IMG/VR virus record: IMGVR_UViG_3300020167_000003 | Coordinates: 1 to 37,159 of that record | Length of the DNA: 37,159 nt | Reading direction: 5' to 3' (one strand) | Source: a virus | Part shown: positions 1-37,159 of the stretch, piece by piece | How the letters are laid out: every line of letters starts with the position of its first letter | Numbering within the stretch: the stretch's first letter is position 1 | Program-made: the position numbers and the translations under genes | Notes under the pieces: generated by a model | Told to the model about the DNA's origin: nothing | Database searches by the model: none | Seen by the model: only the letters and a program-made list of their open reading frames with translations

Positions 1-1160
1 TCCCTAAGTTTTTTAAAGAAGATGTATTAAATACGTTAGATAGTACAAATGTGAAATTTAAAAACGATACAAAAGAAGTTTCATATTTATATTTTACTAA
101 TTGTGCAATTGAGGTAAGCAAAGAAAGTATAAAATTTGTTGATTATATAGACTTAGATGGATTTGTTTGGAAGAAACATATAATAGACTTTGAATACAAA
201 GAAAGTAAAACTGAGTGCGATTTTAAAAGTTTTATTTACAACATATCAGCAAAGGATAAAGGCAAAGAATTATCATTGCGTTCTACTATCGGATATTTAC
301 TAAGTAGTTTTAAAAACTCCTCAAATAACGTAGCTGTTATACTTAACGATGAAATGATTTCTGAAAATCCCAACGGAGGTACTGGCAAAGGAATATTTAT
401 AAATGCAGTATCAAAAATGAAAAGATGTAGTGTGATTGATGGCAAGAATTTCAACTTTCAAAAATCTTTTCCATATCAAACAGTATCAGCAGATACACAA
501 ATAATAGTATTTGATGATGTTATTAAAAACTTTCCTTTCGAGAATTTATTTAGTGTAGTTACAGAAGGCATCACACTTGAAAAGAAAAATAAAGATGCTA
601 TCAAAATTCCAGTGTCAAAAAGTCCAAAAGTTTTGATAACTACTAATTATGCAATTGCAGGTGATGGAAACAGCTTTGACAGAAGAAAATGGGAGGTTGA
701 ATTTGCTCAGTATTATAAAAAAACATTTACTCCACAGGATGAATTTGGTAAACTATTATTTGATGAATGGGATCAAAAAGAATGGAATAACTTCTATTCA
801 TATATGATTGAATCCCTGCAAATTTTTATCAAAGAAGGGTTATTTAAATCAGAGTTTAATAATCTTCATATTCGGCAATTTATTGCATCAACGGGCTTCG
901 ACTTTTGGGATTTTGTTCAACAAAAGAAAGTTCCGCTTGATGATAGGATTGATAAAACTCAATTATATGGAAATTTTTGTGATGAGTATCCTGATTATAA
1001 ACACAAATTAAAACAAAGAACGTTTACGGGTTGGTTGGTAAAATACGGTAATTTCATTAATGCTGAAATATCAGAAGGACATTCGTTAAATGTTAGATGG
1101 ATTGAATTAAGAACAAAAGAAAAAGAAATATTAGAAGAAGATGCAAAAGTCCATTACTAA
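1..1160 (+). CDS. Primase-helicase, C-terminal SF3-type ATPase half (5' partial)
   Basis: This is the ATPase half of a phage replicative primase-helicase, which would unwind DNA at the replication fork. The frame is open from position 3 to the stop at 1160. The GTG at 51 is only the first start-like codon and is probably internal, because conserved-looking sequence (PKFFKEDVLNTL) lies upstream of it. Counted from that GTG, a Walker A motif GGTGKG lies at residues 109-114, an acidic Walker B-like IIVFDDV at 151-157, a sensor-like KVLITTNY at 193-200, and an Arg-rich GNSFDRRKW after it. This order fits the SF3/D5-like C-terminal domain of BT4734-type primases. The matching N-terminal half is at the right edge of the window (35976-37159). 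The last 20 bases overlap the nuclease gene, suggesting translational coupling. Confidence 0.85.
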   Translation, partial: PKFFKEDVLNTLDSTNVKFKNDTKEVSYLYFTNCAIEVSKESIKFVDYIDLDGFVWKKHIIDFEYKESKTECDFKSFIYNISAKDKGKELSLRSTIGYLLSSFKNSSNNVAVILNDEMISENPNGGTGKGIFINAVSKMKRCSVIDGKNFNFQKSFPYQTVSADTQIIVFDDVIKNFPFENLFSVVTEGITLEKKNKDAIKIPVSKSPKVLITTNYAIAGDGNSFDRRKWEVEFAQYYKKTFTPQDEFGKLLFDEWDQKEWNNFYSYMIESLQIFIKEGLFKSEFNNLHIRQFIASTGFDFWDFVQQKKVPLDDRIDKTQLYGNFCDEYPDYKHKLKQRTFTGWLVKYGNFINAEISEGHSLNVRWIELRTKEKEILEEDAKVHY

Positions 1161-1620
1161 ACTCCACGCTCTTGAATTATCGCATTTAAAACAGCGTTAT
1201 CCCAACGTGCCTGAACATTGCATAGCGGTAACGAAGTGGTCGGACAAGACAGCTAATGAACTTGAAAAGGCTATTGTAAGATTCTTAGAGCTGTCAGGTC
1301 ATCAAGCTGAACGCATCAAAAATATGGGACGGTTCTTAGATAACACAAAGATAGTTAGGGACGTGATGGGAATTAATAGAAGTATCGGAAGTAAACAATA
1401 TATTCCTGGTACTGGTAAGAATGGGACTGCTGATATATCAGCAACTATTAAGGGTCGGAGTGTAAAAATAGAGGTGAAAATTGGAAAGGACAAGCAATCG
1501 GCAGTACAAGTACAATACCAACAAGAGATTGAGTTTGCAGGAGGTCAATATTGGATTGCTACGGACTTTGATTCGTTCTACTTTCACTATTCAGCGTTCC
1601 TTGATTACTTAGCCCTTTAG
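1141..1620 (+). CDS. VRR-NUC-type nuclease (Holliday-junction-resolvase-like)
   Basis: A 159-aa protein with a PD-(D/E)XK nuclease signature in its C-terminal half: GTADI (acidic residue), then IEVK about 16 residues later, then a conserved Gln (VQYQQE) and an aromatic AGGQYWIATDFD strand. This spacing is typical of stand-alone VRR-NUC proteins, which phages often carry next to replication helicases and which are thought to act on branched or flap DNA. The ATG overlaps the end of the primase-helicase gene by 20 bases, so the two are probably co-translated. The exact substrate cannot be read from the sequence. Confidence 0.8.
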   Translation: MQKSITKLHALELSHLKQRYPNVPEHCIAVTKWSDKTANELEKAIVRFLELSGHQAERIKNMGRFLDNTKIVRDVMGINRSIGSKQYIPGTGKNGTADISATIKGRSVKIEVKIGKDKQSAVQVQYQQEIEFAGGQYWIATDFDSFYFHYSAFLDYLAL

Positions 1621-1650
1621 CATCGTTTAACAGCCTTGAAGGATTTAAGG

Positions 1651-1718
1651 ATATAACGTTTACAGCTTTGCGTTCGGTTTTGCCCTTCGCAAAACTGACG
1701 ACAAAGGTGGTGTTATAT
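1651..1718. repeat. Two-tier palindromic intergenic element
   Basis: In the 168-base gap between the nuclease and the helicase-methyltransferase, GTTTTGC (1677-1683) and GCAAAAC (1689-1695) form a perfect 7-bp hairpin with loop CCTTC. An outer ATATAAC (1651-1657) pairs with GTTATAT (1712-1718). The hairpin has no T-tract on the plus strand directly after it, so it is not an obvious terminator. The look is that of the palindromic interspersed repeats found between genes in many Bacteroidota genomes; that comparison is from memory. Confidence 0.5.
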
Positions 1719-1745
1719 TTAGGTTTTTTTAAAAAAGGTTTTTAA

Positions 1746-1761
1746 GGTGGCGTGCGGTGGG
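1746..1761 (+). repeat. GC-rich element upstream of helicase-methyltransferase gene (copy A)
   Basis: The motif GGTGGCGTGCGGTGGG stands out in AT-rich DNA 27 bases before the ATG at 1789. It is preceded by a T-rich run and followed by ATTTATTTATTTTAA. A near copy, GGTGGGGTGCGTTGGA, stands in the same position (4196-4211) ahead of the cytosine methyltransferase gene, with the same T-rich run before it. It may be a cassette boundary or a regulatory element; its function is unknown. Confidence 0.5.
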
Positions 1762-1788
1762 ATTTATTTATTTTAACAACAACATAAT

Positions 1789-3978
1789 ATGAAAAATGAG
1801 TATTTAGATTTTCTAAACAAGAAACAAAAAGCACATATCCTTTCGGGATTTGATGTGAACGAAAATGAGTTAAACAAACAAATGTTTGACTTTCAAAAGT
1901 TCATTGTTAAACGGGCTTTAAAAGCTGGTAAGTATGCCATATTTGCCGACTGCGGACTTGGTAAAACTTTAATGCAACTTGAATGGGCTAACAGAGTGAA
2001 CAAAGAAACCAATAAACCTGTATTGATACTTGCTCCGCTTGCAGTTGCAGGACAAACAATTAAAGAGGGTGCAAAATTTCACATTGATATTTGCCGATAC
2101 GATGGCAGTAATGCACCGATACAAATTAGCAACTATGAACAACTTGAAAATATTGATTGTAGTTTGTTTTCGGGAATTGTTTTAGATGAAAGCTCTATTC
2201 TTAAAAACTTTGAAGGTGCTACAAAAAAACTGATATTAGATTTGTTTGCAAAGACACCCTACAAACTTGCTTGCACAGCAACACCAAGCCCAAACGACCC
2301 GATGGAATTAGGCAACCATTCAGAGTTTTTAGATGTGATGGGAAGAAATGAAATGCTTGCAATGTATTTTGTTCACGATGGCGGAGAAACTGCAAAATGG
2401 AGATTGAAAGGACACGCTACAAAACTATTTTATCAATTCATTGGTAGTTGGGCTATAATGCTGAATAAACCTGCCGACATTGGATTTGAAATGTTAGGTT
2501 ATGATTTACCGACTTTGAATTTAATTGAAAAGCAAATTGTAACACCGAAAAGAGATAACGGTAGTTTGTTTAATGATGCAATAATTTCAGCAACTAATTT
2601 TAATGCTGAATTACGATTGACAAAAAAGGAACGACTGGAAGAAGTTGTAAGAATTGTAAACAGCCGACCCGAAGAAAATTTTATCATTTGGATTAAACAA
2701 AATGAGGAAGGCGAAATGCTTAAAAAACTTTTGCCCGATGCAATAGAAGTGAAAGGGGCTGATAGTAACGAATGGAAAGAAAAACACCTTTTAGGATTTG
2801 CAGAAAACAAATTTAGAATACTGATAAGCAAAACCAAAATCGCATCATTCGGAATGAATTATCAAAATTGCCGAAATCAAATATTTGCTTCTTTGGATTT
2901 TTCATTTGAGGGATTGTATCAGGCTATTCGCAGGAGCTACCGATTTGGGCAAAAGAATGAAGTAAATATTTATTTGATAACAACGGACACAATGGCGAAT
3001 GTAAAACAATCAATAGACACCAAACAAAAACAATTTGAAATTATGCAAGATGAAATGGGCAAAGCGGTAAACGCTAATTTAAACGGACAGTTAATGACTA
3101 CTGCCGACTTTGATTTAACCGAAGAAAAAAACGAATGGTATAAAATCAAAAGAGGCGATTGCGTTCAACTGATTACAGAACTTGAAAATGAAAGTGTAGG
3201 ACTTTCGGTTTTCTCTCCGCCATTTGCGGAACTATACACATACTCCAGTCATTTGGAAGATATGGGAAATAGTAAAAACTACAAAGAATTTTTAACTCAA
3301 TTTGGTTTCTTAATTAAAGAATTGCATCGGGTTTTAATTGGCGGTAGAAATGTTGCGGTGCATTGTATGGACTTGCCAATACAAAAGGGTAAGGAGGGTT
3401 ATATCGGATTGAGGGATTTTAGCGGAATGATTTTACAAGCGTTTCAAAGTTGCGGTTTCATTTATCATTCGAGGGTTACGATTTGGAAAGACCCAGTAGT
3501 TGAAATGCAAAGGACAAAAGCAAAAGGACTTTTACATAAGCAAGTGAAAAAAGATAGCACACAGGTAAGAGTTGGAATACCTGACTATGTAATGATATTT
3601 AGAAAAGAAGGAGAAGGAACCGACCCAGTTACGAATACTGAATTGCCTGTAAACTTGTGGCAAAAATACGCTTCGCCAGTTTGGATGGATATTGATTACG
3701 GAAATACTTTACAGGGTTTCAGAAATGGCAGAGAAGATAATGACGAGAAACATATTTGCCCTTTGCAGTTAGATACGATTGAAAGATTAATACACCTTTA
3801 CAGCAACAAAGGGGACACCGTATTTACTCCATTTATGGGTATTGGTAGCGAAGTGTATCAGGCAGTTAAAATGGGCAGAAAAGGAATAGGATTTGAATTG
3901 AAGGAAAGTTATTTTGATTTGGCAAAGGCAAATATTAAAATGGCTGTTGGTGCTAAATCGCAAACTACTATTTTTTAA
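1789..3978 (+). CDS. Fused SNF2-like helicase / N4-N6 DNA methyltransferase
   Basis: A 729-aa two-domain protein. Residues 1-430 are a superfamily 2 ATPase: Walker A DCGLGKT (54-60), DExx-like LDES (132-135), motif III-like CTATPSP (162-168) and motif VI QAIRRSYRFGQ (378-388), the last typical of SNF2-type translocases. Residues 450-720 are a DNA amino-methyltransferase. Catalytic motif IV reads SPPF (476-479) and precedes the AdoMet-binding motif I FTPFMGIG (679-686), an order that fits beta-class N4-cytosine or N6-adenine enzymes. No nuclease domain is visible, so it looks like a modification enzyme coupled to DNA translocation rather than a full restriction enzyme. It is flanked by repeated intergenic elements. 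Confidence 0.85.
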   Translation: MKNEYLDFLNKKQKAHILSGFDVNENELNKQMFDFQKFIVKRALKAGKYAIFADCGLGKTLMQLEWANRVNKETNKPVLILAPLAVAGQTIKEGAKFHIDICRYDGSNAPIQISNYEQLENIDCSLFSGIVLDESSILKNFEGATKKLILDLFAKTPYKLACTATPSPNDPMELGNHSEFLDVMGRNEMLAMYFVHDGGETAKWRLKGHATKLFYQFIGSWAIMLNKPADIGFEMLGYDLPTLNLIEKQIVTPKRDNGSLFNDAIISATNFNAELRLTKKERLEEVVRIVNSRPEENFIIWIKQNEEGEMLKKLLPDAIEVKGADSNEWKEKHLLGFAENKFRILISKTKIASFGMNYQNCRNQIFASLDFSFEGLYQAIRRSYRFGQKNEVNIYLITTDTMANVKQSIDTKQKQFEIMQDEMGKAVNANLNGQLMTTADFDLTEEKNEWYKIKRGDCVQLITELENESVGLSVFSPPFAELYTYSSHLEDMGNSKNYKEFLTQFGFLIKELHRVLIGGRNVAVHCMDLPIQKGKEGYIGLRDFSGMILQAFQSCGFIYHSRVTIWKDPVVEMQRTKAKGLLHKQVKKDSTQVRVGIPDYVMIFRKEGEGTDPVTNTELPVNLWQKYASPVWMDIDYGNTLQGFRNGREDNDEKHICPLQLDTIERLIHLYSNKGDTVFTPFMGIGSEVYQAVKMGRKGIGFELKESYFDLAKANIKMAVGAKSQTTIF

Positions 3979-4032
3979 ACCTCTTAAATTTTTTAAAAAA
4001 ATTATGAAGTGCGCTGGCAAAAATATTGCACA

Positions 4033-4089
4033 TAACAACTGGCTAAGCGTAACAAAAAGGGACACAAACCAATGCAAAAGACTGTAATA
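4033..4089. repeat. 57-bp direct repeat, copy 1
   Basis: The stretch beginning TAACAACTGGCTAAG and ending AAAAGACTGTAATA matches 5440-5496 at 56 of 57 positions; the only difference is C at 4048 against T in copy 2. It lies directly after the helicase-methyltransferase gene. Together the two copies bracket the cytosine methyltransferase gene in direct orientation. No transposase or integrase is near. Confidence 0.9.
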
Positions 4090-4107
4090 CATAAAGTTAG
4101 ATTAACG

Positions 4108-4127
4108 AAAGAACAAAGCAGTTCTTT
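4108..4127. other. Perfect 7-bp hairpin in intergenic DNA
   Basis: AAAGAAC (4108-4114) and GTTCTTT (4121-4127) are perfect inverted copies around the 6-base loop AAAGCA. The hairpin lies in the 249-base gap between the two methyltransferase genes and is followed by TAAAGG rather than a T-tract, so a terminator role on the plus strand is weak. The rest of the gap holds the 57-bp repeat and the GC-rich element. Confidence 0.45.
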
Positions 4128-4195
4128 AAAGGTTTTGAAGTCCTACGATGTCAACGTATCGTGTTAGTAGTCTGGTTTTATTTAAAGTTTTTTTT

Positions 4196-4211
4196 GGTGG
4201 GGTGCGTTGGA
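4196..4211 (+). repeat. GC-rich element upstream of cytosine methyltransferase gene (copy B)
   Basis: GGTGGGGTGCGTTGGA lies 16 bases ahead of the ATG at 4228 and follows a run of eight T. It resembles the element at 1746-1761 in sequence, in its T-rich flank and in its position before a DNA-modification gene. Confidence 0.5.
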
Positions 4212-4227
4212 CATTTAATTTAAAAAT

Positions 4228-5442
4228 ATGGTAGTAGTAAGTTTATTTAACGGAATGAATACAGGCAGACAAGCCTTAGAAAATTGTGGCTACAAGGTTA
4301 CAAAATACTATTCAAGTGAATTGAAACCATACGCTATTGAATTAACTCAATTTCATTTCCCTGATACAATACAGGTAGGAGATGTAACAAAGTGGAGAGA
4401 ATGGGATATTGATTGGAGTAAAGTTGATTTAATATTAAGTGGTAGCCCTTGTCAAGATTTAAGTATTGCCGGAAAACGAAAAGGAATAAACGGAACAAAA
4501 AGTAGTTTGTTTTGGGTATTTATTGAAATATTAGAACACGTTAGAAGCCTTAACCCTGATGTTATATTTTTTCAAGAAAATGTTGGAAGTGCAAATAAAA
4601 AGGATATTGGAATAATGAGTAGAGCAATGGGGATTTATCCTGTAAGAATGAATAGTAGTTTGGTAACGGCACAATTAAGAGATAGATACTACTGGACAAA
4701 CATTAGAACTAAGCAAACAATGTTTGATGTTGTTACTGATATACCGCAGCCGGAAGATAGAAAAATAATGTTTAAAGACATTTTAACTGATGGCTATACA
4801 GATCGAGATAAAGCGAGAGCAATGTTACAAAGTGAAGGAAGGTTAAATACTGATATGGAAAAATTGCATAGGCGATACAAAACAACAGGATTTGGAAACA
4901 TTGTGTATCAATTAAACCCAAGCAAAGAAAGTGGTGGCAAACAACCGTATATGCAAAATAGAGTTTATGATGCAAATGGAAAATGCCCTGCTTTAACTGA
5001 AAGCCAAGCGAAAAACATTAAAGTGTATTTGGAAAAATATAATGATTTGATAAGCATTGAAAACGGCAAATTGAAAGTAAAAACAAATACAACCGATGGC
5101 TATCAATATGCAACTGAAAACGATTGTTTAAACTTATCATTTCCGACAAGCACAACTAGGAGAGGAAGAATAACGAAAGGTAAATCACCTTGTTTATTGC
5201 AAGGAAATGAACCACTATTTGCATTTACAGGCGATAATATTAGACCACTAAATAAAATTGAACTATGCAGATTACAAGGTTTCCCTGATGATTATTGCGA
5301 CATACTAACAAGGAATAAGGCAGCGAGTTTATTAGGTGATGGATGGACTTTACCGATTGTAGAGCATTTTTTCTCCTTTTTAACTTTTGAAAAAAGTTTA
5401 GAGAGCGTGGGCAAAAAAACTTTAAATAAAACTTGCTACTAA
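4228..5442 (+). CDS. dcm: DNA (cytosine-5) methyltransferase
   Basis: A 404-aa C5-cytosine methyltransferase that would methylate phage DNA, most likely to evade host restriction. The usual motif order is present. Motif I is LFNGMNTG (6-13). Motif IV is SGSPCQD with catalytic Cys75, motif VI is ENV (117-119), and motif VIII is QLRDRYYW (149-156). A long variable region (about 160-330) would hold the target-recognition domain, and motifs IX-X are the C-terminal RPLNKIELCRLQGFP and GDGWTLPIVEHFF. No partner restriction endonuclease is visible. The stop codon falls at the start of the second 57-bp repeat, so the gene end abuts the repeat. Target sequence cannot be predicted. Confidence 0.93.
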   Translation: MVVVSLFNGMNTGRQALENCGYKVTKYYSSELKPYAIELTQFHFPDTIQVGDVTKWREWDIDWSKVDLILSGSPCQDLSIAGKRKGINGTKSSLFWVFIEILEHVRSLNPDVIFFQENVGSANKKDIGIMSRAMGIYPVRMNSSLVTAQLRDRYYWTNIRTKQTMFDVVTDIPQPEDRKIMFKDILTDGYTDRDKARAMLQSEGRLNTDMEKLHRRYKTTGFGNIVYQLNPSKESGGKQPYMQNRVYDANGKCPALTESQAKNIKVYLEKYNDLISIENGKLKVKTNTTDGYQYATENDCLNLSFPTSTTRRGRITKGKSPCLLQGNEPLFAFTGDNIRPLNKIELCRLQGFPDDYCDILTRNKAASLLGDGWTLPIVEHFFSFLTFEKSLESVGKKTLNKTCY

Positions 5443-5496
5443 CAACTGGCTAAGTGTAACAAAAAGGGACACAAACCAATGCAAAAGACTGTAATA
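5440..5496. repeat. 57-bp direct repeat, copy 2
   Basis: Second copy of the 4033-4089 repeat, with one mismatch. It begins within the stop codon of the cytosine methyltransferase gene. The sequence after it carries TATAACATAA twice, 19 bases apart (about 5494 and 5513), before the small Cys protein gene. Confidence 0.9.
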
Positions 5497-5553
5497 TAAC
5501 ATAATTTTGCACTATAACATAACCTTTGTTACAATGCATTTAAAAAAATTAAT

Positions 5554-5751
5554 ATGTCAGACATAACGAAATGCGAAGGGATAAACTGCCCAATCAAAGA
5601 CCAGTGCAAAAGATACACAGCAAAGGAATCAGTATGGCAGTCTTACTTTATGGAATCTCCTATTAAGGATGGCAAATGTGATATGTATTGGGGAGAGCAA
5701 AACGAAAGTATATTTAATCAGTTAAAAACAATACTAAACAAACAAGACTAA
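5554..5751 (+). CDS. Small Cys-containing phage protein
   Basis: A 65-aa protein with spaced cysteines (CEGINCPIKDQCKRY, then a single Cys near residue 43) that could bind a metal or form a small fold. I recognise the general pattern CxGxxCPxxxxCxRY from small proteins of Bacteroidota phages but know no function for it. It is the last recognisable gene of the plus-strand replication block, with the ATG preceded by an A/T-rich leader. The next gene is convergent. Confidence 0.7.
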   Translation: MSDITKCEGINCPIKDQCKRYTAKESVWQSYFMESPIKDGKCDMYWGEQNESIFNQLKTILNKQD

Positions 5752-5752
5752 T

Positions 5753-5833
5753 ATGAACAATACAAAACCAAAGAAGAACGAATGGACGTTTACTCTGTTA
5801 TTTTTAATCCTTAATCATTTTATCGCTTGGTAG
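5753..5833 (+). CDS. Possible 26-aa membrane peptide
   Basis: An ATG one base after the stop of the preceding gene opens a 26-codon frame with a basic N-terminus (NNTKPKKNEW) and a hydrophobic tail (TFTLLFLILNHFIAW). It overlaps the 3' end of the convergent gene by 30 bases. The coupling and the membrane-like composition are suggestive, but the length is too short to be sure that it is translated. Confidence 0.25.
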   Translation: MNNTKPKKNEWTFTLLFLILNHFIAW

Positions 5834-6109
5834 TTCTAAAGACTTAACAGACCTATCCCACCAATCTGAATGAATAGATTGTAATTCATTATAAGGTTCT
5901 TTTACCTTTATCCATCCTTCATCTGTTATATAAAGCCCCGAACATTTAGTATAGTAGTTCTCTACTAAATAATTTTCTTCGCTTACTGACTTAATATCAC
6001 TTAAAAATATCATACGCTTAAAATGACAAATAACACGTTTTAAAACGATCGGCTGAACCTTAATGCGTATTTCAGTAACCTCTATCTGTATGTCGTTTAT
6101 TAGTTCCAT
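5804..6109 (-). CDS. Hypothetical protein
   Basis: A 101-aa protein that I do not recognise. The N-terminal half alternates hydrophobic and charged residues (IQIEVTEIRIKVQPIVLKRVI), which suggests beta strands; the C-terminal half is acidic and rich in Trp and Tyr. Its ATG shares one base with the stop of the metallophosphoesterase gene (TAATG), so the two form a translationally coupled pair behind the terminator at 7131-7159. Confidence 0.65.
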   Translation of the reverse strand: MELINDIQIEVTEIRIKVQPIVLKRVICHFKRMIFLSDIKSVSEENYLVENYYTKCSGLYITDEGWIKVKEPYNELQSIHSDWWDRSVKSLELPSDKMIKD

Positions 6110-7092
6110 TAATAAACTTTATTACCTACGATTTTTTTATTATAAACAGTAAAATTGTTACCATCCATTTCTACTATTCCAAATCCGTGATTGTGATTAT
6201 TCACTTCCAAATAGCGCGGCTCTAATTCACAAAGGCATCCCGTAGAATAAGTAACTACCACATCACCATCGTATACTTTTTCAGTTGCCTCACTCGTTCT
6301 ATGAAAATGACCACAAATTGCGTGTCTTTTTAATTTTAAAAATAAAGTTCGTGCAGGATTAACACCTCCGCTTCCTCTCATCTTATCACCGTGTTCTACT
6401 AACAACTTACCAAAGTAACATTTAGTACCCTTTTCAATATAATGAACTCCGAACTCACGAACTCGTAATAAAGCATCTATTTTAAATTCTTGCATATCTA
6501 AAAGTTCGGGTGCTTTCACTCTTAGGTATCTTTCCATTCTATTTTCGTGGTTACCAGGTATAAAATAAATCATAGCCTTTGGGAAATTCTTACGAAGCGA
6601 AGCAAAGAAATTCCTGCACATTTCAAGTTCTCCTGATAAATCCATTAATCTAGGGTCTTTCTCGTGAAAACTCATTTGGTAAAAATCCATCAAATCACCA
6701 TTAAGAAATATAGCATCTACTTTCTCTTTTTGACCATATTTTAAAGCCGTAGTTAAAGCCTGATTATCTTGATAAGGGAAATGTATATCTGATAATAAAA
6801 GAACCTTCTTTATTGATGCAGGAAGTTTCCAAGTTTTCTGTTTTACAGATAAAGATCCTGGCAGGTCAAATGGATTGTAATTATAAGTGGGTTCTTTGTA
6901 AAGAGTTTTATCTTTATAGTTTTTAGAACCGCCTAATCCCCTGATATTTCGTACAAAATTCCTTGCATTTTCAATATCTTTGTAAACTTTTGGATTTTCT
7001 TTATACAGCTTTTTTGCTAAAGTTAAAGTAGGGCTATCAGGAAATCTTTTACATACTTTTCTTGCTATTTGTGATGCGATTGTTTCTGACAT
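6109..7092 (-). CDS. Calcineurin-like metallophosphoesterase
   Basis: A 327-aa protein whose residues 95-310 carry the full binuclear-metal signature: SDIH (101-104), NGDLMD (131-136), GNHEN (180-184), HGD (234-236) and GHFHR (261-265). The enzyme should hydrolyse phosphoester bonds; the substrate (nucleic acid end, nucleotide or cyclic nucleotide) cannot be told. Residues 1-90 are basic and may bind nucleic acid. It is the first gene after the late-operon terminator and has an inverted repeat (7114-7127) just upstream, suggesting its own promoter. Phage members of this family are often placed with DNA metabolism. Confidence 0.9.
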   Translation of the reverse strand: MSETIASQIARKVCKRFPDSPTLTLAKKLYKENPKVYKDIENARNFVRNIRGLGGSKNYKDKTLYKEPTYNYNPFDLPGSLSVKQKTWKLPASIKKVLLLSDIHFPYQDNQALTTALKYGQKEKVDAIFLNGDLMDFYQMSFHEKDPRLMDLSGELEMCRNFFASLRKNFPKAMIYFIPGNHENRMERYLRVKAPELLDMQEFKIDALLRVREFGVHYIEKGTKCYFGKLLVEHGDKMRGSGGVNPARTLFLKLKRHAICGHFHRTSEATEKVYDGDVVVTYSTGCLCELEPRYLEVNNHNHGFGIVEMDGNNFTVYNKKIVGNKVY

Positions 7093-7113
7093 AGGTTTTT
7101 ACTTAGCGGTATA

Positions 7114-7127
7114 ATACTATTTAGTAT
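7114..7127 (-). promoter_or_regulatory. Operator-like inverted repeat upstream of metallophosphoesterase gene
   Basis: ATACTA, a TT spacer and TAGTAT form a perfect 6-bp inverted repeat 22 bases upstream of the ATG at 7092. It lies between that ATG and the late-operon terminator. No clear TAnnTTTG box is visible, so the promoter itself is not located. Confidence 0.35.
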
Positions 7128-7130
7128 AAA

Positions 7131-7159
7131 ATAAAAAAGTTCCCCAAATGAGAACTTTT
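7131..7159 (-). terminator. Intrinsic terminator at end of lysis/late operon
   Basis: On the minus strand AAAAGTTC (7159-7152), a 9-base loop and GAACTTTT (7142-7135) form an 8-bp stem, running into a T-rich tract. It lies 5 bases after the stop of the 80-aa gene at 7165-7407 and would end late transcription. Confidence 0.7.
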
Positions 7160-7164
7160 AATTA

Positions 7165-7407
7165 TTATTCAGTTATTTCTGGAGCAGGGCAAATTTTTGC
7201 CTTTACTCCATCGCCTAAATTAAGTACCAAGCGAATCAATAGCTTTACAATAGGGTTTTTAACCACCTCAATCAATCCTTCTACTACTGGACGACCTTTT
7301 CCCCAATCGTGGCAGAAAGTGTCTTTAATCTTATTTCCTGTTGTTGGGTGAGTTGCTTCAAGGTCTAACGATACGTTATCCAAGTTCGCTAATTTTTCTA
7401 GGTTCAT
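7165..7407 (-). CDS. Hypothetical protein, last gene of late operon
   Basis: An 80-aa protein that I do not recognise. Residues 42-64 (VEGLIEVVKNPIVKLLIRLVL) could form an amphipathic or membrane-associated helix. It starts one base after the stop of the holin candidate and is followed by an intrinsic terminator, so it belongs to the lysis end of the late operon. A role in lysis is a guess from position only. Confidence 0.6.
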   Translation of the reverse strand: MNLEKLANLDNVSLDLEATHPTTGNKIKDTFCHDWGKGRPVVEGLIEVVKNPIVKLLIRLVLNLGDGVKAKICPAPEITE

Positions 7408-7408
7408 A

Positions 7409-7648
7409 TTATTGTTGTTCTTTAGTTAAAAATTTATCATCACTATTGGTAAGCCAGTTTTTCAAAATATACGCCAATCCCGCCCCAACTGATGCCATCA
7501 AAATAGGTTTCCAAGCCTCTAATGTCATCGGGAAAACTCCTGTGTTTAAAAGCGATAAAAGCATAGTAACGATTACCGTTAGTACTGCTGTGATTAATCC
7601 TTTAATACCATCTTTAATACTTAAAGAAAACTGTTTTGCGTTTTTCAT
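7409..7648 (-). CDS. Candidate holin (two membrane segments)
   Basis: A 79-aa protein with two likely transmembrane helices, about residues 14-36 (IKGLITAVLTVIVTMLLSLL) and 47-63 (KPILMASVGAGLAYILK), and a charged C-terminus ending DKFLTKEQQ. Size, topology and position immediately after the endolysin gene fit a phage holin, which forms the inner-membrane lesion that starts lysis. There is no diagnostic motif, so the call rests on context. Confidence 0.6.
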   Translation of the reverse strand: MKNAKQFSLSIKDGIKGLITAVLTVIVTMLLSLLNTGVFPMTLEAWKPILMASVGAGLAYILKNWLTNSDDKFLTKEQQ

Positions 7649-7653
7649 ATTAT

Positions 7654-8085
7654 TTATTTTTCGTTAAATTGTTTATTAAGTTCGTGCCAATGTAAAGGGT
7701 TTTTCAAGTTCAATCCGCTATCAAAATGAACGGAATCTACTGCTGTAAATCTTCCTCCCCAACGTATCTGTAATTCTTCTATATGTCGTATAACATCTTC
7801 ATCATCGCCTTTGCCGTCCTTCATTTTATCGCTGTTGAAATACTCTCCTGTTTTATTATTTCTTAAATTACAATCTATTGCATGACCTACTAAGTGATTG
7901 CTCATTTGTGCAGGAGTTACTATTGCGCCTGGAACTAAAGTACTATTCCGTTTAGATGAAGTTATTATACAAGTGAAATCGTGCTTAACACAAACATCAT
8001 TTATATGCTCCATAACAGGAATAAAACCGTCATCAATAACACAGTTTCCTTGAATGTTTGACGCTGTATAGTTTATTAATTTCAT
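7654..8085 (-). CDS. Endolysin, M15-type peptidase
   Basis: A 143-aa peptidoglycan peptidase of the VanY/M15 type. The zinc site is visible: SNHLVGHAID (62-71, ligands His64 and Asp71), then RWGG (108-111) and DSVHFD (117-122, third ligand His120). It would cut peptide cross-links of the cell wall at lysis. There is no signal peptide, so release would depend on the neighbouring membrane proteins. Its ATG overlaps the preceding gene by 4 bases (ATGA), giving a compact lysis cassette. Confidence 0.85.
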   Translation of the reverse strand: MKLINYTASNIQGNCVIDDGFIPVMEHINDVCVKHDFTCIITSSKRNSTLVPGAIVTPAQMSNHLVGHAIDCNLRNNKTGEYFNSDKMKDGKGDDEDVIRHIEELQIRWGGRFTAVDSVHFDSGLNLKNPLHWHELNKQFNEK

Positions 8086-8327
8086 TTGCTAAATATGTGT
8101 CTAAAAAATTCCTCAATTCCCCCAACTGATAAAACAGTAAAAGCATATAAAAACCCTTTTTGTCTTTGCGATTGTTTCTCCAATTTATCTACTGTTTCAA
8201 GTTTTTTTTGTGTGTATTCATTATGTACTTCGATACGAGCCAAAGCCTTTCCTACATCATTCCTCCACTCATTCGATTCTTTTCGGTGAGTTTCTAACAG
8301 TTCTTTTATGTCGGTTAATTCTGTCAT
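8082..8327 (-). CDS. Small coiled-coil protein with C-terminal hydrophobic segment (lysis-associated)
   Basis: An 81-aa protein: residues 1-52 are highly charged and helical (LLETHRKESNEWRND and onward, coiled-coil-like), and residues 57-76 are hydrophobic (KGFLYAFTVLSVGGIEEFF). This layout resembles XhlA-type haemolysin or holin accessory proteins. It overlaps the SGNH-hydrolase gene upstream and the endolysin gene downstream by 4 bases each, so it is coupled to both. A role as second holin or lysis accessory is inferred. Confidence 0.6.
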   Translation of the reverse strand: MTELTDIKELLETHRKESNEWRNDVGKALARIEVHNEYTQKKLETVDKLEKQSQRQKGFLYAFTVLSVGGIEEFFRHIFSK

Positions 8328-9829
8328 AACCCTGCTTGTATAGATTGTGTAATGTAATTATCTGAAACTCTTTTATAACCTCCCGTTGTTATTGTTGAAG
8401 TAGGATGAATTTGATCAGTTGAATAATAAACTGTATTAGTTTGTTGTCCAGTTTTCCCCATCAAAGTATCACTTGCTACATCACATACTCTATTGCAATG
8501 TTTATCCCTGATAATCTTAACCCGAATCATTCCATTTAAAGTTGTAGTATCATTTAGGTTGGAATCGTTTTGTCTGTGAGCATTGTTCACTTGTGCTGCA
8601 TTTCTAGGTAGCATTGTGCCAACAGAAATAGTATCATTCGGAAAATAAACTCTTGTAGAATCACACCAGGCAACTAAATCGTTATAAGTTGTAGTAGCAT
8701 TAGAACTATTCCCTGCCATTGTATTAGTATTTTCAAATAGAAAAATAAATTCATGTGATAAATAACTTTTTTGCTTATTAAAAACTGTTGTTCTTGCATC
8801 ATTATTAAGATATGAATTTGTTTTCCCACCAACACCACGAACTAAAACATCGAAGTTATAACCGATGCTTAAAAGAACATACTGAGGAATGTACCCTTGA
8901 GCAATCATCGAGTTACCATCAAAAATAATTCTTGTAGTAGGTGCAATTCCTAAAGGAATAAGAGCATATTGTTCGACAATTGAATTAGATAAAAAAGTAT
9001 TTCCTTTTGCACCTGCTGTTATGTATTCGTGAACCTTTGAGCTGAAAGAACTTTTAGTTCCATTTACAGTTCTGCAAAATTCATACATTGTAACACTTGC
9101 TATTGCTTGTGATGCTGTTGTAGGTTTTGCTCCTCCTTGATAAGAATCATATCCATCTTTACTAATTTCAAAAGCGTTTGAAGCTGTACGTTGACATGAA
9201 ATAAATCCTATGTTTGTGAAATTAATAACACTTGCATCCGTACTCTCACAATCTTTTGCGGATATACTAAATGTAGAGCCATGAGAATATAATTCACTAC
9301 CAACGCTAGATGCGTTTAAGGCAGACATATCTACCTTTACTTCATTGTTGTGCGTTCCAGAATAATAGCCGAATGAATTATTGTTTTGTTTAAAATTATA
9401 TGTACCTCCATCCCCAGGATTGTACATTAAATTTATCCTAAACCCTGTTGTTGCACTACTTGCACCATTTCCCTTCCATCCTACATTTGCTGTAAACGCT
9501 CCGCTGTAATACTTCTCTGTATGAGCCATCCTAGTAAATGGATGCCTCCAATCTGTTAGTGCTTGTGTAGTATCTTCGGCTGCTTCAAAAAAGAAAATAT
9601 CTTTGTTATACCATTCACCTGCTGTAATTTCGTGCGTTACCACATCATCAACAAGACCTTTATAATATGCACTTGCGGAATGTCCTAATAAATCCCATTT
9701 TGAAAAAATACTATCAGCTGTAGCAGAATAAGAAACCATCATATTTCCTTTAAATGGTCGTGATAAATTAAAATTGAATGCCAAACTTTGTTGACAAATC
9801 AGAAGTAAAATAAATAATAATTTTTTCAT
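8324..9829 (-). CDS. Secreted or virion SGNH-hydrolase protein with beta-rich N-terminal domain
   Basis: A 501-aa protein with a typical signal peptide (MKKLLFILLLICQQSLA, cleavage near residue 17). Residues about 20-270 look beta-rich and are aromatic and Gly/Asn rich, like a lectin-type sandwich. Residues about 297-500 are an SGNH/GDSL hydrolase: block I FDGNS (Ser307), block II-like VRGVGG (330-335), block III-like FENTN (365-369) and block V DQIHP (472-476, Asp/His pair). Such domains deacylate sugars, so it could trim acetyl groups from a capsule or O-antigen receptor. It sits at the end of the fibre gene cluster, just before the lysis genes. A signal peptide is unexpected for a virion protein. 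Confidence 0.75.
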   Translation of the reverse strand: MKKLLFILLLICQQSLAFNFNLSRPFKGNMMVSYSATADSIFSKWDLLGHSASAYYKGLVDDVVTHEITAGEWYNKDIFFFEAAEDTTQALTDWRHPFTRMAHTEKYYSGAFTANVGWKGNGASSATTGFRINLMYNPGDGGTYNFKQNNNSFGYYSGTHNNEVKVDMSALNASSVGSELYSHGSTFSISAKDCESTDASVINFTNIGFISCQRTASNAFEISKDGYDSYQGGAKPTTASQAIASVTMYEFCRTVNGTKSSFSSKVHEYITAGAKGNTFLSNSIVEQYALIPLGIAPTTRIIFDGNSMIAQGYIPQYVLLSIGYNFDVLVRGVGGKTNSYLNNDARTTVFNKQKSYLSHEFIFLFENTNTMAGNSSNATTTYNDLVAWCDSTRVYFPNDTISVGTMLPRNAAQVNNAHRQNDSNLNDTTTLNGMIRVKIIRDKHCNRVCDVASDTLMGKTGQQTNTVYYSTDQIHPTSTITTGGYKRVSDNYITQSIQAGL

Positions 9830-9831
9830 AG

Positions 9832-10494
9832 TTAATTGCTTACCGCTTTTAGTATTATAAAGTTTATAGTCATTGCCCCTGTGTCTGCTGTTGTAGCACT
9901 TAAGTTTGTTATTGTAATACTGAATGAAACTGCTGTAACCTGAGAAACAACAGCCACAGAAGTCAAGGCGGTTTGTCCAGAACGTGTTGAAATTAAAACA
10001 ACATCGCCAATAGCAACCAAATTATCTGTAACAACAAATACCGCTTCTGCACCTGCTGCCAAAGATGTTGCGGTTGTAGTTATTGCTCCACATATTTTAT
10101 TTAATGTCACACCTGTTGAACGACTTGTTATTTGAGTTATAGTTCCACCTGCTCCTGTTGCATATCCAATACTGCCTGCTGATGTAGTTAAGTTTCCAGT
10201 CAATGTTAAAGATGTACCTGTAGCAGCACCCAAAACAGGGGCAGTCATTGCTGGAATATTATTAACTGGAATAGGTGGGGAATCGGCAAATGCAGTTCCA
10301 TTCCAAATTCTTATTTTTTGCAAATCTGTGTTATAAATAACTGCACCACCATTGGGAATATTTACTAAGGTCGATGCAAATGTTGCCTCCGTTGCATTAG
10401 TATAATTGTTTACTAATTGGTGCATTGGAATCTCTGTTGTTTGAGAGAACCCGAACGAACCGATAAATAAAAATAATATAAGTAGTTTTTTCAT
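9832..10494 (-). CDS. Tail-fibre-like protein with signal peptide
   Basis: A 220-aa protein. Residues 1-18 are a Bacteroidota-style signal peptide (MKKLLILFLFIGSFGFSQ). A short GAVIYNTDLQKIRIWNGTAF segment resembles host surface-protein beta repeats. The C-terminal 105 residues (from about STGVTLNKICG to the end) resemble, from memory, the terminal head module seen on many tail fibres, which starts STGVTLNK and ends in IxKAV. It probably contributes to receptor binding. It lies 2 bases upstream of the SGNH-hydrolase gene and 4 bases after the collagen-like fibre gene. Confidence 0.65.
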   Translation of the reverse strand: MKKLLILFLFIGSFGFSQTTEIPMHQLVNNYTNATEATFASTLVNIPNGGAVIYNTDLQKIRIWNGTAFADSPPIPVNNIPAMTAPVLGAATGTSLTLTGNLTTSAGSIGYATGAGGTITQITSRSTGVTLNKICGAITTTATSLAAGAEAVFVVTDNLVAIGDVVLISTRSGQTALTSVAVVSQVTAVSFSITITNLSATTADTGAMTINFIILKAVSN

Positions 10495-10498
10495 AATT

Positions 10499-12691
10499 TT
10501 ATTGAATTACGTGATAATGCCAAGAATATGCTGTTGCTGCAACTAATCCTGTTGAACCTGCTGTTATTACGAATGTTGTTGTTGTGCTTGTTGTGTAAAC
10601 CATAGTAACCCCACCCAATAAAGCTGTTGCTGCATTTGCAGGGAATAGCATTACTGTTGGAGCAACACCGTAAGCAGTATTAAAAGTAACAGTTAAAACT
10701 GTTGCTGTTGCCGTTGGCAATGTCCCTGTTGTAACTAAAACATCTCCTGCTAAGTCAGTAGCATTAGCGCTAAAAGTAACAGCACTTGGCGTAGTCCCTG
10801 CCCCTGTTCCTACAACCCCCGTTGGAGCTGTTGTATTACCGATTAAGTGATTCAGTTTAACACCCAAACCGCCTACAAACTGTGCTGCAAAATTATTGGT
10901 TGCCCCAGTTTGTGCATTACAAGTAATCCCGTAACTATTAGTCGGAGTTCCAACACCGTTAACAGCACCAGCACTAATCAAAAAAGCGTGTGTATTTGTA
11001 AAGACTATGTTCACTCCAGTTGTTGGTGCGCCAACTACTCCTAATGTTGCTACGTCTGTAAATGTACTAGCAGCAGAACTTCTGTATGTTGGTTGGTCTA
11101 TTTTAAATTCTCTTTGTGGCGTTGCTAATGCTCCTGTTGCCCATTGCCTGTTGGTGGCTAGTGTATAAAAGAATCCAGGAACTTCTGTTGAAAGTGTTTG
11201 ATTTGTATTTGCTGGAGCTGTAAATGTAAAAGGCACTAACGCTCCACTAGCTGATGCAGATGGCGTAAAAGATTGCGTTGATACTCCACAAGATATTTTA
11301 ACTAAATTGGCTACGTTTAAAGCTGTTGTTGATGAACCATTTATTACTGTTGTTACGTTATTGCTTCTTAGCGTATAGTTTGTAGTTGACGGAGTAGATG
11401 CAAGCATCCATAAGGCAGCAACGCCACTGGTTGTTTCCCCTATATCAGTATTGCTCGTTCCTTGATTTATACGCAAAATTCCTAATGCGCCAGGATTTAC
11501 TGTTGAACTATTAACAAGCACTTGACCGCTATTGTAAATGTTCATAGCGTTGGTTGCTCCGTTATTTCCAACATTAAATGCTAATCCAGCAACAGTACTC
11601 GTTCCATTTCCTGTTGTGCTTTGAAATGTTAAAGTACTACCTACGGCTGTACCTCCTATATGTAAAGGTGTTGTTAATGAAGTTGTTAATGTAGGACTTG
11701 CAGACCAAACAGGGATTGTTCCTGTTCCTGCAGAAGCAAATAAAGAACCAGTTGCTACTGCTGAGATATTTGATTGAGTATTGGTAGCTGAGAAAGAAAT
11801 TAAATCACCTGTTGCACCGACAGCAGTTAAATTTGCACCTGCAGCTCCTGTAGAGCCAGTTGCTCCCACAGCACCAGTCGCACCAGTTGAACCTGTAGCA
11901 CCAGCAACCCCAGTCGCTCCAGTTGAACCTGTGGCTCCAGTTGCACCGGCAGCACCAGTTGCACCGACAGCGCCAGTTGCGCCAGTCGTACCTGTTGTTC
12001 CTGCGATTCCAGTTGCACCGGTTGCGCCTGCTACCCCTGTAGCACCTGTTGCACCAGTAGCACCTGTTGCACCAGTAGCACCTGTATTTAAGATAGCTAA
12101 AAATAACTGATGATTACTTGAAAAGTTAGTTGTTCCTGTTCCACCTGAAGAAACTAATGTAACAGGGATTGACCAATAACTTGTTGATAATCCAATATTA
12201 AAATTAGTTGGTGTTCCACTAATCTTCCAATTTTGAAAGTTAGCAGAAGCATTTCTATCTTGTAAAACAAGAGTTTGATTTATTTGTAATAGTGCAAGAA
12301 AAATATCAATATCTAAGTTATCATCCGTAAGATGAGAAATATTAATAGATGTTGCATTTATCTGAGTTGCATTATTCCAAAGAAGATGACCATTCAATGG
12401 ATCACCCGATGTTATGCTTGTCTTAGCTAAATATAACCACAAATTTGTTGATTGACCATTTGCTCCTGTTGCGCCCGTTGCACCAGCCGTTCCTGTTGCT
12501 CCTGTACTTCCAGTCGGGCCAGTAGCTGAACCAATTACATAAAGTTGATTAGAAGCATTTGCTCCAATAGTAACACCATCTTTCTTGATTTGATTTGCGC
12601 CTATTAGGGTTTGACCATAAGCACTAATAATAAAAACCCATTGAATAGTAAATATGATTAATAATAATATAAATATTTTTTTAAATAACAT
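10499..12691 (-). CDS. Collagen-repeat tail-fibre-like protein with signal peptide
   Basis: A 730-aa protein built as signal peptide (1-27, ending SAYGQ), short collagen-like block (about 58-78), globular part (about 80-200), long collagen-like block (about 204-283, mostly Gly-Ala-Thr triplets), then a repetitive Thr/Ala/Gly-rich shaft and a C-terminal tip (about 640-730, ending YSWHYHVIQ). Collagen blocks in phage proteins form trimeric shafts, so this is best read as a fibre. Composition is strongly biased to Ala, Thr and Gly. The first 11 bases overlap the upstream 108-aa gene. Export to the periplasm or surface is predicted by the signal peptide but is unusual for a fibre. Confidence 0.7.
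11843..12082 (-). repeat. Collagen-like triplet repeat tract
   Basis: About 26 consecutive Gly-X-Y codon triplets within the fibre gene, largely variants of GGTGCAACT/GGAGCAACT. A shorter related tract lies at about 12455-12520. Read on the opposite strand the tract gives an artefactual Ala-Pro-Val frame. Such arrays can change length by slippage. Confidence 0.85.
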
Positions 12692-13007
12692 TTCCGTAAA
12701 AATTTAATTTATCTCCAAAGGTGGAACTAGGAACAACTAACAGAGTCGCTACCTTTTTGTTAGTACTTAATGTATAATCATCCGTTTCAAATAATATTTG
12801 CCCATTTTTATTTATCTGTACAATCTCATAAAGGCAAGAAAATATATTGTTTGACCCATCAATTACACCTGTATAATCTAATTTTAAATAATTCACAATT
12901 AATATGTTTAGTCCAATTATTTCAGCAGTTACATTTATTATATTAGTAACTATTGTAGCGGTAACATTTACCACTCCACTTACTATCTCCGCACTTACAT
13001 AAATCAT
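12681..13007 (-). CDS. Hypothetical structural protein of the fibre region
   Basis: A 108-aa protein that I do not recognise. The first 40 residues repeat a beta-strand pattern with VNVTATIV / INVTAEII, and the remainder is mixed beta with [14 protein letters not shown], as in small baseplate or fibre adaptors. It shares one base with the upstream gene (stop/start TAATG type) and overlaps the collagen-like fibre gene by 11 bases. Position suggests a link between baseplate and fibre. Confidence 0.55.
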
Positions 13008-13384
13008 TATACTGCACTTGAATTAGATGATGTATAAAAATCACATATAAAAATTGAACTTACACCATTAACTGTTTTTGATAGTATAAATTCAGATGTA
13101 GAAGTCACCTTAATAAAAACTTCTCCATATATTTTACCACTTGATATAACTTTAGTCTGCTCTCTATTTATGATTATATCAACCTTTCCAGTAACATCAT
13201 CAAAAACAATAATGTCATATAAACCGCTATTTATACTTTTATATGTAGCTATGTTTGTTTTAGCCCCAAATGAATCAATATAATAAATATTGATAGAATA
13301 GGCATTTAATGTAGATGGTTGTATTGGAACAATGCCATTAGTTAAAGTAAATCTAACTTGTATATCTTCGCCTTGTATAGCCAT
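13007..13384 (-). CDS. Hypothetical baseplate/fibre adaptor-like protein
   Basis: A 125-aa all-beta-looking protein: GEDIQVRFTLTNG, then INIYYIDSFGAKTNIATYK, then a GLYDIIVFD strand and YGEVFIKVT. This resembles, in outline only, the N-terminal domain of BppU-like upper baseplate proteins. It is coupled to both neighbours by single-base stop/start overlaps. The role is inferred from context. Confidence 0.55.
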   Translation of the reverse strand: MAIQGEDIQVRFTLTNGIVPIQPSTLNAYSINIYYIDSFGAKTNIATYKSINSGLYDIIVFDDVTGKVDIIINREQTKVISSGKIYGEVFIKVTSTSEFILSKTVNGVSSIFICDFYTSSNSSAV

Positions 13385-13929
13385 TAAAAATTAAGTATTC
13401 TATATGTGAAATAAATAGTAATATCGCTATTTCCTGCTGTTGGATTACCTGTTTTAACCCTAAAATTTATATCTTTATTTGCTATAAATTGTCTTGCTGT
13501 AGCAGGAGTTATTGCAATAACAGGCTCAAATTTTAAGTATGTATTTGTTGTAGCTCCTAAAAAAGAAGTACATTTAAACTGAGCATCTGTTGATGTATCT
13601 GTGAATATTTCAACCGTCAAATTAGTTGCATACGTTATTGTGTTGTATGTTACGTTACCGATAGCAGACACTATTTCTATCATAGTTCCTGCGCCCATAG
13701 CACTAACTAATTTAACTGGAACGGCAAACCCCGTTAAAACATTGGTTGAAATTATCTGCAACGAACCATAATAAAGGGTAGAGAATGAAGGGTTTGAACT
13801 GTTTATAAAACTATCATTCATATCATTCAAGATAGCCCTTACATTACTTGCAGTGTTGTCCTTTGTGGAATTATCTGTAATAAGAGCCGTTATTTCGGCT
13901 GTTATTTGAGCTTTTGTTTTCTGTGCCAT
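13384..13929 (-). CDS. Hypothetical tail/baseplate structural protein
   Basis: A 181-aa protein. Residues 1-45 are helical (KTKAQITAEITALITDN and on to VRAILNDMNDSFI), an N-terminal module I associate with structural proteins of Bacteroidota phages; the rest alternates beta strands with Thr/Asn-rich loops. It starts 2 bases after the LysM-like gene stop, inside the baseplate-to-fibre segment. It could be a fibre base or trimerisation protein, but nothing diagnostic is present. Confidence 0.55.
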   Translation of the reverse strand: MAQKTKAQITAEITALITDNSTKDNTASNVRAILNDMNDSFINSSNPSFSTLYYGSLQIISTNVLTGFAVPVKLVSAMGAGTMIEIVSAIGNVTYNTITYATNLTVEIFTDTSTDAQFKCTSFLGATTNTYLKFEPVIAITPATARQFIANKDINFRVKTGNPTAGNSDITIYFTYRILNF

Positions 13930-13931
13930 CG

Positions 13932-14213
13932 TTATAAGAATGCATCGCTAAAACTATCATCAAAACTCTCGCCTGTCGTGAACTCAGGATAATGATTAGC
14001 GATATTTATACTATTTGTTTTGTAATATTCAGAAACCTCGTTTTGTGGGTCTTCGTAAACAATTACTTTACCTGTTAAATCGTTCGTTGTAATATTATCA
14101 ATATTACTATTCAATTGTATTAAAGAGTAAACCTTTGATACATCGCCATATAGTTGCAAACTTAAGTCGAAAATAGTTTGCCCTTCGTTTATTGTTACAG
14201 TTTTTTGAGCCAT
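13932..14213 (-). CDS. LysM-like tail protein (gpX-like)
   Basis: A 93-aa protein whose first 50 residues read as a LysM fold: TVTINEGQTIFDLSLQLYGDV, then YSLIQLN and LTGKVIVYED. Short LysM proteins (P2 gpX type) help assemble the tail tip or hub of contractile-tail phages. The tail (residues 60-93) is acidic. It lies 1 base after the gp25-like gene, consistent with a baseplate role. Confidence 0.7.
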   Translation of the reverse strand: MAQKTVTINEGQTIFDLSLQLYGDVSKVYSLIQLNSNIDNITTNDLTGKVIVYEDPQNEVSEYYKTNSINIANHYPEFTTGESFDDSFSDAFL

Positions 14214-14214
14214 A

Positions 14215-14517
14215 TTATATCCTATTTGCGTCTATGTAATAAATTTCGTTACCCTTTAAAATTATATCATTTACTGTGTACCCGTCAGCTATCATCTGAA
14301 CAGTTATCGCACGTCTTAATGTTTGCTGTTGCCCTGCTGAATTAATAAACCTTATAGCTCCTACACCTGTAAATGGTGATTGTTTCCATTGCCCTAAGAA
14401 TGTATTTATGATAAGTACAACGTGTTGCTGGTCGCTATCGCCTACCGTAAAATCGCCTAAACTATTTATAGTTAGGTCATTTGATTCATCTAAAATTATA
14501 TCGCTAACCGTTGCCAT
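14215..14517 (-). CDS. Baseplate wedge protein, gp25 / Mu gp46-like
   Basis: A 100-aa protein with the size and pattern of baseplate gp25/gpW-like proteins: GDFTVGDSDQQHVVLIINTF, then GQWKQSPFTGVG, and a C-terminal RRAITVQMIADGY segment. This family joins the baseplate to the sheath and primes sheath polymerisation. It overlaps the spike gene by 14 bases. The order spike, gp25-like, gpX-like supports the call. Confidence 0.7.
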   Translation of the reverse strand: MATVSDIILDESNDLTINSLGDFTVGDSDQQHVVLIINTFLGQWKQSPFTGVGAIRFINSAGQQQTLRRAITVQMIADGYTVNDIILKGNEIYYIDANRI

Positions 14518-15022
14518 GCTGTACAGTTGTATTTTCTAATGTCGTTTTATTTAATGTTTTTATATTTACTGCCAATCCGTTAAATGTAGTAGCAGAGCCT
14601 CCTGCTTGTCCTAATGCAATTAGCTGAGTGTCAATAATAGCTAATGCTCCTGCAGTTGCCGATTTTATAGCTGTTACGTTTGCGTCCCATTGTGTTTTTA
14701 AATCGTTAATTTGAATTAACCCGTTATAATTTTTCCCATTTAATTGAATCTCTGAAACATCGCTAAACATAGCAACATAACCAGTAAACCCATTTATCAT
14801 AGTAACAACAACAACACTATTAATTTCTGGAACTAATAAAAACCCTTTTGTGCTTTCTGCCTGTAATCTTACGCCAATCAAATCAGCCCTACCATCAATA
14901 GGTTCACATTCGCAAGTATTTTTAGTTGTATCAACAGACTTGACGGTACAAACAATAGAATAAACTTCGTCTGTAGTTTTTGCCATCAACTTAATCGCCT
15001 CGCTTATCTTATCCTTACTCAT
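14504..15022 (-). CDS. Baseplate spike protein, gpV-like
   Basis: A 172-aa protein. Residues about 20-95 fit an OB-fold as in gpV/gp45 spikes: VYSIVCTVKSVDTTKNTCEC, GVRLQ, then LVPEINSVVVVTMINGFTGYV. The C-terminal part is helical then beta and ends TVQHGNG, a Gly/His-rich tip reminiscent of metal-binding spike apices. It would sit at the tip of the tail tube and pierce the outer membrane. It overlaps the hub gene by 4 bases (ATGA). Confidence 0.7.
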   Translation of the reverse strand: MSKDKISEAIKLMAKTTDEVYSIVCTVKSVDTTKNTCECEPIDGRADLIGVRLQAESTKGFLLVPEINSVVVVTMINGFTGYVAMFSDVSEIQLNGKNYNGLIQINDLKTQWDANVTAIKSATAGALAIIDTQLIALGQAGGSATTFNGLAVNIKTLNKTTLENTTVQHGNG

Positions 15023-15987
15023 ACCAAACCATCTAAACTAATTTCTTGTCTATATCCATCCATTCCAAAAGTGCGAATAACAGAACTTATAATATAATTA
15101 CCATCTCTTTCAGGTAACTTTGTGCTTGTTAATTTTGCTATATCTCCATGTCTTACAAATGGCTCTCCAAAAGTTGTAAAAGCACCGTTATATCCAGTAT
15201 ATTTTATTTTTTTTAATCTTAAATTTGCAAAGTCTAACAATGCTGAATCACTAGAATTATAAGTATGATAAGTTCTTTGTGAACCATCCGAATCTCCTAC
15301 CTCTACCTGTTTTTTACTGTTATCGCTTTGCATTGAAATAGCAACGACCTTAATAAACATTTCATCCTTTAATTGATATTTCAAATCATCTGGATTAATA
15401 ATTACTTTTTCAAAAGCAAACTCTTCTGTAACCGTATCACTCGCATCGGAAGGCAATCCAACGTGCAAGACACCATCTACAAAATAAGAGTAAAAACCAT
15501 AATCCCCTTTCAAAGTTTCAAGTATCTTGCTTACCGTTGCATTGCTTATTCTAAAACTCCCCAATTGTACGTCTAAGCAATTAAATTCTATGTCAGATGG
15601 CAAAATAGCAGTTAATAAATCATTCAAAGAAACACTTTCAACAGAATATTTTTTTACTGTTGTTTGTTTTAATAAAAACATTTTATCTTCGCACTCTATT
15701 TCAACAGGTAAAGAACTCCCAACAAAACTAACATATCCATCAAAGCATTTTGTTAGATTAGGGAAATATCCTAATTCAATTTTAACTAAATCTCCACGTT
15801 TAAAAATTGCATTCGCTCCAGTAAATAAACTCTTCCCTTTAAAATTTAATTTGCGAGGCAATATTATTTTAGCTGTATCAGTAAATGTTTCATACGATGT
15901 TTTTATCTCAACTGAATTGACAAAATCAAATTCATAGAAACTTCCATCTTCTTTAGTAAATGTTATTTTACAAATCGGTCTAAGCAT
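15019..15987 (-). CDS. Baseplate hub protein, gp27 / Mu gp44 / gpD-like
   Basis: A 322-aa protein with hub-type features: an N-terminal beta domain (FDFVNSVEIKTSYETFTDTA and KIELGY), then FDGYVSFVGSS, a middle domain with SVSLNDLLTAIL, and a C-terminal domain containing EPFVRHGDIAKL, RDGNYIISSV and YRQEISLDGLV, as in late-control gpD/gp44 proteins. It forms the trimeric hub between tube and spike. It shares one base with the upstream DUF6046-like gene. Confidence 0.75.
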   Translation of the reverse strand: MLRPICKITFTKEDGSFYEFDFVNSVEIKTSYETFTDTAKIILPRKLNFKGKSLFTGANAIFKRGDLVKIELGYFPNLTKCFDGYVSFVGSSLPVEIECEDKMFLLKQTTVKKYSVESVSLNDLLTAILPSDIEFNCLDVQLGSFRISNATVSKILETLKGDYGFYSYFVDGVLHVGLPSDASDTVTEEFAFEKVIINPDDLKYQLKDEMFIKVVAISMQSDNSKKQVEVGDSDGSQRTYHTYNSSDSALLDFANLRLKKIKYTGYNGAFTTFGEPFVRHGDIAKLTSTKLPERDGNYIISSVIRTFGMDGYRQEISLDGLV

Positions 15988-16658
15988 TATATAAACTGTG
16001 AATTGAAAGTTTGTTTAGAACCTTTTATTGTAATATCTATGTCGCTTAAACAGCTTAATTCAAAAGATATAACATTGCGCTCTCCCTCCATTTGTGAAAA
16101 GTGATAATCTTTAATTACTATTGTATATATGCCGAAATAAGCCATGAAGTTACTCGCAACGTTTAATTGTGTAGGTGCAGTACAAAAACCTAACAATTGA
16201 TTTAAACTATCTTTAGGTGCTACGTTTTGGTATAAAGAAGCTAATACTCCTTTTATATTAATCATGTAATCCCCATCGGAAACGTATTCTTTTACCGTTC
16301 CGTTTCTTCCTGCTATCTGTGTCGCTACTATGTTACGAGATTGGGAAACCTCACACAAAGCAATACCCATACTAAAAGCTTCTACTATTATTTGCTTATT
16401 ATTATTATCTGTGTACATTAATTGATCAAATAATATATCATCAAATACTGGCAATCCAAATTTTGAACGGCTATCTGAATACGTCTTGGTACTATTTAAA
16501 ATAGCATCATTTATAGCATCTTGTTCTTTAAACATCGTAGCTTCGTCAACCTTAAAGAATTTAGGTTTAAGAAATCTTAATCCCACACCTTTTAAAATTA
16601 ATTCAGCTTGACCCTTAACCTCTAGCCCTATTCCGTTTTCCCTGTAATCTCTATTCAT
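15987..16658 (-). CDS. DUF6046-like tail/baseplate protein
   Basis: A 223-aa protein. The segment VATQIAGRNGTVKEYVSDGDYMINIKG (in parts: IAGRNGTVKEY, DGDYMINIKG) matches what I remember of the DUF6046 family of Bacteroidota phage proteins, placed between tape measure and hub. By position it may be the adaptor linking the tape measure end to the hub, like gp43 or gp53 in other contractile tails. It abuts the tape-measure gene with a one-base overlap. Confidence 0.65.
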   Translation of the reverse strand: MNRDYRENGIGLEVKGQAELILKGVGLRFLKPKFFKVDEATMFKEQDAINDAILNSTKTYSDSRSKFGLPVFDDILFDQLMYTDNNNKQIIVEAFSMGIALCEVSQSRNIVATQIAGRNGTVKEYVSDGDYMINIKGVLASLYQNVAPKDSLNQLLGFCTAPTQLNVASNFMAYFGIYTIVIKDYHFSQMEGERNVISFELSCLSDIDITIKGSKQTFNSQFI

Positions 16659-18232
16659 TATCTTGCTAACATATTTACATCGTTTACGCTTTCTAATAAT
16701 GCCTTAGAAACCTCTTCTCTTATTGCTTGTGCGCTTTCTTTTAAGTTAGTAGTATTTACATTCAACGATTCAACTAACTTAGTAATATTTATTATTATTG
16801 ATTGTGGTTTTGTTCCGCTTATTTCAGTTCCGCTTCCGCTTTCTTTTTTACCTCCCTTAGCAGATAATGAACCTATTGATGCATTTGTTTCTGTTCCTAA
16901 TCCTGTTTTAAAATGATTTGCTAATTCCTTTTTTTGCATTTGTAATTGAGCAACAGCCCATGCAGCTCCTTTTTCTCCAGCCTTAACAGCTGGTTGTAAT
17001 TTCGCAATCGTTTTGTCTGCTCTCGATAGCATTTCATTGGTTGCCATTTTATTGGCTTCCTCTTTTGATTTACCCATCTTTTGATACGAAGCAGAAAGAG
17101 CGTCAACAGTAGACATTGTAGTTTTTAATGATGCTGTTGCATCCTTCGCTGCCAATGTTTCAAAGTTGCTAATGGTTTTATCCATCATATTATTAAGCCA
17201 CATAATAGCTGCAATCAAAGCGGTAACAGCAATAACTACTATTCCAATTGGGTTTAATTCCATTGCTAAATTTAGTGCGTATTGCGCTACCGTAGTTCCT
17301 TGCAATCCTGCTGTCATACTAACTAAAGCGTAAACAAATTTAGCACCTTGAACAGCTGAAATACTCCACATAATTGTGCGGTAAGCATACAAAGCAGTAA
17401 CACCTAATAATATATATTTTGTAAGTGTTCCAATAGTATCTAAATGACGAACAATAAACCCCATTAAATTAGTTAATGCGGTAACCACTAAATCAATGGT
17501 AGGTTTTAGCTTAACAAATAATTGATTTTGAAAATTCTGAAATGAATCTTTTAAATTTGATAACCTACCAGAAGTAGTGTTACTCATATTATTAAGAGCA
17601 TTGAAATAATCGCCACCTTGCGAAGCTGCTAGTTTTAACGCTCCTGTTAATTGCTCATAACTGCCTTGTTGGTCTTTTAATGCGATATGGTTTTTCTCGT
17701 AATATTTATTTAATTGAGCATACACGTTGATACCTGCCATACCAAACTGCTTAATATCAATGGCTGTAGCCTTACCAACGTTCTTAATTTGTTGTAAGTT
17801 TAAAACCATTCTTTGCAAGGTGTCCTCAGTTCCGCCTGTTGCAGCAACGGCATTCGCTAAAGCTGTAAAGTCCTGTTTAGCATCTTTTGCTGATAAACCA
17901 GTAGATATTAAAGCAGCATTTCCCTTTAATAATGTTTCAAAACTAAAAGGGCTTTTAGTTGCTTCTTGTTGCAAATCTTGAAACACTCTCTTTGCTTCGG
18001 ACGATGATTTTAACAAAGTTTTTAACTGAACTTCAGCCATCTCAAAAGATGCACCTGTTTCAATTATACCTTTTGCTAAATAAGAAATACCAATACCGCC
18101 TGCCAGTGCAGCCAATTTACTACCAAAGCTATTCATCTTACTATCCATTCGTGAAGTTGCATTTTCAGCATCCTTCATTTTATTGGAAAATAAATCTTTG
18201 AGCGAGAGGGTATATTGTAAATTCTTATCCAT
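16658..18232 (-). CDS. Tail tape-measure protein
   Basis: A 524-aa, largely helical protein with tape-measure hallmarks. It has an Ala/Gly-rich early segment (KLAALAGGIGISYLAKGII), the conserved-looking TLLKSSSEAKRVFQDLQ and ATKSPFSFETLLKGNAAL region, VGKATAIDIKQFGMAG, and membrane-like stretches near the middle (LNPIGIVVIAVTALIAAIMW). The length suggests a short tail. The gene directly follows the frameshifted chaperone gene, whose extended stop codon overlaps this ATG (TAATG). No peptidoglycan-cutting domain is visible. Confidence 0.88.
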   Translation of the reverse strand: MDKNLQYTLSLKDLFSNKMKDAENATSRMDSKMNSFGSKLAALAGGIGISYLAKGIIETGASFEMAEVQLKTLLKSSSEAKRVFQDLQQEATKSPFSFETLLKGNAALISTGLSAKDAKQDFTALANAVAATGGTEDTLQRMVLNLQQIKNVGKATAIDIKQFGMAGINVYAQLNKYYEKNHIALKDQQGSYEQLTGALKLAASQGGDYFNALNNMSNTTSGRLSNLKDSFQNFQNQLFVKLKPTIDLVVTALTNLMGFIVRHLDTIGTLTKYILLGVTALYAYRTIMWSISAVQGAKFVYALVSMTAGLQGTTVAQYALNLAMELNPIGIVVIAVTALIAAIMWLNNMMDKTISNFETLAAKDATASLKTTMSTVDALSASYQKMGKSKEEANKMATNEMLSRADKTIAKLQPAVKAGEKGAAWAVAQLQMQKKELANHFKTGLGTETNASIGSLSAKGGKKESGSGTEISGTKPQSIIINITKLVESLNVNTTNLKESAQAIREEVSKALLESVNDVNMLAR

Positions 18233-18710
18233 TACATATCTACTAATGTTCCGTTTTTTCTAAGCACATACTCTAATTCAGCTACTCTTTTAGCCCAAAT
18301 AGAATCACTTAATTTGTCCGGGTTGATATTAAAATAAAAGCGGATGAGAGCATTATTTTTAGCAATGTCATCATCCGCAATTACACCTTTAAACTTTTCT
18401 AATTTTTTTTTAGAACTGCTTTTTGTACAGATAACATTTCAACAATAGCTTCGTCTAAAGAAGCAAAAGCGTAATCGTTACTCAATACCAATTCTAATTT
18501 ATCGCCACCGATATAAAGGTTTTTTAATGCTACTTCGATAGCTTTTGCGCCATCTGTTCCTGCTAATTTACCTACTATATTGCGTGTTGTTCTGTCAGGT
18601 CTTTTTAGGTAAAGTGTTGCTACTTTCTCGCTGTCATCCTCGTCTAAGGGAACTGTCAAAGTAGCTACTTTACCATATTTTGCCTTTAATTCTTCTAAAT
18701 TTGCACTCAT
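18232..18710 (-). CDS. Tail assembly chaperone, -1 frameshifted long product
   Basis: If ribosomes slip back one base on the A-run at 18403-18411, the 103-aa chaperone frame continues for 57 further residues (starting KLEKFKGVIADDD, ending KNGTLVDM) to the TAA at 18234-18232. The total is 159 aa. The frame is open for its whole length and its stop overlaps the tape-measure ATG, so it exactly fills the otherwise empty 166 bases. This is the layout of the G/GT chaperone pair of long-tailed phages, where both products guide tape-measure and tube assembly. Confidence 0.8.
18399..18710 (-). CDS. Tail assembly chaperone, short (zero-frame) product
   Basis: A 103-aa protein: ANLEELKAKYGKVATLTVPL, then ATLYLKRPDRTTRNIVG and a helical C-terminus ending SVQKAVLKKN. 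It fits gpG-type or DUF4-style tail chaperones in size and place, between the tail tube and the tape measure. The frame stops immediately after a run of nine A, the slippage site. It would bind tape measure before tube polymerisation. Confidence 0.75.
   Translation of the reverse strand: MSANLEELKAKYGKVATLTVPLDEDDSEKVATLYLKRPDRTTRNIVGKLAGTDGAKAIEVALKNLYIGGDKLELVLSNDYAFASLDEAIVEMLSVQKAVLKKN
18403..18411 (-). promoter_or_regulatory. Programmed -1 ribosomal frameshift site
   Basis: On the minus strand a run of nine A provides the heptamer A AAA AAA in the correct phase (zero-frame codons CTA AAA AAA AAT TAG). The zero-frame stop TAG follows at 18401-18399. The -1 frame stays open for 57 codons. 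Confidence 0.8.
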
Positions 18711-18735
18711 GGTTTTATTTTGGTTTTAATTGGTT

Positions 18736-19164
18736 TTAAGCCCACTCAATATGAGATAGAATCAAATCTATCTCTACTGGTATTGAAGTATCGCCAGACT
18801 TCGCTGAACGTTTGTTAGTCATAAAACGTACGTTGCGTAGTTTATGCTTTACTGTCGTTAATGCTGCATCAATATATATTACTGAAATATCAAACTCTGG
18901 AATATCTTGTAAACGGCCCAACGGAGCAACAGCCATCAAAGCCTGTACCTCTTCCATCAACAAAGTGATTTTACCTGTTGGCTCTACTTTACCATATCCA
19001 CGAGATACAGGAAAACGTCCTGCACCATAAATATTTTCCATTCCTTGTTTCTCTTCGTAATCAATTGAAGTAACACCCACAACAGTAACACCTAAAATGT
19101 TAATAGCGATGTCTGCCCATTCGTAAGATTTTCCGTTAATTAACGGTGGTATTGGATAACTCAT
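18736..19164 (-). CDS. Tail tube protein
   Basis: A 142-aa protein of the size and strand pattern of contractile-phage tube proteins. It has INGKSYEWADIAINILG, then a TSIDYEEKQGMENIYGAG segment, RFPVSRGYGKVEPTGKITL and a C-terminal IPVEIDLILSHIEWA. It polymerises into the inner tube through which DNA passes. The gene follows the sheath gene by 19 bases and precedes the chaperone gene, the standard sheath-tube-chaperone-tape order. Confidence 0.82.
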   Translation of the reverse strand: MSYPIPPLINGKSYEWADIAINILGVTVVGVTSIDYEEKQGMENIYGAGRFPVSRGYGKVEPTGKITLLMEEVQALMAVAPLGRLQDIPEFDISVIYIDAALTTVKHKLRNVRFMTNKRSAKSGDTSIPVEIDLILSHIEWA

Positions 19165-19183
19165 TTTATAATGTTTTTAAATA

Positions 19184-20695
19184 TTAAACTGCTAATGCAA
19201 ATCCTACGTTTACAGTAATTGTTCTTGCAACACCTACTGGTACGATTTTAACATTAATAATTAAATTTGATGTGCTTAATATGTTTTGTGTTGGGTCGAT
19301 GATAACGCTATATGCTGAAATTTCTAAATCTCTTTGCATAACATCCAACGCTCTTGCACAAAGTGTCTCAAAGTATGCAATAACATCTTCTTTAATCGTT
19401 CCATCTGCATTCAACACAATAGGTGAAGCTAATTGTGGCAATAAAAACGCTCTTAACCCTCTGATTGCTTTGTTTATCGTTCTATTATTTTCAATATAAG
19501 CGTAATCGCTTGTTACAGGTATTGAAGTACTTGAACTATTAAAGAATGAACCCGATGCATTTACATATTTTTTAGCAAACACATATCCGTAAGCATCTAG
19601 TGATGTTAAAGAACCGTCAGATAAAGTAGTATATACTTGACCGTTTGCAAAGTTTAATACATTAAATTCTGTTGCTGAAATATCAAACTTTCCAACCCAT
19701 CCGATACACTCATTTACTGCTGCTAATGCTACCGTTCCTAAAACAGTACCAACACATCCAATAGATTTTCCTGTAGCTTTATACAATCTTAATCCTAATG
19801 CACCACCATCTTGACCAACAGTTACCGATACGTTCGCAGCAGTCAATAATCTTACACTTGTTAATGTAGTAATATCTGCTGTGCCTGAAATTTCAGCTCC
19901 GTAAATAGCCTCTAATGGCTTATGATTAGTGTAGTTAGTATTTAATATAGCTTGTAAAGTTGTTACTTGTGAAGTAGCAAAAACATTTGTTTTTTGATAG
20001 ATTCCGATTTGACGAATAACGCCTACTGAAAAATCTTGCATCAAAGTTACACTTGCAAATATGTTTGCATCCGCTGTTGCGTAAATACCTACATACAATT
20101 GTCCTTTTGGTTGTATTCTGAAAAACTCTGCGATATTATAATACATAATATCAATCTCAGAAGATACGCCTGCTACAACACTCTGTACTATCGTACCTGC
20201 TAATGTACCTACAATAGTAGCTACATAAGGTGTTCCCGTATTAAGATAAATACCTTCCCCCCCTGCTGCTGTAATTGTTACTACCGCTATTGCTGCAATA
20301 GCAGTAAAACCATGTGTTAAAGTTCCTAAGTTAATTTCAGATGCTAAACGTGTTGCTGCTGTTGTTGTTGAAACTACATCAGCTGTTACCTGCGTGTAGG
20401 AAGCTAGTGTAAGAGTACCTAATGTAGATGCAACAGTATAAACCATTGTATCTCCTACTGCACCTTTGTTTGTTACAGTAAATGTAGATGTGGATTTTGT
20501 TTCTCCTAAATGTGTGTTTGTGATTCCTAATGCTACTGCATCAGAAACGCTAAAAATCTTTTTAATTCTATCAGAAGAACTAAAGCCAGAAGGTAGCGTT
20601 GCGCTGTAATGAAGGTAGCCAGAGATAAAGTCTTCACCAGCTAATGGGCGACCTAAACCTCCTGCACCTTTTATAAATACTACATCATTTGCCAT
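19184..20695 (-). CDS. Tail sheath protein
   Basis: A 503-aa protein that fits the contractile sheath family (DUF2586-like, as I recall it). It opens with a short strand (NDVVFIKGAGGLGRPLAGED) and carries a variable Thr/Ala-rich insertion (about 65-175). Its conserved-looking C-terminal domain contains NNRTINKAIRGLRAFLLPQL, a DALDVMQRDLEISAY helix and a final strand VARTITVNVGFALAV, which would join neighbouring sheath subunits. Its presence defines the phage as contractile-tailed. It precedes the tube gene. Confidence 0.85.
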   Translation of the reverse strand: MANDVVFIKGAGGLGRPLAGEDFISGYLHYSATLPSGFSSSDRIKKIFSVSDAVALGITNTHLGETKSTSTFTVTNKGAVGDTMVYTVASTLGTLTLASYTQVTADVVSTTTAATRLASEINLGTLTHGFTAIAAIAVVTITAAGGEGIYLNTGTPYVATIVGTLAGTIVQSVVAGVSSEIDIMYYNIAEFFRIQPKGQLYVGIYATADANIFASVTLMQDFSVGVIRQIGIYQKTNVFATSQVTTLQAILNTNYTNHKPLEAIYGAEISGTADITTLTSVRLLTAANVSVTVGQDGGALGLRLYKATGKSIGCVGTVLGTVALAAVNECIGWVGKFDISATEFNVLNFANGQVYTTLSDGSLTSLDAYGYVFAKKYVNASGSFFNSSSTSIPVTSDYAYIENNRTINKAIRGLRAFLLPQLASPIVLNADGTIKEDVIAYFETLCARALDVMQRDLEISAYSVIIDPTQNILSTSNLIINVKIVPVGVARTITVNVGFALAV

Positions 20696-20707
20696 TTATA
20701 AATATTT

Positions 20708-20941
20708 TTATTTCGTTTTTACTTTTTTAGGCTTCTCATCTTCTGAAACAACCTCTTTAATTTTTTCTGTTTCACCTTTTACAACAAACCATGTCTTACC
20801 ATGTAATTCACAATGTGCCTTTATTGGTGCTAATTCGCTATCAAAATAAATAGCGTTATCAGATGTTACTATTGCCGAATTTTTATCTTCGATGTTGATT
20901 TTATTTTTATCAATAAAATCGAAAGCTTGTTCTTTTGTCAT
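20708..20941 (-). CDS. Small acidic/basic protein between capsid and sheath genes
   Basis: A 77-aa protein starting MTKEQAFDFIDKN at the ATG 20941-20939. A longer frame from a TTG at 20998 would overlap the capsid gene by 13 bases and run through the hairpin at 20957-20977, so I prefer the ATG. Residues 30-60 read as two strands (NAIYFDSELAPIKAHCELHG, KTWFVVKGE) and the C-terminus is rich in Lys and Glu (ending EKPKKVKTK). I do not recognise it; position suggests a minor head or head-tail joining role. Confidence 0.55.
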   Translation of the reverse strand: MTKEQAFDFIDKNKINIEDKNSAIVTSDNAIYFDSELAPIKAHCELHGKTWFVVKGETEKIKEVVSEDEKPKKVKTK

Positions 20942-20956
20942 TTGGTTTTTAAATAA

Positions 20957-20977
20957 AGGGGAGTGTTTAGCTCCCCT
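20957..20977 (-). terminator. Hairpin after the major capsid gene
   Basis: AGGGGAG and CTCCCCT form a perfect 7-bp GC-rich stem around a 7-base loop, 9 bases after the capsid stop on the minus strand. The following tract (TTATTTAAAAA) is only partly T-rich, so this may be a weak terminator or an mRNA-stabilising hairpin that raises capsid expression over downstream genes. Confidence 0.55.
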
Positions 20978-20985
20978 AATTAATA

Positions 20986-21915
20986 TTAAGATACCCAAGT
21001 TTGGATAATTGCTACAATTCCCTTTTGGTCTGTTCTTAACTTACTTGCTCCGTGCATAATTTCAGCTGAGAAAACAGAACCATAAAAAGTAGGATCGTTT
21101 TCTTTGTAATAAGAAGTAATAGAACCTAAAGCAGTTGCTACATATTTAGGGTGAAATGCTATACAAGCTGCGTTATCTGTTGTTGCAGTAGTTGTTACTG
21201 TACCATCAGCAGAAACTGCTTTAATAACTGGTGTTCCTGTATTGTCATAAACAAGCACATTTGGACGTAACATGATATCAAATCCGAATACTTTATTTAC
21301 AACACCACTAGGTAATGTAGGAGAACCGTAAGCGTATGCTTGTTGAACGTTTGCAATAGCTAAAAAGTGAGAGTTATATTCTGCACTTGTCATCAATAAA
21401 ACACGTCCATCCATTTGTACGTTATCATTATCTAAGATTGCTCTTGCTGATGCAATGTCATTTAATGTAATTGCTTTACGTGTTCCAGTTGCACCACCTG
21501 CTAATACTAATCCATCTGCTGATCCAGTTGTTCTCACTTGACGAGAAGCACCTGATGGAGCCCATGCGTAAAGAGTTTGATTAGAAACAACATCTCCGAT
21601 AGTATCAACCATGTTAGAAATTACACTCATACGTTTTGAGTACGAAATTTGTAAATCTTCTAAGTTTGTTACCAACATTGGGTCAGTAGTGTATTGGTTA
21701 AGCGAATATGTTAATTCACTATCAGTACGTTGAGAGATAGTTGCAGGTAATACTGCACGATTCTTTTGTACTGTTGGCTTCGCTCCTGCTTGTGGAACGT
21801 GTACCGTTTTGAAAACAACCCATGCTGAATGATCGGTTGATTTATTCATAAATAAGTTATTTTGGTAAAGATTTTCTTGAATATCCTTGCTCCAAATTTC
21901 TTGTTCTAATGCCAT
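20986..21915 (-). CDS. Major capsid protein
   Basis: A 309-aa protein with the pattern of HK97-fold capsid proteins of Mu-like and related phages. It has an N-terminal arm (residues about 1-40), an E-loop-like region (VQKNRAVLPATISQRTDSEL) and a spine-helix region. P- and A-domain segments follow, including SARAILDNDNVQMDGRVLLM and VFGFDIMLRPNVLVY, and the C-terminus is AEIMHGASKLRTDQKG. It would form the icosahedral head. It follows the prohead protease and a small decoration-like gene, the usual order. A GC-rich hairpin follows it. Confidence 0.85.
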   Translation of the reverse strand: MALEQEIWSKDIQENLYQNNLFMNKSTDHSAWVVFKTVHVPQAGAKPTVQKNRAVLPATISQRTDSELTYSLNQYTTDPMLVTNLEDLQISYSKRMSVISNMVDTIGDVVSNQTLYAWAPSGASRQVRTTGSADGLVLAGGATGTRKAITLNDIASARAILDNDNVQMDGRVLLMTSAEYNSHFLAIANVQQAYAYGSPTLPSGVVNKVFGFDIMLRPNVLVYDNTGTPVIKAVSADGTVTTTATTDNAACIAFHPKYVATALGSITSYYKENDPTFYGSVFSAEIMHGASKLRTDQKGIVAIIQTWVS

Positions 21916-21937
21916 TTCTTTATATTATTTTTAGTTA

Positions 21938-22279
21938 TTAATCAATTTGAATTTTTGCGCCCATAGGGATAAAGTTTGTTCCATCGAACCAAAAACCCTG
22001 ACTCCATGTTTTACCTGCTACACCTGTTACTACTGGTGCAACGATACCACTTGTAAAAGTGAATGTTTCTACTGCTGTTGTTTTCAACTTCATATACAAA
22101 CGAGAACCTACCAACAACTCGGATGATGGAGTGATTGTAATAGATGCGTTACCTGTTAATGTAGTTAAAGTGTTTACAACCGTTACAGCGTTTATTGCTG
22201 TGAATGCTGTTGCGCCTGTTGCTGCGATTACTAATGAAGTGTCTACTGCTCCAAAAGGTGATTTAAGTGTGTTTGCCAT
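21938..22279 (-). CDS. Small head protein, decoration-like
   Basis: A 113-aa protein, Thr/Val/Ala rich and beta-patterned (TLTGNASITITPSSELLVGS, LYMKLKTTAVETFTFTSG, ending GFWFDGTNFIPMGAKIQID). It sits between the prohead protease and the major capsid genes, where many phages carry a head-decoration or stabilising protein. No motif proves this. Confidence 0.55.
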   Translation of the reverse strand: MANTLKSPFGAVDTSLVIAATGATAFTAINAVTVVNTLTTLTGNASITITPSSELLVGSRLYMKLKTTAVETFTFTSGIVAPVVTGVAGKTWSQGFWFDGTNFIPMGAKIQID

Positions 22280-22282
22280 TGT

Positions 22283-23395
22283 TTAGTTTGCTTTTTTATA
22301 GAATGAATTAAATAGTTCTGTGTATAATTCTGGTGATTCGTTTTTCATTTCTGCTAACCCTTTTTCGTCTTTCTTTTCCCAATCTCTGATAGTCCATTCT
22401 GAACGGTCTTCATTGCCTTTCTTAGTTGATACATTTTTTAGGTCGAAAACTTTAGTAGCATTTTTAACTACTGAAATTTTAGATAAAGCATTTGTAACGA
22501 AAGAAAAGTTTAGAATAGCATTGGTGATATACTCATCTTTTTCTGATTCTAAAATTTTCTTTTCTTTGATAGCGTTTTCCACTAACAATGTCGCATCTGA
22601 TTTAAGTTTTTCTTTAGCAATATCTGCTAAGGCTGTTTCTTTAGCTTCAAATTCTGCTACTTTATCTTTCAATGCTTGATTCTCTTCTTTCAAAGAAGTA
22701 ATCTCTGTTTCTTTTGATTCGATAGCTACAATAGCCTCATCTTCATTTTTAACAGAAAGTTTATTAAATACTTTTTCCATTTTAGGATTGTTGTTTATTA
22801 ATTTATTGTATACAAGAGCCATATTTTGTAAGCTCTCTTTATTTACTTTAATTTTCTTTGCACTTGTAATAACCTCATCTACCATTCCGCTATTCAGAGC
22901 CTCTGATGCTGTCATCCACGTTTCCTTATTCATCATAGCCGTAATATCATCTGCGCTTTTTGATGTTCTGTTGCTTAGTATTTTGCAAATTGTACCGTTT
23001 ACTAAGTTTAACATCTCTTTGTCATCCGAACCACTAGCGTTATGCATCATTAATGTTCCGTAGTCCATCATATAGCACTTTTTACCTGCTACTGCAATAA
23101 CTCCTGCAATAGAAGCGGCTAATCCATCAATATAAGTATTACAAGGAACTTTACTATTCAATATTGCACTTACTATTCCATACCCATCAATCACATTGCC
23201 ACCAACTGAGTTAATTCTTACGTTAATCTTTGAGCAGTTTTCTTGTAAGTACTGCATTTCGTATGCGAAAGAACTTCCTGAAATCCCATAAACTACATTT
23301 CCTTCTGCATCAACCGAATTACCTATTTGAGAGTAGAGTAAAATTGTGCCTTCACCATCTGCAATATTTTGTATGTAATTAAATTTTTCGATAAT
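22283..23395 (-). CDS. Clp-type prohead protease with scaffold-like C-terminus; non-canonical start
   Basis: A ClpP/S14-fold protease followed by a helical, Glu/Lys-rich scaffold-like region. From the ATG at 23257 the protein would be 324 aa, with INSVGGNV (oxyanion strand), a DGLAASIAGVIAVAG serine helix and LMMHNAS with the catalytic-type His. The open frame continues upstream to a stop at 23404-23402. It encodes an obvious first ClpP strand pair (GTILLYSQIG, then YGISGSSFAYEM) that an ATG-23257 start would remove. No ATG, GTG or TTG lies in that segment; ATT (23395) or ATC (23392) is the best start, giving 370 or 369 aa. Its job is to mature the prohead and possibly act as scaffold. Confidence 0.75.
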   Translation of the reverse strand: MIEKFNYIQNIADGEGTILLYSQIGNSVDAEGNVVYGISGSSFAYEMQYLQENCSKINVRINSVGGNVIDGYGIVSAILNSKVPCNTYIDGLAASIAGVIAVAGKKCYMMDYGTLMMHNASGSDDKEMLNLVNGTICKILSNRTSKSADDITAMMNKETWMTASEALNSGMVDEVITSAKKIKVNKESLQNMALVYNKLINNNPKMEKVFNKLSVKNEDEAIVAIESKETEITSLKEENQALKDKVAEFEAKETALADIAKEKLKSDATLLVENAIKEKKILESEKDEYITNAILNFSFVTNALSKISVVKNATKVFDLKNVSTKKGNEDRSEWTIRDWEKKDEKGLAEMKNESPELYTELFNSFYKKAN

Positions 23396-23450
23396 ACAAT
23401 ATTATTACAATAATTTATTTATATTTACACACTGTAACACTATTATATCT

Positions 23451-23687
23451 ATGAGCGAGAAAACCGATAGAAAACAGACCCTCAAAAAGCTATCCTACAA
23501 CATCCGAATAACTACATTCGTGAAAGGAAAAACAAAGAACGATTTTATTGATGATTGCCTACATCGTAGTAATGGCGAATCTCAAAACGCTAAACAAATA
23601 ATTCAACTTCACTATTTAATATTAGAAAAATTCCCATCTTTAAAAGGCAAAGAGTTTAACGATATACTTTCTAATCTACATATTTAA
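23451..23687 (+). CDS. Small plus-strand gene inside the late block (moron-like)
   Basis: A 78-aa, Lys-rich, helical-looking protein (SEKTDRKQTLKKLSYNIRI at the start; ending GKEFNDILSNLHI) that I do not recognise. It is the only convincing plus-strand gene between 5834 and 31985. It lies between the protease gene and the 245-aa structural gene, whose 3' end it overlaps by 17 bases. An independent plus-strand transcript would be needed; the A/T-rich upstream DNA has TATATTTA, one base off the TAnnTTTG box. The layout fits a moron with its own control. Confidence 0.6.
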   Translation: MSEKTDRKQTLKKLSYNIRITTFVKGKTKNDFIDDCLHRSNGESQNAKQIIQLHYLILEKFPSLKGKEFNDILSNLHI

Positions 23688-24408
23688 TAGTGATATAAGC
23701 CGTTGCATTGTTGTACCCTGCAGCATCAAATTCGCCCCCTATTCTTTTATCTAGAGTTATTGCTCCACCAACAGTTATCCTCCCATTAGCATCAGGAAAA
23801 CTTCCTGATGTAGCATAATTATTTCCTGTCAATGGCGATAATGCACTACCAGCATTATTCATTATTACAACATCTATTCCCCGTATTTTACTTAATGTCA
23901 ATCCATGAGTAACTGTTATCTGTGGGACGGTGTCCATATCCCAACCAGTAGAGGTAATCAATTTCTCTCTTAACTTAACTGTTGGTTGTTGGCAAAATAT
24001 TAAAGTAGATAAAAGAAATCCACCTGCTGCAACGTCTTGAATTTTTAACTTTCTTACATTATGAACATTTCTTGCAATGCCATCTGAAAATGTTAAAGGG
24101 TCTGCTACACCATCATTTGTAACATCTACTAATAAACGTGCAGGATTTGCATATCCAGTAATATCTGCACCACTACAATAATACAACTCGCCATTGTAAA
24201 AAATGTAACCAGTAAAGTAAATGTTTCCTGCGTTTGTCAATCCAGATAACACATACCCCTTTGCTGTATCGTAAGAATCCCCTACGATATACATACAAAC
24301 TCCTGTTATCATATCCTTATCTGCATCTTGCAAAAATTTTAATGAGCGAGATGTAAATGGCTGTAATATCGATGGGTCTACGACAAATCCTGTATCTATT
24401 TTATTCAT
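23671..24408 (-). CDS. Hypothetical tail/baseplate-associated structural protein
   Basis: A 245-aa protein. The N-terminus reads IDTGFVVDPSILQPFTSRSL, followed by beta-patterned stretches (GYVLSGLTNAG, GYIFYNGELYYCSG) and a C-terminal domain ending GYNNATAYITIKYVD. It lies 3 bases after the gpI-like gene. In Mu-type modules this slot holds a tail fibre or its base, so it may be a short fibre or collar protein. No catalytic motif is seen. Confidence 0.55.
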   Translation of the reverse strand: MNKIDTGFVVDPSILQPFTSRSLKFLQDADKDMITGVCMYIVGDSYDTAKGYVLSGLTNAGNIYFTGYIFYNGELYYCSGADITGYANPARLLVDVTNDGVADPLTFSDGIARNVHNVRKLKIQDVAAGGFLLSTLIFCQQPTVKLREKLITSTGWDMDTVPQITVTHGLTLSKIRGIDVVIMNNAGSALSPLTGNNYATSGSFPDANGRITVGGAITLDKRIGGEFDAAGYNNATAYITIKYVD

Positions 24409-24411
24409 TTT

Positions 24412-25080
24412 CTAATATGTTATTACGTTATAAATCATTCCTACTAAATTATATTGGTCTGCAAAATTTCTTATTGCCTGTTCTCTATTTGCTGTCGTGC
24501 TTCCTTGTGCATTAAACACTAATACAGGAACGTAAATAGTATAATCATAACTTGTTGTTATTGTGTATGTACTACCCATATACGAAGGACTAAAAAAAGA
24601 ATCACTCGCCATAAGCCCTGATAGATCACCACTTTCAGCTAACAAAAATCCATCAGGCACAACAATATTATTTATTATATAAATTTGTGGGTCGCCAACA
24701 GGAACGAAAAACCATTTATTTAAAGCGTATTCAAATACTTTTTTTTGTGCATTATATTTTATTCGCTCTCTTGCTCCAATAAAATTATCATTAATCTTTA
24801 CCCATGATACTGTATCATATGGTAGTATTCCAGTTGCATTTACTAAGCATTGGTACACTTTTCTATCAGAATAAACAACTATATCTCCTTTTACATAAGC
24901 AGTTGATATATCAAAAATTGCAAAGAAAGAACCATCTGCGTATTCAACAAATATTCGTTTCCACAACCATTGAATAGGACTAAGCAATACTTTTAACCAT
25001 GCTAAATGCTTCTTGTTTCGCAAAGAAGGTGGAAGCAATTTCTCACTAATGTAATTCGTACTATATGTATAAATGCTCAT
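24412..25080 (-). CDS. Baseplate protein, gpI / Mu gp48-like position, with carbohydrate-binding-like module
   Basis: A 222-aa protein placed directly after baseplate J, the slot of gpI/gp48. Residues about 1-50 form a Trp-rich helical start (AWLKVLLSPIQWLWKRIFVE). Residues about 55-97 match the chitin-binding-like pattern also found twice in the gp36-like protein (STAYVKGDIVVYSDRKVYQC, then ILPYDTVSW). The C-terminus has NREQAIRNFADQYNLVG. It would sit in the outer baseplate and might contact surface sugars. Confidence 0.6.
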   Translation of the reverse strand: MSIYTYSTNYISEKLLPPSLRNKKHLAWLKVLLSPIQWLWKRIFVEYADGSFFAIFDISTAYVKGDIVVYSDRKVYQCLVNATGILPYDTVSWVKINDNFIGARERIKYNAQKKVFEYALNKWFFVPVGDPQIYIINNIVVPDGFLLAESGDLSGLMASDSFFSPSYMGSTYTITTSYDYTIYVPVLVFNAQGSTTANREQAIRNFADQYNLVGMIYNVITY

Positions 25081-25922
25081 TATTGCGCTACAAATATTAA
25101 TGTATCAGCTAATGTTTCTCCTGCGTTTGTTTCACCTACTACATAACCTGCAAATGTTGGATAGGTAGGATAGTTTACTGTTTCAGAACTTACCATATAC
25201 GTTCTACTTGCAGGTGCTGTTGTATCTGCCCTTATTCCTGCATCAATTAAAAGTATATCAGTAACTCCTGGCACAGCTTGTATGTAATCTTCTAAGGTCA
25301 ACAACTTTACAGTTCCATCAAAAGGAATGTTAGCAAAATAATTAGCAATTGCAGCTATTACCGTTGCACTAATAACACTTGCATATTGACCGTTATAATA
25401 AATATTTGCTTTTAAATAAAACTTATCAGATGTGTAGCTATATGTGTATGTTTTCGTTCCTGCAAATCCTATATCATTCAAATATCCTTTTAAAGAGCTA
25501 ATCTCTAAAGCCGACAAAGCTACTGGAGGCTCTGACTTAGCAACTTTAACAGATATTGTTTTGTTAGCCATAGTTTTTACACTACTACGAGTTATTATTT
25601 GTAAAGTTGAATCTACTGTAATATAAGAAGGTGCAAAATCTACTAATGTAATCACTTGTGGTACAGTTGCGCTATATTGAAACTTCTTTATTTGTGCAGT
25701 CAGCCACGCACCACTACCGATTGCGCTTTTAGAGATAGTTGTTTCTATTTCAACTTTAAATATATCCCATAATTGTTCAAGGTAGTTAATTACAGTAGCT
25801 GTTATTGACTTCCATAGAGTGTATATAGCAGTTTGAGATGTACTATTCAATGAACTTAATGATGTTTCAGATGCTTGTGCATCATCCATCTCTGTTATAA
25901 TTGTGCTTATATCTCTTGCCAT
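25080..25922 (-). CDS. Baseplate assembly protein J-like (Mu gp47-like)
   Basis: A 280-aa protein read as a divergent baseplate J. It has a helical N-terminus (residues 1-75, with IYTLWKSITATVINYLEQL), a beta middle domain (about 85-130), ALEISSLKGYLNDIGFAG, and a C-terminal region with VIAAIANYFANIPFDGTVKL followed by YIQAVPGVTDILLID. The last pair is typical of J-like proteins. It forms the baseplate wedge. It shares one base with the downstream gpI-like gene and abuts the tail-completion gene. Confidence 0.7.
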   Translation of the reverse strand: MARDISTIITEMDDAQASETSLSSLNSTSQTAIYTLWKSITATVINYLEQLWDIFKVEIETTISKSAIGSGAWLTAQIKKFQYSATVPQVITLVDFAPSYITVDSTLQIITRSSVKTMANKTISVKVAKSEPPVALSALEISSLKGYLNDIGFAGTKTYTYSYTSDKFYLKANIYYNGQYASVISATVIAAIANYFANIPFDGTVKLLTLEDYIQAVPGVTDILLIDAGIRADTTAPASRTYMVSSETVNYPTYPTFAGYVVGETNAGETLADTLIFVAQ

Positions 25923-26389
25923 TATGCGTGAATTGTTGGTACTAATGTTAATGATGCTGTTTGCGTTCTGTTACTAGGTGAAGCATCTGCATCTTTTATT
26001 GTTGTTTTATAATCTGTCTGATAATCCTGTACGTTATCGTGGTCAAAGTTTTGTCTTTCATCCACACGCAACAACTTAGAAGCCGAAACTCCACATTGTA
26101 AAGTATGGACAGCCTTGAAAACATCTTGCTTTAATTGTAAAATAAAAGTATCTTCATCTTTGTAACTTTCAAAACCTAAATGTAAAGTGATAATAGAATC
26201 GTATTGCTGAACACCTAATGTTAAATCAACAAAATTGGAGTTATTAAATTCAATAAAACAACACGGATAAAGAAAAGCGTTTTCTTGCTTTTCATTATCA
26301 AATTGATTATTCCATAGCCCTACCGTTTTAATTCCTTTAATAGAACTAAGTGATGCTTTTAATTGATTGTATATTACTAATTGGCTCAT
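25922..26389 (-). CDS. Tail completion/terminator-like protein (Mu gp37-like position)
   Basis: A 155-aa protein: N-terminal helix (YNQLKASLSSIKGIKTVGLW), a central strand pair (PCCFIEFNNSNFVD, SIITLHLGFESYKDED) and a helical LKQDVFKAVHTL segment, ending QTASLTLVPTIHA. The pattern and position, after the gpG-like gene, fit tail terminator proteins that cap the tail. It overlaps the gpG-like gene by 4 bases. Confidence 0.6.
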   Translation of the reverse strand: MSQLVIYNQLKASLSSIKGIKTVGLWNNQFDNEKQENAFLYPCCFIEFNNSNFVDLTLGVQQYDSIITLHLGFESYKDEDTFILQLKQDVFKAVHTLQCGVSASKLLRVDERQNFDHDNVQDYQTDYKTTIKDADASPSNRTQTASLTLVPTIHA

Positions 26390-26790
26390 CCAAATATCAT
26401 TTTAATCTTACGGTCAAACTTCGCTATTAGGCTTCTGTTTAGCTTTCCACTATATCCTACAAATTGACGTTTAGGCATCTTTGAAAGTCCTTCATTATGT
26501 CTATTAGCATACGGTAAATTAGATGTTATCTTAACAGCGTATTGTCCTACATTACTCTTTTTTAAACTCCTTCTTAATGCACCTGTCTTTGTTAATATCG
26601 CTCTACCTTCTCGTTCACGCTTTTGTCTGCCTTTCCAAATTACCAAACCTTCATCCGTAAAACCTTGATTCCTAAAACTTTCTTCAAACCAATTCAATGC
26701 ATCATTTCCCATTACAGTAACCATTGCCTTAATCTCTCGTTCTGCTTTTATACGAGCTTCTCGTAATATTTTAGCGTTGTTAAAACTCAT
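26386..26790 (-). CDS. Virion morphogenesis protein, Mu gpG / tail-completion-like
   Basis: A 134-aa basic protein with the gpG-like (tail completion S) pattern: N-terminal helix, ALNWFEESFRNQGF, then WKGRQKREREGRAILTKTGA, LRRSLKK, PYANRHNEG and KMPKRQFVGYS. Family members help finish heads and join tails. It overlaps the gpF-like gene by 4 bases upstream and the gp37-like gene by 4 bases downstream, the Mu-type order. Confidence 0.75.
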   Translation of the reverse strand: MSFNNAKILREARIKAEREIKAMVTVMGNDALNWFEESFRNQGFTDEGLVIWKGRQKREREGRAILTKTGALRRSLKKSNVGQYAVKITSNLPYANRHNEGLSKMPKRQFVGYSGKLNRSLIAKFDRKIKMIFG

Positions 26791-27587
26791 GGCAACGGTA
26801 AATTAAAATTCTGTTTAGCTAAATCTTTATACTGTTCAGGAATGTCAAAGTAAGGATGTTGTTTGCTAAACACCTCTTCTCGTTTACCTGCATTAAACAT
26901 AAACTCATTCGGCACGTTTTCAACTACTAAATTCTCTGTGTTTGTTTCTTCTCCTTCATCCATCTGTATAACTCCACATCTGCAATTCCATCCATTAGGA
27001 GGCATTAACGTAGTCCAGAACGCATCATCTACACGTTTAACTATTCCATCCAAAGCAGCGTGTTCAGGTCTTACTCTTCCATCCCCTGCTGTTCTGTATT
27101 TCAAATATGGCAATATATCTTTCTCCTTTTGTATGTCCTGCCATTGTGAAGCAGAACGAGATTGAGATATAGCACTATTGTATTCAGCACTTAGGTAATT
27201 TTCATTGTATTCATCTAAAATACCTTTAGCTTGTTTCTTAAAATCGCCAAACGATGAAATACTATCTCCATTAGTAAGCAAAGAACTGACTTCTCTTGTT
27301 TTCTGAAACTCTTTTGCTCCCGAAAATATATAAACATTATCTCTTAATGATGATAACATTTGATAGTCTGGAGCGTTGATAAGCATATTATCTAAGTTCT
27401 TACCATAACCATCAAACACTCCTTCCGACAGCTTACGGGCAGTCTTTAGATAGGAATGAGCGTCTAAATTGCGTAGGTTGATAGTACCGTTGTATATATC
27501 GTAAATAATACGTTCGACTTCATCATCACTAAACAGATTTAGTTGCTTTGTATCAATATTTTGTATGTCGCAAAATCCACAGCACAT
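26787..27587 (-). CDS. Mu gpF / SPP1 gp7-like head morphogenesis protein
   Basis: A 266-aa protein. The C-terminal half holds the gpF signature: LKYRTAGDGRVRPEHAALDG, then FWTTLMPPNGWNCRCGVIQM, with a CRC pair. These minor head proteins help package DNA and assemble the head. The N-terminus has an unusual Cys cluster (MCCGFCDIQN). It abuts the portal gene by a one-base overlap, the usual portal-gpF pairing. Confidence 0.85.
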   Translation of the reverse strand: MCCGFCDIQNIDTKQLNLFSDDEVERIIYDIYNGTINLRNLDAHSYLKTARKLSEGVFDGYGKNLDNMLINAPDYQMLSSLRDNVYIFSGAKEFQKTREVSSLLTNGDSISSFGDFKKQAKGILDEYNENYLSAEYNSAISQSRSASQWQDIQKEKDILPYLKYRTAGDGRVRPEHAALDGIVKRVDDAFWTTLMPPNGWNCRCGVIQMDEGEETNTENLVVENVPNEFMFNAGKREEVFSKQHPYFDIPEQYKDLAKQNFNLPLP

Positions 27588-28813
27588 TACTTATATAACT
27601 CGTTTAACTTATTCTTAAAATTACTAAACCCTGTATCAACAACGGCTTTCTTCGTTACTACTGTTCCGTATGTTTCTAAAATATATTTCTCATCCAAATC
27701 ATAATACTTCATCAATTCAGTATCAATCTTCATTCTATCCATTAATGGTAGATCATCATCCTCTTTTGCTTGTATCTTATACCCATCCAGTCCAAAACCT
27801 AAACCGTTAAGCATAGGCAATAACTGTTCATTAATTACATTAAGAGCAAAGAACTCATCCGCCTCACCTACCCGGATTAAAACACGCTCCTGCACCTCTG
27901 CACTACCTACAAAAGATTTCTCATCCATTGTAGCCGTTTGACCCAATATAAGTTTACTTATTTCAGAGTTGCAACGGTTAATCATGGCATCGAATACCAT
28001 GTGAGCGTCAGGCTTCTTTGATTCTAAAAACTCAATCGTATCATCAATGTCCATAACAGCAGATAACCCTGTTGATATAGTTTTTAAAGTATTTTCTAAA
28101 TTAGCCCTTGTTACCTCATCTCTGCTATTTGTTTTACCGATAGCTAATGGAACACCATAAGCATCTTGATAAACAGACCATGCACCGATAGCATTCTTTT
28201 TCCAAAGAACTAAAGGAGCTGCTTTCATCAATAACCCTAAGTTATGTTTTTTACCAACACCAATACACCATTCTTTATATGGTGATTCCGTATAATTGAT
28301 TCCTTCAATAGCGGCCCATGTTGGAACTACTAAATTAAATTCAGGCTTCACATAAATACGTGGCACTAAATCAACATCATTAAAATTATCGTCAACCAAA
28401 CTATCGAACTGGACAAGTGAATATCCGTAGTATTCTGAATCCAAAGAGTGTTCTAAAAACTCCCTAAACCATTTAGTCTGAATTAATTTACTTTTTTCTT
28501 CTACTTCATTTCCTGCTTTATCTACTACGCAAAAGGTTTTGCTTAATGTTAAGTTCTTGCGCTGTTGAATTGCTGCTGATAAGTGAGCGTCTAATACAAT
28601 GTCTTTGTATAATTGATATAGTTGGTATCTATTAGGATTGATTAAACTTTCAGCAACCGTTACTGCGTTTCTCCACTTCTGAATATCTTGGCGAATACGA
28701 TAAACTTGCTGTTGTGGTTTTGATATAAAACGTCTTACATCAGACTGTTCAGGCATCTGCTTAGAAGCGTCTTGAACATTAGTAAACGGTATATGTATTC
28801 CGAAGACTTCCAT
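27587..28813 (-). CDS. Portal protein, DUF935 (Mu gp29-like)
   Basis: A 408-aa portal. Recognisable DUF935 segments include SAAIQQRKNLTLSKTFCVVD, EYYGYSLVQFDSLV, RIYVKPEFN, GLLMKAAPLVLWKK, AYGVPLAIGKT and SEISKLILGQTATMDE. It would form the dodecameric ring at the head vertex through which DNA enters. It sits between the gp36-like and gpF-like genes with single-base overlaps on both sides. The length is slightly shorter than Mu gp29. Confidence 0.88.
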   Translation of the reverse strand: MEVFGIHIPFTNVQDASKQMPEQSDVRRFISKPQQQVYRIRQDIQKWRNAVTVAESLINPNRYQLYQLYKDIVLDAHLSAAIQQRKNLTLSKTFCVVDKAGNEVEEKSKLIQTKWFREFLEHSLDSEYYGYSLVQFDSLVDDNFNDVDLVPRIYVKPEFNLVVPTWAAIEGINYTESPYKEWCIGVGKKHNLGLLMKAAPLVLWKKNAIGAWSVYQDAYGVPLAIGKTNSRDEVTRANLENTLKTISTGLSAVMDIDDTIEFLESKKPDAHMVFDAMINRCNSEISKLILGQTATMDEKSFVGSAEVQERVLIRVGEADEFFALNVINEQLLPMLNGLGFGLDGYKIQAKEDDDLPLMDRMKIDTELMKYYDLDEKYILETYGTVVTKKAVVDTGFSNFKNKLNELYK

Positions 28814-29661
28814 TAGTAAGTATTAGTTGTGAATGATGTGATAGTATTAAATCTTATGCTGTTACCCTGATTTGGTAATATGTTAGGTAAGTCTGCTGTA
28901 ACATCACCCGAAGCACACCGCTTAAGCCATGCAATAGCACCACCATTTTGTTGTGGATTATTTCCATCGTATCGCTCTTTGCGTAGGTCAGGTATATTGC
29001 GTGGGTTAATGCGTGAATGTAAATGGTAAAGTGTAATGTCAACTAAATACATTACTATTTGTTGATTTCTGTTATCTCCAGCAGTCCATTTTGTTGTATC
29101 TGTTGGCAATGTTCCAGCAGTTACGCTATACGTTGCACCTGCTGACCATAAACCAGTATTTGAAGACGGTATAATACCTACCGATTGCTGAAGACAAGTG
29201 TAAACTATATCGTTATACCAAACAATATTTCCTATAATATAAGTAGTAGTATTGTTATACTCTGGATTAGGTAATGTAATATAAAATAAAGATTTATCAT
29301 CGCAAATATAAGTCCAATAAGTCGTATTAGTCGGTAAAAAACCAATACTTGATAATATGCAAGTATAAATCTTACCATCATAAGAAACACGAGTTGCAGC
29401 AGAATAAGTAGTAGCATTTGACCAAGCATTTTCAGTATATTCTACTAAGTTTTTACCTTTGTAAGAAACTGAATTAGAATAAACAGAGGTGTTTGAAAAG
29501 ACATTAGCAGTAATATACCTTTGAGTTAAATAAGAAGTCATTTCAGCTTGTGCCGATTGCTCTACATCTAACTTAATTGACTGGTTGCTTTCAATAACTT
29601 GCAATAAGTTATCATCCTGTATCAATCTCTTGTAATCGTTATCTCTTAAAAGTCTTGACAT
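28813..29661 (-). CDS. gp36-like (DUF1320) head-completion protein with inserted carbohydrate-binding-like modules
   Basis: A 282-aa protein. The outer parts match the gp36 family: residues about 8-55 (LDVEQSAQAEMTSYLTQRYI) and about 195-265 (NQQIVMYLVDITLYHLHSRI, GGAIAWLKRCASGDVTADLP). Between them, residues about 78-193 hold two tandem modules with the chitin-binding-like pattern W/Y-x5-Y-x3-G-x-x-V-x-Y-x4-Y-x-C (NATTYSAATRVSYDGKIYTC; NTTTYIIGNIVWYNDIVYTC) plus a third partial one. Family members are usually far shorter. The inserted modules could be displayed at the head-tail neck. Confidence 0.7.
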   Translation of the reverse strand: MSRLLRDNDYKRLIQDDNLLQVIESNQSIKLDVEQSAQAEMTSYLTQRYITANVFSNTSVYSNSVSYKGKNLVEYTENAWSNATTYSAATRVSYDGKIYTCILSSIGFLPTNTTYWTYICDDKSLFYITLPNPEYNNTTTYIIGNIVWYNDIVYTCLQQSVGIIPSSNTGLWSAGATYSVTAGTLPTDTTKWTAGDNRNQQIVMYLVDITLYHLHSRINPRNIPDLRKERYDGNNPQQNGGAIAWLKRCASGDVTADLPNILPNQGNSIRFNTITSFTTNTY

Positions 29662-29709
29662 TATGCAATAATAATGATAATATCAAGATATTAACTAGAA
29701 CTGTAACAC

Positions 29710-29961
29710 TTAATTTAGCAAACTTGTAATAAGATTATATTTGCTATCTTCCATAACTTCTAGCTTTTCTCCAGTTACTTTTTTATACAAGTATTTCAAG
29801 TGTCCTATATTCTTAGCCTGATACCACTCATTTACCATTGGAAAATGAAATACGCCTCCACTAAGCACTCCGTTTACCTTACCATGCAAATAGAATGGGC
29901 TTGTGTGTGTTGCTGTTTCGATTACGAAGTTGTGTTTTATTAGTTGTTTGTGTGTTATCAT
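29710..29961 (-). CDS. Hypothetical small protein next to terminase
   Basis: An 83-aa protein that I do not recognise. The start reads ITHKQLIKHNFVIETATHTS, followed by GKVNGVLSGGVFHFPMVNEW and a helical C-terminus. It shares one base with the large terminase stop (TAATG type), so it is translationally coupled to packaging genes. It may be a minor head or packaging accessory protein. Confidence 0.6.
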   Translation of the reverse strand: MITHKQLIKHNFVIETATHTSPFYLHGKVNGVLSGGVFHFPMVNEWYQAKNIGHLKYLYKKVTGEKLEVMEDSKYNLITSLLN

Positions 29962-31400
29962 TAGAATTTATTTTTAGTGTTTAAGTCTTTAATTACCGGT
30001 CTTCTCATTATGTTACCCGAACCATTTTGATATTGCGCAAACTCGTTTCTAAAAGCCTCGCACATTAAGTAATCCAACGTGTCGCTAAAGTGGTGGTATT
30101 TCTCGTGTGTACTCCCATCTTCTGCTTTTACCTTTTCTTTTAGCTTTGTCCCATCACTCGCCTCTTTACCAAACAACATATCATTTTTCAAATATATGCT
30201 ATTCTCAAATAAGTTAATTGATATATCGAAAATATTATTGGCGTAAATTTCATTAATAAAATTACCTCTCATTGCTACTGGGGGGTGCAATGTCGCAACT
30301 CTTAATGTAGGTTTGAAAATCTCCAATTCATTTGTTATTATCTTAAAATCGTTAAACCCTTTTTCACTTCTAGTGTCTGAGTTCTTGCCTGACGGGTCGC
30401 CATAAACAAATAATCCCCCTTTGTGAGCAAAGTATTTGCGTTTAAACTCGTTACACACTCCTTTCGTAGTGTTGTATGGGTTTTTCATAGCCAATTCATC
30501 AATAAGATAAACAGCCTTACCCACTATTTGCCATATCGAGCAACTCATATAAGGATTAACGTTAAAGTCAAAGCTAATATGCAACGGTATTTGTTCATCG
30601 TACTCCCAATTAAACGTATTTCGAGCTACATTGAAGTTCTTATAAAACAAACCTCCTAAAATCCTATTGCCCCATTTTCCATTACAATAAACCTCCCAAT
30701 AGTATGGATTAGTACGTTTCAAGTCCATTAAGAAACCGATAAACTCATTAGGGATCCATTTGTTATCCTTGTATGTGGAATGGTGAATTGTAAAGGTTAA
30801 ATCAACTTTTGTATCTTTGTCAATTTCAATAATTGTTATATCGGAATAACTAAGTTCGTTTCTGTCTTTAAAAAAACGTTTCCAAAACCAATTGTCCTGA
30901 TAATTTCCTTCTACTTCGGGATTGATTGTAAATGTTTCTTGTAGGTAATTAGCCTTTTGAGTTCTTACCGATGTTGTGATGGTTATAAAATCGTTTTCCG
31001 TTGGTATATCCTCTTCATACCAGACACCAGTAGGGTCTTTAATAGACTTTAGTTTTTGCGTATCATCACAACCTCTAGCAAGAAAAGAATTACCATTGAT
31101 ACAATGTATTTCAAGTGGCTGTAATTTGAACTCAAACAAATCGCCTAATCCCAACTCGAAAATAATATCTTTGATTGTTTGATAGGAGCTATCCTTTATT
31201 GTAGCGTAAGTGTTTCGGACAAGAATATGCCTAAAATAATCTTCTGTTAAGCAACGGTAAATTAGTTTCTTAGCTTCAAAGTTAGACTTGCTACTACCAC
31301 GACCTCCGTACATAATAACGTATCTATCCCTATTTTCTAATAACGGAATAAAGCTCTCGTTTACTATATCTTCCCAATCGCACCAATTTATTGTAAACAT
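29961..31400 (-). CDS. Terminase large subunit
   Basis: A 479-aa packaging motor. The ATPase domain has Walker A GGRGSSKS (32-39) and a Walker B ending GVWYEE (125-130). The RNase H-fold nuclease domain has SFDFNVNP (Asp278), VYGDPSG (332-338) and HFSDTLDYL (437-445), the expected acidic triad. It cuts concatemeric DNA and pumps it into the head through the portal. The family looks like the PBSX/T7-like group common in Bacteroidota phages. The small-subunit candidate lies 61 bases upstream. Confidence 0.92.
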   Translation of the reverse strand: MFTINWCDWEDIVNESFIPLLENRDRYVIMYGGRGSSKSNFEAKKLIYRCLTEDYFRHILVRNTYATIKDSSYQTIKDIIFELGLGDLFEFKLQPLEIHCINGNSFLARGCDDTQKLKSIKDPTGVWYEEDIPTENDFITITTSVRTQKANYLQETFTINPEVEGNYQDNWFWKRFFKDRNELSYSDITIIEIDKDTKVDLTFTIHHSTYKDNKWIPNEFIGFLMDLKRTNPYYWEVYCNGKWGNRILGGLFYKNFNVARNTFNWEYDEQIPLHISFDFNVNPYMSCSIWQIVGKAVYLIDELAMKNPYNTTKGVCNEFKRKYFAHKGGLFVYGDPSGKNSDTRSEKGFNDFKIITNELEIFKPTLRVATLHPPVAMRGNFINEIYANNIFDISINLFENSIYLKNDMLFGKEASDGTKLKEKVKAEDGSTHEKYHHFSDTLDYLMCEAFRNEFAQYQNGSGNIMRRPVIKDLNTKNKF

Positions 31401-31461
31401 GGTTTTTTGAACGTATTGATTTTATTGAGTTTAGTCAACATTGCTCACCGCATGAAGACAA

Positions 31462-31728
31462 CTATTTTTTATTAGGCGGTATAACGGTTATAATCTTTCC
31501 TCCACTTGTAACGTCCAACTTCTTAGGCAATACAAAGTCCATCAACTTCACTACTATCTTCGCCCACTCTAAAGGGTTTTTATTTTTTATCTTTTCCATT
31601 GTAGGCATGAAGTCAATAGCCATTCCATCAATAGCACTAAAGATTATTTCCTTTGTGCTTGTTGTTACGGTGTTTTGAGTTCCCTTTGTTCTGCCTGCTA
31701 CCTTCTTAGCCCCTTTTCTATTAGCCAT
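31462..31728 (-). CDS. Candidate small terminase subunit
   Basis: An 88-aa protein: a basic N-terminus (ANRKGAKKVAGRTKGTQNTV, the GRxKGxxN motif often seen on phage small terminases), a helical middle (KEIIFSAIDGMAIDFMPTME) and a C-terminal tail GGKIITVIPPNKK. Position at the head of the late operon, upstream of the large terminase, supports a DNA-recognition role. It lacks a clear full helix-turn-helix domain and is shorter than most small terminases. Confidence 0.6.
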   Translation of the reverse strand: MANRKGAKKVAGRTKGTQNTVTTSTKEIIFSAIDGMAIDFMPTMEKIKNKNPLEWAKIVVKLMDFVLPKKLDVTSGGKIITVIPPNKK

Positions 31729-31829
31729 ACTATTATAAACTACTTTGGTTTCACAACAAAAGTACTATTTATTCTTTAATCTTTTACAAAAGGGTAAAAT
31801 AATTGAAATTTTAACATTTTTTAACATAT

Positions 31830-31862
31830 CAAATATAGGCTAATGGTGTCAATGGTTTCAAA
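31830..31862 (-). promoter_or_regulatory. Late-operon promoter
   Basis: On the minus strand TTTG (31862-31859) and TATATTTG (31837-31830) are separated by 21 bases, a full match to the Bacteroidota -33/-7 consensus TTTG and TAnnTTTG. A start near 31823 would give a leader of about 95 bases before the small terminase ATG at 31728. Confidence 0.65.
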
Positions 31863-31869
31863 CAATAAT

Positions 31870-31921
31870 TTGCATTTATTTTTGCACAATCTTGCATTTA
31901 TTTTTGCAATTATGTTGCAAG
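31870..31921. promoter_or_regulatory. Operator-like tandem array between divergent promoters
   Basis: The 17-mer TTGCATTTATTTTTGCA occurs at 31870-31886 and 31892-31908 (22-base period). A third half-site TTGCAAG begins at 31915. The units span the gap between the minus-strand -33 box and the plus-strand -33 box, so a protein bound here could control both directions. Confidence 0.6.
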
Positions 31922-31944
31922 TGTCGAAAATCGTTGTACATTTG
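31915..31944 (+). promoter_or_regulatory. Early-operon promoter
   Basis: TTG (31915-31917), a 19-base spacer and TACATTTG (31937-31944) match the Bacteroidota consensus. The TTG also belongs to the third operator half-site. Transcription would start near 31951, about 35 bases before the ATG of the 56-aa gene. Confidence 0.7.
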
Positions 31945-31985
31945 TTTCAGATAAGCAATTAAGCATATCTTTAAAACCTTGCAAA

Positions 31986-32156
31986 ATGAAAAAATTTAAT
32001 CAAGTATTCAACGAACAATTTAAAAAAGAAATGATTGAAAATAATAACAATAAAGAAAAAAGTCTTTTACTTACGATATGTTATTGTAAGGGGTATTTTT
32101 CAAACGATAAAAAAATATCACCTATTTTAGATATAGTATTTGAAACAATCTATTAA
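31986..32156 (+). CDS. 56-aa protein, first gene of early operon
   Basis: ATG AAA AAA TTT opens a 56-codon frame (KKFNQVFNEQFKKEMIEN, then a Lys/Asn-rich linker and LLLTICYCKGYF). It lies 35-40 bases downstream of a strong promoter match, so it should be highly expressed at the start of infection. It is Lys/Asn rich, with a hydrophobic LLLTICYC segment. I do not recognise it; such first-gene peptides are often host-takeover or regulatory proteins, which is only inference here. Confidence 0.5.
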   Translation: MKKFNQVFNEQFKKEMIENNNNKEKSLLLTICYCKGYFSNDKKISPILDIVFETIY

Positions 32157-32222
32157 TCTTGTCCTTGCAAGGTGCAAGCGGTGAGGATAACCGTATAACC
32201 TCTTATTAAAAATCTAAACAAT

Positions 32223-32405
32223 ATGGCACAATTAGTTCACTACGGTAAAATCCTTGCAATCAAAATGGCTGAAAATAAAGCATCAAAGCAATATGTTATG
32301 AATATCTTAGGATATACTGCTTATGACACTTTACGCTCACGAATAGAAGATGCAAGATTTTCTTATGACGAATTGCGTAAACTTAAAGACAAAGGATTAT
32401 TATAA
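32223..32405 (+). CDS. Small helical protein, possible DNA-binding regulator
   Basis: A 60-aa protein: AQLVHYGKILAIKMAENKAS, then KQYVMNILGYTAYDTLRSRI and a charged helix DARFSYDELRKLKDKGLL. The spacing of helices around NILGYTAYDTLRSR resembles a helix-turn-helix, where the second helix would contact DNA. It could be the protein that binds the TTGCA array upstream. That is speculation from position and fold impression. The stop overlaps the next ATG (TAATG). Confidence 0.6.
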   Translation: MAQLVHYGKILAIKMAENKASKQYVMNILGYTAYDTLRSRIEDARFSYDELRKLKDKGLL

Positions 32406-32518
32406 TGGGTGAAAAAGTAATAACCGAACAGACTATCCTACTATTTGATAAATTAGTAATGGTAGCAGACTTTATCACGGATGTTTTGAATCCGCAGTAT
32501 TCATTCAGTTTAAACTAA
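32405..32518 (+). CDS. 37-aa peptide coupled to upstream gene
   Basis: The ATG shares its A with the stop of the 60-aa gene. The 37-residue product (GEKVITEQTILLFDKLVMVA, ending PQYSFSLN) is amphipathic. Coupling and the absence of any other frame in this stretch support translation. No function is recognised. Confidence 0.5.
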   Translation: MGEKVITEQTILLFDKLVMVADFITDVLNPQYSFSLN

Positions 32519-32524
32519 GAAAAT

Positions 32525-32719
32525 ATGAGTTATGACGATTATAAATTAGCAAGTCCTCCCGAACATAAAGAGTGTTCAGAATGTGAAGGCAAAGGGCATT
32601 TTCAACTATCAAATTGTTGTGGAGCGCAATGTGATTCAGATATGTTGATTTGTTACGAATGTAAAGAACATTGCGACTTGCAAGAGTGTGAGGAATGCGA
32701 TGGAACAGGAACAGTTTAA
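32525..32719 (+). CDS. Small Cys-rich zinc-ribbon-like protein
   Basis: A 64-aa protein with 11 Cys. It opens with CSECEGKGHF and closes with CEECDGTGTV, both CxxCxGxG units like those of the DnaJ zinc domain. Between them lie CCGAQC and CYECKEHC. Two zinc sites are likely. Such proteins are common among early phage genes, with unknown targets (perhaps a protein partner or nucleic acid). The ATG is 6 bases after the preceding stop. Confidence 0.7.
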   Translation: MSYDDYKLASPPEHKECSECEGKGHFQLSNCCGAQCDSDMLICYECKEHCDLQECEECDGTGTV

Positions 32720-32730
32720 TTATTATAATA

Positions 32731-32958
32731 ATGGAAATCACCAACTCAAAACAAATAGCCTTTAACATCCAACAGGCACTAACTAGGATAAGCGATTGTG
32801 AGATGAAAGTAAAGGTAGTAAGCAAATGGAATAGCGATAGTACATTGTTCTTTGATGAATACGAAAAGCGCAGGCGTATTGATAAGTTCAATTTGATTAT
32901 GGAAAGATGGAGGAGTTACGCTCAAGGTCAATGTATTACTTTATTAACTAAAATATGA
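32731..32958 (+). CDS. Hypothetical early protein (75 aa)
   Basis: The start chosen is the ATG at 32731 (EITNSKQIAFNIQQALTRI), 11 bases after the zinc-ribbon gene. An ATG at 32695 in the same frame would overlap that gene and add a low-complexity MRWNRNSLIIII. The protein is helical and charged (KVVSKWNSDSTLFFDEYEKR). I do not recognise it. The stop overlaps the next ATG (ATGA). Confidence 0.6.
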   Translation: MEITNSKQIAFNIQQALTRISDCEMKVKVVSKWNSDSTLFFDEYEKRRRIDKFNLIMERWRSYAQGQCITLLTKI

Positions 32959-33089
32959 AAATTAAACTATTAAAACGGATGTCGTTTATCAATGTTAAAC
33001 TATTGATAGCTCAAACAGGCACTATTCGTTGGGTACACTTTATGAGAGCAAAGAGTTATATTAAACGTAAATTAGAAAAATATAAATGA
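32955..33089 (+). CDS. 44-aa basic peptide
   Basis: ATGA overlaps couple this frame to the genes on both sides (32955-32958 and 33086-33089), which is good evidence for translation. The product is very basic (KIKLLKRMSFINVKLLIAQ, ending RAKSYIKRKLEKYK) and may bind nucleic acid or membrane. No family is recognised. Confidence 0.5.
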   Translation: MKIKLLKRMSFINVKLLIAQTGTIRWVHFMRAKSYIKRKLEKYK

Positions 33090-33373
33090 AAACACAAACA
33101 ACCGAACCGCCATTCTTACAAAAGGTAAAGAAGGCTTACGTAATTGAATTTGCAGATATAGAAAGAATAAAGGAATACAAAAACCAATTAGTAAACGTCT
33201 TGCTTTATGAGCCGCCATTGGCTAAAAAAAGAGGTGGCAACGGTGAAAGAAGTTGTTATGTTCACGGAAGGTCAATTGCAGGAATCTATGCTGAAATAAA
33301 CAGAATAGAAAGATGGCTCAAAAAGGCTGTAGAAAATTTCATTTTAGATAATAATAGAAAGGAGTCATTATGA
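33086..33373 (+). CDS. Hypothetical early protein (95 aa)
   Basis: A 95-aa protein: a Pro/Thr-rich start (KTQTTEPPFLQKVKK), FADIERIKEYKNQLVNVLLY, a basic loop AKKRGGNGERSCYVHGRSIA, and a C-terminal helix EINRIERWLKKAVENFIL. The repeated amphipathic helices suggest an oligomer. I do not recognise it. It is coupled to the upstream gene by ATGA. Confidence 0.6.
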   Translation: MKTQTTEPPFLQKVKKAYVIEFADIERIKEYKNQLVNVLLYEPPLAKKRGGNGERSCYVHGRSIAGIYAEINRIERWLKKAVENFILDNNRKESL

Positions 33374-33392
33374 ACAATTTAACTAATCCACT

Positions 33393-33482
33393 ATGAAATA
33401 CCTAACCTATTCTTACTGGCTACGTCAATATCGTAAGCGTCAAAACAGAATTAAATGGATGAAACAATTTTTTAAATACTAA
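33393..33482 (+). CDS. 29-aa basic peptide
   Basis: A short frame (KYLTYSYWLRQYRKRQNRIK, ending WMKQFFKY) between two clear genes. It is strongly basic and aromatic, like the 44-aa product upstream. There is no other candidate in the 126-base gap. Translation is uncertain. Confidence 0.3.
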   Translation: MKYLTYSYWLRQYRKRQNRIKWMKQFFKY

Positions 33483-33499
33483 ACCTAATAACTAACAAA

Positions 33500-33754
33500 A
33501 TGACAGATTTAGATAAGGCTGTACAACTAGGCAACCATAACGAGTACCACGAAGAAGAATTAGTAAAGATGGCGAATAGATTAATGATTATTTGCACTAT
33601 ATTAATGGTAATTGGTGCAGGATTATTCACGTTGTTATATTGTAATAGTAAAGCGCATTATGAGAAACAAGAGAAAGCATTGATGGATAAATTAGTTAAT
33701 GATTGCCAGGCGAAATGTGATAGTATTAAACAGTCTTATTGTGTTGGGTTATGA
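33500..33754 (+). CDS. Single-span membrane protein
   Basis: An 84-aa protein with an acidic N-terminus, one transmembrane helix at about residues 27-47 (RLMIICTILMVIGAGLFTLL) and a helical charged C-terminal part with three Cys (CQAKC and a Cys near the end). Early phage membrane proteins of this size often act in superinfection exclusion or host inhibition; that is an inference from type and timing. The stop overlaps the next ATG. Confidence 0.65.
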   Translation: MTDLDKAVQLGNHNEYHEEELVKMANRLMIICTILMVIGAGLFTLLYCNSKAHYEKQEKALMDKLVNDCQAKCDSIKQSYCVGL

Positions 33755-33900
33755 AGATATTACCTTACAACCCACGCAAGAAAGAAACAGTAAAGGTTGA
33801 ACCACCTTATTTGTGGTACAATGCTTATACGGGCGAATACTTTAGGAGTTATTTTACAAAAAATTATCATAATAGTTTGTTTATTTATCAAATAAAATAG
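33751..33900 (+). CDS. 49-aa hypothetical protein
   Basis: A frame coupled to the membrane-protein gene by ATGA. The product starts KILPYNPRKKETVKVEPPY and is rich in Tyr and Phe (WYNAYTGEYFRSYF). I do not recognise it. Its last codons overlap the promoter candidate that drives the Sak4 operon. Confidence 0.5.
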   Translation: MKILPYNPRKKETVKVEPPYLWYNAYTGEYFRSYFTKNYHNSLFIYQIK

Positions 33901-33909
33901 TTACATTTG
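33877..33909 (+). promoter_or_regulatory. Promoter for the Sak4 operon and its leader RNA
   Basis: TACATTTG (33902-33909) is a full -7 match. A TTG at 33877-33879 lies 22 bases upstream, slightly long for the Bacteroidota spacing. A start near 33916 would place the leader RNA at the very 5' end of the transcript. Confidence 0.5.
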
Positions 33910-33911
33910 CA

Positions 33912-34029
33912 TAGGAATTAACGACTCCTATTTACAGTCTGACAAATATTAACAGACCTCTTTAGAGGGTGGTTTCGGTGTCAGACCCGAATAGACTTCG
34001 TAAGTCAGCTACTCTCTAAAGAGGTTTTT
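33912..34029 (+). ncRNA. Candidate structured leader RNA with three-way junction and pseudoknot
   Basis: The elements are, in order: hairpin TAGGA/TCCTA (33912-33916 with 33926-33930); GTCTGAC (33937-33943); a long helix, 33954-33973 with 34008-34027, whose core CCTCTTTAGAG/CTCTAAAGAGG (11 bp) is perfect and which extends on both sides with a few G-U pairs. Inside the helix are two hairpins: TTCGG/CCGAA (33974-33978 with 33987-33991, loop TGTCAGAC) and GACTT/AAGTC (33994-33998 with 34002-34006, loop CGT). The loop sequence GTCAGAC (33980-33986) is fully complementary to the upstream GTCTGAC, giving a 7-bp pseudoknot. The helix ends in TTTTT, 14 bases before the Sak4 ATG, so it could act as a terminator or attenuator. 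I do not know this motif. Confidence 0.6.
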
Positions 34030-34043
34030 AATTTAAAAACAAA

Positions 34044-34877
34044 ATGGAATTAAAAAAAGCAACAAGACAGCAGGTAAAACTTCGTATGGGTTTATCTGCT
34101 GTCAGCGGAGGCGGTAAGACCTATTCTGCATTATTATTGGCATACGGTATTACAAATGATTGGAGCAAGATTGCAGTTATCGACACAGAGAATGGTTCTG
34201 CATCACTCTACTCGCATTTAGGGGAATTTTTAACGATTGATTTCAAAGTACCCTATTCGCCTGAAAGATACATTGAATGTATCAAGGCTTGTGAAGGTGC
34301 AGGAATTGAAGTATGTATCATTGATTCCATTACTCACGAATGGGACGGTAAAGGAGGTATTATTGAAATCAGCAACTCTATGAGTGGTAATAGTTTCACT
34401 AATTGGGCGAAGATTACACCTCGTCACGATGCTTTCATTAATGCAATACTACAAAGCCCTATGCACATGATTACGTCTGTTAGACGTAAGCAAGACTATG
34501 AAATGAGCAAAGGAAGTGATGGTAAAGTGAAAGTAGAAAAAGCAGGATTAAAGGAGATTACTCGTGAGGGTTTTGAATATGAGCTAACTCTAAACTTCAA
34601 CTTAGACCTTAACCACCACGCAACAGCATCTAAGGATAGAACAGGATTGTTTATGGATAAGCCTGAATTTACTATTACGGTTGATACTGGTAAGATTATA
34701 AAAGAGTGGTGTAATAGTGGAGTTGAGCCTGAATTACCACCACTTAACGACACCCAATTTGATAAAGCATTAAGCCGAATCAATGCAGGAGAGAATTTAT
34801 TGCCACAATTACAGAAGTCATTTAAACTTACTGACGCACAATTGAAACAATTGAAAGTGGGGGACTTGACTAAATGA
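34044..34877 (+). CDS. Sak4-like RecA-fold ATPase (phage recombinase)
   Basis: A 277-aa protein with a RecA-fold ATPase core: Walker A SGGGKT (21-26), AVIDTENGSA (44-53), Walker B EVCIIDSI (89-96), then a basic MITSVRRKQDYEM segment and a C-terminal KIIKEWCNSGV plus a small helical tail. This matches phage AAA/Sak4 annealase-recombinases, which work with an SSB-like protein in recombination and replication. It is the first gene after the structured leader and is coupled by ATGA to the Gp157-like gene. Confidence 0.8.
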   Translation: MELKKATRQQVKLRMGLSAVSGGGKTYSALLLAYGITNDWSKIAVIDTENGSASLYSHLGEFLTIDFKVPYSPERYIECIKACEGAGIEVCIIDSITHEWDGKGGIIEISNSMSGNSFTNWAKITPRHDAFINAILQSPMHMITSVRRKQDYEMSKGSDGKVKVEKAGLKEITREGFEYELTLNFNLDLNHHATASKDRTGLFMDKPEFTITVDTGKIIKEWCNSGVEPELPPLNDTQFDKALSRINAGENLLPQLQKSFKLTDAQLKQLKVGDLTK

Positions 34878-35365
34878 AAGTAGCATTATACCAAATCGAA
34901 CAGGAGTACATGATACTTGCTGATGAGATTATATCTAACGAGGGGGAATTATCCCCCGAATTAGAAGAAAGATTAATGATTAACCAAGAACAGTTGGAAA
35001 AGAAAGGTATTGGATATGGTTATATCATTAAGGATATAGAGTTAGAGGTTGATGCTATTGATGATGAGATTAAACGATTAACAGCTTTGAAGAAATCACG
35101 TATCAATGCAGTTGATAGACTTAAAACTTCGTTATCACAGGCAATGCAATTATTTGATATTTCAGAACTTAAGACACCAACTTTAAAAATTAACTTTAGA
35201 AAGTCAGAGAGTGTTGATGTTGATATTGCATTCTTAGATAAAGATTATATCAAAACAACCGTAACAGAAACAGCAGATAAAGTAGCCATTAAAGAAGCTC
35301 TAAAAAATGGAATCAAAGTAACAGGAGCAATATTAAAAAGTAATTTAAACCTTCAAATAAAATAA
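34874..35365 (+). CDS. Gp157-like protein
   Basis: A 163-aa protein with the Sipho_Gp157 pattern: helical N-terminal half (ALYQIEQEYMILADEII), a coiled coil (IELEVDAIDDEIKRLTALKK), then a beta C-terminal part with FDISELKTPTLKINFRKSES, VDVDIAFLDKDYI and IKEALKNGIKVTGA. The family is carried next to phage recombination genes; its biochemical role is not settled. It lies between the Sak4-like and DUF3127 genes. Confidence 0.8.
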   Translation: MKVALYQIEQEYMILADEIISNEGELSPELEERLMINQEQLEKKGIGYGYIIKDIELEVDAIDDEIKRLTALKKSRINAVDRLKTSLSQAMQLFDISELKTPTLKINFRKSESVDVDIAFLDKDYIKTTVTETADKVAIKEALKNGIKVTGAILKSNLNLQIK

Positions 35366-35368
35366 AAC

Positions 35369-35653
35369 ATGGAAAATTTATCATTTAACGGCAATGTAAA
35401 AGTAATCGGAGCAGTAGAGCAAATATCCGACAAGTTTAAAAAACGCTCTTTAGTAGTAACAATTGAGGGTCAATATCCCCAACATATCGAAGTACAGGCA
35501 GTCAATGACCGTGTAGTTATGTTCGATAACCTTCTTCCCGGAGATGCTGTCACTTGTCACATTAATTTGAGAGGCAGAGAATGGCAAGACCCGAAAGGCG
35601 GAGTTAAATATTTCAATACTTTGGAGTGTTTGAAGTTGGATAAAGTGGGGTAA
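35369..35653 (+). CDS. DUF3127-like OB-fold protein, probable SSB
   Basis: A 94-aa protein: SFNGNVKVIGAVEQISDKFK, KRSLVVTIEGQYPQHIEVQ and LRGREWQDPKGGVKYFNTLE. This is the DUF3127 pattern, an SSB-like OB-fold family common in Bacteroidota and their phages. It likely covers single-stranded DNA for the Sak4-like recombinase and the primase. It is the last gene of the operon, followed by a strong terminator. Confidence 0.82.
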   Translation: MENLSFNGNVKVIGAVEQISDKFKKRSLVVTIEGQYPQHIEVQAVNDRVVMFDNLLPGDAVTCHINLRGREWQDPKGGVKYFNTLECLKLDKVG

Positions 35654-35660
35654 TTAGGTT

Positions 35661-35698
35661 GTAAGGGTTTAGTATTAAAAACGCTAAACCCTTACTTT
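35661..35698 (+). terminator. Intrinsic terminator after the Sak4 operon
   Basis: GTAAGGGTTTAG (35661-35672) and CTAAACCCTTAC (35684-35695) form a perfect 12-bp stem with an 11-base loop, followed by TTTTG. It lies 7 bases after the stop of the DUF3127 gene. Confidence 0.88.
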
Positions 35699-35828
35699 TG
35701 CTTAGTTACACTAGGGGCAGGTTTTATCTACTAAAAATTTAGCTTTTGTATTTTAAAAAATATTTTTAAAACACACTTTCTAAAATAAAGAGTAGGGAAA
35801 CACACTAGTAAAACCTTGAAAATAAATT

Positions 35829-35858
35829 TTGTAGTTTAAATTATTATTTGTATAATTG
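35829..35858 (+). promoter_or_regulatory. Promoter candidate for the primase-helicase gene
   Basis: TTG (35829-35831), a 19-base spacer and TATAATTG (35851-35858) match the consensus with one mismatch in the -7 box. A start near 35865 would place the paired elements of the downstream leader at the very 5' end. The DNA between the terminator and this site (35699-35828) is AT-rich, with no gene or repeat that I can see. Confidence 0.5.
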
Positions 35859-35868
35859 CATCCTATTA

Positions 35869-35972
35869 CTGTACGCCATGAAATCAAACAAACTTATTTA
35901 ACATATTAGCACCGAAGAATAACTCTTCCTTTACTGGCGTACAGGTGATTATTTGGAGGTGCTAACCTTTTT
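35869..35972 (+). ncRNA. Candidate pseudoknotted leader RNA of the primase-helicase gene
   Basis: Two perfect inverted pairs interleave: CTGTACGCCA (35869-35878) with TGGCGTACAG (35935-35944), and TTAGCACC (35906-35913) with GGTGCTAA (35958-35965). The order A-B-A'-B' gives either an H-type pseudoknot or two alternative hairpins. B' is followed by CC and five T, ending 3 bases before the ATG at 35976, as in an attenuator. A GGAGG at 35955-35959 overlaps B', so pairing would also hide it. Confidence 0.55.
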
Positions 35973-35975
35973 ATT

Positions 35976-37159
35976 ATGATAACTATCTATAAGAATGTCC
36001 GTACCGTATCCACCCCATTTTATCGGGAGATAGCTTTTATATTAGATAGGATAAAGACAGGTTCATCTAATGTCCTTGTTGAATCTATAAGAAAAGAAAA
36101 AGATAAAGAAAAGGCACAAATATTAAAATCACAACTTCCTGCAATTTGTTTTAGTGGAACATTTACCAACCGTTCAATAAATGGATTAAAAGAACACTCT
36201 GGATTTATCTGCTTAGATTTCGACAAATACGAAACAGAATCATTGATGAATAAAGAGAGGGTTAAGTTAATTAAAGATAAATATACTTTCGCTCTATTTA
36301 CCTCACCTAGTGGAAACGGATTAAAGGTTATTGTTAAAATTCCTGCATCTGTTGAAACGCATTTAGATTATTTCAATGCTTTAGAAAAACATTATTCTTC
36401 TGACAACTTTGATATATCTTGTAAGGACGTTTCTAGAGTTTGTTACGAATCTTTTGATTCAGATATTTATATAAACAATATGTCTGCATTATGGGATAAG
36501 AGAGAAGAAAATTTAGGCTTTAAGTTTACAGAACGTTCAGCAACCGTTATACTTGAAGACCATCAAGAAATTATAAATAGACTGATGGTATGGTTTGACA
36601 AAAACTATACAATGTCAGCAAACAGAAATGCTAATTTATTTATTCTTGCATCAGCATTTAATGAGTACGGAATCCCCGAAGACAATACAAAATATTTTTG
36701 TCAAAAATTCACTCAAAAAGATTTTAAAGAAAACGAAATAAATAGAACAATACGGTCTGCGTACTCAAAACAATCATTATTCGGAACTAAATATTTTGAA
36801 GATAACAACAAGGTTAATCAGATTAAGAACGAGTTAAAGAGTGGAAAAAATATTGAAGAAATTAAAAAAACTTTTGTAAACGTAAATGCTAAAACGATTG
36901 AAGATATTGCAGAAGCTAACCCTGTTGATATATTTTGGTTCAGAACAAAGAGTAATAAAATACAAATTGATAATTATAAATATAAGGTTTGGTTGCAGGA
37001 GAATGGTTTCTTTAAATTTTATCCCGATGGCTCTGAGTCATTTATTTTTATAAGGGTTGAAAACAATTTGATTGATAACACAACTGATGTAAAGATTAAA
37101 GATTTTGTTTTGAATCATTTGTTAGTACAAAAGGAACATGACGTATATCAATATATGAC
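35976..37159 (+). CDS. Primase-helicase, N-terminal primase half (3' partial)
   Basis: A 394-codon open frame running off the right edge. Residues about 1-170 match the VirE-N/BT4734-type (archaeo-eukaryotic primase-like) domain: GFICLDFDKYE with Asp81 and Asp83, FTSPSGNGLKVIVK (109-121), and a KDVSRVCYESFD segment (150-161). Residues about 185-265 look like a PriCT-type helical domain (NRNANLFILASAFNEYG), followed by a linker and a winged-helix-like end. The protein would lay primers for phage replication; the SF3 ATPase half is at the left edge (1-1160). The joined product would be about 780 aa, the normal size for the family. Confidence 0.87.
   Translation, partial: MITIYKNVRTVSTPFYREIAFILDRIKTGSSNVLVESIRKEKDKEKAQILKSQLPAICFSGTFTNRSINGLKEHSGFICLDFDKYETESLMNKERVKLIKDKYTFALFTSPSGNGLKVIVKIPASVETHLDYFNALEKHYSSDNFDISCKDVSRVCYESFDSDIYINNMSALWDKREENLGFKFTERSATVILEDHQEIINRLMVWFDKNYTMSANRNANLFILASAFNEYGIPEDNTKYFCQKFTQKDFKENEINRTIRSAYSKQSLFGTKYFEDNNKVNQIKNELKSGKNIEEIKKTFVNVNAKTIEDIAEANPVDIFWFRTKSNKIQIDNYKYKVWLQENGFFKFYPDGSESFIFIRVENNLIDNTTDVKIKDFVLNHLLVQKEHDVYQYM

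Follow-up and report, generated by a model that had tools for sequence, protein, structure and literature searches.

Ahead of sak4 and other replication-module genes, Bacteroidota phages carry about 37 leaders built on one plan, in which a TAnnTTTG-type promoter is followed by a hairpin at the 5′ end, a linker of ~16 nt, a terminator-like hairpin and a U-run, and in which the loop of the terminator hairpin is Watson-Crick complementary to the 5′ loop over 5–12 nt (the kiss); the ATG usually lies 7–30 nt past the U-run. The leaders are mostly unrelated in sequence and retain the architecture, and the ~37 include homologous members, such that their number is not that of independent origins. We interpret them as cis-acting attenuators in which a transcript would pair through its 5′ end with the loop of its own terminator, a reading to which we give somewhat better than even chances, and the class, as judged from sequence, looks like a widespread and undescribed gene switch of these phages. 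One copy, with good probability a divergent member, stands directly upstream of a sak4 gene in the window, the 37,159-nucleotide stretch of viral DNA analysed here, which belongs to a phage of Bacteroidota-type bacteria.

The leader upstream of sak4 in the window

The elements of the leader and of the operon behind it are the following.

33876–33909, + strand: predicted Bacteroidota-type promoter from sequence, with TTTG at 33876–33879 and TACATTTG at 33902–33909 (consensus TAnnTTTG)
33911–33931, + strand: first leader hairpin, ATAGGA/TCCTAT, with a fold of −3.8 kcal/mol
33937–33943, + strand: 5′ pairing strand GTCTGAC, an exact 7-nt complement that a weak A-U hairpin could loop out
33954–34027, + strand: long terminator-like hairpin from folding, with a ~20-bp outer stem around two small hairpins (three-way junction)
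33974–33991, + strand: inner hairpin TTCGG-TGTCAGAC-CCGAA from sequence, whose loop bears the 3′ pairing strand
33980–33986, + strand: 3′ pairing strand GTCAGAC, complement of 33937–33943, with equivalent loop-loop complements in ~36 other leaders
33994–34006, + strand: second inner hairpin GACTT-CGT-AAGTC from sequence, peculiar to the window copy and seen in none of the other members
34025–34029, + strand: U-run TTTTT after the stem, from sequence
34044–34877, + strand: sak4-like recombinase gene, first after the leader, by tblastn matches to annotated RecA-like recombination protein/ATPase in phages and by phrog_1366
34874–35365, + strand: Mu Gam-like end protection gene of the sak4 operon, by PHROGs (phrog_253 and phrog_4932 for the gam/ssb pair)
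35369–35653, + strand: ssDNA-binding protein gene of the sak4 operon, by the same PHROGs pair

TAnnTTTG is the Bacteroidota promoter consensus, and transcription of the window leader is expected to start near 33915. A preliminary description of this region had listed an 11-bp stem extending to ~20 bp, two 5-bp hairpins, a loop complement, a first hairpin, TTTTT and the ATG, and letter-by-letter checking and folding find all of them at the positions it had given. The stem pairs 33957–33967 (CCTCTTTAGAG) perfectly with 34014–34024 (CTCTAAAGAGG) in a helix that reaches ~20 bp and encloses the perfect hairpins TTCGG/CCGAA (33974–33978/33987–33991) and GACTT/AAGTC (33994–33998/34002–34006); GTCAGAC (33980–33986) is the exact reverse complement of GTCTGAC (33937–33943); the small first hairpin pairs 33912–33916 with 33926–33930; and the sak4 ATG follows directly downstream at 34044. 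The minimum free energy structure draws TTCGG/CCGAA somewhat differently from the scheme first proposed. That such pairings are unlikely by chance, as was also suggested, is supported by the fold energy of 33900–34043 (−45.1 kcal/mol versus −25.5 ± 3.6 for dinucleotide shuffles, z −5.4, 0/200 as good), where the terminator-like hairpin at 33953–34027 folds at −36.8 kcal/mol, and by the loop complement itself, as 52/20,000 shuffles of the 42-nt upstream stretch give a 7-nt complement of the 8-nt terminator loop.

The second strand of the contact is less regular. An A-U hairpin at 33929–33948, which would loop out GTCTGAC, has an energy of 0.0 kcal/mol alone, that is, no stable fold, and shares 3 nt with the first hairpin; for both reasons the 5′ partner is probably single-stranded in the window copy and lies beside the first hairpin. 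The weakness of this partner hairpin, together with simple terminators at the same place ahead of sak4 in several relatives (L049, L054 and L061), would suit an ordinary terminator of the upstream operon with a coincidental loop complement, yet the shuffle frequency for the window copy alone, taken with the promoter, the location of the leader and the like plan of five other sak4 leaders, makes that explanation most improbable.

Searches for relatives of the sequence itself were negative. Rfam 15, the check that the preliminary description had called for, holds no family at or above the gathering threshold for the window, relaxed thresholds giving noise only, and no match for six loci holding other members of the class; the c4 antisense RNA (RF01695) matches neither the window nor these six loci. 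With blastn against phages we found no relative of the window leader sequence, an exact-sequence search with part of the window stem returned unrelated palindromes only, and no description of such a leader class was found in the literature searched. A tRNA or tmRNA identity for the window leader was rejected, as was a ligand riboswitch: the riboswitch-like sensor initially considered finds no conserved aptamer-like sequence among the leaders.

Elsewhere in the window, matches to a helicase and a DNA methyltransferase lie at 1789–5442 and sak4/gam/ssb at 34044–35653; because these genes stand at its start and end, respectively, the window would appear to be a circular genome linearized within the replication module.

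Leaders conserved in architecture

Sequence and comparison establish the pairing, its upkeep without shared sequence, the positions of promoter and start codon, and the enrichment of U-runs. Among Sak4 relatives (58 fetched first, more added later), six sak4 leaders, those of the window, L019, L052, L123, L145 and L152, follow one plan with unrelated sequences: a 5′ segment, usually looped out by a hairpin, exactly complements the inner loop of a terminator-like hairpin that sits just 5′ of the sak4 ATG. Their kissing pairs are GTCTGAC/GTCAGAC, TGGTCAGA/TCTGACCA, TGGTAGTAG/CTACTACCA, ACGCAAG/CTTGCGT, CTTCTGAC/GTCAGAAG and GTTGCGG/CCGCAAC. The majority of the sak4 relatives examined lack a structured leader or carry just a simple terminator, such that conservation upstream of sak4, whose absence would have spoken against the preliminary description, holds for these six and not for most other sak4 genes. 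Two observations on single loci stand beside this comparison: the promoter regions of L052 and L145, ~60–130 bases 5′ of the first hairpin, are near-identical (CCCCCTAAAAGTTTGGAAGTkTCGTAAACTTTCGGTAnnTTAGTAT) and are followed by leaders unrelated in sequence, and the L034 contig carries a short coding-like repeat (GGCTCTGGCTCTGGC...) ~10–130 bases ahead of sak4.

Class-wide scans, with leaders exchanged between loci as controls, recover the plan well beyond sak4. Of the terminators preceded by a strict TAnnTTTG and followed by an ATG, 13/188 have a kiss versus 0.30 expected; the window copy is among the finds of this unsupervised scan, and the L165 case, one of these 13, looks fortuitous. Scanning without the U-run criterion gives 11/1503 versus 0.2 expected (9 versus 0.0 at a higher cut), and scanning without the promoter criterion gives 31/9497 versus 6.3 expected. 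At least five T in the eight bases that follow were found after 8 of the 10 listed matches of the U-run-free scan; among 2881 background stems of those contigs, the share is 7.4%. Since these U-runs were enriched without being selected, they are separate evidence for an intrinsic terminator. When weak A+T kisses were admitted in a relaxed promoter-anchored scan, the yield barely exceeded that of its control, which limits the class to strong, G+C-containing kisses with hairpin energy cuts. By the names read from their translations, the genes behind class members also resemble helicases, primases, DnaD-like proteins, and HNH and YqaJ nucleases; the link to Sak4 first proposed therefore stands for six leaders and is too narrow for the class, which also precedes these and other replication-module genes. 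In L243 (6735–6830) and L248 (9041–9124), the promoter sequence is identical and the kissing hairpins and downstream genes are entirely different, as if leader plus gene had been swapped as a cassette between such loci.

The anatomy of the class was compiled from 34 curated members, a list chosen partly on the features shown, the selection-free figures being 13 versus 0.30, 11 versus 0.2 and 8/10 versus 7.4%. In this list, an exact TAnnTTTG precedes 24/34 members, with a median of 7 nt to the 5′ hairpin; the hairpin thus begins a median of 7 nt past TTTG (mode 5–7), close to where transcription is expected to start. Between it and the terminator lies a linker with a median of 16 nt and a narrow spread, the leader is ~80 nt long, and the median distance from stem to ATG is 12 nt; in many members, only 7–12 nt separate the ATG from the base of the terminator hairpin. 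The 5′ kissing strand is rich in G. Within homologous groups, the 5′ stem is kept by two-sided changes around a constant kiss (GCACC/GGTGT, GCAAC/GTTGT, TGCC/GGCA, TCATC/GATGG), and a further such change, CACTAG/CTAGTG versus CCAG/CTGG, is found in homologous leaders; a MAFFT alignment of member terminators was inconsistent with structure.

The same distances bear on a reading in terms of translational control or mRNA protection, whereby the 5′ hairpin and the kissed second hairpin would fold into a compact cap, either blocking or positioning the ribosome at the ATG or shielding the 5′ end of the mRNA from nucleases, termination being secondary. A 5′ hairpin 5–7 nt past TTTG in most members, a stem ending a median of 12 nt before the ATG, and the imperfect U-tracts of one homologous group (L263/L358/L363) all fit such a role; enrichment of unselected U-runs and a tail as U-rich as in typical terminators speak against it, and we consider it unlikely.

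Measured against this anatomy, the window copy has the class promoter TACATTTG at 33902–33909 directly upstream, a hairpin and U-run spanning 33954–34029 with the ATG at 34044 close behind, and seven Watson-Crick pairs joining the 5′ region to the terminator loop, at least six being required for the class. It departs from it in a linker of 5 nt instead of the typical ~16 nt, in the 5′ strand hairpin (33929–33948), which has no stable fold alone, and in an extra inner hairpin, which creates a three-way junction that no other member shows. Of the structure originally drawn, the pairing between 5′ region and terminator apical loop thus extends to the whole class, whereas the three-way junction belongs to the window alone and has no comparative support. 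The broader proposal, that the leader is a structured RNA of an undescribed kind with a pseudoknot-type contact and probably acts as an attenuator, gains from the cross-phage comparison and the lack of an Rfam match; by sequence and by the class-wide U-run enrichment, the window carries a predicted intrinsic terminator in the 5′ leader, a feature of transcription attenuators.

A candidate attenuator and competing readings

In the attenuation mechanism that we favor, transcription would begin at the TAnnTTTG-type promoter and the short 5′ hairpin would be made first; after the linker of ~16 nt, the intrinsic terminator hairpin would follow, and its apical loop would pair with the 5′ loop in a kissing complex, or in a pseudoknot-type contact in the window version. 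Polymerase would then either stop at the U-run, yielding an RNA of ~80–115 nt, or read through into the replication or recombination gene. We infer that transcription in the cell ends at this hairpin and that the kiss, which would form as the terminator loop exits the polymerase and would be compatible with the finished stem, alters termination efficiency, some phage or host factor setting readthrough so as to time or limit expression of the replication genes.

Plain folds of the complete leader leave the 3′ kissing strand 85% unpaired, and the terminator stem and the kiss are therefore compatible. Folds of transcripts cut before the 3′ arm of the terminator reveal no consistent pairing of its 5′ arm and no classical antiterminator. 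They give no sign of a switch between mutually exclusive states, which counts against the attenuator reading; these folds also mostly open the 5′ hairpin, as expected if the complementary strands pair. The kiss could also form in three dimensions without opening the 5′ hairpin, as a hairpin-loop pseudoknot, with the polymerase still near the terminator. From the compatibility of kiss and stem and the lack of an antiterminator, we infer attenuation in cis, the transcript engaging its terminator loop with its 5′ end.

Loop sequences specific to each phage and leader, and the case of L003 and L008/L248, which share a promoter and have entirely different hairpin pairs and downstream genes, would also suit a terminated leader of ~80 nt that acts in trans as a small RNA, for example in superinfection immunity like P4 CI/P1 C4, its loop pairing with the leader of an incoming phage. 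Both partners are, however, always present in cis at a narrow linker length, several leaders of one phage differ in their loops (L249, L252, L309), and a c4 antisense RNA match is absent; we see a slim chance for this reading.

Some members share more than the plan. An AGUA/GAA internal loop lies below the kissing hairpin in P2559S, 11b, L027 and L152, and a GGAUA/UUGAA variant in L263, L358, L362 and L363; judged by the established bulged-G (loop E) signature, both loop types resemble a bulged-G/loop E or tandem G·A module. An internal-loop descriptor that ignores the kiss returned 10 U-tailed matches, 7/10 of which kiss. Recurrence of the two loop types in independent members, this overlap with the kiss, and a shape retained without sequence would be expected of a protein-bound leader, whose shape a phage or host protein would read for autoregulation or antitermination, the kiss merely holding that shape. 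The AGUA/GAA loop is nonetheless absent, by inspection, from the window copy and from many members, and the downstream genes differ so widely that no single autoregulator is evident, which renders this alternative quite improbable.

Returning to the cis attenuator, we tentatively entertain, at rather less than even chances, a stronger form of it: a self-contained, sequence-independent RNA device in which the nascent 5′ end would capture its own terminator loop and set readthrough kinetically, without ligand, leader peptide or antisense RNA, and which would have been reused often in Bacteroidota phages to time replication genes.

Distribution, known systems and implications

Four isolates carry a class leader: Flavobacterium phage 11b, ahead of PHG11b_62; Croceibacter phage P2559S, before the ATG at 34000; Polaribacter phage P12002S, with an 8-bp kiss and an ATG at 33785 that is the annotated start of the primosomal protein gene; and Riemerella phage RAP44, with a 12-nt complement ahead of gp54. 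We found no convincing member in P12024S, P12024L, 6H and part of FL-1, no curated member in 80 Bacteroidota chromosomal or prophage loci (1.23 Mb), and no occurrence of one subfamily pattern in 395 Bacteroidia genomes. Slightly upstream of the terminase large subunit gene, the two Nonlabens phages P12024S (L366, gp33) and P12024L (L371, gp35) encode proteins annotated with Sigma-70 region 2, possible phage-encoded sigma factors.

Several known systems share parts of the plan. Attenuator leaders of the plasmid pT181/pIP501 type and riboswitch expression platforms likewise place an intrinsic terminator just before the controlled gene and use loop-loop RNA contacts; unlike these systems, the class leaders show no antisense RNA or ligand, both kissing partners reside in one transcript, and kiss and terminator can coexist instead of excluding each other. 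The P4 CI/P1 C4 immunity RNAs (RF01695) are also phage leaders with short complementary loops and early termination, whereas the class has no Rfam match, keeps its complements always in cis within ~80 nt, and serves many genes, several per phage. Purine and lysine riboswitches resemble it in a loop-loop contact within the leader, and in the loop E-like internal loop of some members, but the class has no conserved ligand-pocket sequence and its kiss uses the terminator loop itself. HK022 put antitermination RNAs are 5′ leader hairpins of a phage that affect termination; their sequence is conserved, they do not kiss a terminator, and the terminators on which they act are distant.

Phages of Bacteroidota abound in gut and aquatic habitats, and little is known of their gene control. 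The class is not represented in Rfam; as its conservation is one of architecture only, ordinary sequence-based RNA discovery would miss it. The four cultured phages make the mechanism directly testable. If it holds, contact in cis between the 5′ end of a transcript and its own terminator loop would be a new way of tuning intrinsic termination.
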